64,000 bases of DNA from positions 1 to 64,000 of IMG/VR virus record IMGVR_UViG_3300042569_000831; one strand, 5' to 3'. This document shows positions 1 through 64,000 of this stretch, piece after piece (within the stretch, counting starts at the first letter, position 1; each line of letters begins with the position of its first letter). A program made the position numbers and the translations under genes. Under the pieces are notes generated by a model. That model had not been told where the DNA came from and did not search any database. It worked only from the letters and a program-made list of their open reading frames with translations. The stretch is from a virus.

Positions 1-99
1 GGTTGGATAGTATCTAACGTGCCGGGATCTCAGATATACGAAATAAATCCATCTACAGGTGTGATACAGGGAGGTTCTGCACAATACTGTACGGGGTAA
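1..99 (+). CDS. C-terminal end of a tail/fibre-like protein (partial)
   Basis: Frame 1 is open from the window edge to a TAA at 97-99 and encodes 32 residues ending GGSAQYCTG. The start lies outside the window. The composition (Gly, Ser, Thr, Asn) and the position just before the lysis genes fit the end of a virion tail gene, probably the end of the late operon that fills the right side of the window if the genome is circular. The function cannot be set from so short a piece. Confidence 0.5.
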   Translation, partial: GWIVSNVPGSQIYEINPSTGVIQGGSAQYCTG

Positions 100-128
100 A
101 AATATCCCTTTAAAATGCAAATAAATAT

Positions 129-137
129 TAGTTTTGC
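129..137 (+). promoter_or_regulatory. Bacteroidetes-type -7 box before the lysis genes
   Basis: TAGTTTTGC matches the TAnnTTTG -7 element of Bacteroidetes sigma factors and lies 16 bp before the first lysis ORF. A clear -33 TTG is not seen, so strength is uncertain. Confidence 0.45.
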
Positions 138-152
138 GCATAAATTAACATA

Positions 153-419
153 ATGAATAAATACGGAATTGACATAGCATTATTGGTTAGCGGCTTTGCC
201 GGTGCGATACTATTTCTTAGGAAGATTGGGGAGAAGAGTATTTTTTCCGGATTTATAACTTTAATCTCAGGTTCACTGTGTGCTAATTACTTGACCCCTT
301 TTATTTGCAATTTAGTAAACATTACCGGAGATAGTCGTAACGGGATTGCGTTTATCTTAGGTTACTTAGGGTTTAAGGGAATAGAAAAGCTTTCAAATAC
401 ACTGTTAAAGAAAATATAA
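153..419 (+). CDS. Holin-like membrane protein (LydA/holin superfamily III-like)
   Basis: This 88-residue protein has about three hydrophobic segments (residues ~8-22, 30-55, 65-78). The C-terminal GIAFILGYLGFKGIEKL resembles the end of LydA-type holins, which form membrane lesions that release or activate the endolysin. It is the first gene of a compact lysis cassette, follows a TAnnTTTG promoter element and is directly followed by the next gene. The family assignment rests on motif resemblance and context only. Confidence 0.55.
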   Translation: MNKYGIDIALLVSGFAGAILFLRKIGEKSIFSGFITLISGSLCANYLTPFICNLVNITGDSRNGIAFILGYLGFKGIEKLSNTLLKKI

Positions 420-707
420 ATGATAGTACCTTTATTTAATTCGGTAATTAATATGGCGTTGTTTGTAATAAACGTATATATTTTTTTGTTGTATATTGAC
501 AAGGAAAACCATACAAAGTGGTTCCCTTACCTTAAGACGGCAATGGCATTGATACTGATTGGAACTTTTTGGCAATCATTGGTGAGTTTGGACGAGGCGA
601 TAAATAAAACAAAAGTAGTTACCATAAACGATGCACCTTCCATATTAAGGAATTTAGGATTTTTGCTAAACTCATTCTTTTTCATTCACATATATAAAAC
701 AAAATGA
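420..707 (+). CDS. Small membrane protein of the lysis cassette
   Basis: The 95-residue product has three predicted membrane segments (residues ~8-25, 38-55, 76-92) separated by short charged loops. It starts at the base after the upstream stop codon and overlaps the next gene by 4 bp, so it is probably translationally coupled. I do not recognise the family. A second holin or antiholin is a reasonable guess from context but is not shown by the sequence. Confidence 0.5.
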   Translation: MIVPLFNSVINMALFVINVYIFLLYIDKENHTKWFPYLKTAMALILIGTFWQSLVSLDEAINKTKVVTINDAPSILRNLGFLLNSFFFIHIYKTK

Positions 708-979
708 ATATATTTAAAAAAATATTTAGCTACATAGGAGGATTTTTTTCTTCCGAAAGCGGTAATTCAAGCAAGAGACTAGTAGGTATTACCGGTGCTT
801 TTACTTTTTTTTACACGCTGTATGTAAACTCTAAATCAGAATCTCACATTGCTCCCGCTGAATCATTAGTGTGGGGTACTGTTGTAATGGTTCTAGTTTC
901 GTTAGGCCTTACTACCGTAGAGTCTGTTGCTGAATTAATTAAATCATTTAAAAGCGAAAAAGAATGCCAAGAAAAGTAA
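704..979 (+). CDS. Putative holin, two membrane segments
   Basis: The 91-residue product has a basic amphipathic N-terminus (MNIFKKIFSYIGGFF), a first membrane segment around residues 25-41 and a second around 54-72, then a charged C-terminal tail. This architecture is typical of small class II-like holins. It overlaps the previous gene by 4 bp and the amidase by 16 bp, so the lysis proteins look coupled. Whether this or the first gene is the true holin cannot be decided here. Confidence 0.5.
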   Translation: MNIFKKIFSYIGGFFSSESGNSSKRLVGITGAFTFFYTLYVNSKSESHIAPAESLVWGTVVMVLVSLGLTTVESVAELIKSFKSEKECQEK

Positions 980-1509
980 TTGTAACTGCCGGTCATAGCG
1001 ACATAAAGGGTGGAGATAACGGAGCCTCAGCAAATGGATATGTTGAGGGGTTGTTGGCCATTGAGTTCAGGGATCTTATTATTAAAGAGATGGCTGCCTT
1101 GGGTGTGGTTGCTCACACTGACGATAATAAGAATGCCTTAAAACAAACTTTAGAGTGGCTTAAGGGCAAGTTCAGTAAGGACTCTATATTGGTCGATATT
1201 CATTGGAATGCAGGTGGTGGTACCGGAACTGAGGTTATAGTTCCTGAGGATTCTTCTTCTTTTGAAAGACAATTGTCCCAAAGAATCTTGGATAAAATTT
1301 GCTTGATTGGCGGATTTAAAAAGAGAGGGGTTAAGTCCGAAGCTGAGACCGCAAGAAAGAAATTAGGTTGGATGCGACCTACTGCTGAGACTGTTTTGAT
1401 AGAAGTTTGTTTTATAGACAACAAGGTTGATATGGTTTCTTACGAGGCTAATAAAGTAAGACTAGCTACAGAGGTGGCAAAGGTTTTATTGGACTTTAGT
1501 AATATGTAG
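964..1509 (+). CDS. N-acetylmuramoyl-L-alanine amidase (Amidase_3), endolysin
   Basis: The 181-residue protein matches the Amidase_3 fold. VTAGHSDIKGGDNGA (residues ~7-21) carries the first zinc-binding His, VDIHWNAGGGTGTEV (~78-92) carries the second His of the usual S.H.N motif, and ETVLIEVCFIDN (~143-154) carries the catalytic Glu near the C-terminus. It has no signal peptide, so release to the cell wall would depend on the adjacent holin. It is predicted to cut the amide bond between muramic acid and L-alanine during lysis. Confidence 0.88.
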   Translation: MPRKVIVTAGHSDIKGGDNGASANGYVEGLLAIEFRDLIIKEMAALGVVAHTDDNKNALKQTLEWLKGKFSKDSILVDIHWNAGGGTGTEVIVPEDSSSFERQLSQRILDKICLIGGFKKRGVKSEAETARKKLGWMRPTAETVLIEVCFIDNKVDMVSYEANKVRLATEVAKVLLDFSNM

Positions 1510-1529
1510 TATTATTAGAAATGTTTCGC

Positions 1530-1537
1530 TATTTTTG
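1530..1537 (+). promoter_or_regulatory. Possible -7 box (TATTTTTG)
   Basis: TATTTTTG matches TAnnTTTG and lies 14 bp upstream of the next ATG. The same TATTTTTGTAAAA wording recurs at 8056, which supports a repeated late-promoter or leader element. No good -33 TTG is visible. Confidence 0.4.
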
Positions 1538-1551
1538 TAAAAAATATATTT

Positions 1552-1809
1552 ATGTTAGATTTAAACAAACCAATTAAGGGATTAGACGGGAAGCAGATAG
1601 GTGAGCACACTTTGGGTAAGGCACTATCTGAACAACTTGCATTTGCCAATAAGGGCGATGCTTTGAAATTGTTTAATTGGGCACAGAAGCTTTACAATGG
1701 TGAAGCGTTAGACCTTGACAAGTCGGACGAAAATGTGCTAAAAGATTTTATTACTAATAACGAAAGCTTTACTATCTTAGTGAAGGCTCAGTTGTTGGAA
1801 TTGTTTTAG
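1552..1809 (+). CDS. Small conserved-looking phage protein, function unknown
   Basis: The 85-residue, mostly helical, acidic protein starts MLDLNKPIKGLDGKQIG. The opening 'nKPikgLDGk.ig' style resembles small phage proteins found near tail genes, but I cannot name the family. It has its own candidate promoter upstream and a hairpin terminator just downstream, so it may be a separate transcription unit inside the late region. Confidence 0.45.
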   Translation: MLDLNKPIKGLDGKQIGEHTLGKALSEQLAFANKGDALKLFNWAQKLYNGEALDLDKSDENVLKDFITNNESFTILVKAQLLELF

Positions 1810-1813
1810 AAAC

Positions 1814-1839
1814 AGCGGAGTAAAATCCGCTTATTTTTT
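1814..1839 (+). terminator. Intrinsic terminator hairpin
   Basis: AGCGGA, a 6-nt loop and TCCGCT form a perfect stem followed by TATTTTTTA. It lies between the 85-residue gene and the spanin candidate. Confidence 0.6.
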
Positions 1840-1842
1840 ATT

Positions 1843-2367
1843 ATGAGATATTTATTTATACTATTATTGTTTGCTTGCAATCCGGTAAAAAAGGTTATGA
1901 ACGATCCTGCTAAATACAAGAAAGTTACTGACGCCTTTGTTTTGTCGGGCGGCTGTGCAAATGATACTGTTACAGTAGAAGTTGTTAAGGACACTGTAAT
2001 ATACAGGGATTCTGTTGTTAAGGAATTTTACAATGTTCCGTGCAAGGATTTTGATACTACCTTCGGTGATACTAGAATTTCTGTCAGTTCGGGGGTCCTA
2101 AGGTACGTGCATACTTGTCCAAAGTGCGATGTAAAGATTATAAAACAAACAAACACAATAGTAGACAGAACACTAGAGAAGGTTCTCAGAGCCTCTATAG
2201 TTACTAAGGATTCTATTATAAGTTCCTATATTAAAGTTATTGCCGAAAGGGATGCTACTATTTCTGAGCTAAAAAAGAAGAACAGGTGGATGACTATTAA
2301 GATGGGTGCCGCTTTTGCTTTGTTTATTGTGATATTGTTTAGAAAGTTTTTAATACGCCTGATATGA
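1843..2367 (+). CDS. Candidate unimolecular spanin (u-spanin)
   Basis: The 174-residue protein has a lipoprotein signal at the N-terminus (MRYLFILLLFAC, lipobox LFAC with Cys12) and a single membrane segment at the C-terminus (residues ~152-170). Between them lies a periplasmic region with a predicted coiled coil (~105-148). An outer-membrane lipid anchor plus an inner-membrane C-terminal segment in one chain is the defining layout of u-spanins such as phage T1 gp11, which fuse the two membranes in the last step of lysis. Location two genes after the endolysin supports this. It is inferred from topology, not from sequence similarity. Confidence 0.6.
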   Translation: MRYLFILLLFACNPVKKVMNDPAKYKKVTDAFVLSGGCANDTVTVEVVKDTVIYRDSVVKEFYNVPCKDFDTTFGDTRISVSSGVLRYVHTCPKCDVKIIKQTNTIVDRTLEKVLRASIVTKDSIISSYIKVIAERDATISELKKKNRWMTIKMGAAFALFIVILFRKFLIRLI

Positions 2368-3092
2368 ATATAAAGGAAGTTCACGATGTTATATTGTTCT
2401 ATCTAAAGAAAGATCAGCAGGGGTTTGTTACTCACGCTGAGATAGATGAAGTATTAGATAGAAGTCAGATGGCGTTGTTTAATAAGTATCACTCTAACCC
2501 GGTTGTTTACACTGTACCGGGAAAGAAGGAAGGGTTTGGGTATGGAGATTCATTGAGGATGGACGAGGCTTTGGCTCCGTTTAAATCCAAGTACACTTTC
2601 TTGAACGTGGATACTCCTTCGGGAATTATAACACTTCCATCTAACCACATGCATATAATCTCATTGTACACTACTACCTACGTGCAATCATTGGCAAGAA
2701 ATGTTTACAATGCTATACAGGTATTAAACGAGGAGGAGTTGATTGATAGGCTTAACAGTCAGGTTATTCCTGTTAGTATTGACGACCCTGTGGCGATATT
2801 AAATTCTAACAAGAAGATTCAGATGTTCCCGGAGCAGCCTGCGAGTGGAGCGGTTTTCTATTTTAGAAGACCGGCAGTGCCGAGGTTTGGGTACACTGTA
2901 AGCGGTAGAACTATTACTTATGTTTCTACTCAGTACGATGCGACTACTAATCCTAATGGGTCGCAGGAGTTAGAGTGGAATGAATTAGACAAGAACAATG
3001 TAATTATTGAGGCATTATCTTATTATGGAATTAATTTAATGTCTTCTGATATTGTGCAATTTGCTGAGAATAAAATAAATCAAGGACAATAA
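2364..3092 (+). CDS. Virion structural protein, probable connector/tail component
   Basis: The 242-residue protein overlaps the spanin candidate by 4 bp and abuts the next structural gene. It has a helical N-terminus and a beta-rich remainder, with no signal or membrane segment. The three consecutive proteins starting at 2364, 3092 and 3706, followed by a ~1200-residue protein, recall the ring/tail-tube then tail-hub order of podoviruses. I assign a structural role from position only. Confidence 0.5.
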   Translation: MNIKEVHDVILFYLKKDQQGFVTHAEIDEVLDRSQMALFNKYHSNPVVYTVPGKKEGFGYGDSLRMDEALAPFKSKYTFLNVDTPSGIITLPSNHMHIISLYTTTYVQSLARNVYNAIQVLNEEELIDRLNSQVIPVSIDDPVAILNSNKKIQMFPEQPASGAVFYFRRPAVPRFGYTVSGRTITYVSTQYDATTNPNGSQELEWNELDKNNVIIEALSYYGINLMSSDIVQFAENKINQGQ

Positions 3093-3706
3093 TGACGACC
3101 CGCTACAAAATTTATGAACAAATTCAGAGGCTTTTGTCAGGCAATCCTATTATTAGTGGGCGTGTTCAAAAGAATGATATAAAGTTATTGATTGGGCAGG
3201 TGTCTAATAAGCTATTAAAGGCTGAGCACTTTTCTATTAATATGCCTGAGGGAGATAGTATTCCCCCGAACTGCATGATTTATACCTACGAGTCGGTTCC
3301 TGTAGTTTCTTATGGTACCGGCAAGAGTAAGTGTACGCTTCCTTCAATGCCGATTAACCTACCTAAGAATGTTGGCGTATTCCATATCTCTAAGACTAAC
3401 GCATTGGACGAGCCTTTTGTTCCGATACCATCAGGGCTTTACGGTATCATAAAGCCGCAAAGTTTATTGGGACAATTAAGTGGATTGATAGGTTACGAGG
3501 TTTACGGGAGCACAGTTATATTTACTCAGGACCTTCCTGCAAATGGTGCTAATGCTGTATTTATGAGATTGGTTGGTGTTGATATTGAATCTGTTGATGA
3601 CTACACTATCCTTCCGATAACAGCAGACATGGAAGCGGATATTGTTACTACTGTATATCAAATATTAGTTGGATTGCCTGTGGCAGATAAACAAACGAAC
3701 GATTAA
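3092..3706 (+). CDS. Virion structural protein, function unknown
   Basis: The 204-residue protein shares 1-bp start/stop overlaps (TAATG) with both neighbours, which indicates tight translational coupling inside the tail operon. It has a helical N-terminal third and a beta-rich middle. No named family is recognised. A head-to-tail or tail ring role is inferred from context. Confidence 0.5.
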   Translation: MTTRYKIYEQIQRLLSGNPIISGRVQKNDIKLLIGQVSNKLLKAEHFSINMPEGDSIPPNCMIYTYESVPVVSYGTGKSKCTLPSMPINLPKNVGVFHISKTNALDEPFVPIPSGLYGIIKPQSLLGQLSGLIGYEVYGSTVIFTQDLPANGANAVFMRLVGVDIESVDDYTILPITADMEADIVTTVYQILVGLPVADKQTND

Positions 3707-4467
3707 TGAAAACATACACAATAGATAATATAGTTAGGCAAACCCTGACAGATCGGGGGTACACAATGCATTGGTATTTACAATTCCTTAATTACGCTAT
3801 TAATGCACTAAGGGAGTTGAATTTTGATACATTGCAGAATGTGAAGAGTGTTAGGATGCCGGTAGATTCTATAGGTGCCTTAAAGCTTCCTTGTGACTAC
3901 GTGGACTTTATTCGCATAGGTAACGAGCTTGGGGAATTTATTGACCCATACGTTCAGCGAGAAGCATTTAATAACATGTACAGATTTGACGAGAACGGAA
4001 ATAAAACAAAGTACGATAATATAGATGCAGCTTCCGGGTACTTTCCGGCTAACTACGATGGATTATTTTACTCTAACTATGCCAATGATAAGGGCGAGTT
4101 GACCGGTAGGATATTTAATGGCCAACCTTCGCTAAGACATTCATTTAAAGTAATCAAAGAAAGAAACGAAATACAGTTGGATATTACCTTTGCTAAAAGC
4201 ACGATAGCTTTGGATTATATAACTGACGGGACTAGTGTTGATGCTTCTAATGCAGTTCATCCTTACGCCATTAATACGATTAAGGCTTTCATAGTATGGC
4301 AAATGAAAGAGCATAATAGGTATTATAATTTATCGGAAAGAGAAACTAGCAAGAACATTTACTACAACGAATTAAGAATACTCAGAGGTAGATTAAATTC
4401 TATGGATGATGTTGATATTAGAAGAAGCCTTGCAGTGGCTTATGGTCCTACAATTAAAATGGCATAA
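3706..4467 (+). CDS. Probable tail tubular/stabilisation-type protein
   Basis: The 253-residue protein begins with a short helical segment (RQTLTDRGYTMHWYLQFLNYAINALRE, shown here as residues ~9-35), then a region with LPCDYVDFIRIG (~64-75). This 'helical N-terminus, then LP.D...RIG' style is common to podoviral tail adaptor or tubular proteins. It overlaps both neighbours by one base. The call is by resemblance and gene order. Confidence 0.5.
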   Translation: MKTYTIDNIVRQTLTDRGYTMHWYLQFLNYAINALRELNFDTLQNVKSVRMPVDSIGALKLPCDYVDFIRIGNELGEFIDPYVQREAFNNMYRFDENGNKTKYDNIDAASGYFPANYDGLFYSNYANDKGELTGRIFNGQPSLRHSFKVIKERNEIQLDITFAKSTIALDYITDGTSVDASNAVHPYAINTIKAFIVWQMKEHNRYYNLSERETSKNIYYNELRILRGRLNSMDDVDIRRSLAVAYGPTIKMA

Positions 4468-7400
4468 TGGCAATAACAAAAAAAATATTATTAGGTGGTA
4501 TTAACTCTGACGATGTAGAGCATATTATAGATACGAAAGATTATCTTAATGCGCTTAATATGAGATTTATTACCAACGAGAACGGCAAGGCCGGTAAGAT
4601 GTCTGCTGTAGAAGGTACCGTTATGAAGAATGCTTTGTTCAACGGGGCTACTACTATTCCATTTGTACTACCTGCCGGGACCAATACTACCATTGGTGTT
4701 GTTGAGGATTTCAGAAGAAACAGAGTAATATTTTTCAATAAGAACTCTAATAATAACAACGGCATATACTGCTACGATTATTTAGCAAATGTTGTTTATA
4801 AGGTTGTTGACTACTCTCAGGTTGTTGGAGGCTTGGAGTTCGGGAGTGATATACATTCGTGTGCAATTATGGGCGATGTGGTGTATTGGACTGATGGTGA
4901 TACGCCTCAGAAAAAAATAAACATAGAAGCAGGTATTAAGGGTAATCATCCTTCTTACGTTTCCGATTATGCTGCATATACTTTCCCTATGGCGGCTAGT
5001 GTATTGGGTTTAGTTAGGAACCAACCTGCATACCCTTTATTGGCATCTAAGTCGAATGACGCTGCGTACTTAAATAATTTTATTAAAAACGAAGCATTTC
5101 AGTTTTGCTACAGATTTGTTTACAGGGATTTTGAAGTAAGTACGTTTTCTCCTTTATCTATTTTGCTCAACTACAATCTAAGTGAAAGCAATCTAAATAG
5201 AATAGAAATAAATATACCTACTGCTCAAAAAATACAACAAGACGTAATACGAATAGAGATAGCGGTTAAATACGTTTACGGTAATAAATACAGTATTGTA
5301 AAGGTTTGGGATTATTTAAAGGATGCAACTGCTATAGCTAATCATAATTCAGGAACCGCTACTGCGTTAAGGTATTATTTTTATAACGACACTATCGGGG
5401 TATCTGTAGATGATGCAACTGCTACCAAGCCATTTGACTCTATACCGTTATTATCTGAGACTTTGGAAATAGCTAAGGATAGATTATTCTTAGGAAATAA
5501 TACTGATGGATACGCTTCTCCTTCTACTACTTCCCTTTCCAATAGCTTGAACACAACGTCAGGAACTACTCCTACGGGGCAGTGGTATCAGATTCAGTAT
5601 TACAAAATATCTGACCCTACTGCTTACTATGCTTACGTTTTAAAAATAACTAATATTCTTGCGGAAGGATATTATATACCCTCTATAGGAGGTCCATTTG
5701 AAAATACTCCGCTACCTACTAGTGTGGACTTTAATACTTATATTAGAATTGCTACTGATGAAGATAGCCTTAGGAATTATGTAGATGGTGGTCTTGGTGG
5801 TATTAAAGCTACTGCGGTAATATCTGTAACACCTTACACTGCTACGATTACAAATGCCCCGTCATCATCGGGATTGGTAGGCAAGACAGTATTTAAGAGC
5901 GATTCTTATTATAAATTAGGCGTAGTTTTCTACGATGAAGCGGGAAGAAAATGCGGCGTTGTGACTAACGATACTGCTAGTACTAAGGCTGTAATACCTG
6001 ATAGAAATTATGCTTCTATTACTTATACAGAGAGTGTAAATTGGACATTATCTAACGCATCCTCTGCTATAGAAATTCCTGATTGGGCTAGGTATTACGG
6101 AATAGTAATGACTAAGTGTTTGAGAACTAATTTCTTTATGCAGGCACGGGCTGATTATGTTGGGTATATTTCTAAGGATTCTACTACCGGAGAGTTTCAA
6201 GCGCCGGTAACTTCTTATAGTGCTACTGCTTATGGGATAGTAGTACAGGCTAAGAGTCTTAATAGTTTTGGGATAGGGTATGCTTACCAAGCAGGAGATA
6301 TTTTAAAATTGTATAAGTCGGGCGTTACTACCGCTCCATTATCACTTGCTGTTAAAGGAACTTACTCCGACTATGTTATTGTAGAACTTAAGGATATAGG
6401 ATTAACGGGATCTACAAATTACTTCTACGAGTTATATACCCCGTACACTTTAAGTTTTAACGAGTATTATTACGAAACCGGGAATACTTATTTGGTGAAT
6501 AATCCGGGAACTCCTAGTAGGTCTTATAGTTCGTTAACCGGAACTATAACCGGTGACGTGACTATTCTTCAAAGAAACACTTCTTATTTAGTTGAGGCGA
6601 TGTCTCCTAATGATACTTATTGGAAGAATTGGATAACTAATGCGGGAAGAGTTAACATTGTAAACGCAGGGAAACAGACTAAAAAAAGAACGTCTGTCTA
6701 TTTTAGTGATGTTAGGATACTTGGTACAGAGTCAAACGGACTAAGTTCTTTTGACGCCCTGAATCAATACGAATTACCTTACGAATTATCGGCCGTTAGA
6801 AAGCTTCAATTAGTAAACAAAGTAGAAACGGAAGGTACTTTAATGTTGGCTATAGGAGAGAACGAAACCGCTGTTATGTACTTGGGCGAGACTCAGGTGT
6901 TTGACAATACCGGGTCTTCATTCTTAGCTAAGAGTTCGGGGGTGATAGGTAATGTAAATGTTCTTAGGGGAAGTTACGGAACTATAAATCCTGAGAGTGT
7001 TTGCAGGTTTGCCGGAAGTGTTTATTGGTTTGATGCTAATAAGGGCTGCATGGTAGCCTTTAACGAAAGCGGGTTGAATAATATTTCTGACATGAAAATG
7101 TTTAACCATTGGAAGAAGGTGGGCCAAGATATTTTAGCTAACGGTAAAAAGATATACGGAGGAATAGATCCTTACAACGGTGAAGTGCTAATGTATGCGC
7201 CTTACAAATCAGTTATACCTGTAGGGATTATATTGAGCGATACTATTGTTAGTAGTACTAATCATTCGTACTCGGCCGGAAGCGGGTCAATAACACTGAC
7301 ATTAACTTCTGATTGCACTTATACTATATCTTCTACCAACAACGTTACCGTAACTTATGCCGGGGAAACTATTACAAATGCCGGCAGTTCGGGGGTGTTC

Positions 7401-8027
7401 GTGGCAAGAACAGGAATAAACAACATATCTGTAACTGCTGCTGCTTCCGGGACTATAACATTGAATTTAATACAAGAATCTATATACGATACGTATAACG
7501 CATTAGACGCAACATGGGGTTATTCTATTGCTAATAACAGATGGGAAACTAAATACAGCTTTAAGCCTGATTGGATGAACATGGTTGGCAATAGGTTGAT
7601 TAGTTTTTATAATGGCATTCCGTACATACACAACGGACCGATAAATAACTTCTACGGCAGGGTGTACGACAGTGCTGTAGCTGTGGTTCATAGCGAAGGA
7701 GGTAATTCTATTAAGGTTTACAAGTACCTATCAGTAGAGGGCGATACTCCCGACTACGTTCATATTAGGACCGAGATACCTTACGTACAAAGCACTGACA
7801 TATTAAAAGATGAATTTGTTATAAGGGAAGGCGTTAATTACGCTGCAATTAAAAGGGACAGATTATCACCAAACGTTACCGGTACTTATGATAGCAAGAT
7901 GTTTACCGGTGATCAAATGAGAGGTGAGGTGGCTAAGATTATGATTGTGTACAAGGCGCCTACAACCAAGAAGTCAATTAAGTTTATAGATATAGACTTC
8001 GATTTATCAATAGGACAAACAGTGTAA
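4467..8027 (+). CDS. Large tail protein (tail hub/tubular protein B-like)
   Basis: The 1186-residue protein is rich in Thr, Ser, Asn, Tyr and Gly and predicted to be almost wholly beta. It begins KKILLGGINSDDVEHIID, and its C-terminal third includes RLQ-type beta-propeller-like segments such as EGTLMLAIGENETAVMYLG. Size, composition and position after the connector-like genes fit the large tail hub or nozzle protein of podoviruses. It carries two GHTCGGGGG motif copies (6934, 7387). No enzymatic motif was seen. Confidence 0.55.
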   Translation: MAITKKILLGGINSDDVEHIIDTKDYLNALNMRFITNENGKAGKMSAVEGTVMKNALFNGATTIPFVLPAGTNTTIGVVEDFRRNRVIFFNKNSNNNNGIYCYDYLANVVYKVVDYSQVVGGLEFGSDIHSCAIMGDVVYWTDGDTPQKKINIEAGIKGNHPSYVSDYAAYTFPMAASVLGLVRNQPAYPLLASKSNDAAYLNNFIKNEAFQFCYRFVYRDFEVSTFSPLSILLNYNLSESNLNRIEINIPTAQKIQQDVIRIEIAVKYVYGNKYSIVKVWDYLKDATAIANHNSGTATALRYYFYNDTIGVSVDDATATKPFDSIPLLSETLEIAKDRLFLGNNTDGYASPSTTSLSNSLNTTSGTTPTGQWYQIQYYKISDPTAYYAYVLKITNILAEGYYIPSIGGPFENTPLPTSVDFNTYIRIATDEDSLRNYVDGGLGGIKATAVISVTPYTATITNAPSSSGLVGKTVFKSDSYYKLGVVFYDEAGRKCGVVTNDTASTKAVIPDRNYASITYTESVNWTLSNASSAIEIPDWARYYGIVMTKCLRTNFFMQARADYVGYISKDSTTGEFQAPVTSYSATAYGIVVQAKSLNSFGIGYAYQAGDILKLYKSGVTTAPLSLAVKGTYSDYVIVELKDIGLTGSTNYFYELYTPYTLSFNEYYYETGNTYLVNNPGTPSRSYSSLTGTITGDVTILQRNTSYLVEAMSPNDTYWKNWITNAGRVNIVNAGKQTKKRTSVYFSDVRILGTESNGLSSFDALNQYELPYELSAVRKLQLVNKVETEGTLMLAIGENETAVMYLGETQVFDNTGSSFLAKSSGVIGNVNVLRGSYGTINPESVCRFAGSVYWFDANKGCMVAFNESGLNNISDMKMFNHWKKVGQDILANGKKIYGGIDPYNGEVLMYAPYKSVIPVGIILSDTIVSSTNHSYSAGSGSITLTLTSDCTYTISSTNNVTVTYAGETITNAGSSGVFVARTGINNISVTAAASGTITLNLIQESIYDTYNALDATWGYSIANNRWETKYSFKPDWMNMVGNRLISFYNGIPYIHNGPINNFYGRVYDSAVAVVHSEGGNSIKVYKYLSVEGDTPDYVHIRTEIPYVQSTDILKDEFVIREGVNYAAIKRDRLSPNVTGTYDSKMFTGDQMRGEVAKIMIVYKAPTTKKSIKFIDIDFDLSIGQTV

Positions 8028-8055
8028 AATTCACTGTTAAAGTATATTATTTTGT

Positions 8056-8063
8056 TATTTTTG
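8056..8063 (+). promoter_or_regulatory. Possible -7 box (TATTTTTG) before ejection-protein genes
   Basis: TATTTTTG followed by TAAAA lies 14 bp before the ATG at 8078, the same arrangement as at 1530. The preceding 8019-8039 holds a weak inverted repeat (AACAGTG/CACTGTT). Confidence 0.4.
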
Positions 8064-8077
8064 TAAAAATTATTATT

Positions 8078-8614
8078 ATGCCATTACCACTTATATTTGC
8101 AGCGGCAGGAGCGGCAAGTAGTTTATTTGGAGCAGCAAAGGGTATTCAAGCCGGGAATCAAATGAAGAGACTTGCCGAGCAAGTTCCTACTAGAGAAAGG
8201 TCTCAATACGTGGGCCAACAATTAGGTACCGCTCAGATGGAGGTTAACGCCAATCCTTTTTTATCTGCTCAAAATAGAGCTACTCTTGGAAGACAAGCTA
8301 ATATGATGGCAGGTGCTCAAAAGAATGTTACCGACCCGTCACAATTACTAGCCTTAACTTCTGCGTATGGTGCTCAGGCTTCTGAGGATGCATTTAGAAA
8401 CGATCAGGCCAATCAGCAAATGAGGATGCAAAAGCTTCAAGATTTATACAACGCTCAGAGATTAGGTTATACAGAAGACCAAGCAATGTACAACGATAAG
8501 ATGACTGCCTTTAATTCTAGGGCTAACTTAATGTCTGCCGGAAATCAATCTATTACAGGAGGACTTCAAAACTTAGGTAAGACATTGGTTTCTGCCGGTG
8601 GATTAAAATTTTAA
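8078..8614 (+). CDS. Putative internal virion/ejection protein
   Basis: The 178-residue protein starts with a hydrophobic, Ala/Gly-rich segment (LIFAAAGAASSLFGAAKGIQAG, residues ~5-26) followed by Gln- and Ala-rich helices. This layout is typical of small podoviral DNA-ejection proteins (T7 gp14 or P22 gp7 type), whose N-terminal helix inserts in the host membrane. It is the first of three genes ending in a giant protein, as in ejection-protein operons. Confidence 0.55.
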   Translation: MPLPLIFAAAGAASSLFGAAKGIQAGNQMKRLAEQVPTRERSQYVGQQLGTAQMEVNANPFLSAQNRATLGRQANMMAGAQKNVTDPSQLLALTSAYGAQASEDAFRNDQANQQMRMQKLQDLYNAQRLGYTEDQAMYNDKMTAFNSRANLMSAGNQSITGGLQNLGKTLVSAGGLKF

Positions 8615-8624
8615 AAAATAAACT

Positions 8625-10202
8625 ATGGCGCAGGAAACTAGAGTAAACCCAATACAATATTCCGACATGGCCGCATCGGCTCTTGATAACTTGGCTGCAT
8701 TACAGCAGAGAAGAGAGGAGACTGATAGTGCCGCTGAGCTTGCTAGGTATAAACTTAGAGAGGCAGAGAACTTACGTGTAAGACAAGAGGCTCAGAAAAA
8801 GAAAGAGGATATTGACAAAGAGTATTTAGGCTACTTTGATATACCGGGAACCATGAAGGGGCTTAGTCAGCAGAAAACCACAGAATTATTAGGGGCTATT
8901 ACTGCATTTAAAGGAAGCGATCAGGAAAAAGCGGCGCAAGCTAAGTCGGTTATAGAAGGAATATACAGAGGAAAACAAATAGAAAACTCTGTTAATGAGG
9001 CTATAGAAAAGGGTGTGTCGTTGTTGCCGGAAGATCAGAAAAAGGGCATTAACGTACAGGCCTTGAAGAACATGGCGATACAGGATGCGTTTTATACTAG
9101 AGACGCCAATGGTCAATTAGTTAGAAAAGATTTAGGTCAGATGGACCCTACGGTAGATTACGTGTCGAATATATTGGGGTCTAATAAAGCATTAAAAATA
9201 TACGACCCATCATCGGGCCATAACGACTTAGTTAAGTTCTTAAAGGACGTTCCATCTGAAACAGAAAATTTAAAAGTAAAAACAAGAGTAGGTAATAGCG
9301 TTAAATCAGAAATGAATAATGTTACTTATCCTAAATTGTTTTATACGTACAACCCTAAGACGGAAGAGGTTAAGTTGAATACTGATGAGAACGGGTACAT
9401 AGCTGATAACATATACAAACAAGCTACTACTGTTAAAAATATTGACAGGCTATTAGAAAGCAGAACCGATAATTTGATTAATGACTATAATAGCGCTCAG
9501 GCTAATAAGCAAAACTTAGGTGTATTTTATTCTAAGTATGGTATTAAGCCAATGGAGGACGGTCAGTTGATAGACCCTGAAAGCCCGGAGTCTAGGGACT
9601 TGATTAAGAAGGCGATACTTACAGACTACGTGAAGAATAATACCGGAGTTAAACAGGCTGAGTCTTCTGAAAAAACTACCATTATTAATACCGGCGGTGG
9701 GTCGGGTGGTGGAACAGGCGGCGGAGCGGGTAGTGATGTTGGATTTAGAGACGTTTACAGCAAATTAGAAAGAGCTTTTGAATCCGCTTTACCTACTAAT
9801 GAGGTTACTACAAAAAAGGTGGACGGCAAGGTTACTAAAACAAGAAAAGAAGTTGGAAGAAATATTAATTCTTTAGGGTCCGAGTTGCAGCCTTATTTGA
9901 TTGACATGGCTAATAAAATAAACCCTTCAACAGAAGAGGGGGGGAAATACACCCAAGACAACTTGATAATTAGTAAGCAGGGTGGTTCTTATAAACTATA
10001 CGAATGGAAGCCTGACACTAAGAGTTTAGGTAAGTTAATTACTTCTATAGACCCTGAGACAATACAAGCGAAAGGTAACAAAGAATTAGGCACTAAATCA
10101 GTAAGAAAAGCCTTATCTTCGGGGCCTGCCGGTTCGGGGCTAAAAAAGTACACGCCTGATGAGATAGCAGAAAGAAGAAGAAGACTAGGATTACCACAAT
10201 AA
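8625..10202 (+). CDS. Putative internal virion protein, coiled coil
   Basis: The 525-residue protein has a long N-terminal coiled coil (residues ~18-75, many Glu, Lys and Arg), a helical middle and a Gly-rich hinge (~350-372, GGGSGGGTGGGAGS). It ends with a basic YTPDEIAERRRRLGLPQ tail. Neighbours are a small ejection-like protein and the giant polyvalent protein, so packaging in the capsid and injection with the DNA is likely. No catalytic motif is visible. Confidence 0.5.
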   Translation: MAQETRVNPIQYSDMAASALDNLAALQQRREETDSAAELARYKLREAENLRVRQEAQKKKEDIDKEYLGYFDIPGTMKGLSQQKTTELLGAITAFKGSDQEKAAQAKSVIEGIYRGKQIENSVNEAIEKGVSLLPEDQKKGINVQALKNMAIQDAFYTRDANGQLVRKDLGQMDPTVDYVSNILGSNKALKIYDPSSGHNDLVKFLKDVPSETENLKVKTRVGNSVKSEMNNVTYPKLFYTYNPKTEEVKLNTDENGYIADNIYKQATTVKNIDRLLESRTDNLINDYNSAQANKQNLGVFYSKYGIKPMEDGQLIDPESPESRDLIKKAILTDYVKNNTGVKQAESSEKTTIINTGGGSGGGTGGGAGSDVGFRDVYSKLERAFESALPTNEVTTKKVDGKVTKTRKEVGRNINSLGSELQPYLIDMANKINPSTEEGGKYTQDNLIISKQGGSYKLYEWKPDTKSLGKLITSIDPETIQAKGNKELGTKSVRKALSSGPAGSGLKKYTPDEIAERRRRLGLPQ

Positions 10203-10213
10203 AAACAAACATA

Positions 10214-13200
10214 ATGCCGGATAAAATCAAGGATTTTTTTAAAGCAGAGATAGCACCTACAGGTTTATTTAAAAGTGAAGACGAGTTTAGAACTTATATT
10301 TCAGATCCAAAGAATGCAAGTAGCTTCTATGAGTCGGAAGTAAAGCCGGTTGGACTTTTCAAGGATGCAGAAGAGTTTAATAGTTTTTTAGGTTTAAAAA
10401 AAAACGATGGTTTGGTTTCTCCTACACAAAATCAGCAAGAGGTTTTACCATCAAATTTGGCGCCTACACAATCAAGTGTACAAAATCCAAGAATAGAGCC
10501 AAGTCAAGAAGAAGATCTTAGCTTGCTTTCTGTTGATGAGCTTTCTAAAAGATACAATAAATCAAAGGAAACTATTAACGCATACAAGGAGCAAGTAGAT
10601 AAATTTAAGCAAGAAGGAGAGAAAGGTCAGGTTAGGTTAAGTGGTGTTGCTAATTTGTATAATTACGAAAACAACAACCTAAAGAATATTGCTGATGCGT
10701 ACAATCAAAAGATACAGCAGAAAGCACCTAAGACCCCCGAACCGGCACCTCAGGCACCTACGCTTTTAGCTAAAGTTCGGGAGTACCAAAAGATTGCCAA
10801 TGCTCCTGTAACTAAGGATTACGAGTTGAACTCTATGGGCGACTTGGATGAGGTTGATAATCCGGCTAGTTTAAAATCTAAGGAGAACGCTAAGGTTGAG
10901 TACGACAAATTAATAAAAGAATACGCTACTACTACAGGAATATCTGAGGATGATTTAAAGCAGACCTTGAATGATTTCCCTAAGATAAGTGAAGACCAAA
11001 AGTTAGTTGATTATACTAAGCAAAGATTAGAAAACCCTGCTGCCTATAAAAGACAAAAGGCCGCTTCTAGTTGGAGTAATGGGCTGAATGATGCGCTTGT
11101 TGATTACAATCAAAAGGCAATCGCTGAAAATAAAAAGCCTCCTATTGGTAATCCTGTTAGGTTTGCTAATCAAAAAAGAGAAGACCTTAAGGTTATATTA
11201 AAAGGAGCTAATCCTTATTCTCAGTTTATTAATTTTACTGAAAATCTTAGAAAAGAAATAAGCTATTTGCCAAACGAGGTGGTAAATGGTATTATGAAAA
11301 ATGTAGCAATAGAAGGCCAAGGTATATTGGAAGGCGCTCCCGATAAGGACCAATATATAAGTAGCGACCCTAAAAGTAAAAATCTTAATAAGTATCAGGT
11401 AAGTTGGTTGAATAGTATTAAAATATCCGACCCTGATTTATACAAAAACAGAACTAGGTTATTGTCGGTACCAATGTCTAAGCTAGAGGAGCAATCATCT
11501 GCTAAAAACGAGTTTAGTTCTTTAAGTCCAACGTCTGCTATTGGCGCAAGTAAAGCTGCATCTGCCGCAAGAAATCAAAGATTAGCTAGTGAGAGAGTTC
11601 AGTTAGAAGCTGAGGAGGGTGGTATTAGTATGGCAAAAGAAGATAAGACTGAAAAGTTAGACGACTTGATAAGAAAGTCTAAAACTACAGGTATTACTCA
11701 GCAGGAGAAAGAAGTGGCCGATCAGTTGATTGTTGATTTGAATCAATTAGACAAAGACTCTAAGGCGTTAAATGAAAAATACCCATTAGCTACCAAGGAT
11801 AGAGACGATCAGTTATTATTCTCGGCTACCGGTGGTGAATTAAATAGAGCGGAAAGGTTTGCAGCAAAAACAGTTAAAGGATTTGATAATGCTCTTGGAT
11901 TTATTTCCGATATAATATCAACCCCTTTCATGTCAAAGGAGCAAAGAGTTATTCAGGATTTGGACGAGCTCGGGGGAAAAAGAAGATTTGAAACTAAAAC
12001 AGCAAGAAAGCAGGATGACATTGTTGTAGGCAACTATACTATCAATGCGACTCCTGAGTTTTTAAAATACATAGAAGAAGTAGACAACGACAAGTCTTTG
12101 ACGTTTGAGCAAAAGCAACAAAAGAAAAGAGACAAATACAGAGAGGATCCGTACCTAATAACAATTAAGCGAAACGATAATGCGGGTGATTTGTTATTTA
12201 CTAGCGAAACTGTATTGAATGCCGTAGAGGATTTTGGGTCGCAAATATTACCGCAACTTGGATTGAGTGCGATTACCGGAGGTGGTGCTGCTATATCTAA
12301 GCTAAGAAGTCTTTCTACTTTATTTGGAACTACATTTGCTTCGGGATACAAAGACAATTATTTATCTGCCGTAGAAGAAGGGGACGCTGCGCCATCTACA
12401 ACTGCATTTAGGAATACCTCAATTGACGCCTTGTACGAATTGATTGGTGATGACTTAGCAATGGTTAAGAAGGTATTTGGTAAAGCGAGTGGATCTATAG
12501 GTAAGCTAGTAAATAGTATTGACGAGGCGGAGTGGAATAAAATATTGTCTAAAAAAACAGGAGCATTTAGAGCGGTAAAAAACGTAGCTAAATCTTTTGG
12601 CAAGGACGTGTTACTTGAAGGAGCAAAAGAAGCTACCGGTGAGGCTGCTGCCGCAGGTACTACTTCTTATTTAGATAATAAGGAAGCTTACGAGCCAATG
12701 AAGACTGCATTTGTAAATACATTTGTAGGCTCTGTTGCCACAATGGGATTGGGTACCGTGTTTAATTACAAGAATATTACAAGAGCAGAGAAGTACGCAA
12801 TGTACGCTGCCGGTGCAAATTCTTCTGCTTACTTGGCCGATATAGATGAAAGCTTAAAGAACGGTACAATTACCGAAGACGAGGCTAATAAGAGAAGGCA
12901 AGTTATTCAATCAATGTCAAACATTGTTAATGAAATGCCTAAAGTAGATGGTATGTCGGACAATGAAGTAGTTGACTTTGCCTTTAACAAATACATTCAA
13001 GAGCAGGCGGGTAAGGCTGAAAAGGTTATACCTGATAACGCCAAGGTAAAGGAGTTGGTTCAAAATTTAAATAACGAAAATAATAATATAATCAATGCCG
13101 CTACAGAAAGCACACAACAAGCAGGGTCTACAGAAAGCAATATCGGCCAACCTACGGGAACTTTACAAGGACAACAAGAAGTTGGAGAAGGGCAACAAGG

Positions 13201-16200
13201 GGAAGCCACGCAGCAAGGCGCAAATGTTAGCGATAGCAATATCGTCAGCGAAGGGGAATTAACTCCTGAGCAAAAGAAGGAAAGAATTAAATCAAAGTTT
13301 GATTTTGTATCTGAAAATGATTTTGTACCTGAGGCGTTTACTAAAGAAGAAGACGCTCAGTATAGAGATTCTCTTGCTCCGTCAAGGTTTAAGACAGAAA
13401 AAGAACTGACTGATTTTCTTGAAAATAATGAGTACGCAATGTTGACCGGTCAGAATCCTGATGTGGTATCATTATCTAAAGGCGCAAACGCACAGTTAAA
13501 CGATAAGGCTAAGCAATGGTTGGCAGATCGGGGGTTAACTGCTGAGCCTATATTTGGAAGGTACGATGGATCGGAAAGGTCGTTCTTGGTTCCTAATATG
13601 ACTAAAGAACAGGCATTAGAGTTTTCTAATGATTTCCTGCAACAGTCCGTAGCTCATAGCGAAGGCCTTGTGTATAAGGATGGAACTATTAGAAAAAGAG
13701 TAGAAGGATATAGTTTAGAACCTAGGTTTGATGCTGACGGAAACAATTACTCTACATTAAAAATAGGCGATAAAAAGGTAGACTTTTCTATAAATTATGA
13801 TTGGGTTAGTCCTGTATCTAAAATGGAGGCGCCTAAGCCATTGCCTGCAAAAAACCAAAAGTCTACGGAAATAGCTACCGAATTATCAAGGGAATTAACA
13901 GGTCCGAGTGATATGATTGAATCAGTTAGTCAATCACTTAAGGCTACCGGTATTAATACGGTTCAGTTATCAGGTGAAGAGTTTGCCGCAAGGGCTGCTA
14001 AGGATGGCGCTCAGGCTGACAGTATGGGTTACTTTGACGATCAAGCCAAGGAGTTTGTTTTGAATAAAGATAAGGCTGATAAAGCTACGGTAATTCACGA
14101 AGGTGCTCATCCGGTAATGAATATTATCTACAATACCAATAGGCCATTGTACGACAAGGTTGTTTCCGGAATGAAGCAGGCTGCTGCTAAGAATGCAGGT
14201 GTTCAGTCAGCCATCGAGTTCGGGGGGCAATACGAAATGCAGGAAGGAGAAACAAAGGAGCAAGCGCAAGCCCGGATGGATAACGAAGCACTAGTGGAAA
14301 CATTAGCTAAGATAGAAGATGGAGAGATAGACTTGGACGAATTACCAAAATCATTTAAGCAATCCTTAATTGACATGGTGAACTCCGTGGCCAAGTTTTT
14401 TGGATTTGATCAGGTACTTGATGATACTGACGTTGCTGCGTTCAAGAAATTAGTCGGACAGGTTTACGATGCACTAACTACCGGGGAGGATATCTCTAGT
14501 ATTGTTGGCGTAGAAAATGTAACCAAGTTTGAGAATAAGATAGGGGAAGGGGTTCAAGAAAGAAGCTCGTTTGTTAATACCGATAAACTAAATTTATCAA
14601 CAGACAAAAGAGGTAATGTAAAAATTGAATTAAAGAAAGTTCAGCCTACATCTGAATTAATGAGCGAATACAATAATGCAAGAAACGAAGCATTTAAAAT
14701 AAGCGATAGAGCTGAGGAGCAGTACGACAAAGGGAATGATAAGGAAGGGGATGCATTAATGATTGAATACAAGAAAGCTAGAAAGGACGCAGAAAGATTA
14801 ATAAAGGGAACAACTGCATCTACAAGTTCTAGTATAGAGTTGCAAGACGTATTGCCTAAAGAATTTATAGATAAGTATCCTTCTTTAAGTGATATAAAAA
14901 TAAAATCATCTGACGTTTCTTTTGGCAATAGAGGTAATTACAATAAAGAAACTAATACTATTAATGTCATAACTAAAGGAGAAAACTTTGAGCATACATT
15001 GTCTCACGAAATAGGTCATTTGTTGTGGGATAAAATATTGACTGATAATCAGAAGAAGTTATTTTCAGACAACAATCCTGTAACAGAGCATGGCAAAAAA
15101 GTCTTAGATAATAAAGAAACAAATTATCAGGAATCTTATGGCGGGAAAAATATACATAATGAGGAGGATTTTGCAGAATTATTCGCAGATAATAATGGAA
15201 GTTTAGATGATGCAATTAAAGCTAAGAAAAACCAATCCGCCACTTCTAAGAAGGTTCAAGAAAGAAAAACAGAATTACCTGAGAAGCAAGCAAGACAAAT
15301 GACCGAGGATGGTAAAGGCAACTACGTATTCTACCACTACTCAGGTAAAAATATTAATACAATTGATCCTAACAAGTTCGGGAGTAACCTAGCTACAGGA
15401 AGAGACGAGAAGCCGGGAGTTGGAATATCAATGTATTACACAAAGAAGGACACATCAGAGCCGGGAGTTCCAAGTAATTTTGGTTATGTAGTTAGAGTTC
15501 CAAAAGATAAGGTTTATTCTTTTAACGATGATCCGTTGAATTTATTGCCTGCCGCTGAGAAGTTATTTAAAAAGCAATATCCTAATCAGGCGTTTGACCC
15601 TAACAAGCAAATAGGTTTCTTAACAAAAGTAGCTAACAGTAAAGGATACAAGATGACTGTAGCTAATTGGAATATAAAAGGATCCTTTGCATTAAGAGCA
15701 CAAACTACAGAAGCATTAAAGCCTGAGAAGTACACAAGAATAAAGCCGGGTACGTTAAACCAAACAGAGGTTTTATCTCCCGAGCTTGACAAATTAAAGC
15801 CTAATTCTAAGAAGCGAGTTCAGCAAAGAGTTGATACATTAAGTGACGTAGAGAGAAAGCAGAAACAATTAGAAATAATTAATAAGGAGAATCCGGCACC
15901 AAATGACTATAATACATGGATTAGAAAAGTAGAAGATATAAAAACAGCAGAAGAGGCATTTAAATCATCAGAAAAAGAAGGAGCTATGTATCCTGATTTT
16001 ACCGAAAAGGATATGAAAGATGCTTTAAGTAGCGGGGAAGTAACTGTATATTCAAGTCAGCCTATAAAAGAAGGAGTTTTCGTTTCTCCGTCAAAAATAA
16101 ATGCACAAGAATATGCAGGTGGCAAAACCGGCAAGCTGTATTCTGAGAAGGTGAAGCTAGAAGATGTTGCATGGATTGATGAAGGCGAAGGGCAGTTTGC

Positions 16201-19183
16201 ATCAACTAAAGCAATAGAAGGCCTTTTAGGTAAGCCTAAGAAAGTTCAGCAAAGAAAGTCTGCTGTTGAAAAAACAAAAGAATTTAAGTTAGCTGCGTTT
16301 GTAATTAGAAAGAAATCAGAAGGCGCCTCTGTATTAGAATTAGCTACGGGTATAGCTTCTGTTATGCCGGGCATGTCGCCTGTTGAAATCAACAACTTGA
16401 TTAACGATCCTCAGCAGTACATAAGAGACAAGTTTAGCTACCTAAGCTCTCTTCTTCAAGAAAACTTAATAGCTAGAGCCGGAGGTCAAAACATTTACGC
16501 AAACATACCTACTAAAAAAAGTGGAGCATTTTCTGCACTATCAGTAGACATATCTAGCATTGAAAACTACTTGTCTTCTAAAAAGAAAGGAAGAATTGAT
16601 AAAGCGGTAAAATTCTTAGGCGATGTAAAAACTCAATGGTTTAGTGCTGCTAAAGGAGCTCCTAATTGGGTGCTTGCTTTGAGGGATATTTCTTCCGGAA
16701 CTAGAAACTTAGAAATAGATGTAGCTGTTAATACTACTAAGAAATTAAAGAAGACGGCTAATAGTATTAAATTTAATGATTGGGATGCGTTTACTAAGGC
16801 AATCAAATCACTATCAGTTAACGCTACTCCTCAGCAGAACAGCTTGCAGGTAGTTCCGCCTGAAATACTAGCATTGCCTCAGGAAATACAGCCGTTTGTG
16901 TACGAGATGAGAGATCAGATAGATGGACTTACCAAGGACCTTGTTGCGTCAGGGTACGTTACGCCCGATCAGGCCGTTGCGCTTGAATCAAATATTGGTC
17001 AGTACGTAAACAGAGCGTATAGATTGTTTAATGAAAAAGGATATAAGCCATCTAAGGAAGACATAGCTAATGCAATGAAATATTATTCCGATATTTATAT
17101 TGACGAGTTAGCAAATAAGAATGCGGGAGTATTAACCTACGATCAGGTAAAGCAGAAAGCTATAGAGATGGCCGACATGGAAGTAAAGGATATTTTAAAC
17201 AAAAAAGTAACTCCTTACTTTAAGTCAGGCGATTCTAGGAATGTTGATATACTTAAAAAGAAGGAAGATATTCCGGAGCCAATTAGAAAGTTAATGGGTG
17301 AGTACACCGATCCGGGAACTGTATTTGTGATGACTGTTGCTAAGCAAGCTGCTTTAAGGTCTGCTAGTCAATTATTAACCGGCCTTAGAGATAGAGGCAT
17401 GGGGTCTGTATTCTTTGAGGAGAATGACCCTGAAAGGCCCGATACTCATAGCGAACGAATAGTAGCAGAAGGTACTGAAACTAAGAATCCATTAGGAGGA
17501 CTTTACACGACTCCTGAGATGGCCGCTCAGTTACAGGGTATAGCTAAAACTACAAACCAAGTTTTAGATGTATGGATGAAATTAGTTGGTACTGTTAGAT
17601 GGGGAAAGACTGTTGGATCCGTGGTTACTCAGGTTAAAAACTTTGAAAGTAACGTTGGATTTGCGGTAATGAATGGATTAATATTTACCGGTAAGTCGGG
17701 GCAGGGATTAAAAGGAGCTGCTAGTTATTATGGCGGAAGAATAAGTGGAAGAGAGTTGGATGAATTAACAGCTAAGGTGGTTAGCTTAGGACTTGTTGGC
17801 CAAGGCGTTAACGCAATGGAGCTTAAAAAAATGCTCGGTTCGGGGGACGTACATGACATAGCTGTAGATTTAGCAGTAAATGGAAGATCTAATTACGCTA
17901 AAGCAAGAAACTTTGTATCAGCGCCAATAAGAGCAGCTAATAAGTTTTATCAATTAAGTGATGACTTTTGGAAAGTTTACGCTTACATGAACGAAAGGCA
18001 CTTAATAGCTAAGGCGATGTTCGGAAAATCATACGACAAACTAACAGAAGATCAGCAAGTTGATGTGGACATAGAATCGTCCGAAAGAGTTAAGAGCACA
18101 TGGCCAACCTACGACCGTGTATGGGAGGGTGCTAAATACTTGTCAGAAAGAGTTCCACTAATAGGTAACTTTATTTCCTTCCAAGCTGAATCAGTGAGAG
18201 TGTTATCAAATACTGTTAAAATAGCCTTAAAGGATATTAAATCAGGCGACCCGGGCTTTCAAGCGTTAGGGTACAGAAGGCTCTTTGGAATAGCTTCTTA
18301 CCTATCAATAAGAGCAGGATTAACTTACGCTGCCGCTACCTCAGCAGGTATGGCTGTTGCAGGATTGTTAGGAATTATTACAGGGGATGATGAAGAAAAG
18401 GAAAAGCTAAAGGGGATTAAGGACGCCTTACCTCAGTTCATGAAGACCGGGGACTTGTTAGTAATCAAAGGCGATAAGCCGGGAGTATTCACTGTTTACA
18501 ATATGTCTTCCATAGACCCTTACAACGTAATGTTTAATACAATGAATGCACTGACAGAGGGCAGGGAAGGAATGGATGCAGGTCCGGCTGCTGCGGTTAC
18601 TGAGTTCTTTAATGGATTCATGGAGCCCGAAATGACTTACGAGACTGTATCAAGCTTATTAAGTAATAGAAGCTTAAAAACAGGCGATAAGATTTACTTA
18701 GATGCAGACAATCCGGGTGACAAGATTCTTAAAGGAGCCAAGTACGTATGGGATAATTTAGAGCCATCGTCAGTTTCATTGGTGAATAGATTAATGGAGA
18801 AGGAAAATAAGGGAGCAGAAGTTTCCGCTGTATTCGGAGCAAGACCTTACGATGTAGACTTGAACAGGTCGTTTAGAATATTATTATCCACTACTACTCA
18901 GGATTTAGAAACTATAAATAAGCAGTACGGAGCGATAAAGAAAAGCGAAACAGCTACAGCCGAAGAGAAGAAAGCGGCAGAGAAGGAGGCAGAAGAAAAG
19001 ATTGCCTATTACTCAGAAAGAATAGGCAATACTTATAAAAGATTCTTATTATTAGGTGCTAGCAAGGAAGAGCTAGACAATATAGTTAAAGAGAAGAGAG
19101 CTGTTAAATCAACCGGATGGAGTAAGCAATTAAAGAAATCCATCATATCAGGCAAGATTAACAAGGACGACTTTTTAAAGTAG
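10214..19183 (+). CDS. Giant polyvalent virion protein with two zincins and ART-like domains
   Basis: At 2989 residues this is the largest gene. Two copies of a 'GLFK..EF..FL' repeat open the protein (residues ~1-60). Helical segments and a Gln/Thr-rich linker (~960-1015) follow. A first zincin motif HEGAH sits at 1295-1299 and a second HEIGH at 1598-1602, with a downstream NEEDFAELFAD that could supply a third ligand. ADP-ribosyltransferase-like segments appear at ~1704-1790 (YVFYHYSG) and ~1924-2000 (VYSSQPIKEGVFVSP, then YAGG). The last ~900 residues are helical with a hydrophobic stretch at ~2690-2730. This mosaic matches the polyvalent proteins described for phages and conjugative elements, thought to enter the host with the DNA and counter defences. 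The 3' end overlaps the convergent gene by 9 bp. Confidence 0.75.
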   Translation: MPDKIKDFFKAEIAPTGLFKSEDEFRTYISDPKNASSFYESEVKPVGLFKDAEEFNSFLGLKKNDGLVSPTQNQQEVLPSNLAPTQSSVQNPRIEPSQEEDLSLLSVDELSKRYNKSKETINAYKEQVDKFKQEGEKGQVRLSGVANLYNYENNNLKNIADAYNQKIQQKAPKTPEPAPQAPTLLAKVREYQKIANAPVTKDYELNSMGDLDEVDNPASLKSKENAKVEYDKLIKEYATTTGISEDDLKQTLNDFPKISEDQKLVDYTKQRLENPAAYKRQKAASSWSNGLNDALVDYNQKAIAENKKPPIGNPVRFANQKREDLKVILKGANPYSQFINFTENLRKEISYLPNEVVNGIMKNVAIEGQGILEGAPDKDQYISSDPKSKNLNKYQVSWLNSIKISDPDLYKNRTRLLSVPMSKLEEQSSAKNEFSSLSPTSAIGASKAASAARNQRLASERVQLEAEEGGISMAKEDKTEKLDDLIRKSKTTGITQQEKEVADQLIVDLNQLDKDSKALNEKYPLATKDRDDQLLFSATGGELNRAERFAAKTVKGFDNALGFISDIISTPFMSKEQRVIQDLDELGGKRRFETKTARKQDDIVVGNYTINATPEFLKYIEEVDNDKSLTFEQKQQKKRDKYREDPYLITIKRNDNAGDLLFTSETVLNAVEDFGSQILPQLGLSAITGGGAAISKLRSLSTLFGTTFASGYKDNYLSAVEEGDAAPSTTAFRNTSIDALYELIGDDLAMVKKVFGKASGSIGKLVNSIDEAEWNKILSKKTGAFRAVKNVAKSFGKDVLLEGAKEATGEAAAAGTTSYLDNKEAYEPMKTAFVNTFVGSVATMGLGTVFNYKNITRAEKYAMYAAGANSSAYLADIDESLKNGTITEDEANKRRQVIQSMSNIVNEMPKVDGMSDNEVVDFAFNKYIQEQAGKAEKVIPDNAKVKELVQNLNNENNNIINAATESTQQAGSTESNIGQPTGTLQGQQEVGEGQQGEATQQGANVSDSNIVSEGELTPEQKKERIKSKFDFVSENDFVPEAFTKEEDAQYRDSLAPSRFKTEKELTDFLENNEYAMLTGQNPDVVSLSKGANAQLNDKAKQWLADRGLTAEPIFGRYDGSERSFLVPNMTKEQALEFSNDFLQQSVAHSEGLVYKDGTIRKRVEGYSLEPRFDADGNNYSTLKIGDKKVDFSINYDWVSPVSKMEAPKPLPAKNQKSTEIATELSRELTGPSDMIESVSQSLKATGINTVQLSGEEFAARAAKDGAQADSMGYFDDQAKEFVLNKDKADKATVIHEGAHPVMNIIYNTNRPLYDKVVSGMKQAAAKNAGVQSAIEFGGQYEMQEGETKEQAQARMDNEALVETLAKIEDGEIDLDELPKSFKQSLIDMVNSVAKFFGFDQVLDDTDVAAFKKLVGQVYDALTTGEDISSIVGVENVTKFENKIGEGVQERSSFVNTDKLNLSTDKRGNVKIELKKVQPTSELMSEYNNARNEAFKISDRAEEQYDKGNDKEGDALMIEYKKARKDAERLIKGTTASTSSSIELQDVLPKEFIDKYPSLSDIKIKSSDVSFGNRGNYNKETNTINVITKGENFEHTLSHEIGHLLWDKILTDNQKKLFSDNNPVTEHGKKVLDNKETNYQESYGGKNIHNEEDFAELFADNNGSLDDAIKAKKNQSATSKKVQERKTELPEKQARQMTEDGKGNYVFYHYSGKNINTIDPNKFGSNLATGRDEKPGVGISMYYTKKDTSEPGVPSNFGYVVRVPKDKVYSFNDDPLNLLPAAEKLFKKQYPNQAFDPNKQIGFLTKVANSKGYKMTVANWNIKGSFALRAQTTEALKPEKYTRIKPGTLNQTEVLSPELDKLKPNSKKRVQQRVDTLSDVERKQKQLEIINKENPAPNDYNTWIRKVEDIKTAEEAFKSSEKEGAMYPDFTEKDMKDALSSGEVTVYSSQPIKEGVFVSPSKINAQEYAGGKTGKLYSEKVKLEDVAWIDEGEGQFASTKAIEGLLGKPKKVQQRKSAVEKTKEFKLAAFVIRKKSEGASVLELATGIASVMPGMSPVEINNLINDPQQYIRDKFSYLSSLLQENLIARAGGQNIYANIPTKKSGAFSALSVDISSIENYLSSKKKGRIDKAVKFLGDVKTQWFSAAKGAPNWVLALRDISSGTRNLEIDVAVNTTKKLKKTANSIKFNDWDAFTKAIKSLSVNATPQQNSLQVVPPEILALPQEIQPFVYEMRDQIDGLTKDLVASGYVTPDQAVALESNIGQYVNRAYRLFNEKGYKPSKEDIANAMKYYSDIYIDELANKNAGVLTYDQVKQKAIEMADMEVKDILNKKVTPYFKSGDSRNVDILKKKEDIPEPIRKLMGEYTDPGTVFVMTVAKQAALRSASQLLTGLRDRGMGSVFFEENDPERPDTHSERIVAEGTETKNPLGGLYTTPEMAAQLQGIAKTTNQVLDVWMKLVGTVRWGKTVGSVVTQVKNFESNVGFAVMNGLIFTGKSGQGLKGAASYYGGRISGRELDELTAKVVSLGLVGQGVNAMELKKMLGSGDVHDIAVDLAVNGRSNYAKARNFVSAPIRAANKFYQLSDDFWKVYAYMNERHLIAKAMFGKSYDKLTEDQQVDVDIESSERVKSTWPTYDRVWEGAKYLSERVPLIGNFISFQAESVRVLSNTVKIALKDIKSGDPGFQALGYRRLFGIASYLSIRAGLTYAAATSAGMAVAGLLGIITGDDEEKEKLKGIKDALPQFMKTGDLLVIKGDKPGVFTVYNMSSIDPYNVMFNTMNALTEGREGMDAGPAAAVTEFFNGFMEPEMTYETVSSLLSNRSLKTGDKIYLDADNPGDKILKGAKYVWDNLEPSSVSLVNRLMEKENKGAEVSAVFGARPYDVDLNRSFRILLSTTTQDLETINKQYGAIKKSETATAEEKKAAEKEAEEKIAYYSERIGNTYKRFLLLGASKEELDNIVKEKRAVKSTGWSKQLKKSIISGKINKDDFLK

Positions 19184-19495
19184 ACTCTTAGCGTAACGCT
19201 CTATCTCTAGTCTACCCTCTACGGTAAGGTTGCTCATTATCCGGGCAACCTCATCGTAGATTAATGTATCATCAAACTCTTTGTCCCTTACATCGGTTAG
19301 CGATCTCGGCACCCTTAAGTCAAGGGCGGTTTTGATATAGTCTATTTTCTTCCCTAATGGCCTGATAACATCGTTCTTTGCTCCAACGTGGAAGTCTCGG
19401 TCTGCTATTAGACTATCACAATACATCTTAGCATTCTTGATGCTTTTGTACATTAAGCACATTGTTTCGCTCTGCGTGTTCGTTAGTTTTATCAT
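19175..19495 (-). CDS. Hypothetical protein at the end of the leftward operon
   Basis: The 106-residue product is charged and helical and is not recognised. It is the last leftward gene and overlaps the stop of the giant rightward gene by 9 bp. The first possible start (19495) overlaps the upstream gene by 68 bp. An internal Met near 19462 or 19453 would shorten the overlap and may be the true start. Confidence 0.5.
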   Translation of the reverse strand: MIKLTNTQSETMCLMYKSIKNAKMYCDSLIADRDFHVGAKNDVIRPLGKKIDYIKTALDLRVPRSLTDVRDKEFDDTLIYDEVARIMSNLTVEGRLEIERYAKSLL

Positions 19496-19613
19496 TAATT
19501 TCGTTTTCTAATTTTACTAATATTTGCCCTATTACTATCCCTATCTTAAGGGTATCACCTTCTTCAATAGCCCTAGATAGCGATACGTGTATGTTCTTAA
19601 GTAGGTCAATCAT
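19428..19613 (-). CDS. Small hypothetical protein
   Basis: The 61-residue product starts MIDLLKNIHVSLSRAIEEGD and is mostly helical with a charged tail. It overlaps its upstream neighbour by 4 bp (ATGA type), which supports a real coupled gene, but it also overlaps the downstream gene by up to 68 bp. Function unknown. Confidence 0.45.
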   Translation of the reverse strand: MIDLLKNIHVSLSRAIEEGDTLKIGIVIGQILVKLENEINDKTNEHAERNNVLNVQKHQEC

Positions 19614-19837
19614 AACTTGTCGTTTAATAATTTTAATACATCATTTTTTTCAATCCACTCCCTAATCAATAGGGAGTCCTCGTGTACGTACGAGTCTTCA
19701 TCCCAAGTAAATTGCACTATAGCGTTGCGCTTGATTTTTTCTGTACCAAACTCGTGAGTAAAACTCTCGTCCACCTCTTCTACCTCACCGTAGAATGTGA
19801 CGTACAGGTCTTCTGTTATTTCAACTTCAATTTCCAT
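19610..19837 (-). CDS. Small acidic hypothetical protein
   Basis: The 75-residue protein is acidic and beta-rich at the N-terminus (MEIEVEITEDLYVTFYGEVEEV), similar in style to small phage proteins of unknown role. It starts in a clean A/T-rich leader and overlaps the next gene by 4 bp. No family recognised. Confidence 0.55.
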   Translation of the reverse strand: MEIEVEITEDLYVTFYGEVEEVDESFTHEFGTEKIKRNAIVQFTWDEDSYVHEDSLLIREWIEKNDVLKLLNDKL

Positions 19838-19994
19838 ATTGCTATTGTTTGAATATAATTATTATTATTTGAAGCCTTTAATTGTACTGTAAGATATTTT
19901 ATTGGTAAACAGTGTGTAGTTCTTGTATTATTATTAATAAGGTTCTTCCATACCTCAATAAAATGTGTTGGATTATTCATGGGTAAATGTTTGG

Positions 19995-20246
19995 TTATAA
20001 TATTTCAATTTCAGATTTTAAAAACTCTTGTTTAGATAATTCCATTCCCGAATTAAATTTAGTATTAAAAGAAATTTCCGCTAACTTTTCAGATGGTATT
20101 AGTTGTTGTTTAATTAAATCATAAACATTTAATATTGCTTTACTATCTGAAGATTTTAAAATACCATCTAATCCTTTAACAACATTTATTTGAGTTTCTA
20201 TCCATTCATTACTAATAAGTGAATAGTCTTGTAGTTTAATTTTCAT
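19995..20246 (-). CDS. Hypothetical protein
   Basis: The 83-residue product is helical and charged. It follows the 299-residue gene with a 3-bp gap, so the two are probably co-transcribed. This segment has lower GC and no GHTCGGGGG motif, like the accessory island to its right. Function unknown. Confidence 0.55.
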   Translation of the reverse strand: MKIKLQDYSLISNEWIETQINVVKGLDGILKSSDSKAILNVYDLIKQQLIPSEKLAEISFNTKFNSGMELSKQEFLKSEIEIL

Positions 20247-20249
20247 ATA

Positions 20250-21149
20250 TTATTTCTTTTTAAATTTATTACACCATTCAATAAATAATTCTTCATTAGT
20301 TCTTTCTTTACCTGAAATTTGATTAACCTCTAAGTAGACCCATATTGCAAAATCAATCATATCTTTTTTAGTAAACATTCTTCCTTCCATCCATTTAGCG
20401 CCTTCAATAAACTCATTTCTTAATTCAGAGTCTTTTTCAGACATACTTCTTGGATATTTTTCAAAGGCAAGTTCTTCTATTGTTTCTTTAGGTATAAACT
20501 GTCTATAACAAGTTATTTCATTACAACCCTTCATTTGTTCTCTTAGTGTTTTATCGCAAAAATTACAAATCTCTTGTTCAGATTTTTCGATTAGGACTTT
20601 AACAAAACACCCACAATCATGTCCCGGACTATCCAAAAAACAACCGTTTCCATTATTGCCATTACATTCGCCGATGTATTTTTGTTTAGATTCTTCTTGT
20701 GGGATGATGATTTTATAAGGTTTGATAAATCTCATTTTTGGATACGGTACAGTATCATCCTGTTCTTTTTCCAATGTTGCAACCTCACAACTACTGTTCT
20801 TTACAAACCACTCTGCAAATGTATTATCAATAGCTTGTACTCCGCTAACTATTAAATCTTCGTCTGTTGTCAGGATGACTTTTTTACAATATTCTGCACC
20901 AATGGCCATGCCACCACTATTAGTGACATAGTATATAGTTTTTGAATTTTTTGTATGGCATCTATGTAAATAACCCCCTGTAGTGATGAACCATTCTCCT
21001 TCTTTAATTTCTAAATCAGCAGTAATATAGATGTGTTGGTTAATTGTATGACCACCTGAATTTTGCAAGATGCTATCTAAGTGTAATTTACCGTTATTAG
21101 AGTATAACCTACTTGGTTTATCTGTAGGGATTAAGTGAATATTTTTCAT
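20250..21149 (-). CDS. Conserved hypothetical protein of Flavobacteriia and their phages
   Basis: The 299-residue protein begins MKNIHLIPTDKPSRLY and continues with HIYITADLEIKEGEWF. I recognise this opening as typical of a hypothetical family common in Flavobacteriia and associated phages. A Cys-rich stretch (residues ~157-205, with CNGNNGNGC, CGC and CNFCDK) may bind metal. The C-terminal ~50 residues are helical. It is coupled (ATGA overlap) to the tiny lipoprotein gene upstream. No activity is known to me. Confidence 0.6.
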   Translation of the reverse strand: MKNIHLIPTDKPSRLYSNNGKLHLDSILQNSGGHTINQHIYITADLEIKEGEWFITTGGYLHRCHTKNSKTIYYVTNSGGMAIGAEYCKKVILTTDEDLIVSGVQAIDNTFAEWFVKNSSCEVATLEKEQDDTVPYPKMRFIKPYKIIIPQEESKQKYIGECNGNNGNGCFLDSPGHDCGCFVKVLIEKSEQEICNFCDKTLREQMKGCNEITCYRQFIPKETIEELAFEKYPRSMSEKDSELRNEFIEGAKWMEGRMFTKKDMIDFAIWVYLEVNQISGKERTNEELFIEWCNKFKKK

Positions 21150-21271
21150 CTGTGAATTTTTTTGAATTTATAATGAGTGTATATACTAGATCCGCAGGCC
21201 TGAGTCTCGGATGGTGTTCTACAGGACTGTAAATATACAAGTAGAATAATTGCAATCAAAATCTTTTTCAT
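21146..21271 (-). CDS. Tiny predicted lipoprotein (41 aa)
   Basis: The ORF reads MKKILIAIILLVYLQSC followed by a short polar tail ending KFKKIHR. The first 17 residues are a classic lipoprotein signal: KK charge, hydrophobic core, lipobox LQSC. The stop overlaps the ATG of the 299-residue gene (ATGA), which supports translation. The mature peptide would be about 25 residues on the cell envelope. A conserved palindromic element lies just upstream (21285-21323). Surface exclusion or a membrane marker are possibilities, neither demonstrated. Confidence 0.55.
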   Translation of the reverse strand: MKKILIAIILLVYLQSCRTPSETQACGSSIYTHYKFKKIHR

Positions 21272-21284
21272 GTTTTTTTTGTTT

Positions 21285-21323
21285 CGCAGTATTGTAATAC
21301 CCCGCAATGCGGGGATATGTGAG
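21285..21323. repeat. Palindromic intergenic element, copy 1
   Basis: Two adjacent inverted repeats occur here: a GCAGTATTGTAATAC arm and CCCCGCAATGCGGGG. The same two-part unit, ending GATWTGWGAG, occurs at 34620-34656. Both copies precede genes for exported proteins. Confidence 0.6.
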
Positions 21324-21342
21324 TTATAAGAAATAGCTACGT

Positions 21343-21549
21343 TTAGTAGTTTTCAAGATAATCTCTAACTTCTTCCCAATAATCTTTTCCTAAAAACATA
21401 CCAAAAGGATTAATTGATTTTATAATCTCATCAACTGCTATTAATGCACATAATACTGCATCCTCATCAGTTATTTTTATATTTCTTTTGTTAAATAAAT
21501 CATCCTTTATTTTATTTACAATTTGCTTAGCTTTTTCTTTTGCATCCAT
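21343..21549 (-). CDS. Small hypothetical protein
   Basis: The 68-residue helical protein begins MDAKEKAKQIVNKIKDDLFN and continues with a region containing ALIAVDEIIKSI. This style is common for short proteins in Flavobacterium phages and conjugative elements. It lies just left of the first attC-like site, so it may be the last cassette gene or the resident neighbour. Function unknown. Confidence 0.5.
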   Translation of the reverse strand: MDAKEKAKQIVNKIKDDLFNKRNIKITDEDAVLCALIAVDEIIKSINPFGMFLGKDYWEEVRDYLENY

Positions 21550-21579
21550 AATTACTATTTGTGTTTATATCCGCTACTT

Positions 21580-21705
21580 CTTATAACAGCAATTTGTATA
21601 AAAGGCTTGTTTAGTGTATGTCGGATAGTTTTGTTGATATTCTTTTTTATTTGTTGTGTTTTAGCTTAATTCACGCCACTTATACAAGTTGCAAAACGTT
21701 ATAAG
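21580..21705 (-). repeat. attC-like recombination site a
   Basis: Outer inverted core sites CTTATAAC (21580-21587) and GTTATAAG (21698-21705) flank long imperfect arms, GCAATTTGTATAA with GGC pairing to GCC with TTATACAAGTTGC, around a non-conserved centre. This is the architecture of integron attC sites (R'', L'', L', R'). It lies 7 bp downstream of the stop of the Mom-like gene. Confidence 0.65.
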
Positions 21706-21711
21706 CAAGTG

Positions 21712-22530
21712 CTACATTTCGTTTCCAAATAAAGTTCCTACCCATAAGTCTTTTTCTTTTCTTTTTTCTTCCACTTCTTTTTTTGATTTCCCACTGTTAG
21801 TAGTTAATAACTCCATAAACATATCATAATTTTCATTATGATTATTTTCGCCATATTTTATTTTAACCACTAAATCGTGCTTAATTTGGTCTATCTTAGG
21901 GTAAGGTAGGGTTTCAACAATCAAATCCGAAATACATTTTTTGTCAAAAAAATAGAAATATCTATACTGTCCTCCAAAAACTTTGTATAATGGTGTTCCA
22001 TAAATACCTTCTAATACACGTCTTTCTATTGTTTTATGTTTATGCCACAAAGAAACACTGTGCAATCTTTCACCATCTTTTGTGTACCAAACTCCGCCAT
22101 CTTTTCTAAATCCAGTATAAATAAAATTACTTGCTTGGTATATAGTGCCGTTTTTGTTCATCATACCGTCTGCAAATGAAATAACCCATTTAAGTTTAGG
22201 GTTTAATTTTTTTACCATTTTTAATGACTTTGCGATAACATAGCTTTCAGAATTAAACCCTAATTTATCATCAAGCCACAACCTGTTTAGTTCTAAAAAT
22301 TCATCTTGTTTAGTGTTTTTTACCCACTGTGCTGTTTTTTTAGGCATTATCCCAAACCCATATTGAGCAACTCCTAATAAATCACTGCTGTAAAAAATGC
22401 CTATATGGTACTTAACACCTTTTACGGATGTACCGCTATAATGATTTTTTTCAATAATTGAGTTAGCTACTTTTGGTTCTATTAGCTCTAAATGTATGTT
22501 CTTAAAATCTATATTTTGTTTCTTTTGCAT
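21712..22530 (-). CDS. Mom-like DNA modification protein (acyltransferase fold) 1
   Basis: The 272-residue protein carries the segments seen in Mu Mom-type proteins: NHYSG (~29-33), GVAQYGFG (~53-60), ELNRLWLDDKLGFNSES (~79-95), WVISFADG (~114-121) and GTIYQASNFIYTG (~128-140). Mu Mom makes a modified adenine (N6-carbamoylmethyl) that blocks restriction enzymes, using a GNAT-related fold. The 'YQA.N..Y.G' segment is the strongest hallmark. A basic, charged C-terminal tail (~235-265) is extra. The gene sits alone between attC-like sites a and b, like an integron cassette. Activity is inferred from family resemblance. Confidence 0.65.
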   Translation of the reverse strand: MQKKQNIDFKNIHLELIEPKVANSIIEKNHYSGTSVKGVKYHIGIFYSSDLLGVAQYGFGIMPKKTAQWVKNTKQDEFLELNRLWLDDKLGFNSESYVIAKSLKMVKKLNPKLKWVISFADGMMNKNGTIYQASNFIYTGFRKDGGVWYTKDGERLHSVSLWHKHKTIERRVLEGIYGTPLYKVFGGQYRYFYFFDKKCISDLIVETLPYPKIDQIKHDLVVKIKYGENNHNENYDMFMELLTTNSGKSKKEVEEKRKEKDLWVGTLFGNEM

Positions 22531-22625
22531 ATTTCAATTTTTTGTTTTATTTTCCCACCGCACAAAAAAGAAAAGAAAAAGGTTTTGTCTTTCAAATCAA
22601 GTTCTACACTATAATACCGCACCAG

Positions 22626-22758
22626 CTTATAACAGCGTGTATATGCAAGTGGCGGTTCTGTGGTTTATCCAACATTCGTTATTCTATCAAACTATCTGCG
22701 TAATTGAAAGGTAAGTGCTTCTAATCGCCACCTGACATATACACGCAAAACGTTAGGT
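22626..22758 (-). repeat. attC-like recombination site b
   Basis: Core sites CTTATAAC (22626) and GTTAGGT (22752) bound arms GCGTGTATATG with AGTGGCG pairing to CGCCACCT with CATATACACGC. The pairing is nearly perfect with a few bulged bases, as in attC folded bottom strands. The R'' reads ACCTAAC on the minus strand, which fits the RYYYAAC consensus. Confidence 0.75.
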
Positions 22759-22764
22759 GCAATG

Positions 22765-22980
22765 CTAATTTCTACTCCTAACAAAACCTGCTATTATTAG
22801 AAATCCTATTACCATATTAGTTGTTGGTTTAAGGATTCTACTATTCTCACTATAACATATCAAATTCCCAATTATTAATCCTATTAATAACAAGATTGGG
22901 AAGATATGTTTCCGCACTGCACCTAACACCGGTTTTGTGCCATTGGCGGTTTCGTTCTTCGATTTAACTTTTGTACTCAT
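22765..22980 (-). CDS. Small membrane protein of a cassette; start overlaps attC
   Basis: The 71-residue ORF has two hydrophobic segments (residues ~27-42 and 55-67). Its first ~22 residues (MSTKVKSKNETANGTKPVLG) are encoded by the stem of attC-like site c, so they may be an accident of cassette insertion. Similar 'NETANGTKPVLG' N-termini recur in Flavobacteriia ORFs for this reason. The true start may be further in. Function unknown. Confidence 0.4.
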   Translation of the reverse strand: MSTKVKSKNETANGTKPVLGAVRKHIFPILLLIGLIIGNLICYSENSRILKPTTNMVIGFLIIAGFVRSRN

Positions 22981-23053
22981 ATCAAGTTTTGTTTTTCAAT
23001 TTAAAATTTGTGGTTTAAGTCGCCAACGGACACAAAGCCCCGAAACGTTATGC
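22920..23053 (-). repeat. attC-like recombination site c
   Basis: Core sites ACCTAAC (22921-22927 on +) and GTTATGC (23047-23053) enclose arms GG..TTGTGC..TTGGCG and CGCCAA..GACACAA..CC. On the minus strand R' reads GTTAGGT, a perfect match to GTTRRRY. It is ~60 bp downstream of the second Mom-like gene. Confidence 0.7.
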
Positions 23054-23111
23054 TCCATTGCTACATTCGTGCTTCGATTGAAGTTTTGTGCTAACATACC
23101 GTATTTATTTT

Positions 23112-23990
23112 TTATTTTCCTCGCTCTTTTGGATAAGGATAAATTTTATTTCTTTCTTCATATATTTTACGAAGTTGTTTTGTTTCTTTTTTATCTTTCC
23201 CTAAAACATAAGCGTATTTGTGTTTTGAAGGCATAGATATTTTTTCGCATACCGTTTGTTTGTATTTTGAATAATCTCTTAGTTGCTTCTCAATTTCTTT
23301 CGGCATTTTATCCCAATTCATGCCAGTAGCGTGTGACCAATCTTTTTGCCACTCAATATTTAATTCCTTTGCAAATTTTCGATAGGCTGTTTTTTGTCTA
23401 AAATATCTATCACTTACCACCTTTCCTGTATATGGGTTAATAAATCGGGTTGTAGTCCCAGCAGTTTGCCCCATATAGTAGAAATTACAAGCCTGATAGA
23501 TAGTTCCAAGTTCCTTTGCTGTTGGGTCTGAATATGCAGTAAATAACCTCCATTGAGTATTATCAACCATATGTTTTATACACCACATTAAAAATGAACT
23601 TGCTAAATTTTTTGGCGACCAAGATATACAAGCACCTCTACTAATCAATCTCTCCAATTCTTTGGTGTTATCTCCAAGTGTTTTTGAAAAAGCATTTGGC
23701 ATATTAAATAAAATTACACCAGCAATAATGCCTTTATGATAACAAGCAAACCAATGTGTTGTATATTGAGATAAATTCCCCAACCATTCGTGTCTTTCAA
23801 TAAATTGTTTTAGCCTTTGTTGTTCCTTTTTATCTGTAACATTAACAAACAAAAAATCAGGAACTCTTAACGTATCAACATATTCTTTTGTAAAACCACA
23901 TTCCGTTAAATCTCCTTCAAGGTTTTTCACTCTAATATCATACTGCCAACATTGGTCTTTATCGTATGTGTTCAATCTTTCTTGTATCAT
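23112..23990 (-). CDS. Mom-like/GNAT-type protein 2
   Basis: The 292-residue protein shares the Mom-style end segment FTAYSDPTAKELGTIYQACNFYYMG (residues ~153-177 in outline) and the upstream ELERLISRGACISWSPKN (~119-136). A central HWFACYHKGIIAGVILFN (~87-104) resembles the acetyl-CoA-binding beta strands of GNAT proteins. It is clearly diverged from the 272-residue neighbour. Its own cassette is bounded by attC-like sites c and d. It may modify DNA bases or another small substrate. Confidence 0.55.
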   Translation of the reverse strand: MIQERLNTYDKDQCWQYDIRVKNLEGDLTECGFTKEYVDTLRVPDFLFVNVTDKKEQQRLKQFIERHEWLGNLSQYTTHWFACYHKGIIAGVILFNMPNAFSKTLGDNTKELERLISRGACISWSPKNLASSFLMWCIKHMVDNTQWRLFTAYSDPTAKELGTIYQACNFYYMGQTAGTTTRFINPYTGKVVSDRYFRQKTAYRKFAKELNIEWQKDWSHATGMNWDKMPKEIEKQLRDYSKYKQTVCEKISMPSKHKYAYVLGKDKKETKQLRKIYEERNKIYPYPKERGK

Positions 23991-24086
23991 TTTAATTTTT
24001 TAAATTAATTTTTGCCAACGCTCATAAAAAATAAATACTACTTATGTGCTTCGATTTAAATTCCTCGTTAATAAACCGCAACGAGA

Positions 24087-24183
24087 GCATAACACGTGCT
24101 ATAAGCAAGTTTGCCAATAATATTTGTGCTAATTTGAAACATTCTACAAGGCAAACCTGCTCATAGCACCATACGTTAGTTGC
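24087..24183 (-). repeat. attC-like recombination site d
   Basis: Core sites GCATAAC (24087) and GTTAGTT (24175) bound arms GTGCTAT..GCAAGTTTGCC and GGCAAAC..GCTCATAGCAC. The stop codon of the following small gene overlaps the R'' core, as is common in integron cassettes. A partial core-like sequence (TTAACGTTTGGCGG on the minus strand) also follows thyX at ~24478-24486 but lacks a partner. Confidence 0.7.
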
Positions 24184-24418
24184 AATTTTTCTTACACCAC
24201 ATTATCTTGCTACCTCTCCGCAAATGAACTAATCGTAATTCATAACCTTTATTCATCATTTGTTGCATTTCTTCTAATTCTTTAAGTTCTACATCATTGA
24301 AAGAGCGTTCATTTGCTCCATCTTTAATCTTAATGTAATTCTTAGCAAAATCATAAAAACTGCAACTAACATCGTGTATAGCACATTGCTTTTCGTGTTT
24401 CAAATTATCTTTATTCAT
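24176..24418 (-). CDS. Small hypothetical cassette protein
   Basis: The 80-residue product has four Cys residues (two near the N-terminus, two near the end: CKKNCN). Its stop overlaps the attC-like site d core. It is not recognised. The single small ORF ending inside attC is the usual form of integron cassettes. Confidence 0.5.
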   Translation of the reverse strand: MNKDNLKHEKQCAIHDVSCSFYDFAKNYIKIKDGANERSFNDVELKELEEMQQMMNKGYELRLVHLRRGSKIMWCKKNCN

Positions 24419-24483
24419 ATTATTAAGTTTTGTGTTTGCATTTGTTTTTTTTAATTAAGTTCCTACTGATAAGCCGCCAAACG

Positions 24484-25128
24484 TTAATACCCGAACGCCT
24501 TTAACGTCCACTTAAAGGGATTTCCCTCTATGTTTTTCACAGCTTCTAGCATTTGACTTGCCACCTCCCTAGTCTCTTGCTGCGCATCCGGTTTTAACCT
24601 AAGGTTCCATAAATGAATAAATGCTAGCAAACTTCCCGTCCAAATAAATGTAGTATTAAGATTTAAAGGAAGAATTGTCCTTGCTTGTTCTTTAGATACG
24701 CCTAATTTTAACAACTCTTCGTATGCTTTTTTGCACTGATCAATTACACATCTTTCAATATAAGCGGCTGACAATTGTGATTGTATTAGTCCATCACTCC
24801 CCTGCTTGCTATCTTTAGATTGCTTTCTCCATTCCTTAATAGTAGTGTAACTATCACTAAAGTCTACATACCTACCACTTATACTATTGGCGGATAGTCC
24901 AATTTGATGTTTAAAAAGCTGTCTTTCTACATAAATAGGACAAGTTATTCTAAACTGTAACTGAGGGTGTCTAAAAGGCGCTGTGTGTTTATGTTCAACT
25001 AAATATTCTATAAGTCTTTCATCCTTTTCATCTAGCATGTCTTTTGACTTGCCGAATGACACACGAGCCGAATTTACCGCCATTAAATCATCTCCAAAAT
25101 GCGAAAGCAATTCTACTTTATTTTCCAT
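24484..25128 (-). CDS. thyX: Flavin-dependent thymidylate synthase ThyX
   Basis: The 214-residue protein carries a ThyX signature variant, KHQIGLSANSISGRY (residues ~74-88; usual form RHRxxSxNxxSxRY), preceded by FRHPQLQF. ThyX makes dTMP from dUMP using FAD, NADPH and methylene-tetrahydrofolate. The length fits the family. The substitution of Arg-His-Arg by Lys-His-Gln is notable but the key Ser and Arg are kept. It overlaps the DUF3310 gene by 11 bp and belongs to the nucleotide-metabolism cluster with the Dcd-like gene. Confidence 0.9.
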   Translation of the reverse strand: MENKVELLSHFGDDLMAVNSARVSFGKSKDMLDEKDERLIEYLVEHKHTAPFRHPQLQFRITCPIYVERQLFKHQIGLSANSISGRYVDFSDSYTTIKEWRKQSKDSKQGSDGLIQSQLSAAYIERCVIDQCKKAYEELLKLGVSKEQARTILPLNLNTTFIWTGSLLAFIHLWNLRLKPDAQQETREVASQMLEAVKNIEGNPFKWTLKAFGY

Positions 25129-25345
25129 TCTCTAATAATTGTATTTTTCTGTTAAGATAAAATGATGCCTTCTTTAAATCTTCAATCTCCGTTTCTACGC
25201 TTTTCTTCCCGGCTCTAGCTATGTACTTCGCTACATTAAATAAATAGGCGTCCATGTGCAAGCCCCATGCTTCGCACACATTAATTACTTCATACGTTCC
25301 TTCACCCCCATAATGGGATGGGTGATCTACTAAATTATTTGGCAT
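25118..25345 (-). CDS. DUF3310 protein (T7 gp1.7-like nucleotide kinase family)
   Basis: The 75-residue protein is almost entirely the DUF3310 signature: VDHPSHYGG, then YEVINVCEAWGL, LFNVAKYIARAGKK and EIEDLKKASFYLNRKI. T7 gp1.7, which contains this domain, phosphorylates dTMP and dGMP. Here it overlaps thyX, so it could take the dTMP that ThyX makes. The domain call is firm. Activity is inferred from T7. Confidence 0.85.
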   Translation of the reverse strand: MPNNLVDHPSHYGGEGTYEVINVCEAWGLHMDAYLFNVAKYIARAGKKSVETEIEDLKKASFYLNRKIQLLENGK

Positions 25346-25396
25346 TATTTATTGTTTTAGTTATTGTTTTTTTCTCTAAATTCAATCCTAGAATCG

Positions 25397-25591
25397 TTAA
25401 TATGCAATAATATTATTAACAATTCGGTTAGCTTCCGAATAGCTTAGTTTAATATTACTGTCCTTAGCTCGTTGGATAGTAATATTATTACCATCGTCAA
25501 CAGCTTTCATTACTATTTTGCCCCTGTACTCTTTATTCCAATGTTTAGAATATTTTACACAATTATTATCTATGTCGTACTCATTAGACAT
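25397..25591 (-). CDS. Small hypothetical protein
   Basis: The 64-residue product, MSNEYDIDNNCVKYSKHWNK at its start, is not recognised. It is in line with the operon and has an A-rich start region typical of neighbouring genes. Confidence 0.5.
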   Translation of the reverse strand: MSNEYDIDNNCVKYSKHWNKEYRGKIVMKAVDDGNNITIQRAKDSNIKLSYSEANRIVNNIIAY

Positions 25592-25620
25592 TAAATTAGG
25601 CTATGCTTCTATGTGAACCC

Positions 25621-25869
25621 TTACCATATTTTTAGTATTTTATCTCCTTTAGTTAATATTCTTATTTCAAAGTGGTTGTCATAAAAGGATACAATATCGC
25701 TAACTAAATTGTTTATATTACTAAAATTAATCATTAAGTACTGATTGATTGAGTGTATAAACCCATTGAAATCTAAGACACGCTTTGGATTAGTATCCAA
25801 GTACACATCGTACATGAATTGATAAGTCATATTTGACCTATTAGCTAGATAGTATTCCTTTGTTATCAT
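25621..25869 (-). CDS. Small hypothetical protein
   Basis: The 82-residue product is rich in Tyr, Asn and Phe and is not recognised. It starts 1 bp after the Dcd-like gene ends, which indicates co-translation. Confidence 0.5.
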   Translation of the reverse strand: MITKEYYLANRSNMTYQFMYDVYLDTNPKRVLDFNGFIHSINQYLMINFSNINNLVSDIVSFYDNHFEIRILTKGDKILKIW

Positions 25870-25870
25870 T

Positions 25871-26404
25871 TTAAAAGTTTTTAAACATCATTGATTCGAC
25901 CGGTAGGCTTGATTGATGATTGTACTTTGCTGATTTTTTTGTATCATAAGGATTAATTACATTTCCCTTTATAGCATGATATACTAATTGGCCTATTGGC
26001 ATGTTTGCATATATTCTAACAGGCTTTACGGCGGTAATTTCTAGCGTCCAATACCCTTTAAAATTTACGTCACCTAGCCCTGCTGTTATATGGATAGAAA
26101 TACCTAACCTGCCGGTGCTTGACTTGCCTTCTAATATTGGAACATGGCGGTAAGTTTCTGTGTACTCGATAGTAGAACCTAGATAAAGCACGTTTGGCTG
26201 TAATACAAATCCTTCTTTCGGTATGTTAAAACAATTAATCTTATTGTGCTTCTTAGCGTCTAATACTTCTGAGTCGTAAACAGCTAGTGTCTTGCCCAAG
26301 TGAACATCGTAACTATTGCTACCTAAATGTTCTATGTTAAATGGGAATATCGCAATATTACCATCTTCCATTTGATTTAATATTTCACTGTCTGATAGTA
26401 TCAT
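25871..26404 (-). CDS. dcd: dCTP deaminase / dUTPase-fold protein
   Basis: The 177-residue protein starts MILSDSEILNQM as dCTP deaminases do, and has the family core EGKSSTGRLGISIHITAGLGD (residues ~91-111, in outline) followed by GYWTLEI (~115-121), where Glu is the catalytic residue of Dcd. Product dUTP or dUMP would feed ThyX. dUTPases share the fold, but the N-terminus and TLEI favour deaminase. It is preceded by a terminator that separates it from the SSB-like gene. Confidence 0.8.
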   Translation of the reverse strand: MILSDSEILNQMEDGNIAIFPFNIEHLGSNSYDVHLGKTLAVYDSEVLDAKKHNKINCFNIPKEGFVLQPNVLYLGSTIEYTETYRHVPILEGKSSTGRLGISIHITAGLGDVNFKGYWTLEITAVKPVRIYANMPIGQLVYHAIKGNVINPYDTKKSAKYNHQSSLPVESMMFKNF

Positions 26405-26417
26405 AAATTTAGTTTAA

Positions 26418-26442
26418 AAGCCCCCGAACTCTCAGGGGCTTT
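26418..26442 (-). terminator. Intrinsic terminator containing the GTTCGGGGG motif
   Basis: On the minus strand AAAGCCCC and GGGGCTTT form the stem, and the loop plus 3' arm is made of GAGTTCGGGGG. It ends the SSB-like gene's transcript. One copy of the dispersed nonamer (26421-26429) is built into the hairpin. Confidence 0.65.
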
Positions 26443-26448
26443 ATTGAT

Positions 26449-26688
26449 TTAAAATGGTAATCCGTCATTGCTCTGCTTGTCTTCTGCTTTTTTTTCAGTA
26501 GGAACCCAAGTATTTAACTCTAGGTACGGTCTACCATCCTTAGAACTTTTAAGTACAAAGTTTTTCCAACCATCGAACTTAACGCCAATCTTTTCCCAAT
26601 CCTGAGGACCAAAAGAGATGGCTGTTTCAACTTGTCCAAACTTGTTTTCCTTTTGGGATACTTTCCCAACATAGATTTTTTCGCTCAT
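26449..26688 (-). CDS. Putative single-strand DNA-binding protein with SSB-type tail
   Basis: The 79-residue protein ends in an acidic/polar linker and DGLPF, like the C-terminal tip of bacterial SSBs that recruits repair proteins. The body (YVGKVSQKENKFGQ, then ISFGPQDWEKI) is short for an OB fold, so it may be a compact or alternative SSB-like binder. The place in the replication and recombination cluster supports the role. The tail is seen directly. The DNA-binding function is inferred. Confidence 0.5.
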   Translation of the reverse strand: MSEKIYVGKVSQKENKFGQVETAISFGPQDWEKIGVKFDGWKNFVLKSSKDGRPYLELNTWVPTEKKAEDKQSNDGLPF

Positions 26689-26693
26689 GTTTA

Positions 26694-26840
26694 TTAAAAT
26701 TTAAAAGTTAATTCAAACGCAAAATTTAAGAACCCTACCGCTAACGCAACTTCCTTTCGATAACTATCATAAATCAGTGCAACTGCCGGAAATAATAAAT
26801 AGATAAACTCTTCCTTTTCTACATTAAAAGTTGTTTTCAT
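26694..26840 (-). CDS. Tiny hypothetical protein (48 aa)
   Basis: The ORF reads MKTTFNVEKEEFIYLLFPAV at the start and ends NFAFELTFKF. Its ATG overlaps the stop of the upstream resolvase-like gene by 4 bp, so it is probably translated by coupling. It has a central hydrophobic stretch but no clear signal. Function unknown. Confidence 0.45.
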   Translation of the reverse strand: MKTTFNVEKEEFIYLLFPAVALIYDSYRKEVALAVGFLNFAFELTFKF

Positions 26841-27172
26841 ATAATTTTATTTAATTTAAGCATGTCAATTAATTCTTTGAAACTATCTAAGCTCATTGCT
26901 ACGATGGTTCCTTGTCTTGTTTTTTTGTGGAACACTAGATTGTAATTAGAGTCTTTAGGCATACTGTCTAGTACTTTATGAATACTACCAAGATTCTCTA
27001 CCGCCTTTAATTGGCAGTTAAATGGATTGGTATTGGTTAAGTCTACCTTAAGATCGTCTAGCATCTTTGATTCGTACCGAGAGGTTTTACAATTCTCGAA
27101 CCCCCGATCTCGCCACCATTTAGCTATCTCCCTTTCGTATGTATGCCCTTTGGCTCTAGCGTTAATCTTCAT
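26837..27172 (-). CDS. PD-(D/E)XK-type nuclease, Holliday-junction-resolvase-like
   Basis: The 111-residue protein has NARAKGHTYEREIAKWW (residues ~3-19, providing the first acidic residue), then DLKVDLTNTNPFNCQLKA (~41-58), where D and QxK match the PD-(D/E)XK core in its D...QxK form. Small phage proteins of this type resolve branched DNA during replication or packaging. Its neighbours are primase-helicase and SSB-like genes. Resolvase activity is inferred. Confidence 0.6.
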   Translation of the reverse strand: MKINARAKGHTYEREIAKWWRDRGFENCKTSRYESKMLDDLKVDLTNTNPFNCQLKAVENLGSIHKVLDSMPKDSNYNLVFHKKTRQGTIVAMSLDSFKELIDMLKLNKII

Positions 27173-27365
27173 AGTGTATTTTTGTTTGTGTGTACATTGG
27201 CGGTAAAGTGTAAAACCTATTGGATTTTTTTACTACACCTTCCTCTACCATGTTATTTAATTCGATTGATACGTCCGCAAAACTAGAAGAGAGTAGACTG
27301 AATATCCCTACTATGCTTACTGACGGGTGGTTTGCTATCGCTCTTTTTATCTGTTCTCTTAACAT
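27162..27365 (-). CDS. Small helical, possibly winged-helix DNA-binding protein
   Basis: The 67-residue protein has an arrangement like a winged helix: QIKRAIANHPSVSIVGIFSLL, then ELNNMVEEGVVKKSNRFYTL with a beta-hairpin wing. It overlaps the downstream gene by 11 bp and the upstream gene by 83 bp. A transcription or replication accessory role is possible but not shown. Confidence 0.45.
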   Translation of the reverse strand: MLREQIKRAIANHPSVSIVGIFSLLSSSFADVSIELNNMVEEGVVKKSNRFYTLPPMYTQTKIHYED

Positions 27366-27663
27366 AAATTCTTTTTGCTGTTAAAAAATCTTCTATTGTT
27401 GACCATTCAACTTCGTTATGGAAAGTGCTAAGATAGAAAATATTTTTATTAATTGGGTCAACTAAATAAAATTTATTTTCATTTGGCACAACTTCTTCCG
27501 GCTCAGCTAGCCTTAACATATCAATCCCCTTTTCTAATATCACCCACTCCCTGATTTTACCTCCGTTATTAGCGCTCTTCCATGAATCTTTATAGATTAC
27601 CTGCTGCAAGGAATCGTGTATAATCGGTTGGTTGGTTTTTAAATTTCGTTTTATCGAGGACAT
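27283..27663 (-). CDS. Hypothetical protein with long overlaps
   Basis: The 126-residue protein is not recognised. It overlaps the primase-helicase 3' end by 74 bp and the next gene by 83 bp, which is unusual for this genome. Its codons read through in a consistent style and no shorter start near a coupling site is obvious, so I keep it with moderate confidence. Its Lys/Ser-rich C-terminal 25 residues may be disordered. Confidence 0.45.
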   Translation of the reverse strand: MSSIKRNLKTNQPIIHDSLQQVIYKDSWKSANNGGKIREWVILEKGIDMLRLAEPEEVVPNENKFYLVDPINKNIFYLSTFHNEVEWSTIEDFLTAKRIYVKRTDKKSDSKPPVSKHSRDIQSTLF

Positions 27664-29311
27664 TTAAGTTACTTGTTGGTGTGTAAATAGAATTTGATAT
27701 GTTAAAAACAAAGCTGTCGGTGCCTAGCTGACCTGAGAATTTAAACCTTACTTTCCAAAAGTGAATCTCGGTTGTGTTCTCACGCCTGTAAACTGTGATG
27801 CCATTATCGGGGGCGTTGTAATAGTGGGAAGAGTCGCCAACATCATAGCCGGTAGGGATTTCGTAAACGCCATTTGCCTTGCTCATTTTTTTAGGGTGAG
27901 CCACTAGCCAAACGTGTACATCGTGCTTTCTTGCAAACTTCCTTAGGTCTCTCATCATATCACCTATGGCGTTATGCCTTTTATCCCCCGAACTGACAAT
28001 TCCACGCTCAACAGAAGACATGTTGTCTATAACGATACCCCTTATTCCGGTGCGCTTAATCATCTCTTCGGCCTTGGCCATGATGGACTCTATTGTGCTA
28101 TCATTCTCGTCAAGTTCGTAATACTTAAAGTGGTCGTTGATAAATAAAGTCTCCATTTCTACCTCCGACTTTGTGATTCTCTGACAGTTCGGGGAAAAGA
28201 AAAAACTCTTACCGGTCTTAATAGAAATCAAATCAGTAATAGCCATCTTTGCGCTTGCCTCCTCAGCAGAGTACAACATAAACGACCATCCATGACGGTT
28301 AGCTAAATTCATCAAGACATTCTTTAGCCAAGTAGTTTTACCATGACCCGGTATCCCGGTAATCAAAGTAACCATTCCGGGGTGCCAAACGAAGTGGTCG
28401 TCCATATTTGCCCATCCGGTATCGTACCCCTTAGGATAACCCTCTTCCCACAGTAAGGCCATATCAGCCCCATTAACGACCTCAATACCGTCAATAGGGA
28501 AATACTCGGCATTTAAAATACAAGCCTCTAATGCCTCCTTTCCGTGCGATTTCAGCGTATCGTTAGCGTCCTTTTCAGGGAAGACAACTACCTTACAGTT
28601 TTGTTTACCTAGTCTTCTAGCTAACTCATCCCTAAGGTTTCTGCCGGCCTCATCCATATCAACTGCCAAGTAAATAGTTTTGCCTTCCAAATACGGGAGC
28701 ATTTCTTCCAACCACTCTAGCTTCTGATTACCCTTAGATGCGCCATTTGGAACGCTTACCGCATTCTTAATACCCGCTTCGTAAAACGCCATAACATCAC
28801 ACTCGCCTTCACAAATAACCAATGAGTCAGAACTGTTATCCAATGCAACATCAAGTCCATACAAGCACAACTGAGCGCCGCTAACAAGCTTAAAGTTCTT
28901 GTCACGATCCCTAAATTTAACATTGACTAATTCGTTATTGATGAAGTAATTAAAGTGTATGGCGTTTCTATTCTCTCCGGCTTGTGGCATGAATACAGAT
29001 CCTTCTGATACTTGGTATCTAAGAAGAGTTTGATTAGTTATCCCCCGAGCTGCGAACCAATCTATTACAGGCTGAGAAAGCCTTTTAAGTTCAGTTGTGT
29101 TAGGGCGAGTGTATTCCTTTTTAGAAAAGTTACTTACCCCTCCTTTGAAGTCGCAATGATGGCACCTATAAAGACCCTTCTCTACGTTAACCGATAAAGA
29201 TAAATCGCTTTTGTTTTTTCGATCAGGGCTGCACTTCGGGCATTTAACCTTAACGTCTCCTCTTGATCCTAGTTTAACATCTATCCCTAGATTACGTAGT
29301 TTATTGATCAT
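27590..29311 (-). CDS. Bifunctional primase-helicase (T7 gp4/Twinkle-like)
   Basis: The 573-residue protein combines a zinc-binding primase start (CPKC ~25-28, CHHC ~49-52), a TOPRIM domain (VICEGECDVMAFYEAG ~165-180 and LAVDMDEAGR ~214-223) and a RecA-type helicase. The helicase has Walker A GIPGHGKTT (~317-325), Walker B IVIDNMS (~425-431) and HVWLVAHPKK. This is the arrangement of T7 gp4 and Twinkle, which unwind DNA and lay primers at the fork. No polymerase gene is seen, so replication probably uses the host polymerase. Confidence 0.9.
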   Translation of the reverse strand: MINKLRNLGIDVKLGSRGDVKVKCPKCSPDRKNKSDLSLSVNVEKGLYRCHHCDFKGGVSNFSKKEYTRPNTTELKRLSQPVIDWFAARGITNQTLLRYQVSEGSVFMPQAGENRNAIHFNYFINNELVNVKFRDRDKNFKLVSGAQLCLYGLDVALDNSSDSLVICEGECDVMAFYEAGIKNAVSVPNGASKGNQKLEWLEEMLPYLEGKTIYLAVDMDEAGRNLRDELARRLGKQNCKVVVFPEKDANDTLKSHGKEALEACILNAEYFPIDGIEVVNGADMALLWEEGYPKGYDTGWANMDDHFVWHPGMVTLITGIPGHGKTTWLKNVLMNLANRHGWSFMLYSAEEASAKMAITDLISIKTGKSFFFSPNCQRITKSEVEMETLFINDHFKYYELDENDSTIESIMAKAEEMIKRTGIRGIVIDNMSSVERGIVSSGDKRHNAIGDMMRDLRKFARKHDVHVWLVAHPKKMSKANGVYEIPTGYDVGDSSHYYNAPDNGITVYRRENTTEIHFWKVRFKFSGQLGTDSFVFNISNSIYTPTSNLNVLDKTKFKNQPTDYTRFLAAGNL

Positions 29312-29469
29312 TTGTATAGTTTTTTGTATAGCAACCTTAACTCTTCATTCTTTGCAGCTATATCTTTTTTCAGATACTTTGCTTGCCGGTGTAGCTCATT
29401 GAAATTGTCAATCATTTTGACTAACTTATCTTCCAACTGCTCTACTTTTAATTTAATGTTGTCCGCCAT
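29308..29469 (-). CDS. Small coiled-coil protein (53 aa)
   Basis: The ORF begins MADNIKLKVEQLEDKLVKMI and continues as one long charged helix with heptad-like Leu and Ile spacing, ending LRLLYKKLYK. Its stop overlaps the ATG of the primase-helicase (ATGA) and its start overlaps the upstream gene by 17 bp, so coupling is likely. It could be a partner of the helicase. This is inference from position. Confidence 0.55.
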   Translation of the reverse strand: MADNIKLKVEQLEDKLVKMIDNFNELHRQAKYLKKDIAAKNEELRLLYKKLYK

Positions 29470-29878
29470 TTTGTTTTGATTTTAATATCCAATACTCATT
29501 GGCGTCCTCCCAATAAGTCATAAATTTATTTTTACTTCCGAACAAAGTAGCCGGCCTAAGGTATTGCCTCATCTCCGGATCGTTACCCCACTTTTCTTTT
29601 TTATGAAGAATAACGCTTTCAAAGTGAGCAAATGTAACCTTAGGAATTTGTCTTATTACTGCCTTTATTTTTTCAGTATTAGAATAATTTGTTTCGCAAG
29701 TTTCATTAAAAAAATCTAGTACTTTCTTAGCTAAGCCCTTGTCATCAAACGATTCAATTTCTTTTTTCATTTGAATCCAATGCATATCGTCATCGGCATT
29801 AAATATTATTAATAAATTGATAGCGGCAAGAGCATCGGCCTTTGTACTGAATAGGTTAATTATCTTCTGAGTATTCAT
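29453..29878 (-). CDS. Hypothetical protein of the replication cluster
   Basis: The 141-residue protein is helical and rich in Lys, Asp and Asn. It overlaps both neighbours (23 bp upstream, 17 bp downstream). I do not recognise it. Its position before the primase-helicase suggests an accessory replication role. Confidence 0.5.
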   Translation of the reverse strand: MNTQKIINLFSTKADALAAINLLIIFNADDDMHWIQMKKEIESFDDKGLAKKVLDFFNETCETNYSNTEKIKAVIRQIPKVTFAHFESVILHKKEKWGNDPEMRQYLRPATLFGSKNKFMTYWEDANEYWILKSKQNGGQH

Positions 29879-30062
29879 TCATTACGCTTTTAATTGTATC
29901 AATACTCCATCCCGCTAGAACCAATAAGTTAGCTATTGCCTCTATTGCATCAGGAAGGCTTGTCTCATCAATCACGTCCTTGTTCATAAATGGAAGGCCA
30001 TTTGCCCCCCATTCATTCTCATAGGTGTATTTATTCTTGTAATGCTCGATAGTTATTTTCAT
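29856..30062 (-). CDS. Small hypothetical protein
   Basis: The 68-residue protein starts MKITIEHYKNKYTYE, has a mixed beta-then-helix pattern and ends acidic. It overlaps the upstream gene by 4 bp. Function unknown. Confidence 0.5.
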   Translation of the reverse strand: MKITIEHYKNKYTYENEWGANGLPFMNKDVIDETSLPDAIEAIANLLVLAGWSIDTIKSVMNEYSEDN

Positions 30063-30352
30063 ATCTCCCTGATTGATTGTAAATTAATTTTATGAAAAAA
30101 CAGTTCGGGGGACTTACGGTTATTCTCAGAACTTATCTTAACAGTAAACTTGCATACTGAACCGACCTCCGGTAACTCTAAATCGTACCAATCAGTAACA
30201 GCTAACCTATTCTTACCAATTAATAACGGCTCTTGGTTATTGTCTGACAACAGAAACAAGATAGTCCGGTACGTATAGTCTGTATTATTTTTATTAAAAA
30301 CAATGGGGTCTGATACGCTGATAATCCTTCCGTGAAACGTTATGTTACTCAT
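30059..30352 (-). CDS. Small beta-rich protein, possibly OB-like
   Basis: The 97-residue protein begins MSNITFHGRIISVSDPIVFN and has strand-rich segments (YTYRTILFLL, CKFTVKIS) resembling a small OB fold, which would suit nucleic-acid binding near the exonuclease. The fold guess is weak. A motif copy (30103) lies in its 3' part. Confidence 0.4.
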   Translation of the reverse strand: MSNITFHGRIISVSDPIVFNKNNTDYTYRTILFLLSDNNQEPLLIGKNRLAVTDWYDLELPEVGSVCKFTVKISSENNRKSPELFFHKINLQSIREI

Positions 30353-30737
30353 GTGTTATGTATTTTTCTAGTTTTAAGTAGGGTTCGGTATTGTAATTAA
30401 GTTTAATGTAATTTAATACTAAGCTTGTTTTGTAGTAAAACTTCTTGATATTGTCTTCTTCAAGGTTTATGTAACCTCTATTTACTCTTCTCTGAGCTTC
30501 CTTAAATGAAGCCTTAAACTCGCTTAACTTGTTTCGGTATGAGTCGTAGCCCATATCTAAGAAGTTTGTAATGTCTCCGGATTTAAACCCGTACATGTCA
30601 GCCACACCAACAAAAATCATTCTAGCTAAATCCTTGGTTCCTTCCTGATCCTGATTCAATTGAAGGGGCTTTAACGCCGATCTGTCAAAGATAAACTGTG
30701 GTCTCATTGCTCTTTCGATGTCTCTAAGTTTTGTCAT
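30345..30737 (-). CDS. Hypothetical helical DNA-binding-like protein
   Basis: I choose the start at MTKLRDIERAMRPQF because the longer reading would overlap the YqaJ gene. The ~130-residue product contains ADMYGFKSGDITNFLDMGYDSYRNKLSEF, which looks like a helix-turn-helix followed by a basic helix and resembles DnaA domain IV loosely. It is coupled to the next gene by an 8-bp overlap. Function unknown. Confidence 0.45.
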   Translation of the reverse strand: MTKLRDIERAMRPQFIFDRSALKPLQLNQDQEGTKDLARMIFVGVADMYGFKSGDITNFLDMGYDSYRNKLSEFKASFKEAQRRVNRGYINLEEDNIKKFYYKTSLVLNYIKLNYNTEPYLKLEKYITHE

Positions 30738-30739
30738 GT

Positions 30740-31741
30740 TTATTGTTTTAATTTTACTAAAAAGGATTTTCTCCAAGTTATTTTTCCGGATGGCAAGGTC
30801 ATACTAGTAGCGCCTTGCTTTTCCATGTGTTGTTTTAATTTGTTTTGTAATAGTTGTTTATTTTCTTCTAAGGATTTTATCTCACTACTTACAGTGACAT
30901 ACTCCAAAGCTAAGTTATTTTCAGCTTCTTCGCCAATTATATTTATTTCTTCTTCCCTTTGCTTGTGCTTCTCAGATATGAATCTATTGAAATCATCAGA
31001 GGCGTCCGCATCAGGCTCGTATTGGCTAGCTATTTGCCATAACATATCCTTATCAGTTATGCCGGCAGTGGCTTCTCTAAAAGCTAATACCCTAGACTGA
31101 AACTCATTGGCCGATTCTAATATTGCATTCTGAATAATTGGGTCAGCTTCGTAAACCACTCTTCCCAACTCCCTGCCATCCTTAAGATAACAAATGCACG
31201 CCCACTTAAATCCGGTAACTAGCATGTAATGGTTAATCTGACAAACGTATGATGGGGGAATACCGCCAACGTAACTATCGGAGGCGTAACCTGATATAGT
31301 TTTGATTTCTAATATACCATGTTCGCTTTTCTTGCCATCAAACTTTGTTATAATCCCATCAATATTTGCAGCAAGAGCCGGATACTTAGGATTTACAATT
31401 ATTTTCTTGTACTTTCTGTACTTGTTTACTTTATTATTTGCTAAGGTATTGGCAATCCATCCTTCGTCAGTGCCGTCATAGTACTGCCAACACTTTGCAA
31501 CGTAATCTTCCAACTGCTTACCGTGAAGTAAGGCGTTGTTCATTACACTAGGTAGTGGGACTAATCCAATGGCGTTATAAAATAAACTTATAGGCGATTT
31601 GTATTTGCTGAGCCCTAATAAGACTGCGCAATCCGATCCGCCTATACAACCCTTTAATGAGAACTGAGACCTAGCAAACTGCCATTCTTCTTCGCTCATT
31701 TTAGAGGCATCAATCAAGGTAAAGTTTTTAAATGCTTTCAT
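30740..31741 (-). CDS. YqaJ-family viral recombination exonuclease
   Basis: The 333-residue protein has the YqaJ order: GGSDCAVLLGLSKYKSP (~33-49), HGKQLEDYVA (first catalytic Glu), ANIDGII (catalytic Asp) and GILEIKTIS (E-x-K), then QINHYMLVTG with the conserved Gln. These lambda-exonuclease-like enzymes chew 5' strands to give tails for an annealase. The Rad52-like gene directly upstream in the operon supplies that partner. Confidence 0.85.
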   Translation of the reverse strand: MKAFKNFTLIDASKMSEEEWQFARSQFSLKGCIGGSDCAVLLGLSKYKSPISLFYNAIGLVPLPSVMNNALLHGKQLEDYVAKCWQYYDGTDEGWIANTLANNKVNKYRKYKKIIVNPKYPALAANIDGIITKFDGKKSEHGILEIKTISGYASDSYVGGIPPSYVCQINHYMLVTGFKWACICYLKDGRELGRVVYEADPIIQNAILESANEFQSRVLAFREATAGITDKDMLWQIASQYEPDADASDDFNRFISEKHKQREEEINIIGEEAENNLALEYVTVSSEIKSLEENKQLLQNKLKQHMEKQGATSMTLPSGKITWRKSFLVKLKQ

Positions 31742-31753
31742 ATTTTTTAAATT

Positions 31754-31783
31754 AAAAAAGGCAGGCCGTAGAAACAGCCCGCC
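31754..31783 (-). terminator. Intrinsic terminator after the annealase gene
   Basis: On the minus strand GGCGGGC, an intervening loop, and GCCTGCC (one G.T pair) precede TTTTTT. It separates the annealase gene from the YqaJ gene, and may be partly read through. Confidence 0.6.
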
Positions 31784-31807
31784 GTAGTGCTTAAACGATG
31801 GAAATAT

Positions 31808-32461
31808 TTATTTCTTGTTAATAAGAGTTGTTAATAAAGTTCTTTGTTGTAAGGTTAAATCGTACTTTGGTAGTGCCGCCTTTACATCATCAACCTTTCC
31901 GTCATTAATAGCTTTTACCATTGCATCATAGGTCTTAGAATCTAGCTTCTTTAATTCTGCCGGTTCGGGGGAAGAAGGTTTCTCAGGTTGTTTAACCTTT
32001 TTACTGCTTCTAGTATTAATATGTTTAGTAAGATCCCAAACTCTCTGTCCGCTATCATCTACAACATTACCAAACTGATCGCACGGCAATGTAACCGGAG
32101 GTATTTCATAAATAAATCTACCAATACCCCACTGAACAGCAGCTCTTTTAAAGGCATCCGATGCTGACGATTTTCCCGCTTGCTCGAACATATTGTCTTT
32201 AGAGTCATTCTCTATTCTTGATCCGGCATCCCACTTCCAATAAGTTTTCCCGTCAACCTCTATACCAATACCGGCAAATATAAACCCTGCAATCTCCTTA
32301 AAATCTGACTGCCAAGCTGCACCTGAGGAGTCCAACAGAGTCATCACATCCCTAGCATCAATGTAGGCAGTACAGATGGCTTTAGTTTTGTCTTTGTTCC
32401 TAGACTGCACCCGCCACTGATAGGGGATTTCTTTGCTAAGCTGTTTAATTAGTTCATTCAT
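31808..32461 (-). CDS. Rad52-family single-strand annealing protein
   Basis: The 217-residue protein carries the Rad52/Sak-type region: AICTAYIDARDVMTLLDSSG (~29-48), then GSRIENDS and ASDAFKRAAVQWGIGRFIYEIP (~110-131 in outline). This is the hallmark of phage Rad52-like annealases and of host Rad52/22 proteins. The Pro/Ser/Lys-rich linker after residue ~150 leads to a helical tail. With YqaJ it forms a two-component recombination system that may use the GHTCGGGGG sites or not, which is untested. Confidence 0.8.
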   Translation of the reverse strand: MNELIKQLSKEIPYQWRVQSRNKDKTKAICTAYIDARDVMTLLDSSGAAWQSDFKEIAGFIFAGIGIEVDGKTYWKWDAGSRIENDSKDNMFEQAGKSSASDAFKRAAVQWGIGRFIYEIPPVTLPCDQFGNVVDDSGQRVWDLTKHINTRSSKKVKQPEKPSSPEPAELKKLDSKTYDAMVKAINDGKVDDVKAALPKYDLTLQQRTLLTTLINKK

Positions 32462-32475
32462 TCGATAAAATTTAG

Positions 32476-32548
32476 TTGCGGGAGTTGGATTCGAACCAAC
32501 GACTCAGAGCTTATGAGGCTCCGCTGCTGACCACTGCATTATCCCGCA
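32476..32548 (-). tRNA. tRNA with CAT anticodon (Met or Ile2)
   Basis: The minus strand folds as a full cloverleaf: acceptor TGCGGGA/TCCCGCA, D arm with TGC/GCA, anticodon stem GGAGC/GCTCT with loop CTCATAA, 5-nt variable loop, and T arm GTTGG-TTCGAAT-CCAAC. The CCA end is not encoded. CAT could read AUG, or AUA if the C is lysidylated. The genome uses ATA very often, so an Ile2 role is plausible. It lies in the early operon. Confidence 0.85.
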
Positions 32549-32553
32549 TTTAG

Positions 32554-32624
32554 GAGTGGGAGCCGGAATCGAACCGACAACTAAGCGAACAGGTGAAAAC
32601 GTCCCTGCCAACCTTTTTCCCACT
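32554..32624 (-). tRNA. tRNA-like element with abnormal D/anticodon arms
   Basis: Acceptor AGTGGGA/TCCCACT and T arm GTCGG-TTCGATT-CCGGC are perfect, and the total length fits a tRNA. The 39 nt between them do not form normal D and anticodon arms. The best pairing is GCAGG/CCTGT with a 10-nt loop containing TTTTCA, which resembles a Glu-type anticodon loop. It may be a degenerate tRNA or a tRNA mimic. It lies 5 bp from the CAT tRNA. Confidence 0.5.
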
Positions 32625-32850
32625 ATAAAGAATTAATATACTCGTTAATTATACCGTACTCGGAAGCGGTAAAATAAATACATTGCCAATCAAAAGTAAA
32701 CACAATCTTCTTATCTTTTAAAATTGCCTTAATAAAATGATTGGTGCATAAATCACTTTGATTAGCTAAAAGCCATTTACGGTAAGGCTTTAATTCGTAA
32801 GTCTTACCGTTAAGCGTAAACGTATCGTTAATATAATCGTATTTCACCAT
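32623..32850 (-). CDS. Hypothetical protein
   Basis: I start at MVKYDYINDTFTLNGKTYEL, which has an A-rich leader, instead of the 12-residue longer form. The ~75-residue product is not recognised. It ends at the edge of the tRNA-like element. Confidence 0.5.
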   Translation of the reverse strand: MVKYDYINDTFTLNGKTYELKPYRKWLLANQSDLCTNHFIKAILKDKKIVFTFDWQCIYFTASEYGIINEYINSL

Positions 32851-32891
32851 GCGAATGTACGACACTATAAGTAAAAATATATTCACATTGA

Positions 32892-33215
32892 CTATAATTT
32901 ACTCACATAGACGTTATTCATTTTGGTAGAAAGTTTTTTGTTGTGAATCAGTACATCAATTCTTTTTGTGTGTCTCTTGTTCATTAGGTCGTGTACGTAA
33001 TAGATGCCGTTAAATATTCCGGCGTTAGATACGAGCACCCGATCTCCCCATTTTAAGGTTTTTTTAAGGTCTCTTGATACTGCTATTATTTTTTTATTGG
33101 ACGATCCTATTCTGTAACCTGAGGCTGTAATGTTTGGACTACTATCGCACTCCCGAACCGTAGGCATGTAGGTAGTAAGTGTTACTATCTGTATTAAAAT
33201 GGCTAATAGTTGCAT
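32892..33215 (-). CDS. Secreted 3D/double-psi beta-barrel domain protein
   Basis: The 107-residue protein has a hydrophobic signal (MQLLAILIQIVTLTTYMP), then TASGYRIG and IAVSRDLKKTLKWGDRVLV, ending with IYYVHDLMNKRHTKRIDVLI. This matches the 3D domain of lytic-transglycosylase-related and RlpA-type envelope proteins. It may act on peptidoglycan or be a lysogenic-conversion factor. It is a surprising gene for an early operon. Confidence 0.6.
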   Translation of the reverse strand: MQLLAILIQIVTLTTYMPTVRECDSSPNITASGYRIGSSNKKIIAVSRDLKKTLKWGDRVLVSNAGIFNGIYYVHDLMNKRHTKRIDVLIHNKKLSTKMNNVYVSKL

Positions 33216-33240
33216 GTTTTAAGTTTTATTTAGTGTCAGT

Positions 33241-33426
33241 TTAATCAGTAGTTATGTCTTCCGGCATTATGACCGACCTTATATAACCCTTACTCTTAAA
33301 CTCTTCAATCTTTAATTCTAATTCTAAGACCGCCTCTCCGCTATAAATCATAGCGTCAACTAGTTCGCCTAATATTTTATGTCTTTCAGGCAGAGACATT
33401 TCGCACCATGTTGGTAGTTTGTTCAT
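33241..33426 (-). CDS. Small hypothetical protein
   Basis: The 61-residue helical product starts MNKLPTWCEMSLPERHKILG. It lies between the 3D-domain gene and the terminator of the adhesin gene. Function unknown. Confidence 0.5.
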   Translation of the reverse strand: MNKLPTWCEMSLPERHKILGELVDAMIYSGEAVLELELKIEEFKSKGYIRSVIMPEDITTD

Positions 33427-33435
33427 GTGTTTAGT

Positions 33436-33463
33436 TTTAAAGCCCCTCCATTACAGAGGGGCT
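33436..33463 (-). terminator. Intrinsic terminator after the YadA-like gene
   Basis: AGCCCCTC and GAGGGGCT form an 8-bp perfect stem with a short loop, followed by TTTAAAAC on the minus strand. It isolates the adhesin transcript from the downstream genes. Confidence 0.75.
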
Positions 33464-33470
33464 GTGTTAT

Positions 33471-34580
33471 TTAGAATCCAAAAGAAAATCCAAGGCCGGC
33501 AGCAGCAGCTCGTGTGTTACTACCTGACGCCACGTTTGCAGAAATCTTAGCATTAGGGCTTACAAAGTAAGAAAACCCTGCTGAAACAGCGGCAGCATTA
33601 CCATAAAATCCCGTACCAAAAGACAAGTTTCCTCTCTTCTGAGAGTTGTAAATCTGTGATCCGTTAGCCGCACTCATTGCCGCAGACATTGCAGCAATAC
33701 CCATCATCTCATTTGTTATTGCTCCTTCGGCAAGTCTCGCTCTTCTTGATTCAAGGCTTAAATCGGTACGCAATTCACGCTCTGCTTCTCTAGCTCTTTC
33801 TGCTTCCTTATCAATTCTATTACCTAACGCATTCTCTGCGTTGATTGCTCTAATACTTTCAGCGTCCGTGTATGCTTTTGCTTCTGCTTTATTAGACTCA
33901 ACGGTTTTGGTTAAGTCAGCTACCTTAGTGTCGGTTGCGCCAATACGCTTATCTAGGCGAGTAACTTCTGTGTTGACCTTATTGTCTAATGAAGTAAACT
34001 TACTGTCTGTATAATCATTAGATGTTTTAATGGCTTCATCTTTAGCTTTCTTAATATCTAATGCAACTTGCGTCTTATCTGCTTTATTGTTCTGTAAATT
34101 TACAATATCAGCTTCTGTTGCAGTTACTCTATTGGTTAAATTAGTAACACTTGATGCAGATGCTTTTAATGATACAGCGTCTTTTAAGTTTATGATTTCA
34201 TTACCTACATTCATTCCGCCTGTAAATAATTGAGATCCTGTAATAGTTCCTGCTGTGGAAATGCCTGTTTTATTAATGGTAGTAATCGTTCCTTGCTGAT
34301 TAAATACAGTTTTTTCACCGTTAATAAACGTTTGGGCGCTCCCAATGGTAGTATAAGTAGTTTGAATATTAGTAGAGTTACCAATAATAGTAGTGTTCTT
34401 GCCGGAACTTCCTATTTCAACACCCCCTAAACCGCCACTTACAGTTGTCGTGTAAATACTTGTAATCTTTGTGTCTTTGCCTTGTAGTGTTGTCTGCGTT
34501 GCAACAGCTCCTACTGTCGTTTGTGCGTTTAAAACTGCTGTATTCATCAATACAGTTAATGCGAAAATAATTCTTTTCAT
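33471..34580 (-). CDS. YadA-like trimeric autotransporter adhesin
   Basis: The 369-residue protein has a Sec signal (MKRIIFALTVLMNTAVLNAQ), a beta-rich Thr-repeat head, a coiled-coil stalk (residues ~130-280, with repeated NRV/ATEAD-like heptads) and a YadA-anchor end (~300-369) with NLSFGTGFYGNAAAVSAGFSYF and a terminal Phe. These proteins trimerise in the outer membrane. In a phage early operon it looks like a moron gene that would change the lysogen or infected-cell surface. Its own terminator follows, and a palindromic element sits upstream. Confidence 0.75.
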   Translation of the reverse strand: MKRIIFALTVLMNTAVLNAQTTVGAVATQTTLQGKDTKITSIYTTTVSGGLGGVEIGSSGKNTTIIGNSTNIQTTYTTIGSAQTFINGEKTVFNQQGTITTINKTGISTAGTITGSQLFTGGMNVGNEIINLKDAVSLKASASSVTNLTNRVTATEADIVNLQNNKADKTQVALDIKKAKDEAIKTSNDYTDSKFTSLDNKVNTEVTRLDKRIGATDTKVADLTKTVESNKAEAKAYTDAESIRAINAENALGNRIDKEAERAREAERELRTDLSLESRRARLAEGAITNEMMGIAAMSAAMSAANGSQIYNSQKRGNLSFGTGFYGNAAAVSAGFSYFVSPNAKISANVASGSNTRAAAAGLGFSFGF

Positions 34581-34619
34581 TTTGTTTTTATTTTTTGATT
34601 ATTAAATACTTTATTGTTG

Positions 34620-34656
34620 CGCAGTATTACAATACTGCGCATTGCGGTGATTTGAG
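34620..34656. repeat. Palindromic intergenic element, copy 2
   Basis: GCGCAGTATT and AATACTGCGC form a 10-bp perfect stem, followed by CATTGCGGTGATTTGAG. It matches the 21285-21323 copy in sequence and in position upstream of a gene for an exported protein. Confidence 0.6.
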
Positions 34657-34676
34657 AATTAGTGGATATCAATTGC

Positions 34677-34922
34677 CTAGTCAGCTATTCTCCATATTTG
34701 TTCGTGCGTTGGATTTTGATTATCACATATCTTTTCAATGTTATGTAAGGCAATTAACAGTTCGCTTCGCCCACTAACATCGGATATACTCAATAATTTT
34801 AACTTAGCATCGTGGTATCTACGAAGTGCATCTTTTATTTCATTCAGTTCCTTGTAGCTGTACCTGCATAAATCTATTCCCGCCTCTTGTAAGCAATTTT
34901 CTTTAATTTCGTTATCTGTCAT
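34677..34922 (-). CDS. Small helical hypothetical protein
   Basis: The 81-residue protein is charged and helical and is not recognised. It ends before the palindromic element, separated from the adhesin gene by ~95 bp. Confidence 0.5.
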   Translation of the reverse strand: MTDNEIKENCLQEAGIDLCRYSYKELNEIKDALRRYHDAKLKLLSISDVSGRSELLIALHNIEKICDNQNPTHEQIWRIAD

Positions 34923-34986
34923 TGTTTCTATTTTAAAGTCGTTAAAATTACTGCGTATAGCCGTTTACCGTCCGTTAGCAGTAAGT

Positions 34987-35166
34987 TTACAATCCTAAAC
35001 TCTTAGCATCTTTCCATTCATCCTGAGAAAGCTCTCTACTATAAAGTAAATGTACTTCCCTACCTAACTTAATCTCAATAGCCATAAATGCTTCCAATGA
35101 ACTTACTTCTGCAAATTCTGTTACATATTTTCCATCACGTAAGAATGTTAAATGATACCTTTTCAT
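34987..35166 (-). CDS. Small hypothetical protein (59 aa)
   Basis: The ORF begins MKRYHLTFLRDGKYVTEFAE and ends WKDAKSLGL. It fills the gap between two operon genes, begins 7 bp after the upstream gene stop, and has an even, non-repetitive composition. Function unknown. Confidence 0.55.
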   Translation of the reverse strand: MKRYHLTFLRDGKYVTEFAEVSSLEAFMAIEIKLGREVHLLYSRELSQDEWKDAKSLGL

Positions 35167-35172
35167 TATTAT

Positions 35173-35754
35173 TTATTTATTAATGTATGGATTTTCAGTG
35201 GTTAATAAATTATAACAAATTCCGTTTTCATCATTAAATGGATCTATGGCTGTTGTTATATAAACTCCTTTCTCTTTCCGCATAAATTGCGCACATATCC
35301 AATCAGAATTTTCACTATCTCTCACCCATACAATTTGCCCTCTTTCGGGTAATAGTTCTGCTCTTTCTTGGCTGAAACCTTGTAAGGTGTATTCTGTGAA
35401 GGATAATAAAGGGGTTAAACTATCTAAATCATTGTCAAGACCGGCATAAGTATAATAATCGTTATAACCGTTGCATTTATCAAATGCAACCTCAATAGGA
35501 TATTTTGTACTAAAAGATATATCAGTAACTTCACCCCATCCATAGCGAGCATCGTACACTTTATCCCCAACTTTAAATACTGTTTTCATATTATTTACTA
35601 TTTGATAATTTAATGAATCAATTAATTCTTTTTCGGTTACTCCTAATGGAACTCTAACAACTTTATTGTCAAAATCAATAAGACTTCCTATTTCTTTTAT
35701 TATTTCTATCGGGGTAGTGTTAGGGTCTTGTTCAGCTTTTACTTTTATAATCAT
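35173..35754 (-). CDS. Hypothetical protein next to the integrase
   Basis: The 193-residue protein contains VFKVGDKVYDARYGWGEVTDI (outlined, residues ~60-80), a small beta-barrel, SH3-like pattern found in many phage and plasmid proteins. It overlaps the integrase stop by 4 bp. A DNA- or protein-binding accessory role is possible, not shown. Confidence 0.5.
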   Translation of the reverse strand: MIIKVKAEQDPNTTPIEIIKEIGSLIDFDNKVVRVPLGVTEKELIDSLNYQIVNNMKTVFKVGDKVYDARYGWGEVTDISFSTKYPIEVAFDKCNGYNDYYTYAGLDNDLDSLTPLLSFTEYTLQGFSQERAELLPERGQIVWVRDSENSDWICAQFMRKEKGVYITTAIDPFNDENGICYNLLTTENPYINK

Positions 35755-36956
35755 TGTTTAAATATTTTATTGTAATAAGATCCTATTTCACTTTTAAAAT
35801 TACTCTCTACAAATCCAACGTACCGGTTAAAGGAACTTGAATTTGGTTTGTGACCACTTGCAAATCTGACATGCTCGGGGGACACTCCGTTGGAAAGCAT
35901 ACAAGTAATAGCTGTTTTCCTTAACATGTGTGGATGAACCCAATCGTACATTTTTTTTGTTTCAACTACTTTAGATCCATCCGGCTTAGTTATTTTAATG
36001 GATACTTCTTTGTGCATGGCAGGGAACTTGCTGAAATACTTTTTAATGTTTTTTCTGTAATAGCTTTCGTCAGCGTTCAGACTATATACTCCCCCGAACT
36101 CGGAAATATTGCCGGAAATATGGTCTGCCAATACCTTAGGAAGCGGGATGGAAGTGTTGGTTCCGGTCTTCTTATTTTCTTTAATCAAGAATCCATTATT
36201 TATATCCGACTTATCTAGGCTGATTGCATCCGATATTCTAAGCGAAGTAACCATCATAACGCATGACAACTCCCACATAAACCGGTCTTTATTGTTAGTA
36301 TGCAGCGTATTTAATACAAAGTCGTTAACAAATTCTTGATCCAATACTACTATTGGCGGCTCGTTTCTACCCAAACTTTTTATTTTAGGTAAATTCAGGA
36401 ACAACTTTTCTTTGTAGTGGTTAACTATGATAGTTATGTTCTTGATTACGTCAGCTCGTGTGTTAATTTTGTACTCCTTTTCTTGCATCCAACTATCTAA
36501 CCCATTAAAGTATGCGTCAAATCGATCAGAAAGGGCTGATTTAACCCTTAAATCTAGTCCGTCAAGTGTAAAGTCGTTAAGATCAATAGATCCTTTAAAT
36601 GAGGCGTATTCTCGCAAAGTTTTAATAGAAAATCCGTAGGTGCTGATTGATGATGGTTTAATGATGGAGTTGGACTTTGTTCTAATAGTCCCCCGAACTG
36701 CCTCCCTTATATATTTTTCGCAAAGCTCCACTAAGTCGCTGCTGCTTTCGCCTTTGGTTTCTAAGTATCTGTTCTTAATATTAGCAATACCGCCATCAGT
36801 GATAAGCCTCTCTATCTTAAACAGTTCTTCTTTAGCCAAATTCAAGTCCTTGCATCCGGTAGATAGCCGGATAGCTTCTTTGTTGTGGTAAATTCTAGCG
36901 TAATAAACGCCATCACGGGAGTATAGTTTTATATTCATACGTATTGGGGTTGACAC
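35751..36956 (-). CDS. int: Tyrosine recombinase/integrase
   Basis: The 401-residue protein has a SAM-like N-terminal core-binding region and a catalytic domain with the expected residues: Arg in TSLRISDAISLD (~235-246), HPHMLRKT (HxxR, ~340-347), SGHKP (~367) and Tyr in FNRYV (~378). It would integrate the phage or resolve multimers, so the phage is likely temperate. The attP site was not identified. The gene overlaps its neighbours slightly and carries three motif copies (35873, 36091, 36690). Confidence 0.88.
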   Translation of the reverse strand: MSTPIRMNIKLYSRDGVYYARIYHNKEAIRLSTGCKDLNLAKEELFKIERLITDGGIANIKNRYLETKGESSSDLVELCEKYIREAVRGTIRTKSNSIIKPSSISTYGFSIKTLREYASFKGSIDLNDFTLDGLDLRVKSALSDRFDAYFNGLDSWMQEKEYKINTRADVIKNITIIVNHYKEKLFLNLPKIKSLGRNEPPIVVLDQEFVNDFVLNTLHTNNKDRFMWELSCVMMVTSLRISDAISLDKSDINNGFLIKENKKTGTNTSIPLPKVLADHISGNISEFGGVYSLNADESYYRKNIKKYFSKFPAMHKEVSIKITKPDGSKVVETKKMYDWVHPHMLRKTAITCMLSNGVSPEHVRFASGHKPNSSSFNRYVGFVESNFKSEIGSYYNKIFKQ

Positions 36957-37258
36957 TGCTCCATCAACTCTTCAATTGAAAAGTCGATATCTTCGCAGTC
37001 CTTAATGAGTGCCTTTAATTTAAGCAGGTTTTCTTCTGTGAATGCGAACCTATGAGACGAAAAATACTCGTATGGTAAATTATCGTCAGTAAGTTCTATT
37101 TCAGCCAACTGAAAGGCTAGAGTTTTTTTAGTAAATGCTGCATCTAAAAATGCGGTACACGTAAAGATTACATTGTACTTTTTGTTTTCTTCTAGCCATT
37201 TATTTTTAGGTATTTCCTTTGGCCTATTGGCGTTATTTATACAGATAGTTTCTACCAT
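36935..37258 (-). CDS. Hypothetical protein
   Basis: I start at MVETICINNANRPKEIPKNK because the longer form begins inside the upstream terminator hairpin. The ~107-residue product has the phrase NRPKEIPKNKWLEENKKYNVIF, a pattern seen in phage proteins of unknown role in Bacteroidetes. It overlaps the integrase by 22 bp. Confidence 0.55.
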   Translation of the reverse strand: MVETICINNANRPKEIPKNKWLEENKKYNVIFTCTAFLDAAFTKKTLAFQLAEIELTDDNLPYEYFSSHRFAFTEENLLKLKALIKDCEDIDFSIEELMEQCQPQYV

Positions 37259-37284
37259 AAAAAAAACCGGCAATAGTTGCCGGT
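37259..37284 (-). terminator. Intrinsic terminator with motif at its base
   Basis: ACCGGCAA and TTGCCGGT form an 8-bp perfect stem with a 3-nt loop, followed by a T tract on the minus strand. The GTTCGGGGG copy at 37283 begins at the last base pairs of the hairpin. Confidence 0.8.
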
Positions 37285-37292
37285 TCGGGGGA

Positions 37293-37619
37293 TTAAATGT
37301 TATTAATAAGTGTAAGTACCTCTACTAAGTTAGGGTCAGGAGAATCGCTTATTTTTTTAGTAAGAGCTTTGTGTATATCGTAATACATTACATCGCTTCT
37401 CATCCAACTTTCGTGCTGATTTCTGTGGTATATAATGGAGGTATGATCTCTATACTTTAAGAATGCGGCAATCTCTTCAAGAGTAAACCCGTACATTCTA
37501 GTGGAAATATAAATAAATGCCACCTTAACTCTGATATTGTGGCGCTTTCTGCCTTTAATACGGAGTACGTCAATATCAGTTATCTCCTTTATCCAATTTC
37601 TTAATTCTTCTAGCTTCAT
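37293..37619 (-). CDS. DnaA domain IV-like origin-binding protein
   Basis: The 108-residue protein contains KGRKRHNIRVKVAFIYIST, then YGFTLEEIAAFLKYRDHTSIIYHRN. This matches the DnaA C-terminal DNA-binding domain: basic loop, helix-turn-helix and the RDHTT-type signature (here RDHTS) that contacts the DnaA box. No AAA+ domain is present. It may bind an origin, compete with host DnaA, or act as a regulator. It is directly followed by a strong terminator. Confidence 0.7.
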   Translation of the reverse strand: MKLEELRNWIKEITDIDVLRIKGRKRHNIRVKVAFIYISTRMYGFTLEEIAAFLKYRDHTSIIYHRNQHESWMRSDVMYYDIHKALTKKISDSPDPNLVEVLTLINNI

Positions 37620-37779
37620 GTTCTTTAATTAATCTAACTAAACGGTCATTAAGTGCTTCCATGTATATAATCTGCCTATTTATACAAGCCTTGCGGTCTA
37701 CATCATTGGAACTTAACGCCTGATTTAATTCGTTTACAATTTTGTTAAATGTTCGGTTTATTGTTGGGATACTACTCAT
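37576..37779 (-). CDS. Small helical hypothetical protein
   Basis: The 67-residue product is helical with a basic C-terminal half (LIKEHEARRIKKLDKGDN). It overlaps the DnaA-like gene by 44 bp and the upstream gene by 8 bp. Function unknown. Confidence 0.5.
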   Translation of the reverse strand: MSSIPTINRTFNKIVNELNQALSSNDVDRKACINRQIIYMEALNDRLVRLIKEHEARRIKKLDKGDN

Positions 37780-38014
37780 AATACAATGCTATTTTTCCGT
37801 TAGGTAATGGTTCAAATCCCATAATTAAATAGTCTTTATATAAAGATTTCTTTACAAACTCTTGTAAATGCCAACCTACTGCCGATGAATTTTCAACTAC
37901 GCAGTTGGGCTCTTTACCTACAAATCTATCGGGGAAATGATTAAAGCCATTTAGATCGAACCCAAACGGCTTGTTAAGTTCTATGTGCTCAATAACTTTT
38001 TTAAATATACTCAT
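37772..38014 (-). CDS. Small hypothetical protein
   Basis: The 80-residue product contains LNKPFGFDLNGFNHFPDRFVG and is not recognised. It overlaps neighbours by 8 and 4 bp. Confidence 0.5.
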   Translation of the reverse strand: MSIFKKVIEHIELNKPFGFDLNGFNHFPDRFVGKEPNCVVENSSAVGWHLQEFVKKSLYKDYLIMGFEPLPNGKIALYYE

Positions 38015-38214
38015 CTGAATGTAATTTTTTTGTTTAAACGATTAGTGTAGCTTCTGTGTTTGAATTTGATGCAGTCCTGAATGATTGAATGCTTAAGTCC
38101 GGTAAGGCGGGAAGCTTCGCTCATCGTTTCGCATTCTGCAATCAGTTCTTTTTTGTCTATGTCGTAGACCTTGACTTTACGTTTATTAAAGTCGTTTAAT
38201 TCGTGTACTTTCAT
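38011..38214 (-). CDS. NUMOD1-like helix-turn-helix protein
   Basis: The internal start MKVHELNDFNKRKVKVYDID avoids an overlap with the tRNA-like gene. The product has VKVYDIDKKELIAECETMSEASRLTGL, then a helix with CIKFKHRSY, which resembles the NUMOD1 DNA-binding repeat of homing endonucleases. No nuclease domain is attached. It may be a small DNA-binding protein or a remnant. Confidence 0.55.
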   Translation of the reverse strand: MKVHELNDFNKRKVKVYDIDKKELIAECETMSEASRLTGLKHSIIQDCIKFKHRSYTNRLNKKITFR

Positions 38215-38234
38215 GTTGTTTAGGTTTGTTTTAG

Positions 38235-38304
38235 CGACCAATGCCGGAATCGAACCGGCAACTACCCGATACAGTCAGGCGCTTTCCCATTAAGCTAAGT
38301 GGTC
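38235..38304 (-). tRNA. tRNA-like gene with a shortened anticodon loop
   Basis: Acceptor GACCACT/ATTGGTC (one mismatch), D stem GCTT/AAGC, and T arm GCCGG-TTCGATT-CCGGC are clear. The anticodon stem CCTGA/TCGGG encloses only CTGTA (5 nt), so a GTA anticodon would lack positions 37-38. A 4-5 bp alternative with loop ACTGTAT would give TGT but lacks U33. All other lengths are canonical, so this may be a damaged or unusual tRNA. Confidence 0.6.
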
Positions 38305-38320
38305 ATTGCATTTCTGCAAT

Positions 38321-38530
38321 TTAATAAAGATTGGCTAGTGCCTCGTCTTCGGTCTTATAAACTTTAGAAGTGGCGAGAATTGAATTGTCGGACAATTCCT
38401 TTCTAACCGCTCTGAATCCATTTTTAACGGGGTAAACTTCCGTTTTTTGACCTAGGACTTTTTCTGAATTAGCTAGAATTTCACTAGCTAGTAAATGTTG
38501 GTTGTACGGTACTTGATTTAATGCTCTCAT
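38321..38530 (-). CDS. Small hypothetical protein
   Basis: The 69-residue product begins MRALNQVPYNQHLLASEILA and is not recognised. It follows a terminator and precedes the tRNA-like gene, so it starts a short separate segment. Confidence 0.5.
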   Translation of the reverse strand: MRALNQVPYNQHLLASEILANSEKVLGQKTEVYPVKNGFRAVRKELSDNSILATSKVYKTEDEALANLY

Positions 38531-38575
38531 AATATGTGTTTTTTACGAATTTACTAATAATTGTTTTTAAAAGGC

Positions 38576-38603
38576 AAAAAAGAGAGGCAGCCTGAGCCGC
38601 CTC
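38576..38603 (-). terminator. Intrinsic terminator
   Basis: On the minus strand GAGGC.GC and GC.GCCTC pair around TCAG and are followed by TTTTTT. It ends the array of tiny genes that starts near 41.6 kb. Confidence 0.7.
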
Positions 38604-38629
38604 CCTAACCTCAACAACCAAAACTTGTT

Positions 38630-38666
38630 ACTAGTTACGATTGAACGCCACGGCTTGACCGCTAGT
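38630..38666 (-). ncRNA. Three-way-junction RNA, copy 1 (family A)
   Basis: P1 ACTAG/CTAGT, hairpin CGG-TCAAG-CCG, and hairpin GCG-TTCAAT-CGT. This copy lies between the last tiny gene and the terminator, not before a start codon. Confidence 0.6.
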
Positions 38667-38674
38667 ATAGAACT

Positions 38675-38863
38675 TTATATAAGTCCTAAGTCCGACTGCC
38701 TGAAAAGTGATCTTAACTTGCAGTCGTTCATGTATTCCTTTACGTCAATATTAAGTTCCCTTAATATGATTAAAGTCCTACTGTGGTTTGATGGTTTCAC
38801 AAATCTTCTTATAATTCGTCCATCAGGTTTAGCGGATACTACCGCTTTTGTTTTTTTGCGCAT
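38675..38863 (-). CDS. Small basic hypothetical protein
   Basis: I start at MRKKTKAVVSAKPDGRIIRR, which follows a CCTC-ATG leader. A longer form would need a GTG start inside the RNA element at 38891-38935. The 62-residue product is basic (Arg, Lys) and may bind nucleic acid. Function unknown. Confidence 0.5.
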   Translation of the reverse strand: MRKKTKAVVSAKPDGRIIRRFVKPSNHSRTLIILRELNIDVKEYMNDCKLRSLFRQSDLGLI

Positions 38864-38890
38864 GAGGCTTGATTTGAAGATTAAAAAAGG

Positions 38891-38935
38891 AACTGCATGT
38901 GTATCGCTCACAATAACATCTAAATGTTTGCAGTT
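38891..38935 (-). ncRNA. Three-way-junction RNA, copy 2 (family B)
   Basis: P1 AACTGC/GCAGTT, hairpin AACAT-TTAG-ATGTT, and hairpin TGTG-AGCGATA-CACA. The 5' P1 strand overlaps a GTTCGGGGG motif copy (38933). Confidence 0.6.
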
Positions 38936-38942
38936 CGGGGGA

Positions 38943-39014
38943 CTAAATGTTATCAGCTAGTGTACATAGTAACAAGACTAAAATAATAGCAATAACTTTA
39001 AGGGCGTTTTTCAT
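38943..39014 (-). CDS. Tiny membrane peptide (23 aa)
   Basis: The short form MKNALKVIAIILVLLLCTLA plus DNI is a single hydrophobic segment with a basic start, like a membrane peptide or signal. The longer reading through an upstream ATG overlaps another gene, so I prefer this form. The product may sit in the inner membrane. Evidence is topology only. Confidence 0.4.
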   Translation of the reverse strand: MKNALKVIAIILVLLLCTLADNI

Positions 39015-39075
39015 AGTGTAGTATTTTATACCCGATAGGGCATTATTAATAAGGTTTAAGGGGAAACTGTACCCG

Positions 39076-39297
39076 TTAAGGTACATTGAGCATAGCTTCA
39101 ATAGCCCAATGATGAAGCGTATCCCATGTAATACCAATACTTGCATCATGGCTAGATATCATTTTTTCTAGTGCCCATTTAGCCTGATTTTCGCTTAATC
39201 CCCAATCGGAAAAGTCGCTTACAGACCATTTAACCGATTCTTTTTTGTACTGTTCAAATTCAGCTAGTAGCTGTTCGTACTTTTGTTTGTAATCCAT
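39076..39297 (-). CDS. Small helical hypothetical protein
   Basis: The 73-residue protein opens with a coiled-coil helix (MDYKQKYEQLLAEFEQYKKE) and ends hydrophobic. It is preceded by three-way-junction copy 3 and the shared CCTCAAAAC leader. Function unknown. Confidence 0.55.
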   Translation of the reverse strand: MDYKQKYEQLLAEFEQYKKESVKWSVSDFSDWGLSENQAKWALEKMISSHDASIGITWDTLHHWAIEAMLNVP

Positions 39298-39317
39298 GTT
39301 TTGAGGTTTTGATGAGT

Positions 39318-39356
39318 GCCTATTTACAATTGAATGTTACGGCTAAACCGATAGGC
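39318..39356 (-). ncRNA. Three-way-junction RNA, copy 3 (family A)
   Basis: P1 GCCTAT/ATAGGC, hairpin CGG-TTTAG-CCG, and hairpin ACA-TTCAAT-TGT. It is followed by CTCATCAAAACCTCAAAAC and the ATG of the 73-residue gene. Confidence 0.7.
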
Positions 39357-39363
39357 AAGAAAG

Positions 39364-39561
39364 CTAAAAATAAAAATTATCAATATGGATATCGTGACCC
39401 TGCAATCCATATATCAATTCTACAAAATTATTATAGGTATTTTCGCCTATAATGCCGTTGGTGACTATTTTACCGTCCTTAATTTCTACATGCCCAATAC
39501 ATTCTTTATTTTGCCTTATAGACATCAAATGTTGGTCTCTAGTTAAATCTAAATTTTGCAT
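39364..39561 (-). CDS. Small beta-rich hypothetical protein
   Basis: The 65-residue product is beta-rich (ECIGHVEIKDGKIVTNGII) and not recognised. It follows three-way-junction copy 4 and starts at ATG after a CCTCAAACAG leader. Confidence 0.5.
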   Translation of the reverse strand: MQNLDLTRDQHLMSIRQNKECIGHVEIKDGKIVTNGIIGENTYNNFVELIYGLQGHDIHIDNFYF

Positions 39562-39582
39562 CTGTTTGAGGTTTTGATGAGC

Positions 39583-39621
39583 TCCTGAGTGTAATCGAAT
39601 ACCACGGCTAAACCGTCAGGA
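39583..39621 (-). ncRNA. Three-way-junction RNA, copy 4 (family A)
   Basis: P1 TCCTGA/TCAGGA (changed on both strands compared with copy 3), hairpin CGG-TTTAG-CCG, and hairpin GTA-TTCGAT-TAC. Confidence 0.7.
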
Positions 39622-39628
39622 AGTTTTG

Positions 39629-39736
39629 CTATTCAAATATAGCGTTAAATTCTACATCAGTATCGGGCTCCTTAAGTGCATCATTTGCGATTAACACAGA
39701 AATAAAGATAGCGCCTAAAATAATAAAAAATGTCAT
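39629..39736 (-). CDS. Tiny single-pass membrane protein (35 aa)
   Basis: MTFFIILGAIFISVLIANDA is a membrane segment, followed by an acidic tail. The ORF sits between two other tiny genes. There is no three-way-junction copy directly before it, only a CTCAGTCAC leader. Confidence 0.45.
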   Translation of the reverse strand: MTFFIILGAIFISVLIANDALKEPDTDVEFNAIFE

Positions 39737-39756
39737 GTGACTGAGGTTTTAAAGGT

Positions 39757-39954
39757 TTAAAATAAAATTCCGTTTTTATCTAGCTTATTTGCTAATTCTA
39801 ACTTTTCAGGATCGTTTTTTATGGCTCTCATTCTGAAAAACATCATTTTATCTATTACAAATGTGCTTTCTTCTTTTGGGATGCCATACAATCTAACATG
39901 CTCTATTAATTCGAGTACGTTTTTTTTAAAAGTTGACTTTTCTTTTGTAGTCAT
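39757..39954 (-). CDS. Small basic hypothetical protein
   Basis: The 65-residue helical product (MTTKEKSTFKKNVLELIEHV at its start) is basic and not recognised. Copy 5 of the RNA element precedes it with the usual CCTCAAAAAC leader. Confidence 0.55.
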   Translation of the reverse strand: MTTKEKSTFKKNVLELIEHVRLYGIPKEESTFVIDKMMFFRMRAIKNDPEKLELANKLDKNGILF

Positions 39955-39973
39955 GTTTTTGAGGTTTAATGAG

Positions 39974-40014
39974 AGCCTATTCGTAATTGAATACCACGGC
40001 TAAACCGATAGGCT
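39974..40014 (-). ncRNA. Three-way-junction RNA, copy 5 (family A)
   Basis: P1 AGCCTAT/ATAGGCT, hairpin CGG-TTTAG-CCG, and hairpin GTA-TTCAAT-TAC. Confidence 0.7.
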
Positions 40015-40020
40015 AGTTAA

Positions 40021-40305
40021 CTAAATTTTAATCCACGAACCGTTCCATTTTTGCCCGTTTAAATACCACTCGCCCTTTTTTTGGCAGATACTTACATTAG
40101 GGATAGCGTTCAAGCGCTCTTTTGTAGTTCTAGTTTGCCATCCCGCATTAGAGATAAAAATACCTTCGCTGTTTTTTTTGGCGATTAAATTGTTGTGCAG
40201 TCTTAATTCTACACAGTCGGGATAAATACGAACAGTAGTGTTATCCTTAACAAAATTTTGACTGTTCAAAAAAGCGCTAACCGCTTGTTGTGTAATTTGT
40301 TTCAT
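40021..40305 (-). CDS. Hypothetical protein
   Basis: I start at MKQITQQAVSAFLNSQNFVK because it follows the shared CCTCAAAAC leader. The longer form would run into the RNA element. The ~94-residue product has KKGEWYLNGQKWNGSWIKI at the end, beta-rich. Similar small proteins with a C-terminal YLNG..W..W pattern occur in phages. Role unknown. Confidence 0.55.
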   Translation of the reverse strand: MKQITQQAVSAFLNSQNFVKDNTTVRIYPDCVELRLHNNLIAKKNSEGIFISNAGWQTRTTKERLNAIPNVSICQKKGEWYLNGQKWNGSWIKI

Positions 40306-40324
40306 GTTTTGAGGTTTGTTGAGC

Positions 40325-40363
40325 TCCCATTTGCGATCGAACGCCACGGCTTAACCGACGGGA
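40325..40363 (-). ncRNA. Three-way-junction RNA, copy 6 (family A)
   Basis: P1 TCCCGT/ATGGGA, hairpin CGG-TTAAG-CCG, and hairpin GCG-TTCGAT-CGC. Both P1 and the second hairpin differ from copies 3-5 while staying paired. Confidence 0.7.
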
Positions 40364-40370
40364 AAGGGGA

Positions 40371-40715
40371 TTATACGATAGGCGAAGGGATAATTTCAAA
40401 TACTCTTAAGCAAATATTATTAGTGTATAAGGTTTTTTTACCTTGTTTCCATTGCTCAATTTCTGATTCGGTAGCTTCTGAATTATTACCGTCTACCAAA
40501 TTTGAATAATGCAATGAATTTTCTTCGTCAATAATGCAATGATCAAAATTAAAAGAAAAGTACAATTCTTTTTGAAAATAGAGCTCAATTGCTTTTTTTA
40601 CATTTTCAGCTTCTATTTTAGCTTCCTGAATATAACCGTTTGCATGGCCTAATTCGCCCTGATCATAACTATCTACATAAACATCATGGATAGTTTTAAT
40701 TAAAAAATACTTCAT
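40371..40715 (-). CDS. Hypothetical protein
   Basis: The 114-residue product begins MKYFLIKTIHDVYVDSYDQG and has an acidic, mixed composition. It is not recognised. RNA copy 7 precedes it with the shared leader. Confidence 0.55.
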   Translation of the reverse strand: MKYFLIKTIHDVYVDSYDQGELGHANGYIQEAKIEAENVKKAIELYFQKELYFSFNFDHCIIDEENSLHYSNLVDGNNSEATESEIEQWKQGKKTLYTNNICLRVFEIIPSPIV

Positions 40716-40735
40716 GTTTTTGAGGTTTTGATTAG

Positions 40736-40776
40736 AGACTATTCACAATTGAATGTCACGGCTTAACCGATAGTCT
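40736..40776 (-). ncRNA. Three-way-junction RNA, copy 7 (family A)
   Basis: P1 AGACTAT/ATAGTCT, hairpin CGG-TTAAG-CCG, and hairpin ACA-TTCAAT-TGT. Confidence 0.7.
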
Positions 40777-40781
40777 ATTTT

Positions 40782-40913
40782 TTAGCATCCTAGCCCGTCA
40801 CAACTGCAATTTCCATCACATTCAATATGAAGCGGCATATTGCAATAATGTTTATTATAATCAATTGGCAAATTTATTAGCAATATTGCTAATATTAAAA
40901 GTAATTTTTTCAT
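40782..40913 (-). CDS. Small secreted Cys-rich peptide (43 aa)
   Basis: I start at MKKLLLILAILLINLPIDYN, a Sec signal or membrane anchor. The tail ECDGNCSCDGLGC has four Cys residues in 11 positions, with one more Cys upstream. Such small Cys-rich exported peptides could bind metal or form disulfides. The start follows the shared CCTCAAAAAC leader and RNA copy 8. Confidence 0.5.
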   Translation of the reverse strand: MKKLLLILAILLINLPIDYNKHYCNMPLHIECDGNCSCDGLGC

Positions 40914-40934
40914 GTTTTTGAGGTTTTGTTGAGG

Positions 40935-40979
40935 AACTGCCCGTGTATTGATCACGTTAACATCTACATGTTGGCAGCT
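40935..40979 (-). ncRNA. Three-way-junction RNA, copy 8 (family B)
   Basis: P1 AGCTGCC/GGCAGTT, hairpin AACAT-GTAG-ATGTT, and hairpin CGTG-ATCAATA-CACG. A GCTCGGGGG copy (40977) begins in its P1. Confidence 0.6.
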
Positions 40980-40986
40980 CGGGGGA

Positions 40987-41304
40987 TTAATAGTTAATAA
41001 AGTACTCTTCATTATAAGAATACCTTTCACCTACATAAGAGGGATTATAAACAAGATAGCCAACTTCATTAACCTTTATGGCAATTGCATCCTGCTCTAA
41101 GGTAACACATAAACGCTCTACCATAATAATAATGTCCGATAAGTCCCAATTTTCAGTTATTCTACTAACTACAGTTGGTTCAACTGCTTCGCTCCATTGG
41201 CTATGGTCTAGTCTACTTTCAGCTAAAAACATTAAATTCAATATTCTGCTGCATTGCTCGAATGAATACGGGTTGTTATTTAGCCCGATGTTTAGTTGGA
41301 TCAT
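40987..41304 (-). CDS. Hypothetical protein, first gene after the hammerhead
   Basis: The 105-residue product begins MIQLNIGLNNNPYSFEQCSR and contains an acidic helical middle. It is not recognised. Its leader AAACCTCAAAACAAACAAA follows directly from the 3' strand of the hammerhead ribozyme. Confidence 0.55.
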   Translation of the reverse strand: MIQLNIGLNNNPYSFEQCSRILNLMFLAESRLDHSQWSEAVEPTVVSRITENWDLSDIIIMVERLCVTLEQDAIAIKVNEVGYLVYNPSYVGERYSYNEEYFINY

Positions 41305-41316
41305 TTTGTTTGTTTT

Positions 41317-41369
41317 GAGGTTTCGCTATTCTGTAGCTCATCAGTATAGATAACACATCTATAAACCTC
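41317..41369 (-). ncRNA. Hammerhead ribozyme
   Basis: On the minus strand stem III GAGGT/ACCTC, stem I TATAGAT/ATCTATA (loop GTGTT), core CTGATGA, stem II GCTA/TAGC (loop CAGAA) and GAAA are all present in the right order. The conserved core positions C3, U4, G5, A6, U7, G8, A9 and G12-A14 match. Cleavage is predicted after the U17 between stem III and stem I, leaving the gene mRNA with a structured 5'-hydroxyl end. Confidence 0.88.
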
Positions 41370-41986
41370 TACGACCTTTTTAGCCTCGTGACTACGCCTA
41401 TATTATAACGATAAATCAGAAATAACAGCGAAAGGAAGACTACTAATTAACGCATGTAAGGGGTAAGACGGGTAAACTATTGTTTATTTGTGGGTTGCAA
41501 TCGTGTAGGATGCAGTGCCGATGTCCGTACTTAACGGCGGTGTACCGTGTCGCATGTGTAACTTTCGTGCCAATATTTCAGAGAACTCGAAAACGATTCG
41601 TTAACCGTTAACAATGCAAACATAAGGCGAATGTGAATATCAATCCAAATTTATTTTTAAAAAATGCCAATTAAAGTTTTGTTAAAAGCCTGAAATGCAA
41701 TGCAGTATTGAATTGTAGCCAAATGTTAAAGTTTTGTTAACGCTAATAAATGTGAATATAAATACTAGAAAACAATCAAAGTTTGACGGCTCGGGGGACT
41801 AATAGTGTAAAGGGATATATAAGACCAAATAAACAGTAAAATAGGCGCAAAACAATATAAATAAGCGCAAATAACGATTAAAGCAGAATAAACGCATTCA
41901 GGTACGAATAAAAACCGTATAAACGATTCTGACAGCCTTTAAATGTTAAAATAGTGTTAAGTTTAGTTAAAGAAATGTTAAACGGG
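41370..41986. other. Non-coding leader region of the leftward array
   Basis: No convincing ORF is present. The stretch holds the promoter at 41600-41649, one motif copy (41789) and A/T-rich spacer with many TTAA-type words, including repeated ATGTTAAA near 41.94-41.98 kb. Further regulatory sites are likely but not defined. Confidence 0.4.
41600..41649 (-). promoter_or_regulatory. Leftward early promoter with operator-like palindromes
   Basis: On the minus strand TTTG (41646-41649) is followed by 21 bp and TATGTTTGC (41616-41624), a good Bacteroidetes promoter. Two overlapping GTTAAC palindromes (41600-41612) lie at the expected start, as an operator would. It could drive the hammerhead and tiny-gene array. 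Confidence 0.6.
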
Positions 41987-42310
41987 TTATAATCTGAAAT
42001 TGATCAAATAACGGTTAACACGATAAATAAATTCCCTACCTTCTGCCGTAACCGTATAAAAGTCTTTATCCTTTATAAGAAGATTATTTTCGGCTAAAGT
42101 GATTAATCCTTCCCGTATAGTTCTGACTGTAAAGGTTAGAAAGTATTTGTCACATAGTCGGCCAACAATTGCAGCCGATATGTTGCCATGTATCCGCCTA
42201 CATAGGTATAATAAGGTTAGCTCAGATAAAGTAAGGTTTTTAACTTTCATCCTTTGCGAAGTTAATCGGACTGCTTCGGGAAATAGAAATAAATATTTAT
42301 CAACTTTCAT
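41987..42310 (-). CDS. Winged-helix regulator-like protein
   Basis: The start at MKVDKYLFLFPEAVRLTSQR is chosen instead of an upstream TTG. The ~107-residue product has helices and a wing in the order VKNLTLSELTLLYLCRRIHG, GRLCDKYFLTFTVRTIREGLITLAENN, then DFYTVTAEGREFIY. This is the MarR/PadR-like winged-helix pattern. It sits alone between promoter-rich regions, facing the early operon, as phage regulators do. A -7 box (TATATTTG, 42317-42324) almost abuts its ATG. Confidence 0.6.
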   Translation of the reverse strand: MKVDKYLFLFPEAVRLTSQRMKVKNLTLSELTLLYLCRRIHGNISAAIVGRLCDKYFLTFTVRTIREGLITLAENNLLIKDKDFYTVTAEGREFIYRVNRYLINFRL

Positions 42311-42316
42311 ATACAA

Positions 42317-42324
42317 CAAATATA
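42317..42324 (-). promoter_or_regulatory. -7 box for the regulator gene
   Basis: Minus-strand TATATTTG lies 7 bp before the ATG, so the transcript would be nearly leaderless. No -33 TTG is obvious. Confidence 0.45.
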
Positions 42325-42369
42325 TAGATTATTAGACTAATTGGAAAGGTTGCCGGTTCGGGGGTATAC

Positions 42370-42600
42370 TTGTTACATAGAGAGAGAACAAAGCAATGAG
42401 ATATATAGGAGGGTAAGAAAGGATTAAAACATGGATTAATATATAAGGAGAAAGGATGGCATATTGAAATAAGGATGAATAGATGGCAAAGTATTAATTG
42501 AAAAGTAGATGGATTGATATATTATGGAAGGTATTAAGGACTGAAATAAGGAGGAGCTAATATGTTGGAAAAGGTATTGAATGATGAAAAGTAGGGGGGT
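42370..42600. other. Purine-skewed tract without genes
   Basis: The + strand is strongly A/G-rich, with GGAT, AAGG and ATGGA words spaced irregularly, ending at AGTAGGGGGG. There are no credible ORFs. The tract lies at the divergent junction of the leftward and rightward gene blocks, a usual place for a replication origin. This role is inference. Confidence 0.35.
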
Positions 42601-42683
42601 TATTGCTCTTTTACGTCCAATATTGGCGTACAAATGTCAACTAAAAACCGTATAAGCTATTCTCAGCGCCTTCATTCGCTACT

Positions 42684-42703
42684 TTTGCCCCAATTTGCCC
42701 CAA
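42684..42703 (+). repeat. Tandem TTTGCCCCAA x2
   Basis: Two perfect adjacent 10-mers, one helical turn apart, in the intergenic region. They look like a small iteron or operator. Confidence 0.6.
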
Positions 42704-42759
42704 TATATACCAATGGGATAATATATTTTTTATATATGTTTCCCTATATGAGGTAGTTT

Positions 42760-42777
42760 AGCACAGTTCAGCACAGT
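42760..42777 (+). repeat. Direct repeats AGCACAGT x2
   Basis: Two AGCACAGT words start 10 bp apart (42760, 42770), also at one helical turn. They follow the TTTGCCCCAA pair within 60 bp. Confidence 0.5.
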
Positions 42778-42779
42778 GT

Positions 42780-43550
42780 GTGTGTCACGGGTATAAACAT
42801 AACACGCTATGTATCAACACATTACATACGCATATATACTAACAAGTCAGTAGTTAGCCGCCTGATTTTGGATTTTGGAATTGGAATTTGAGACCCCACT
42901 CGGTCGCTCGTTCGCAGTTCGCATACGGACTCATGTGTACCCGATATATGATATAACCCCCTCTCTTCACCCTCACAAACCCCTTAATCGCCACGTTGGG
43001 ACGTAGGATTTTGATTTGTCAAATACCACGACTTCTTGTTTGGCGTATTTCTTCATTACAGGCTGATTTAGACACTTTAATTTTAAAATGATACAATCAC
43101 CCTCTTTCTCCCCTCCCCTCCTTAAACAGCCCCAAAATGGGCATTAATTAATATACCCACTTACAAACCCCATGTGGAGAAGTTTGTTTTATTAGTTCGG
43201 GGGTATTGGTTAAGTTTGCTTGTCAGTTTATGCGTCTTTTTCTCGATTCGGCTGATAGTAAGAAGTGATTAGAATGGGGCGGTAGTCAATCACAGGGGAG
43301 TGCTGAATAATGAACCCTACTACCATGACAGAGGATATGTCATTAAGTTACATTAGAGTGTTGTAATTCCTAATATCAACACAGCCATAAGCGGTGGAGA
43401 GGAGACTCGAAACATATAGCAGAGGTTAGCACTGAATAGTTTAAACACTTGTTAGGGCTATTTGTGCTTTAACCACTGTACGATGAAGGAAAAGATCTGA
43501 AACATATATTTAGAATAGTAATTATAATTGTTAATATAATTATTAATTGT
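42780..43550. other. Intergenic region, partly structured
   Basis: No convincing gene. It contains a pyrimidine tract (43099-43125), a possible promoter (TAAGTTTGC, ~43208-43216), one motif copy (43195) and two segments sharing CTGAATA and GAAACATATA in the same order (43303-43418 and 43432-43508). Their meaning is unclear. Confidence 0.4.
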
Positions 43551-43555
43551 TTTCT

Positions 43556-43654
43556 TATATTTGCTTAACAGTACTAATTAATATACCATAAGAATTATTA
43601 ATAAGTCATTTTGGCTCGGGCTAGTTACCGGAGTTTTGCTTCGGTAACATTTTT
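43556..43654 (+). ncRNA. Putative small RNA 1 (promoter to terminator)
   Basis: TATATTTGC (43556-43564) is a -7 box. About 60 bp later GTTACCG/CGGTAAC forms a terminator hairpin (43624-43648) with a T run. No ORF lies between. Confidence 0.5.
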
Positions 43655-43736
43655 AAATTATCATTTATAGTAAAAACGTCAGGTTAAACCTGATATTAAT
43701 AATATAAAAAAATTTTGTAGTTGTTTAATAAAACCC

Positions 43737-43814
43737 TATATTTGTATCCGGTCAAATTTTTTTATCAGCCATGGGCAGCTACCTGAGTACGGGAATACTT
43801 CGGTAGCATTTTAA
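43737..43814 (+). ncRNA. Putative small RNA 2 (promoter to terminator)
   Basis: TTG (43715-43717), 19 bp, TATATTTG (43737-43744) is the best promoter of the window. The short transcript ends at a hairpin GCTACC..AGTA/TACT..GGTAGC (43778-43807) with a T-rich tail. The two hairpins of RNAs 1 and 2 end in similar TTCGGTARC wording. Confidence 0.6.
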
Positions 43815-43904
43815 AAATTAATTATATGAGACTTTAAATAAACTTATAGGACAGGGCGACTTGCTTAACAGTTAATTAACAGGCGAGTTGTCTGAGCAGT
43901 CCTT

Positions 43905-44060
43905 GGTCGGGTGGCGGAATGTAGGTACAAAGAGCAATAGTATGTGCTTACTTGGTAGACGCTAAGTTAGAATTGGTATTGGGAGATGCAGCGTGGAAAC
44001 TGTACCGCCCGTCAGAAAAGCCGCTAACAACTATTACGGGTTCAAATCCTGTCTTGACCG
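43905..44060 (+). ncRNA. tRNA-Leu-like RNA with two insertions
   Basis: The ends form a perfect tRNA frame: acceptor GGTCGGG/CTTGACC, D stem GCG/CGC, anticodon-arm stem GTTAG/CTAAC and T arm ACGGG-TTCAAAT-CCTGT. The D-loop reads GAAT...TTGGTAGA as in tRNA-Leu, but with a 31-nt insertion that forms its own 8-bp hairpin (GTAGGTAC/GTGCTTAC). The anticodon loop is replaced by a ~53-nt structured segment. It is followed by a strong terminator. Confidence 0.6.
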
Positions 44061-44108
44061 CTCCCATGCTGACAATAGCATTGGTAAATTCAACGGAAGT
44101 TGATGACA

Positions 44109-44131
44109 GCCGGGAAAGCCCGGCACTTTTT
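44109..44131 (+). terminator. Intrinsic terminator after the tRNA-like RNA
   Basis: GCCGGG, AAAG, CCCGGC is a perfect 6-bp stem followed by ACTTTTTATT. It ends just before the HNH gene ATG. Confidence 0.8.
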
Positions 44132-44134
44132 ATT

Positions 44135-44389
44135 ATGAAAAAGCACACTAAAATTTACTTTGACTACTTCGGCCACGGTGAGCAATCCTTCGTTCCGTGC
44201 GAGGTTTGTGGAATGCGTGCAAATGACATTCATCATATCGAAGCTCGGGGGATGGGTGGTAGTAAAGAAAAAGATAATATAGAAAACCTTCAAGCCTTGT
44301 GTAGACCATGCCACATAAACTTTGGCGATAAAAAACAACACATGCAGTTTCTCCGTGATATTCACGAACTTCGATTGAAAGTGATTTAG
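44135..44389 (+). CDS. HNH endonuclease
   Basis: The 84-residue protein has a full HNH motif: CEVCGM (first Cys pair), DIHHIEARGMGG with the catalytic His, NIENLQALCRPCH (Asn and second Cys pair with His). I start at MKKHTKIYFDYFGHGEQSF, since the longer reading runs through the terminator and the tRNA-like RNA. HNH proteins here could be homing nucleases or packaging helpers. The link to the enlarged tRNA-like RNA just upstream is suggestive. It carries one motif copy (44243). Confidence 0.8.
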   Translation: MKKHTKIYFDYFGHGEQSFVPCEVCGMRANDIHHIEARGMGGSKEKDNIENLQALCRPCHINFGDKKQHMQFLRDIHELRLKVI

Positions 44390-44410
44390 TATAATTTGAT
44401 TTTTATTTAT

Positions 44411-44419
44411 TAACTTTGC
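44411..44419 (+). promoter_or_regulatory. -7 box (TAACTTTGC)
   Basis: TAACTTTGC matches TAnnTTTG, 14 bp before the next ATG. Upstream TTG spacing is not ideal. Confidence 0.45.
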
Positions 44420-44433
44420 TTTAAAACAAAACC

Positions 44434-44646
44434 ATGACAAAAGAACAAGCCTTACAAGTATTACAAGTTTTCGTAGATTTTTCTTGGGAATGTTTCCGAG
44501 AGGAATATGTATCATGCGATCTAAAGTCTATGTTGCTTGAAATAGAAGAACTAGATGTAACAGGATTTTTAGAACATCAAGATGGTGAGACAATATTAGA
44601 CATCAAGAAACTAGCCGAAGCGGCATTAAATACTTTAAAGAATTAA
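44434..44646 (+). CDS. Small acidic hypothetical protein
   Basis: The 70-residue acidic helical protein starts MTKEQALQVLQVFVDFSWEC. It has its own -7 box and precedes the co-chaperonin gene. Function unknown. Confidence 0.5.
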   Translation: MTKEQALQVLQVFVDFSWECFREEYVSCDLKSMLLEIEELDVTGFLEHQDGETILDIKKLAEAALNTLKN

Positions 44647-44649
44647 TAG

Positions 44650-44658
44650 TATATTTGC
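44650..44658 (+). promoter_or_regulatory. -7 box (TATATTTGC) before the co-chaperonin gene
   Basis: TATATTTGC lies only a few bases before ATG 44663, so the transcript would be leaderless or nearly so. Confidence 0.5.
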
Positions 44659-44662
44659 GTAT

Positions 44663-45238
44663 ATGCAACCCGTATTTAACAAAATATTTGTACAGATAGA
44701 TAAAAAGTTCCGTGATGAGGTTTCTACCGACAGCGGAATAGTTTTCTATAAGGATACTTCCTACGCATTGGAGGATAACTCGACTACGTTTGGTACCGTG
44801 GTAGCCATCCCGGTTAACGTTGATAAGAACTTGGTAGATAAGGATTTTATCCATAATGTTCAAGTTGGCGATAAGCTTTACTTTAACTTTAATGTGGTGC
44901 TTGATACTGATAATCTAATTGAGCACGAAGGCCAAGAGTATTGGATTGTTGACTATTGGAATGCCATCTGTATTGTTCGTGATGGCGTTGTTATTCCTAC
45001 CGGGTCTTACATCTTGGTATCCCCTGTAGAGGAGGAGATTAAATCTGATTTGATTGTTATACCTGATATTGCTAAGAAGAAGGAGAAGAATCGTGGTGTA
45101 GTTTGGTCCACGAACTGTCCGGATTTGCCGGTCGGTTCTGAGGTCGAGTACGATGCTATAGGTAAGTTTTGGAACGTGATAGAAGGAAAGAGGGTATATT
45201 GCATGTTCAACGATAATATATCACTTAAATTTAATTAA
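44663..45238 (+). CDS. Tandem GroES-like co-chaperonin
   Basis: The 191-residue protein holds two cpn10-like halves. The first (~1-95) has NKIFVQIDKKF, SGIVFYKDTSY, GTVVAIP and VGDKLYFNFNVV. The second (~105-191) has GSYILVSPVEEEI, GVVWSTNCPDLPVGSEVEYDAIG. T4 gp31 and related proteins replace GroES to fold the capsid protein. A duplicated form in one chain, upstream of terminase and head genes, is unusual. Assignment is by pattern, without a search. Confidence 0.6.
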   Translation: MQPVFNKIFVQIDKKFRDEVSTDSGIVFYKDTSYALEDNSTTFGTVVAIPVNVDKNLVDKDFIHNVQVGDKLYFNFNVVLDTDNLIEHEGQEYWIVDYWNAICIVRDGVVIPTGSYILVSPVEEEIKSDLIVIPDIAKKKEKNRGVVWSTNCPDLPVGSEVEYDAIGKFWNVIEGKRVYCMFNDNISLKFN

Positions 45239-45239
45239 C

Positions 45240-45599
45240 ATGTTAATAAAAATGTTTTTGATTAAGCCTGACGTACTCATCAGGAAGTTTTACTCTCTAT
45301 CTGTATTAGCTCATATCGAGCACGTCAATACTAAGGTTGGGTTTCACCACGAGGCTCTTGGTGAGTTCTACGAGCAGGTGAACGATGTAAAGGACCGGAT
45401 AGCTGAGTATTTGATTGGCGATCAGCAATTGTCAAGAGTTAACGTGCCAATGCTAGAGATTGGTACCGACATCAAGGCCGAAGCTTACAGTGCGGCAGAG
45501 ATGCTGTGTAGCTTTTCGGATGACGAAGCAATAGAGAATATTGCCGGTGAGTTTAAAGAACACGTAGCCAAATTAAAATACAAACTATCAATGAGCTAG
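45240..45599 (+). CDS. Helical protein, DUF5856/ferritin-like in style
   Basis: The 119-residue helical protein includes SVLAHIEHVNTKVGFHHEALGEFYEQV, resembling the small helical phage proteins of the DUF5856/Dps-like group, with a His/Glu pattern that might bind metal. It follows the co-chaperonin stop by 1 bp. Role unknown. Confidence 0.45.
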   Translation: MLIKMFLIKPDVLIRKFYSLSVLAHIEHVNTKVGFHHEALGEFYEQVNDVKDRIAEYLIGDQQLSRVNVPMLEIGTDIKAEAYSAAEMLCSFSDDEAIENIAGEFKEHVAKLKYKLSMS

Positions 45600-45608
45600 T
45601 TTTAAAAT

Positions 45609-45953
45609 ATGAAAAAAAACCAAATCAAGCACATCAGAGGAATAGCTAATAGATTACCTCCGGTTTACGAGCAATGCGTGTCCGGGGGTACTTTAGTTGA
45701 TGACAAGTTCGTTCCTAACGTTTACACTGTTCAAGTAAATCACCAAAGAAGACTTAGGCTCGCATACGAAAAACTTGGAATGTCAGGAATAATGTCGTAC
45801 CTTGAATCCATCAGTAAACTACAAAAAGAGCGCAATGAAAAAGCACTTGGAGATAACGGGAATCAATCAGTTGATGTTTTACCAATACTACCTGATAGTG
45901 TTGGGGATTCGGATACCGTACAAGCTCAGGACCAAGTCTCTGACGGAGTTTAG
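45609..45953 (+). CDS. Hypothetical protein
   Basis: The 114-residue protein has a basic N-terminal half (IKHIRGIANRLPPVYEQCVS) and an acidic C-terminal tail (residues ~85-114). It is not recognised. Confidence 0.5.
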   Translation: MKKNQIKHIRGIANRLPPVYEQCVSGGTLVDDKFVPNVYTVQVNHQRRLRLAYEKLGMSGIMSYLESISKLQKERNEKALGDNGNQSVDVLPILPDSVGDSDTVQAQDQVSDGV

Positions 45954-45980
45954 AAAAGAAATCTACAGAAATTATTGGGA

Positions 45981-46481
45981 ATGCAACTAGACTGTAATAC
46001 AGAGAAGGGCAAGGTGTTTATTAATGAGCAGTATAATGTTCAGGATAGGATTTCTAAGTTCGGCTATGTGGTAGTTAGTACCAATGGTTACAGTAATAAT
46101 GCTGACGCTATTCTGTGCAAAAATATTAATGAAAGATTAACTGTTTGCGGTGTAGCTGAGATTAAAAGTCGTAAGACGGCTCGGGGGATTCCATTAACTC
46201 AGAAGTACTTGGAGGAAAATGGAGGGTACTTAATTACTGCCGAAAAAATTACATTTGGGGTGGACTTGGCTAAGAAGCTGAGTGTACCCTTTTTTGTTAT
46301 AGTTAGCCTGATGGTAGAGAATAAATTGTTGATTTGGAAGATTAGCGATAAGTTTGGTAGTATCTATCCCGGCATTAAGTACCAAAAAACTAAGACCATG
46401 GCTACTATTAATGGCGGTGTTGCCGAAAGATTAAATGCGTTTTTGCCTATGTTTACTAAAAACTTGACCATAATTGAATAG
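45981..46481 (+). CDS. PD-(D/E)XK-type nuclease-like protein 1
   Basis: I start at MQLDCNTEKGKVFINEQYNV. The ~166-residue protein contains NNADAILCKN (the Asp) and VAEIKSRK (E-x-K), with a following strand and helix, the order of the PD-(D/E)XK core. Another PD-(D/E)XK-like protein follows directly. They may process DNA ends for packaging or act in defence. Substrate unknown. Confidence 0.6.
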   Translation: MQLDCNTEKGKVFINEQYNVQDRISKFGYVVVSTNGYSNNADAILCKNINERLTVCGVAEIKSRKTARGIPLTQKYLEENGGYLITAEKITFGVDLAKKLSVPFFVIVSLMVENKLLIWKISDKFGSIYPGIKYQKTKTMATINGGVAERLNAFLPMFTKNLTIIE

Positions 46482-46839
46482 CGGATTAGAAGCAGAAGTG
46501 CTGTTTGACTACTTGGCGATTGAGAAAAATATCATGGTCTCCCGACCTGCCGGTGATGCCGACTACGATCGTATCTGTGATTGTAACGGCAAGCTTACCA
46601 AAGTGCAGATTAAGAGTACCACTTTCAGAGAAAAGGGCTGTTATATTATAAAAACTAGCAAGCGCTTCAAAGGTGCTAGGGTGATTTATGGCTCGGACGT
46701 TGATATTATTGCGGTTTATGTTAAGCCGGAATCTTGTTGGTTATTAGTACCTTCGGCTATCATTAAATCAACTGTACTTAAGTTTAGCGTTAAGGGTAAG
46801 TACAGGAAATATATAAATAATTGGTCATGCCTTGTATAA
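46474..46839 (+). CDS. PD-(D/E)XK-type nuclease-like protein 2, TTG start
   Basis: The 121-residue protein has GDADYDRICDCNGKLTKVQIKST, giving D and QxK as in several phage nucleases. The only suitable start is TTG at 46474, which overlaps the previous gene's stop region by 8 bp, so coupling is likely. It shares its neighbour's fold but not its sequence. Confidence 0.55.
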   Translation: MNSGLEAEVLFDYLAIEKNIMVSRPAGDADYDRICDCNGKLTKVQIKSTTFREKGCYIIKTSKRFKGARVIYGSDVDIIAVYVKPESCWLLVPSAIIKSTVLKFSVKGKYRKYINNWSCLV

Positions 46840-47207
46840 AAAAAGTAAGTTTTAAAGTTGACTTATTCTCTGTAAAAGTAAGCTTATACCTTTACGATAC
46901 TGATGATAATATGCTTGTTGGTTGTAATAGAGTTATTAAAAAACATGGAGAAGAACCGATGCAACATCAATGTCACGGTGTGACGTTTACCCCCGATGAG
47001 GACGGATCTTTATATTATATTTTTTTATCATTAGAGAGTTTGGATATTAATACCATTACCCACGAAACCGATCACGTAAGAAATTATATAATGAACTACT
47101 TTAATATAAGTCAAGACCTAGACTCTAACGAGGCGTCAGCTAATTTGAGTGGGTACATCAACGAGAAAGTATTCTCATTCTTAAAACAGTATAAAATTAA
47201 AATGTAA
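46827..47207 (+). CDS. Putative zinc metallopeptidase (HExxH-type)
   Basis: The ATG at 46827 is preferred to an upstream TTG. The ~126-residue protein ends with ITHETDHVRNYIMNYF and SNEASANLSGYI, where HETDH gives two zinc ligands and the later Glu a third. This fits small zincin or ImmA-like domains. Substrate unknown. Its location near terminase could suit a head-maturation protease, but this is speculative. Confidence 0.55.
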   Translation: MPCIKKVSFKVDLFSVKVSLYLYDTDDNMLVGCNRVIKKHGEEPMQHQCHGVTFTPDEDGSLYYIFLSLESLDINTITHETDHVRNYIMNYFNISQDLDSNEASANLSGYINEKVFSFLKQYKIKM

Positions 47208-47455
47208 TGTTTACAAACAGATACGTAAAGCTTGAAGTAATTAAAGAGGAAGAGGGCGATACCGGCATTGCCGTAGTGTTTGATTTAATGATTAACCCGT
47301 TTCATATTAAGTGTTACTGTGAAAGCTTTGCTCAATACGTCAACGAAAATAATAAACTGCAAAAAGTTACAACAACTAAGGTTTATACTTCTGAGGATGA
47401 GTTCGATGTTCTGATGACGGTACCGCAGTTCGAGGAATATATGAACCAATTTTAG
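47207..47455 (+). CDS. Small acidic hypothetical protein
   Basis: The 82-residue product shares a TAATG overlap with the peptidase gene. It is acidic and mixed alpha/beta. Not recognised. Confidence 0.5.
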   Translation: MFTNRYVKLEVIKEEEGDTGIAVVFDLMINPFHIKCYCESFAQYVNENNKLQKVTTTKVYTSEDEFDVLMTVPQFEEYMNQF

Positions 47456-47464
47456 GTGTTATTT

Positions 47465-47498
47465 TTGTTTAATGTGATTAATAACGTTAATATCTTTG
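47465..47498 (+). promoter_or_regulatory. Promoter before the terminase operon
   Basis: TTG (47465-47467), 23 bp, TATCTTTG (47491-47498), 7 bp before the small terminase ATG. It would drive the packaging and head genes. Confidence 0.55.
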
Positions 47499-47505
47499 GG
47501 GCTTT

Positions 47506-48096
47506 ATGATAACAGACTATTCAAAAATGGAATTTGATCCGACTAGTAAAAAATCATTACTAGTTCAGTACCCTAAATTAAAGCATGTTGTTGGAGATGT
47601 TGATGACAAAATGCTTAGGTACGTGCTGCTTATGTACGATCAAAAATCTCCGTTAAGGGAGTATTACCCCGAACTGTCAAAAAGAAAAACCTTTGCAGCT
47701 TCAATAGCCGGGTACGATGTTGACGATGATAGTATTGTGGAACTGTTTGATTTTAAGGTTAAAAACGATGAGGGTGAGTTAGAGCACAATGAAGAGATAT
47801 TGGAATTGATTATTAAATACCTTAAGTACCAAAACAATTGGGTTTGGTCTTTGATTATTAGTAACGAACAGGCTTTCTACGAGTTTAACAAGAGAGTGTT
47901 AATGCCGGTAGACGGTCAGAAGGACAAGGATATTTTGCAGGCAATTGATATTAAAACTAAGATTATGCAGTCTCAGGATGAAATATCCCAAAGACTAAAA
48001 AAGTACTTCAAGGAATTGTCCGGTGGTGATGACGACTTGGAGGACGCTATTGTAAAAAGAAAAAGACTAAGTCCTGAATCACAGGCTAAAAGATAA
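47506..48096 (+). CDS. Putative terminase small subunit
   Basis: The 196-residue protein lies directly before the large terminase with a 1-bp overlap. It has a helical middle (EEILELIIKYLKYQNNWVW) and a C-terminal charged region (RLKKYFKELSGGDDDLEDA). It is assigned by position only; no small-terminase family was recognised by sequence. Confidence 0.5.
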   Translation: MITDYSKMEFDPTSKKSLLVQYPKLKHVVGDVDDKMLRYVLLMYDQKSPLREYYPELSKRKTFAASIAGYDVDDDSIVELFDFKVKNDEGELEHNEEILELIIKYLKYQNNWVWSLIISNEQAFYEFNKRVLMPVDGQKDKDILQAIDIKTKIMQSQDEISQRLKKYFKELSGGDDDLEDAIVKRKRLSPESQAKR

Positions 48097-50087
48097 TGTA
48101 TAGAAAAATAGAAAACGGTACATTAGAAACTATTCAAGGCATAGACTGTTGGATTCCACCGGTCGGTTACGGCGTTGATAGGCTTACTAATGAATTGGTT
48201 TTTGTTGGCGTTCATACCTCCTCCCCTAGAAAAGCAGAGCAAAAGTTTGAGAGAATATTACTACCAAAAGATTACGACAAGAAGAGGGCTAAGGAAGAAG
48301 CCCGCATGTCTCAGGACCCGGATTATTTTGACCCGGAGTTGGAGGAGATAAGGACTAAACATTGGAATTGGCGTAAGTGTGGATTTTGGTTTAAGAATAA
48401 TGGCGTTGATACCTACATAACCGGCACCCATTGGTTTTACCTTAATTGGTGTGTAACCAATATTGGGTACATGGATTACCGTAATACTGACCGTAAAATA
48501 TTTTATTGTTTACTGTCCTGCGAGACGGATGACCGTTCGGGGGGATTAGTTTACATATCACGGAGGAGGGGCGGGAAAACTTTTGCTGCGGGATCATGGA
48601 TGCTAGACCGTGTCAGTCTTGGGTTAGACAAGATTGGGGGAATACAAAGTAAGACCGATGAAGATGCTAAATTAGTGTTCAATAAAACGATTGTCAACTA
48701 TTTCGTAAACCTTCCCCATTTCTTTAAGCCAATCTATGATACCTCTCAGGGATTAAGACCTAAAAAGGAATTAAGATTTTTCAAGCCTACTATTAAGGGG
48801 AAAAACTCAGACGCCATGTTGTTTGGCGATGAGCTCAGAAGTATAATCAACTTCGGGTCTTCCGAGCCTTTCCATTACGATGGTAACGCATTGTACGCCT
48901 ACATATTGGATGAGTTTGGTAAGCCGCAAAGGTCTAACGTTTGGGATACTTTGAATATCGTAAGGTATTGTATGGACCAAGACGGCAGGTGGGTTGGTAA
49001 GGCGTTTATTACTTCTACCATTGAGGACATGCAGGTTACAGGTAAAGGCCCTAAAGATATTTGGGTAAACTCTGACCAAAACGTTCGAGACGAAAACGGT
49101 CGTACTACTTCCGGAATGTACAGAATATTCTTCGGTGCGCACGAATCTACCTTCTTTGACGAGTTCGGTAACGAAATGGTTGAGAAAGGTTTGACGTATT
49201 ATAATAACATGCGTAGTGGATTTAAAAATGATACTAGGCAATTATCGTCTATTATCAGAAAGAATCCATTTACTATTGAGGAGGCGTTTAGGATAGATGG
49301 GGACGATTGCTTGTACGATGCAATGTTATTGAATGAAAGATTAGACTTACTTAGTTGGAAGGAGAATCTTACCACTAGGGGTAGTTTTGTGTGGGTTAAC
49401 GGTGAGCGTGATTCTCGTGTAGAATTTCAGCCGTCTTTGAATGGTAAGTGGGAAGTAGCGTACCTTGATGACGAAAAATCAAACAGGATTCAGAAGAGAA
49501 GCGATCAGTACTACCCGAACAATCAGGAGTATGTGGCCGGTGTCGATCCCTTTGACCACATCAAGACCACGGACAGTAGAATGTCTAATGGTGCAATAGT
49601 TATTTTAAAAAAATATAGTCCGGTAGATGATAAGTATAATAATGCATTTGTTGCCAAGTATTGTTACAGACCTGATACTCCTCAGATATTTTATGAGGAA
49701 GTTATTAAGGCTTGTGTATATTATGGCTGTGAAGTGTTATTTGAGAATCAGAAAATAGGAATGCAGCATTATTTGACAGATCGGGGGTACTATAATTTCC
49801 TTATGTGGCTTCCTGAAAGAAACCAACCGGGTATTGCAGCTAGCCCTAAAACTACTCAGTACATAGCAGAAATAACTGACACTTACATTAAGGAAGACAT
49901 TCAAAACGTTTACTTTAAGGACTTAATTAAGGATTGGCTAGAGTTTGATACACTTAATACTACCGCTAGAGACTTATCTATGGCGGCCGGTTACACGTTG
50001 ATAGCTGCTAGAAATAAACTAAAGAAGGTTAATAAAGAAGAAGTTGTTGAAGTAAAAGAATATTTTAGGTTAAATAAAATAAGATAA
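48096..50087 (+). CDS. terL: Terminase large subunit
   Basis: The 663-residue protein has a Walker A-like SRRRGGKTFAAGS (~152-164), Walker B YAYILDEFGK (~266-275) and a C-terminal RNase H-like nuclease with GVDPF (~480-484). These drive DNA packaging and cutting. The N-terminal ~130 residues are more divergent. It follows the putative small subunit and precedes the portal gene, the standard order. Two motif copies lie inside (48535, 49779). Confidence 0.9.
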   Translation: MYRKIENGTLETIQGIDCWIPPVGYGVDRLTNELVFVGVHTSSPRKAEQKFERILLPKDYDKKRAKEEARMSQDPDYFDPELEEIRTKHWNWRKCGFWFKNNGVDTYITGTHWFYLNWCVTNIGYMDYRNTDRKIFYCLLSCETDDRSGGLVYISRRRGGKTFAAGSWMLDRVSLGLDKIGGIQSKTDEDAKLVFNKTIVNYFVNLPHFFKPIYDTSQGLRPKKELRFFKPTIKGKNSDAMLFGDELRSIINFGSSEPFHYDGNALYAYILDEFGKPQRSNVWDTLNIVRYCMDQDGRWVGKAFITSTIEDMQVTGKGPKDIWVNSDQNVRDENGRTTSGMYRIFFGAHESTFFDEFGNEMVEKGLTYYNNMRSGFKNDTRQLSSIIRKNPFTIEEAFRIDGDDCLYDAMLLNERLDLLSWKENLTTRGSFVWVNGERDSRVEFQPSLNGKWEVAYLDDEKSNRIQKRSDQYYPNNQEYVAGVDPFDHIKTTDSRMSNGAIVILKKYSPVDDKYNNAFVAKYCYRPDTPQIFYEEVIKACVYYGCEVLFENQKIGMQHYLTDRGYYNFLMWLPERNQPGIAASPKTTQYIAEITDTYIKEDIQNVYFKDLIKDWLEFDTLNTTARDLSMAAGYTLIAARNKLKKVNKEEVVEVKEYFRLNKIR

Positions 50088-52514
50088 ATGGCAATTCCAC
50101 AGAGTTTTCCGTCACATTTGATTCCGTCCAACGAGAAGGGGAGGGATTGGATACTACAGTATTGTAAAGCCGCTTGGTTTAATTTCGATACTGCTACTCC
50201 AAGGAATATCTTCTTTCATGCAAGGTACAACTACGAGCAGCAGAAGATGTATGCTTTTGGTAGTCAGTCTATTAATAAGTACAAGCCGTTACTTGGCGTT
50301 GACGAAGAAAGTAACGAAACTGCTTTAAATATAGATTGGTCAGTAATTCCTATCGTTCCTAAGTTTAGGAGAATTGCGCTAGGCAAACTGAATAAAATTG
50401 ACTACAATATTGTTGCTACTGCTATTGATGCGTTAGCTAACGAGGACGTAAACAAGTACTTCGATGAAGTTAAAGCGAAGATTATTATACGTGAACAAGC
50501 GGCTCAGATAGACCCCGAACTGTTAGACAATCCGGCCCTTCAATTAAGTCCTAAGGAAGCCAAGGATTTGGAAGAGTTAGAAATGCAAATGAATTATACC
50601 TTTAAGCATCAAATGAGTTTGGAGGCGGAGCAGGCTATTAAATTGGTATTGGAGCAGAACTTTATCGAGAAGATGAGGGAGAAAATCAAGGAAGATTTTT
50701 TTGACCATGGTGTTGCCGGATACAAGGAGTGGATTGACAATAACGGTGCTATAAAAATCCGGGCAATTAATCCAAGAAACATTATATCTAACCACTGCAA
50801 GAATAAAGACTTTAGTGATGCCGAGTACGTTGGTGAGATTGTGGAGCTATCAATAGCAGACCTTAAGCAAATGGCGGGACGTCAATTCTCAGAAGAGGAA
50901 TATCAGGACATTGCCAAGAGAAACGTAGGTGCCTTCGGTAATCCTACCGATTGGCCGGTATCTTATTCCATCTACAATAGAGGTTACGATAAATTTAAGA
51001 TACGTGTACTAGACTTGGAGTTTTTCTCCGTGAACGAAATGGTGTACGAGGGCCGTGTTGACAAAAGAGGCAATAAGATTTATGCTCGTGCTAAGTTTGA
51101 AGATAGGAACAAGAAAAAAGACAAGTTCGAGAGATTTGCTTACAAGGTTGTTTACAAGGGTTGTTGGGTATTGAATACAGAATACATTTATGATTACGGT
51201 TTGCAGACTGACATGAAGAGGGCTAAGAATAGTTTGATGGATACTACGTTGAATTATCACTTGTACGCTCCTGAGTTTTGGGATATGAGGGCTTTTGGAA
51301 TGATGGAGCAGCTTATCCCTATCGCAGATGCTATTCAATTGAATTGGTATCACTTACAGAACGCCATAAACCAAGCAAGGCCAAAGGGTATTATTATTGA
51401 GATGGGCGCTTTGGAAGACATTCCGTTGGGTGCCGGTGGAAAGAAGCTTACGCCGATGAAGGTGTTAGACTTGTACAACAAGACGGGTACGTTAGTTTAC
51501 AGAAAGTCTGACTCTCAGGGTAGGGCTACCAACTATAAACCTATTGAGGAATTAGAGAATGGTCTTGGCCGGGACGTTATGAACTATTGGCAATTAATCC
51601 AAAATAATATTCAATTAATTCGTGATATTACCGGAATGAACGAGATGACCGATGGGTCAACTCCTGACGCAAGAACGCTTACCACTGTAGCCAAGTTGGC
51701 TTACGAAGGAACAAATAACGCATTGGCTCACATTGTTCAGGGCGACAAGAAGCTTTTGGAATCATTGTCTAACGCTATCGTCCTAAGAATGCAGGACGTA
51801 GTTCAGGCAGGAGAGGTGAAAGGTTACGTTAGGGCGTTGGGTAATAATACCATGAACTTTATTAGAGTTAATCCTAATTTGAGTTTACACGAGTTCGGTA
51901 TATTCTTGGAGGATAAACCAACTGACGATCAAAGACAAATGCTAATGCAGCAGGTAATGTCAAGTCAAGCGAGCGGTTTACTTGACATCGAGGATTCTAT
52001 TATCATACAAAATACCGATAACCTTAAGGTTGCTCAGCAGATGTTGGCGTACAAGATTAAGAAGAGAAGGGAAGAAGAAGAGAAGAAGGCTATCAGAATG
52101 CAGCAGATGAATGCAGAAACTCAGCAGCAGTCGGCATTGGTTGCAGAGCAAGCTAAACAGCAGACTATGCAGGTTGAGGGTCAGGTTAAAGCTCAGGTTG
52201 AGCAAATTAAAGGTGAAGTTGAGGGTAAGTTAATAGAGCTTAAGTATAAGTACGAATTAATGTTGGAGGAGATGAGACAGACCGGGAAGTACGTTACTAA
52301 GCGTGTTGAGAATAAGGGTAACAAGAGTGTTGCTAAAATTAAGACCGGACAGATTGATGATGAGGATGATGATTTGAGTTCTGAGTTTCAGGCTCAGCAG
52401 GTGGACGAGCAGCAGATGGCGGAGCAGCAAATGATAGAGCAGCAGATGAATCAACAACAAGCAATTCCGGAGGATTTTTCTAATACTCCTTCTGACGAAC
52501 TAATAACTGAATAG
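50088..52514 (+). CDS. Portal protein
   Basis: The 808-residue protein starts 1 bp after terL. It has the mixed alpha/beta core expected for a portal (a helical region around ~420-560 with IQLIRDITGMNE), and a long C-terminal tail rich in Gln, Glu and Met (~640-808) with repeated Gln runs. The tail probably forms a coiled coil inside the capsid barrel. The call rests on size, position between terminase and scaffold, and pattern. Confidence 0.75.
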   Translation: MAIPQSFPSHLIPSNEKGRDWILQYCKAAWFNFDTATPRNIFFHARYNYEQQKMYAFGSQSINKYKPLLGVDEESNETALNIDWSVIPIVPKFRRIALGKLNKIDYNIVATAIDALANEDVNKYFDEVKAKIIIREQAAQIDPELLDNPALQLSPKEAKDLEELEMQMNYTFKHQMSLEAEQAIKLVLEQNFIEKMREKIKEDFFDHGVAGYKEWIDNNGAIKIRAINPRNIISNHCKNKDFSDAEYVGEIVELSIADLKQMAGRQFSEEEYQDIAKRNVGAFGNPTDWPVSYSIYNRGYDKFKIRVLDLEFFSVNEMVYEGRVDKRGNKIYARAKFEDRNKKKDKFERFAYKVVYKGCWVLNTEYIYDYGLQTDMKRAKNSLMDTTLNYHLYAPEFWDMRAFGMMEQLIPIADAIQLNWYHLQNAINQARPKGIIIEMGALEDIPLGAGGKKLTPMKVLDLYNKTGTLVYRKSDSQGRATNYKPIEELENGLGRDVMNYWQLIQNNIQLIRDITGMNEMTDGSTPDARTLTTVAKLAYEGTNNALAHIVQGDKKLLESLSNAIVLRMQDVVQAGEVKGYVRALGNNTMNFIRVNPNLSLHEFGIFLEDKPTDDQRQMLMQQVMSSQASGLLDIEDSIIIQNTDNLKVAQQMLAYKIKKRREEEEKKAIRMQQMNAETQQQSALVAEQAKQQTMQVEGQVKAQVEQIKGEVEGKLIELKYKYELMLEEMRQTGKYVTKRVENKGNKSVAKIKTGQIDDEDDDLSSEFQAQQVDEQQMAEQQMIEQQMNQQQAIPEDFSNTPSDELITE

Positions 52515-52516
52515 AT

Positions 52517-53698
52517 ATGAATCTTAACTTAATTATTCCCGAAGGATTTGCAACTGACGGGTTAAAGAAAAAAGAGGCCCCCGAACCGGTACCTTTAGTA
52601 AAGGCCGGGGGTATTGCAAATAACTCTCAGCTTGCGCCAACCGAAGGTGACACACCCGATATCCTTAAAAAGAAGGCAGAAGACCGGGCTAAGCTTTGGG
52701 ATACATCAAATATTGATGATATAAATCAGCGTGTTAAAATAAACGAGAACAGGATAAAGTTTGGCGTTAATGATAAAGAGAAATACAATTGGGATAAACA
52801 AGAGTTGTATCAATCTTTGAACACGCCATTGCCTATTGACAACAAGACTGTTACCGAACTTTCCGGCCAAGCAGCTAAAAAGATTGGCATTAGCCCGGAG
52901 CTTCTTTCTATGAATATGCTACAGGAGGGAGTTCGGGGGATAGTAAAGCAAGGTCTAGCTAAATCACAAGCCTACGATGAGGCGAATATAGACAAAGAAA
53001 AGTACAAGATAGATGGAGGAGCCTTGAACTACGGATTAGACAACTTCGGCGATATGGCCGACATGTTTAAAAAGAAGGGTTATCTTCCTAAGGATTTTGA
53101 TTTTGCTAAAGTTCCCGGTACTAATAACAGAGGTGTTGTTGCCAACGGTCCGGCATTTAAAAATAACGAAGACGCCATGGTTGCGGTTGCTGCTTATCTT
53201 AAGTACAACCAAGATCAGGTTAGCGATTACGCCAAAGAGAAGGGTGTTAAGCTTACAGAAGAGGCTAAGGATTACTTGACAAGTAAGGCTTATAATTCCG
53301 GGCCGAAAAGGGCTAACGAAATTATAGACGGCATCAAGTCCGGGAAAGTAAAGATGGAAGACTTTGAGGGTAATGCTGATAAGATGCAGGGCAAAACGAA
53401 CGCTCATTTTAATATCGGCGCTAGAATGTGGATTAGGAATCAATTAAAAAATCCTGATGCATTAAAAGGCGAGGGGTCTAATGTAAAGCAAGAGCAGCCG
53501 GCACCCAAGAAACAACAGTCAGATCCTAAATGGAATAGCGTAAACATTGTTCCTAATATGGAGTCGGGCACAATGATAATGAAAAACAGTTCGGGGGACG
53601 CTATTGATTTAGGTGTAGATATTTCTGAATGGAAAAAGCTTAGTCCTCAGGAAAAGGTAGCTATAACTTCCAAAGCAAGGCCCATAAATCACCCCTGA
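52517..53698 (+). CDS. Virion-associated lysozyme/transglycosylase-like protein
   Basis: The 393-residue protein has a disordered acidic N-terminus, then LLSMNMLQEGVRG, ALNYGLDNFGD and AYNSGPKRANEIIDGI. The last resembles the AYNaG motif of lytic transglycosylases (~residues 255-270). In podoviruses such enzymes help the ejection machinery cross the wall. Activity is not certain, since the catalytic Glu (possibly in LQEG) is only a guess. Three motif copies lie inside. Confidence 0.5.
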   Translation: MNLNLIIPEGFATDGLKKKEAPEPVPLVKAGGIANNSQLAPTEGDTPDILKKKAEDRAKLWDTSNIDDINQRVKINENRIKFGVNDKEKYNWDKQELYQSLNTPLPIDNKTVTELSGQAAKKIGISPELLSMNMLQEGVRGIVKQGLAKSQAYDEANIDKEKYKIDGGALNYGLDNFGDMADMFKKKGYLPKDFDFAKVPGTNNRGVVANGPAFKNNEDAMVAVAAYLKYNQDQVSDYAKEKGVKLTEEAKDYLTSKAYNSGPKRANEIIDGIKSGKVKMEDFEGNADKMQGKTNAHFNIGARMWIRNQLKNPDALKGEGSNVKQEQPAPKKQQSDPKWNSVNIVPNMESGTMIMKNSSGDAIDLGVDISEWKKLSPQEKVAITSKARPINHP

Positions 53699-53754
53699 TT
53701 TTTAACTATAATATAAACTGTTAATATCAATTTTGTAAAACCAAATTATAAACA

Positions 53755-54750
53755 ATGAGTGAAGAACTAGATTTTAGTACTTTGAAATTAGATGACATAA
53801 GTGTAGGTGGTCAGCCTTTAGTTGCTCCTAGTGAAGCGCAAGCAGAACCTAGTCAGCCGGAAACAGTAAACACGCCCACAGAACAAGTGGTCGATCCTGT
53901 TGAAACTCCTGCTGAAACTCCTGCTGAGCAGCCCGTTGAAACGGTTGCTGATCAGGTAAGTGCTGAGTACAAGTTTAAAGATGATTTCATCAAAGGCGTT
54001 GTAGATTTCTACGAAAAGACCGGAGATATATCAGCTTACTTACAAGCAAAACTTACCGACTTTAATCAGATGTCTGACGAAGAGATTATGAGACGTAGTC
54101 TTAAAGAGCAGTACCCTGATGTTTCTGAAAAAGCTTTTGAAAGGCTTTATCAGCAACAAGTTGGTGACAAATATAAACTAGACGCAGATGTGTACGATGA
54201 AGATGATGTGCTGCTTGGTAGAGAATTACTGAAAGGTGAAGCTGATAAGGCACGTCAAAAGTACATGGATTGGCAAAAAAACTTTTCGGCACCGGAACCA
54301 AAAAGTGAAAATACCCAACCTGACACATCTGTTTCAGATGCGATTCAAAAATTCAACGAGACTGTTAAGTCTGATGCTAACACCAAGTCTCTCTTAGAAA
54401 ACAAGAGAATTGTTGTAGGGGGAGGTGAATCAGAGTTTAACTATGAAGTTCCGGAGGTTGAATCGCTATTAGAAATGACACTCGACAATGACAAGTTCTT
54501 TTCGCAGTTTGCTTTAGGCGAGGGCAAAGTGGATCTTAACAAGTGGTACAAGATGGCTGCTTACAGTAAGAACCCTGAGCTTTTTGAAAAATCCCTAATC
54601 AATCACGGCAAGGCTCTTGGCAGGCAAGAGGTCACAAAAGAAATCAAGAATCCTTCTCAGGCTCTTAAGGGGGATATTCCTACTGAGAGTTCGGGAGACT
54701 TCGCTTCGGGATTACTGCAAGCGTTTGCTGATAGAGGGGTTCATAAATAA
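53755..54750 (+). CDS. Putative capsid scaffolding protein
   Basis: The 331-residue protein is acidic, with a Pro/Glu/Thr-rich disordered N-terminus (residues ~20-65) and helical middle, and sits immediately before the major capsid gene. These are typical features of scaffolds that guide capsid assembly. Assigned by composition and order. Confidence 0.65.
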   Translation: MSEELDFSTLKLDDISVGGQPLVAPSEAQAEPSQPETVNTPTEQVVDPVETPAETPAEQPVETVADQVSAEYKFKDDFIKGVVDFYEKTGDISAYLQAKLTDFNQMSDEEIMRRSLKEQYPDVSEKAFERLYQQQVGDKYKLDADVYDEDDVLLGRELLKGEADKARQKYMDWQKNFSAPEPKSENTQPDTSVSDAIQKFNETVKSDANTKSLLENKRIVVGGGESEFNYEVPEVESLLEMTLDNDKFFSQFALGEGKVDLNKWYKMAAYSKNPELFEKSLINHGKALGRQEVTKEIKNPSQALKGDIPTESSGDFASGLLQAFADRGVHK

Positions 54751-54776
54751 TTTAACCCAATTTAAAAAAATAACAA

Positions 54777-56078
54777 ATGGCTATTAGTACAGGTTTATTG
54801 GATAAGAAGTACGTGTCTTCTATCTCGTTCTTGGATCAACGTGAGATCCTTAATAAAGTGTTGGACATCACCAACGAAGAAAGTTCATTCCTAGATGTAA
54901 TGGAATTGAGTGGTCGTTCTACGCCTACTGCTGTTCCGTCTTACCATCACTTTGTGAATGAAGAGTTGTATGTAATTGGTACGGCTGCTGCTGTTACCGG
55001 TTCGGGTACTACTTCATTAACAATTACATTGGATGCTACTTCTGCCGCTGCAACAACTGTTGGCGAGTTGGTATTGTTCCCTAACAAGAATGTAGGTTAC
55101 ATTTTCTCTAAGAACAACTTAGATATCGTTGTTAAGAGTGTTGATGGAACTAACTTGGTTTTAGCTTCTACAAACAAAATTTCATTCTTCTCTACTGCAT
55201 CAGGTGAAGGTTCTCTTTCTCCGGAAGCTAAGAAGTGGGGTGTTATTAAGTACTACAACCAAGTTCAGACCTTCAAGGGTAAGTTTACTATCACTGATAT
55301 TCAAAAGACCTCTAAGGTTGAAGTTGAGTTCCAAGGCAAGCCGTTCTACATGTACAAGGGTCAGCACGAGAGCTTAATGAAGTTCCGTGGCGATATTTCT
55401 GCTGCTTTAATGTTCGGTAAGATGAGTGCTACTCAGTACGGTGACGCTTCTCCTGTTCTTGTTGATTCAGAAGGAAAGGCTATCCAAACTACTGCCGGTC
55501 TTGATCAGTACACGACTAGCTACGGTATCAATCAGGACTTAGCTACCGCAGGTACTTTAGCTTTAGCCGATATCACCTCTTTGACTCAGAAATTAAACGC
55601 TGCTCGTTGCCCACAAGAGTACTTCTTGTTTACAGGTACTACTCAGAACATTGCATGGGATAACTTCTTCAATGCATTAGGTAACGGTGCGATTGTTTCT
55701 CAGGCTGCAAGATTCCAAATCAACTCTAAGTTAGACTTAGGAATTGACAGTGTGAAAATCTATGGTCGTACCTTCCACAAGAAATACTTGCCATTGTTAG
55801 ATCACAAGAACATTGTTAACTTTACCGGTGGACCTAACTTTGCTTCTTCTGCTTACGGTGCTCCTGCTACCAAGCAAAAGACTATTGATGGTCAAATGGT
55901 TGATCGTATCGGTACAAGATACATGGTTGGAGATGGTACTGACTTAAAATATCGTGAGATTGTTTTAGGTGGACTTGCTCCGGTTCCTACTAACGAAAGA
56001 TCTGTATTAGAGTTACACTACTCTTCTACTCAGGGTCTTGAAATCTTAGGTGCTAATCAGTTCTTCAAGATAGTTTAG
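54777..56078 (+). CDS. Major capsid protein
   Basis: The 433-residue protein has codon use typical of a highly expressed gene (more GTT, GCT, ACC, CGT) and the HK97-type pattern: helical N-arm, then beta-rich E-loop and FKGKFTITDIQKTSKVEVEFQ (~165-187, in outline). It lies after the scaffold and is followed by its own terminator. Its opening resembles capsid proteins of Bacteroidetes podoviruses, including crAss-like ones, but I cannot confirm that without a search. Confidence 0.8.
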   Translation: MAISTGLLDKKYVSSISFLDQREILNKVLDITNEESSFLDVMELSGRSTPTAVPSYHHFVNEELYVIGTAAAVTGSGTTSLTITLDATSAAATTVGELVLFPNKNVGYIFSKNNLDIVVKSVDGTNLVLASTNKISFFSTASGEGSLSPEAKKWGVIKYYNQVQTFKGKFTITDIQKTSKVEVEFQGKPFYMYKGQHESLMKFRGDISAALMFGKMSATQYGDASPVLVDSEGKAIQTTAGLDQYTTSYGINQDLATAGTLALADITSLTQKLNAARCPQEYFLFTGTTQNIAWDNFFNALGNGAIVSQAARFQINSKLDLGIDSVKIYGRTFHKKYLPLLDHKNIVNFTGGPNFASSAYGAPATKQKTIDGQMVDRIGTRYMVGDGTDLKYREIVLGGLAPVPTNERSVLELHYSSTQGLEILGANQFFKIV

Positions 56079-56085
56079 TTCTAAA

Positions 56086-56119
56086 TAAGGGAGTCATTAA
56101 TTTGGCTCCCTTAATATTT
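56086..56119 (+). terminator. Terminator after the capsid gene
   Basis: TAAGGGAG and CTCCCTTA form a stem, then ATATTTT. It lies between the capsid gene and the next gene. Confidence 0.7.
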
Positions 56120-56140
56120 TAATAACCAACAAATAAAGAG

Positions 56141-56968
56141 ATGAAAAAAACGAAATTGTATAACAATTTGCCTGACAAGTTGTTAAAAAAAATGTTGCTT
56201 AAACCGGGGGAGAGAGTTGTCTACAAGTTATACAACATTACTTCCGCTCCAATGGACCCAACTAGATTAGCCATCCCGGCCTATAGGAATGTTCCGCCGA
56301 TTGATCAGATTTACGATAAAGAATCAGAGTCGTACATTGACATTGCTGCCGTAAAATCGGTAGACGCAGAGGGTAATCATACCTTCCATGATATTTACTT
56401 CACATCTCAGCAAGCCGGCCACATGATCCTGTTCGGGGGTAGAGCTGTTGATCAGGAAATTCACAGTTACTTATCATTATGTAATCATAATGCATCCAAT
56501 AAAGACAGGGACACTACAAAAGAAGTTATATTTGAATTGGTTGATGAGGAAGCTAAAGCAGAAAAAGAATCTACCACACGTAATAAGAAGCGTGACGCCT
56601 TAAATATTGCCGCTGATTTAACTCCGGAAGATGTTAAGGATTACACTGCTGCATTGGGTAAGAGCGAAGACAGGCCAATTAAAGTTCTTAGAAATGAATT
56701 AGAGGCCTTGGCGGATAGAGATCCTGAGGAGTTCTTAAGCTTGATTAATAACAAGCAAGCTGTAATGAAAGCTACCATTAACAGGGCATTAGCTAAAGGC
56801 GCTATCTTATTCTCAGAAGAGCAATCTATGTACAAGTGGGCGAACGGAGAAGCTATCCTCACTGTTGCACGAGGAACAGAAGCGATTGACGAGTTTGTTT
56901 CATTCTGTGTTAGCTCTGCTAAGGGAGAAAAAGTATATCAAAATTTACAATCAAAATCAAAAAAGTAG
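56141..56968 (+). CDS. Head-associated structural protein
   Basis: The 275-residue protein has a beta-rich N-terminal ~125 residues and a charged helical C-terminal part. It is placed between the capsid and tail genes and ends at a strong terminator. It may be a head completion or decoration protein. Not recognised by family. Confidence 0.5.
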   Translation: MKKTKLYNNLPDKLLKKMLLKPGERVVYKLYNITSAPMDPTRLAIPAYRNVPPIDQIYDKESESYIDIAAVKSVDAEGNHTFHDIYFTSQQAGHMILFGGRAVDQEIHSYLSLCNHNASNKDRDTTKEVIFELVDEEAKAEKESTTRNKKRDALNIAADLTPEDVKDYTAALGKSEDRPIKVLRNELEALADRDPEEFLSLINNKQAVMKATINRALAKGAILFSEEQSMYKWANGEAILTVARGTEAIDEFVSFCVSSAKGEKVYQNLQSKSKK

Positions 56969-57019
56969 GGACCTAGTCTACAACTAGACAAGGGTTCATT
57001 CTCTGTTTTTGGTTTGGTT

Positions 57020-57050
57020 ACCCCGTCTAATTCTTTAGATGGGGTTTTTT
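57020..57050 (+). terminator. Strong intrinsic terminator
   Basis: ACCCCGTCTAA and TTAGATGGGGT pair around TTCT and are followed by TTTTT. It ends the head operon. Confidence 0.85.
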
Positions 57051-57064
57051 ATAAGGGTATTTTA

Positions 57065-57097
57065 TTGATGTAAAAGTTATTATATAGTTAATTTTGC
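57065..57097 (+). promoter_or_regulatory. Promoter for tail-fibre genes
   Basis: TTG (57065-57067), 21 bp, TAATTTTGC (57089-57097), only 3 bp before ATG 57101. A textbook Bacteroidetes promoter with a leaderless transcript. Confidence 0.7.
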
Positions 57098-57100
57098 AGA

Positions 57101-59224
57101 ATGCCAACAATAGCAAACGTTTCATTTAATGTGAAGTTCGACTTAACGGGAGTCCCTTCTCTTGTTCTTACGGACACTACATCGAGTGCTCCTACAGGAT
57201 TGGTTGGAATATTTGAAATTACTCAACCTGACAAATACACCCGTTCGGGGGATATAAATTCACCTGACGTTTCATCTGCCGGTGATGATTTTACTTACCC
57301 ATTAAGATTAGATTCTTTAGGTAAAACACAATGCGGAACTTATACAATTAAATACACGGCTAACGCTCCGGGGTATTTATCTACTGACTTTACTAGAACA
57401 TTTGTTTTTCAATACGTAGCTTCTGAATTAGTTTTAACAGAAGATTTTGATGTTTTTACCCCCGAACTGAGATATTTAGACGATACTGTCTACGCTCAAT
57501 CGGGTTATACAAATTCTAGCGTATCAAGAAGTTGGTCCGCAATATCTACCCCTACCGGTACAATAACCGGAACGGCTCAGATATTTGACATGAAGTATAA
57601 TACTAAATACTACTCTGCTGTATATTCTGTTAGTTTAACTTCTGCTTTAACTTATACAAGCACAACGTACCCTTGGCTTACAATACAAGAGTCTTTATCG
57701 GGAACCGCTTCTTCTTGTGCGGGCGTTCCTCCGGGAGTTGAAGAAATTATTCAGCAGATTTCTGATATAAAATTAGAGTACGATAATAGTGTTAATGCAT
57801 GCAAGGAAAGAGTTGATTTAAAGGCTCAGTTTGAATGGGCCGAAACATTATTTCAACATATAATTGACAGGGTTAGTATTGGCGATACTGATAATATATC
57901 TAACGACCTGTTTGATTTGATTAAGGTATTGAATAATAATCAATACGTATGCAACCCTACTAATGCAATCATACCTCCTTACGATATAAACCAATTAATT
58001 AGCTCTGCTATTTGGGGGTATATAGTTGGAGATATAACTCAACAAACTGATTTAATGTTGCTTCTTGCGCAGAAGCAGGATGATATAACGCTTACTACTA
58101 TTGGAGAAAGCGGACCGGCTACTTTTAACCCTACTACTTCTGTTTTAAATATACCTAATTACCAAGGTGGCGTTACTTCATTTAATACTCGTACCGGTGC
58201 AATTACCTTAACAAATGGAGATGTTGTTTCTGCGTTAGGGTTTACGCCTGAAAATGTTGCCAATAAAAGCACAAGTACTAGTTTAGGCACTAGTAATACG
58301 TTGTACCCAACTCAGAATGCAGTAAAGGTTTACGTAGACTCGCAGGTTGCGGGTGCCACTATACCTGACGCTACGGCTACCGTAAAGGGTAAATTAAAGT
58401 TGACAGGAGATTTGGGAGGTACGGCAGATTCGCCTACTGTTCCTGATCTTGCAAATAAAGAGCCATTAATAAGTGCCGGAACCACTTCTCAGTATTGGAG
58501 GGGAGATAAGAGTTGGCAAACGTTAGATAAGTCTGCGGTAGGATTAAGTAATGTTGACAATACTAGTGATGCAGATAAGCCAATTAGCGATGATACTCAG
58601 GATGCGTTAGATTTAAAAGAAGATGTTGCCAATAAAAGTACTGACGTAAATTTAGGTACTAGTGATACTCTGTACCCTTCTCAGAAGGCGGTTAAGGAGT
58701 ATGTAGACGGTAAGTTGGTTACTAATATAAGATCGGTACAGACTTTTAATGCAACTGCCGGGCAGACTTCGTTTACTATTTCGGGCGGATATACTGTAGG
58801 ACAGGTTGATGTTTTTATAAATGGTGATAGGCAGACGAGTTCTGAATACACTGCGACTAATGGAACTAGTATAAGTTTCACTTCGGGATTAGTTTTAAAT
58901 GACGTTGTTGATGTTGTTATATACACGGTGTCTACCGGACTGACCGGAACTATGACTGTGTCTACTAGCGGGTTCGGGGATAATATAAGTTACAATCCTA
59001 TAACCGATGTGCTTGTAATTGACAAGTATAATTGGATGGACCTAGCTCGGGGATATACTGTTGAGCCAACTTTGTTTTCATCATCTGCATCAGCAGAGGT
59101 TTACGAATACGTGTACACAACATCTACATTTTACAGAAACATAAAAACAGACGGAACAGAAGATGCGTTTTATAGCGACAGCGCATTGACAATTAAATTG
59201 TGTGATAAAAAGATAATAATATAA
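57101..59224 (+). CDS. Tail fibre/adhesin-like protein
   Basis: The 707-residue beta-rich protein has collar-type repeats in its second half: NKSTSTSLGTSNTLYPTQNAV and NKSTDVNLGTSDTLYPSQKAV, then a fibre-type TFNATAGQTSFTISGGYTVG. Phage fibres with such repeats recognise the host surface. Two motif copies lie in its 5' half. The fibre call is by pattern. Confidence 0.7.
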   Translation: MPTIANVSFNVKFDLTGVPSLVLTDTTSSAPTGLVGIFEITQPDKYTRSGDINSPDVSSAGDDFTYPLRLDSLGKTQCGTYTIKYTANAPGYLSTDFTRTFVFQYVASELVLTEDFDVFTPELRYLDDTVYAQSGYTNSSVSRSWSAISTPTGTITGTAQIFDMKYNTKYYSAVYSVSLTSALTYTSTTYPWLTIQESLSGTASSCAGVPPGVEEIIQQISDIKLEYDNSVNACKERVDLKAQFEWAETLFQHIIDRVSIGDTDNISNDLFDLIKVLNNNQYVCNPTNAIIPPYDINQLISSAIWGYIVGDITQQTDLMLLLAQKQDDITLTTIGESGPATFNPTTSVLNIPNYQGGVTSFNTRTGAITLTNGDVVSALGFTPENVANKSTSTSLGTSNTLYPTQNAVKVYVDSQVAGATIPDATATVKGKLKLTGDLGGTADSPTVPDLANKEPLISAGTTSQYWRGDKSWQTLDKSAVGLSNVDNTSDADKPISDDTQDALDLKEDVANKSTDVNLGTSDTLYPSQKAVKEYVDGKLVTNIRSVQTFNATAGQTSFTISGGYTVGQVDVFINGDRQTSSEYTATNGTSISFTSGLVLNDVVDVVIYTVSTGLTGTMTVSTSGFGDNISYNPITDVLVIDKYNWMDLARGYTVEPTLFSSSASAEVYEYVYTTSTFYRNIKTDGTEDAFYSDSALTIKLCDKKIII

Positions 59225-59225
59225 T

Positions 59226-62072
59226 ATGGCATTTGCGTATTCAGCAGCAGTAGCAGGAGTAGGAACAGTAAGTTGTGCAGGAACTACAACCGTAACAGGT
59301 TCGGGTACTGCATTTGCCATTGGGCTTGGCGGTGCAGCAGGTACTAACCAAGCAAGAGTAGGCGGAACGATTACCGTTGGCGGAGTTACTAAAACTATTG
59401 TAGCTATTGCATCAGCAACTTCATTAACCGTAGATACTGCATTTGGTACTTTTACAGGGCAAGCCTTTACGGTTCAAACTGAAATTATCCAAACCGGAAC
59501 AGATACAATGAATCTTTCATTAGGTGCCGCAACAGGTATATTAATTACCAATAGAGCAGACCTCCAAAGAACATTTGATGTAAGAGGTTGCGATTTTACT
59601 ATTAACGGAATTTTAACAGTAGACAGTACCGTTGCTCAATTACGAAACGATGGAAGTTGTACTAATAGATTTACGGTTAATGGTTCTGTAAGTGGTGGCG
59701 AAGTTATATTTAATGGTAGAATAGCGGCTGCCGCAAATGCCCCATTCCCGTATGTAGGATTTGATTGGTTGGGTCAGAATGGGCAAAAGATAATTAAATT
59801 AGCGAGTACCAACGCTACTTACCCGGCAAAATTCACAATGATTAACGCTGCTGTAAGATTTGGTTCTGATTGGTTAACAACCGATTCGGGTAACTTCTCA
59901 AGAATTACAACGCAAGGAAATGAATGTTGGATACTTTGTGCAAGAGGTACAGGTACTTCACAAGCACGTTTAAGACAAGACAATACAACCGCTTCAATAG
60001 ATTTCCAAGCCGGTCAAACATGGGTAGGGGTATGGCTAAACTTTGGAGTACCTCAATTAAGTTTGAAAGGGTACACTCCAATTAACACAGATGGACCCGA
60101 AATTAACCTTGCATCAGTTCCGGTAGCTTCATTGATTACAATTGATAATTATAACACAACCCACGTAGTAGCGAACTATTATGCAGGGGTTCAAATAGTT
60201 TTATTAGGTTCTGCATGGACAAGGTTAAAAAACAACTTATTAGGCACTAACATTGCTTGGCGTAGTTCAAGTTCTTCGGGTGGCAGACATAACGTAATTG
60301 AGTTCTCAAAGCAAATTACTATTAAAGTTCAAGATACAGCAGGTAATTTATTGAGCGATGGATATATGTACTATCAGCCCGTTGGTAGTAACGTAGCGGG
60401 GGTACGTGGTAAAGCAATGACTACTGATATTACTTTTGATTTATCCCAACAAAATATTGCAACAGTAGCAGGTGTAGCAACAAGTGAGTTCCGTTTTGCA
60501 TGGGGCTTCACAACAGCAACAACAAACCTTAGTACATACGCTTACTTTTGTACAGGGCAAACAAAAGGGGCTGAAACGCATTTGGTTGGTTCGAGCCGTT
60601 ACGGATACGATAAGCAATACATTACAGTAGGATTAGCAGGTAACAACGATGCGACCCCAACTTATGTACATACTTCATTACCAACCTCAAGTAAAGTAAT
60701 TGCAACGGCGGCGGCTATTAGTGGTATTGCATTTAACTTTACTACCAAGGTAATGAGTATTACAGGTAATTTAACTTATCAGCAGATTTATGATGCTTAT
60801 CAATACGCTCTAAATGTAACCGCAAACTTATTTCAAGCTGATAACTGTTTGACTGCAAATTCAACTTCAAACTATGTAGGTTGGACTATTAATGTAGCAA
60901 CAGGAGTTACAATTTCAGCAGGTAGCGGTAACTTCACTAAACTACAAGCACAAACAATAACCTTAACAGGAACGGCTCAAATTACAGGTATCTACCAAGA
61001 CAGTACCGGCACTTCAACCGTATTACAAATAAGCGGCTTCGATGCAGGCAGCGCGGTATTTGTAGAAGATAATTTATTCGTACAAAAGTTTTATTCAGCA
61101 TCAGCAAGCGGTACGGTTACGGTTTACATTCCACCAACGGGGACGGGCAGTTGGTACTATGCAGTTGAAAAGTATGGTATTCAGAGACAATCTGATTTCT
61201 TTACTTTTAGCGGAGGGTTAAAATCAATAGTAGTAAAAGCAATACCTGATACCGGAATTACAGTAAGCAACAGCGCAACAGTAGCGGCTTATGCGGCATT
61301 AGAAAACCCGGATAAGATATACGACTACGTGGCTTATCTACGTTTATCGGTACCGCACATTAGTTATGGGCAGATAGTATTTAAAGATGGTACAAGCCTT
61401 GACTTGCAAGATGCATCAATGTTGGTTAATCAATCGTTCGGGAGTGTTGCGAGTTTTGATTACGATACCAAGTTGCTTACTGTTAAATCTTTGATTCTTG
61501 AAACAGGAGTTTCTTATAATAAAATAGTAGCCGACCCGCCTGCAACGGTTACAGCAAATACAAATGAGATTATTACAATTCTTATTGAAGATGCTAATGG
61601 AGACTCAAAGCTTTCTATATTGGGAGGTGATAATTTAGGTTATGAATTATGGAAGGTTACTACTGCTACTGCAACTGACGACTATGCGACAGGAACTTTA
61701 CTTACTACATTAGCTGATAATACATTGTCTTATAGATTCATAGGAATAAGTGGTTTTGATATAGTTGGAAGAGATGTCAGTTCGGGGGTTCGTAGAAGAA
61801 GTTCAATGCTTAAGGGTACTTATGAACAAGCGTTTTACGTAGGTACACAAATTCAACTTGCAACGGATGCACCTCAATTAATTGAGAATAATCAAAAGTT
61901 AGATGAATTAATTTTAAAGACTGATACTAATTTAGATGTAAAGGTTAGCACAAGAGCAACGCTTGCTCAAATAGAAAGCAGTACTGTGATTGGCAAAAAG
62001 GAAGACCTAGTAATTATTAACAACGGAGTTAAAAAAGCAAGTAAATTCATTCCACATAACACAAATATATAA
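59226..62072 (+). CDS. Large tail-fibre-like protein
   Basis: The 948-residue protein is beta-rich and Gly/Thr/Ala-rich, with an N-terminal GVGTVSCAGTTTVTGSGTAFAI segment. Its codon use differs from its neighbours in more GCA and ACA, and it has fewer motif copies (one, near its end at 61780). This may reflect recent exchange of the receptor-binding part. It shares a 1-bp overlap with the next gene. Confidence 0.6.
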   Translation: MAFAYSAAVAGVGTVSCAGTTTVTGSGTAFAIGLGGAAGTNQARVGGTITVGGVTKTIVAIASATSLTVDTAFGTFTGQAFTVQTEIIQTGTDTMNLSLGAATGILITNRADLQRTFDVRGCDFTINGILTVDSTVAQLRNDGSCTNRFTVNGSVSGGEVIFNGRIAAAANAPFPYVGFDWLGQNGQKIIKLASTNATYPAKFTMINAAVRFGSDWLTTDSGNFSRITTQGNECWILCARGTGTSQARLRQDNTTASIDFQAGQTWVGVWLNFGVPQLSLKGYTPINTDGPEINLASVPVASLITIDNYNTTHVVANYYAGVQIVLLGSAWTRLKNNLLGTNIAWRSSSSSGGRHNVIEFSKQITIKVQDTAGNLLSDGYMYYQPVGSNVAGVRGKAMTTDITFDLSQQNIATVAGVATSEFRFAWGFTTATTNLSTYAYFCTGQTKGAETHLVGSSRYGYDKQYITVGLAGNNDATPTYVHTSLPTSSKVIATAAAISGIAFNFTTKVMSITGNLTYQQIYDAYQYALNVTANLFQADNCLTANSTSNYVGWTINVATGVTISAGSGNFTKLQAQTITLTGTAQITGIYQDSTGTSTVLQISGFDAGSAVFVEDNLFVQKFYSASASGTVTVYIPPTGTGSWYYAVEKYGIQRQSDFFTFSGGLKSIVVKAIPDTGITVSNSATVAAYAALENPDKIYDYVAYLRLSVPHISYGQIVFKDGTSLDLQDASMLVNQSFGSVASFDYDTKLLTVKSLILETGVSYNKIVADPPATVTANTNEIITILIEDANGDSKLSILGGDNLGYELWKVTTATATDDYATGTLLTTLADNTLSYRFIGISGFDIVGRDVSSGVRRRSSMLKGTYEQAFYVGTQIQLATDAPQLIENNQKLDELILKTDTNLDVKVSTRATLAQIESSTVIGKKEDLVIINNGVKKASKFIPHNTNI

Positions 62073-64000
62073 TGGGCAAAACAAGAAAGTTAGCGGATTT
62101 GGTAAATGTAGTAGTCACAGATATGCAAAATAATGTGACATTACCTAAGGCATTAACTATTGGCGAAGTGCCGGCTATTGATGATGATAGCTTTAAGGTG
62201 CCCACTACTAGTTGGGTAAATGACAAGTTAGTTGGATCTAACATACCGGCAGGTGGAACTACCGGGCAATTATTAGGCAAGCAGTCTAACACAAACTACG
62301 ACTTTACGTGGTTTGATCCATCTTCCCCTGCGTCATTTGCAAGTGTTTTAAAGCACACGGTAAAGGCAGGTGAGGCATTAACTAAGGGACAAGCGGTTTA
62401 CGTTAGTAGTGCTGACGGTACGAATATTATTGTATCGAAAGCTTCTAATACTACCGAGCAGGCTAGTAGTAAGACGATGGGTTTGATTGCTCAGAACTTA
62501 GCTAATAACGGAATAGGCGAGGTTGTTACCGAGGGATTGCTGGCCGGATTAAATACGAGTACTGCTTTGGCCGGTGATCCGGTTTGGTTAGGTGTTAATG
62601 GTAATTTAATTTTTGGTCTTACAAATAAACCATACGCTCCCAATCACTTGGTATTTATAGGTATAGTGACTAGGGTTAATACTAATAACGGAGAGATATT
62701 TGTTAAAGTTCAGAATGGATTTGAACTTCAAGAAATTCACAATGTAGATTTAAAGACTAATGCCCCTGTAAATGGGGAGTTGCTTGGATTTAACGGTGCG
62801 TTGTGGGTGAATAAAACAATTGCCGGTTGGTTGGGTTATACTCCTGCTAACGCTGCTGCGTATGTTCCGTACACGGGGGCTACTACTAATGTTAATTTAG
62901 GTTCTAATAGCATTACAGCTAATTCGTTTATAAAATCGGGTGGTACTTCTTCTCAGTTTTTAAAGGCGGATGGCAGTGTTGATAGTTCTATTTATAGCAC
63001 TACTACCGGGACGGTTACGAGTGTAGCTGCCTTAACGTTAGGCACTTCCGGAACCGATTTGTCTAGTACGGTTGCAACAGGAACTACTACTCCGGTAATT
63101 ACATTGAATGTACCTACGGCTTCTGCTACTAATAGAGGTGCGTTGAGTTCGGGGGATTGGATTTTATTTAACGGAAAGCAAGCTCAGTTAAATGGTACCG
63201 GATTTGTAAAGGCAAATGGCACTACAATTACTTACGACAATAGTTCTTATTTAACGTCTATATCAGGCATTACTGCCGGGGGTGAACTTTCAGGAACATA
63301 CCCTAACCCGACATTGGTTAACAGTGCTGTTACAGGCAAGTTATTGACCGGGGTTAATATTACCGGGGGAAGTATTGCTGCTACTGATAGCATATTGACC
63401 GCATTTGGCAAGGTTCAAAATCAAATTAATAGTTTAGTTGGCGGGGTTAACTACCAAGGTACTTGGAATGCTAGTACAAATTTGCCTGCGTTGACTAGTA
63501 GTGTTGGTACAAAGGGGTATTATTATGTTGTAACTACTGCCGGGACTACAAGTTTGAATGGTATTAATGATTGGAAGTTAGGTGATTGGGTTATTTTTAA
63601 TGGTACAACATGGGACAAGGTTGACAATACCGATTCGGTTATATCGGTTAATGGATTTACAGGGGCGGTTAGTTTAACTACTGATAATATTAGCGAAGGG
63701 TCTACAAATTTATACTACACAAATGCGAGAGTTCGGGGGGCTATAGGTTTAACCACAAGTGGTAGTTCAGGTGTAGCTACTTATACTGCTTCAACAGGAG
63801 TTTTAAATATCCCTACTTATACATTAGCAGGATTGGGTGGACAACCATTACTTACCAACCCAACCACAGGGACAGGTACTACCAACTATGTAACTAAGTG
63901 GACAGGAACAAGTGCGTTGGGTAATAGTCAAATATTTGATAATGGTACTAATGTGGGGATAGGGACGGCTTCGCCAACCACTAAAACACAGATAACAACT
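62072..64000 (+). CDS. Tail fibre protein, cut by the window end
   Basis: An open frame of at least 643 codons begins MGKTRKLADLVNVVVTDMQN and continues to the last base. It has fibre repeats such as ADGSVDSSIYSTTTG and GGELSGTYPNPTLV, then NARVRGAIGLT. Its end in the window (NVGIGTASPTT...) is the usual start of a trimerising/intramolecular chaperone-type C-terminus. If the genome is circular, the rest may join the fragment at 1-99, though the gap is unknown. Confidence 0.75.
   Translation, partial: MGKTRKLADLVNVVVTDMQNNVTLPKALTIGEVPAIDDDSFKVPTTSWVNDKLVGSNIPAGGTTGQLLGKQSNTNYDFTWFDPSSPASFASVLKHTVKAGEALTKGQAVYVSSADGTNIIVSKASNTTEQASSKTMGLIAQNLANNGIGEVVTEGLLAGLNTSTALAGDPVWLGVNGNLIFGLTNKPYAPNHLVFIGIVTRVNTNNGEIFVKVQNGFELQEIHNVDLKTNAPVNGELLGFNGALWVNKTIAGWLGYTPANAAAYVPYTGATTNVNLGSNSITANSFIKSGGTSSQFLKADGSVDSSIYSTTTGTVTSVAALTLGTSGTDLSSTVATGTTTPVITLNVPTASATNRGALSSGDWILFNGKQAQLNGTGFVKANGTTITYDNSSYLTSISGITAGGELSGTYPNPTLVNSAVTGKLLTGVNITGGSIAATDSILTAFGKVQNQINSLVGGVNYQGTWNASTNLPALTSSVGTKGYYYVVTTAGTTSLNGINDWKLGDWVIFNGTTWDKVDNTDSVISVNGFTGAVSLTTDNISEGSTNLYYTNARVRGAIGLTTSGSSGVATYTASTGVLNIPTYTLAGLGGQPLLTNPTTGTGTTNYVTKWTGTSALGNSQIFDNGTNVGIGTASPTTKTQITT

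Follow-up and report, generated by a model that had tools for sequence, protein, structure and literature searches.

Hairpins built from an acceptor stem and a T-arm are efficient substrates of RNase P, which also cleaves the T4 gene 32 mRNA (PMC11143913), and for hammerhead ribozymes arranged serially in prophages a role in dividing phage transcripts into mRNAs of gene length has been proposed (PMC3088659). We analysed a stretch of viral DNA of 64,000 nucleotides (hereafter the window; positions 1 to 64,000 of IMG/VR record IMGVR_UViG_3300042569_000831) in which the gaps of a minus-strand operon hold an array of small three-way-junction RNAs. These elements imitate the elbow half of a tRNA. 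Our favoured reading, to which we give a probability of roughly 0.55, is that the copies serve as tRNA-like punctuation in a polycistronic phage transcript and are cut by host RNase P, perhaps also by RNase Z.

A preliminary description of this DNA had reported six copies of one shape, most of them followed by a common leader and start codon. All six were found on the minus strand at the places it gave, with the same stems and loops, and the leader CTCATCAAAACCTCAAAAC-ATG lies downstream of five (Table 1). As annotated with their stems, copies 1 to 5 span 40736-40776, 40324-40364, 39974-40014, 39582-39622 and 39317-39357. These S-type elements consist of an acceptor-like closing stem of 6–7 bp (P1), one short hairpin (P2) that takes the place of the D and anticodon arms, and a T-arm-like hairpin (P3). 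The sixth copy is followed by an intrinsic-terminator-like hairpin and no gene; separation of mRNAs is less obviously useful at that site. The description of the array was incomplete: it had overlooked two longer-stemmed (L-type) relatives within the operon, as well as the hammerhead-like sequence with which the operon opens and, one gap beyond the array, a tRNA-Thr gene. In both L-type relatives 12 nt lead from the T-loop to the end of P1, and the one at 40934-40980 is also present in locus L030. The hammerhead core pattern matched once, against 0.06 matches expected; the sequence scored 17.7 bits with Rfam Hammerhead_3, under the cut-off of 48.5, and its stem II is changed on both sides in L030.

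Table 1. Elements of the array and its surroundings in the window, in the direction of the minus strand.
Feature	Positions	Strand	P1	P2	P3	Remarks
Hammerhead-like sequence (type III layout)	41317-41369	-				operon head; GAGGU-U-UAUAGAU-GUGUU-AUCUAUA-CUGAUGA-GCUA-CAGAA-UAGC-GAA-ACCUC
L-type relative	40934-40980	-	GAGCTGCC/GGCAGTTC	AACAT-GTAG-ATGTT	CGTG-ATCAATA-CACG	
S-type copy 1	40735-40777	-	AGACTAT/ATAGTCT	CGG-TTAAG-CCG	ACA-TTCAAT-TGT	
S-type copy 2	40323-40365	-	TTCCCGT/ATGGGAG		GCG-TTCGAT-CGC	
S-type copy 3	39973-40015	-	AGCCTAT/ATAGGCT		GTA-TTCAAT-TAC	
S-type copy 4	39581-39623	-	TTCCTGA/TCAGGAG		GTA-TTCGAT-TAC	
S-type copy 5	39316-39358	-	TGCCTAT/ATAGGCA		ACA-TTCAAT-TGT	
L-type relative	38890-38936	-	GAACTGCA/TGCAGTTC	AACAT-TTAG-ATGTT	TGTG-AGCGATA-CACA	
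S-type copy 6	38627-38669	-	TACTAG/CTAGTA		GCG-TTCAAT-CGT	final copy of the array, ahead of the terminator-like hairpin
Terminator-like hairpin	38576-38603	-				GAGGCGGCTCAGGCTGCCTC and T run; end of the array; read from the sequence
tRNA-Thr gene	38234-38304	-				next same-strand gap; followed by an A-rich leader of the same kind and ATG

Taken singly, the short copies have unremarkable folding energies (RNAfold z of −0.3 to −2.0, compared with −3.9 and −2.5 for the long copies). Since RNAfold by itself gives the short copies little support, comparative evidence decides the fold. We kept the scans of viral contigs unbiased by leaving the stems under test free. With P2 and the loops fixed, P1 and P3 both paired in 22 of 26 viral contigs; with P1 and the second loop fixed, P2 and P3 both paired at 30 of 35 sites and failed at five. 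An alignment of 44 sequences (A4) had 95.8% of its cells paired, compared with 66.0% (s.d. 1.3) after shuffling and 30–45% when slid, and two-sided changes were present in 12 of its 14 pairs. Pairing in the alignment and in the scans is far above chance, which bears out the structured three-way junction with covarying stems that had been proposed, and the search of viral contigs for further copies with compensatory changes returned many more. P1 is paired at all seven positions in 37 of 63 S copies and at six in 24; two copies in L030 have a mismatched P1. The junctions of the S type measure 0, 2 and 2 nt and contain only UG/UA and RA.

The second small hairpin had been described correctly as a fold, although the nature of its loop had gone unrecognized: UUCRAN is the T-loop of tRNA, which makes the element tRNA-like. 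When P3 and its loop were left free, TTCGAT, TTCAAT or TTCAAA appeared at 25 of 26 distinct sites; bases U54, U55, C56, R57 and A58 are fixed, and the base after them varies. The T-loop of the S type, its position left free, occupies a 6-base loop (TTCRAN), and 11–12 nt lead from it to the end of P1. In tRNA, the acceptor and T-stems together make 12 layers. Two of the 11–12 stack layers of the S type are unpaired (UG/RA). Because of this two-base unpaired layer and a T-loop of six rather than seven bases, we regard the S type as a degenerate tRNA mimic, which RNase P might merely bind. Base conservation in the S type follows the T-loop and a purine-G of the loop opposite. At the tRNA elbow, G18 and G19 dock into the T-loop, and the purine-G that closes the loop of the first hairpin probably does likewise; as the bases concerned are invariant, this docking is deduced from conservation and not from covariation. 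No element type has an anticodon arm, no CCA follows the elements and ARAGORN called no tRNA at them.

Within the same genomes, such gaps also hold plainer tRNA mimics, again without an anticodon arm. Between acceptor stem and T-arm these have either a D-loop-like strand, AUGGU, or a D-arm-like hairpin. The minihelix type has the AUGGU strand and the full 7-base T-loop; in an alignment of 35 of its sequences, 99.5% of cells were paired and 10 of 12 pairs had two-sided changes. The length from T-loop to stem end, which was unconstrained, was 12 in 42 of 63 cases, 13 in 15 and 10–11 in six. The AUGGU strand, like the purine-G of the S type, is compatible with docking between D-loop and T-loop. 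Several element types co-occur within single genomes, and related elements lie in the gene gaps of phages of very different bacteria; the tRNA mimics also occur, without annotation, in phages isolated on Mycobacterium, Gordonia and Streptomyces. BLAST of the S and L types against isolated phages gave chance matches only, and the matches in Vibrio and Pseudomonas were rejected as lying inside coding genes. Since just one of 11 pattern matches in a genome collection scored as a full element (Roseburia sp. 1XD42-69, L039), the S type is essentially viral.

The elements sit in same-strand gaps, shortly after one gene and ahead of the next. P1 begins a median of 6 nt after the stop codon (4–7 nt in 38 of 54 cases), and a median of 26 nt separates its end from the ATG of the next gene. 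In the right-arm operon of Gordonia phage VanLee, all 16 same-strand intergenic gaps longer than 70 nt hold an element on the coding strand; the shuffled control gave 0 matches at the same threshold. Equivalent gaps hold hammerheads in the window and in its relative L051, and such operons elsewhere carry tRNA genes or hammerheads in their gaps. From this placement and from an anatomy compatible with an RNase P substrate, we infer cleavage by RNase P and perhaps RNase Z, and the idea of a processing element, one of those offered in the preliminary description, is retained in that form. Cleavage by host RNase P would fall 5′ of P1, with a possible RNase Z cut 3′ of it. A long transcript would thereby be resolved into mRNAs the size of single genes, each with either a short, defined leader or a structured 5′ end that protects it. 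More tentatively, and at slightly under even odds, we suggest that anticodon-less tRNA mimics of at least three structural types were adopted, independently or by exchange, by phages of several unrelated host groups, in which RNase P and RNase Z punctuation at nearly every gap would yield single-gene mRNAs, like tRNA punctuation in mitochondria.

The strongest competitor of cleavage, although unlikely, keeps the same tRNA-like fold and leaves it uncut, as a stable barrier or protein-binding site that protects each cistron or aids its translation (for example an insulator keeping the leader free of structure, an exonuclease block, or a platform for tRNA-binding proteins like Ro). The constant spacing from the following start codon, the position directly after the stop codon and the terminal copy before the terminator would suit such a role, and VanLee encodes a Ro-like RNA-binding protein; no Ro-like protein was found among ten window proteins tested against Pfam, and an uncut barrier explains neither the hammerheads and tRNA genes in equivalent gaps nor the held length of acceptor and T-stem. 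Far less probable are decoys that absorb host factors that bind tRNA or defence nucleases directed at it: mimicry of T-loop and acceptor and the many copies per genome would fit bait, which needs no fixed stop-to-start position on the coding strand. The anticodon arm is the usual target of anticodon nucleases, and the elements lack it.

A new small self-cleaving ribozyme, suggested in the preliminary description, now appears very improbable. The elements share gaps with hammerheads and their branch order (stem, hairpin, hairpin, stem), whereas the short junctions leave no conserved internal loop resembling a catalytic core, the hammerhead core CUGAUGA ... GAA is absent from S-type elements and occurs only in the separate sequence at the operon head, base conservation follows the T-loop and the facing purine-G, and the anticodon-less relatives are plainly tRNA mimics. 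We consider equally improbable a DNA-level site of cassette exchange of the integron attC kind, compared with attC on anatomy, with a secondary role in RNA. Genes have been swapped or inserted between L030 and the window with breakpoints within elements, P1 is mismatched at L030 3303-3345, and an identical pair of duplicates lies at L030 4464 and 4785; we attribute the swaps to homologous recombination through conserved cores. Against such a site stand paired changes in P1, P2 and P3 between phages, the occurrence of G-U pairs, the conserved T-loop bases and the coding-strand orientation of every VanLee element. A riboswitch or other cis-regulator of a single gene class was set low, and the suggested riboregulator, taken as acting on one particular gene, is at odds with the array: up to nine scanner matches per locus precede unrelated small genes of no consistent family and the final window copy precedes none.

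If the punctuation reading is true, RNase P and RNase Z are general processors of phage messages, beyond tRNAs, and phage operons carry an unrecognized layer of mRNA-end control. The elements are absent from the annotations of well-studied isolates on laboratory hosts, such as Mycobacterium smegmatis phages. They offer natural minimal substrates for probing what RNase P and RNase Z need for recognition, and they illustrate how an operon can acquire gene cassettes that bring a processing signal of their own.

In line with the earlier view that the class was unrecognized, no element from the window, L051, L015 or five isolate-phage loci reached a family cut-off in Rfam 15, and for the S copies a search at permissive thresholds yielded nothing beyond chance matches. 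We found no earlier description of such elements in the open literature that was searched. With mascRNA-menRNA (RF01684), the tRNA-like domain of tmRNA and viral tRNA-like structures they share mimicry at the elbow, but differ in sequence, size and setting; the L015 minihelix scored 23.9 bits with RF01684, under the cut-off of 42.5. Canonical and mitochondrial tRNAs resemble them in the roughly 12 layers that acceptor-like stem and T-arm make together, in the UUCRA T-loop and, for the minihelix type, in a D-loop-like GG, whereas the phage elements have neither anticodon arm nor CCA and are missed by ARAGORN and the Rfam tRNA model. Their location between the genes of a polycistronic transcript recalls mitochondrial tRNA punctuation, here in phages and with cutting that we infer. 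Like the serial prophage hammerheads (PMC3088659), they are structured elements in the gaps of phage operons, here even the same operons, but they have a different fold and would need host enzymes instead of self-cleavage. The minihelix type has much the same form as minimal RNase P substrates (PMC11143913), with a short D-loop-like strand in addition; those substrates are laboratory constructs, whereas the elements described here are natural and lie between genes.

The IMG/VR record containing the window is viral and 66,007 bases long. Since the window encodes a tyrosine integrase, a DnaB/primase-like protein, YqaJ and Rad52 recombination proteins and an SU10-like capsid protein, its predicted gene content identifies the source as a tailed, probably temperate, phage, and array leaders that are A-rich and lack a Shine–Dalgarno sequence suggest a Bacteroidota host. 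The preliminary description had claimed six covarying three-way-junction RNAs between small genes. These short (S-type) copies lie exactly where it placed them, and a covariance-model search of the window (E ≤ 1) recovered all six and no further match. Each comprises, 5′ to 3′, the closing stem P1 (6–7 bp), the P2 hairpin, UG or UA, P3 (3 bp, 6-base loop), in most cases RA, and the closing strand of P1. Two relatives (L type) follow the same plan with longer stems.

The query patterns used to scan 2.9 million viral contigs placed no constraint on the stems under test. When P1 and P3 were unconstrained, both stems were paired in 22 of 26 contigs and not in the remainder; with P2 and P3 free, both were paired at 30 of 35 sites, the other five being almost without pairing. 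Pairing is two-peaked, as a real structure yields. An alignment of 44 sequences had 95.8% of cells paired, compared with 66.0% when shuffled and 30–45% when slid, and two-sided changes at 12 of 14 pairs, including P2, whose third pair changes from G–C to C–G, A–U or U–A. A first alignment (n = 29), in which P2 was fixed by the query, had a similar outcome. The proposed covariation thus extends to further viral copies.

When P3 and its loop were left free, the viral-contig scan returned TTCGAT, TTCAAT or TTCAAA at 25 of 26 distinct sites. This consensus, UUCRA followed by one variable position, is that of the tRNA T-loop (T54 U55 C56 R57 A58). The P2 loop ends 3′ in purine-G in nearly all copies, which we infer to be the counterpart of D-loop G18–G19. 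From P1 through the layer and stem to the T-loop, the S type spans 11–12 nt. The P1 helix end is defined, because the flanking bases are biased (C after it in 56 of 63 copies, a pyrimidine before it in 55 of 63).

A minihelix type, found among other elements in L051, a related contig sharing the window's integrase-flanked layout, combines an acceptor-like P1 with the single-stranded stretch (G)AUGGUYGYA and a complete T-arm. A viral-contig scan with P1 free yielded 63 distinct sites, all with P1; in an alignment of 35 of these, 99.5% of cells were paired and 10 of 12 pairs changed on both sides. The search did not impose the distance from T-loop end to P1 end; of the 63 sites, 42 have 12 nt and 15 have 13 nt, and A follows P1 in 29 of the 42 12-nt minihelices. 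Several contigs carry more than one element type.

Elements and hammerhead-like sequences in the window and related contigs
Feature	Contig	Position	Strand	Remark
L-type relative	window	38890-38936	minus	S plan, longer stems
L-type relative	window	40934-40980	minus	S plan, longer stems
Hammerhead-like sequence	window	41317-41369	minus	array head; complete core
Type III hammerhead	L051	720-777		gap; complete core; Rfam 42 bits, just below cut-off
Type I hammerhead-like	L051	about 1177-1228		gap; complete core and stems; below Rfam cut-off
Minihelix	L051	about 1951-1996		gap
Long three-way junctions	L051	about 2445-2492 and others		gaps
Short three-way junctions	L051	2883-2925, 3539-3581		gaps
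Elements at cassette breakpoints	L030	3303-3345, 4464-4506, 4785-4827		

Isolated phages also carry the minihelix type, unannotated: Mycobacterium phages Sheen, SWU2, HINdeR and Indlulamithi, Streptomyces phage Dagobah and Gordonia phages. In the right-arm operon of Gordonia phage VanLee, a tRNA-like element occupies 16 of 16 same-strand gene gaps longer than 70 nt (gaps read by eye, a 362-nt leader gap excluded). All are on the coding strand without an anticodon arm; some carry AUGGUYG and others a D-arm-like hairpin, such as GCTC-TGGT-GAGC. A generic scanner recovered the majority and, at equal threshold, gave no hit in shuffled sequence. Bacteroides phage BF1-TP2 has a candidate element 5′ of its Erf gene. 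VanLee gene 126 (752–2368 of locus L205) encodes a Ro-like RNA-binding protein, and a link between this phage's elements and Ro/Y-RNA biology is possible.

Among 63 distinct S copies, P1 begins a median of 6 nt after the upstream stop codon (4–7 nt in 38 of 54) and ends a median of 26 nt before the next ATG. After the last window copy comes a terminator-like hairpin, not a gene, and a tRNA-Thr gene occupies the next gap downstream of the array. For the hammerhead-like sequence at the array head, 0.06 chance matches to the core pattern were expected and its Rfam score is under the family cut-off; stem II shows two-sided changes in the related contig L030, whose counterpart has a mismatch at the stem II base. 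A 62-nt array gap (39014–39075, minus) contains CCCTATCGGG and no tRNA-like element or T-loop hairpin. Elsewhere, a second small hairpin of variable stem (for example ACCAAAC-ATAG-GTTTGGT and ACTAGAC-ACAA-GTCTAGT) often stands between element and start codon (loci L048, L049, L050, L061, L066, L067, L009, L018 and L024).

Relative to the window, L030 has small genes swapped or inserted. Because the breakpoints fall within elements, the conserved cores act as points of recombination, a role that is probably a by-product. One L030 copy (3303–3345) has a mismatched P1, with its 5′ strand from one P1 and its 3′ strand from another, and two copies (4464–4506 and 4785–4827) are identical duplicates. 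Separately, the 9-mer CCCCCGARC occurs at 34 window sites on both strands, coding and non-coding (0.24 expected; for example 3263, 26421, 40977 and 61780). It is dense in the related contigs L030, L051, L015, L014, L154 and L168 and hardly occurs elsewhere; in L-type and minihelix-type elements, P1 frequently has it as its 5′ strand.

Hammerheads cut their own RNA, and excision of tRNA genes relies on RNase P and 3′ processing. The three kinds of gap occupant, hammerheads, tRNA genes and anticodon-less mimics, could plausibly share one role, and the mimics resemble minimal RNase P substrates. For serial prophage hammerheads, division of phage transcripts into gene-length mRNAs has been proposed (PMC3088659), both acceptor/T-arm hairpins and certain phage mRNAs are cut by RNase P (PMC11143913), and human RNase Z holds the acceptor/T-arm minihelix and elbow (PMC11996679). 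Given this possible shared role and these precedents, the most likely function is punctuation of transcripts, in which RNase P, perhaps with RNase Z, would cut at the elements (probability roughly 0.55). The S type is a degenerate tRNA mimic that RNase P might bind without cutting, and the main rival, an uncut element with a protective or translational role, is less likely. The S copies are not hammerheads, and the elements are not tRNAs, since they lack an anticodon arm.

No element scored at or above a family cut-off in Rfam 15, ARAGORN did not call the elements as tRNAs, and we found no description of them in the open-access literature. To our knowledge, only tRNA genes and hammerheads have been recognized in this setting. 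We conclude that the elements are, in this setting, a new variety of tRNA-like structure.
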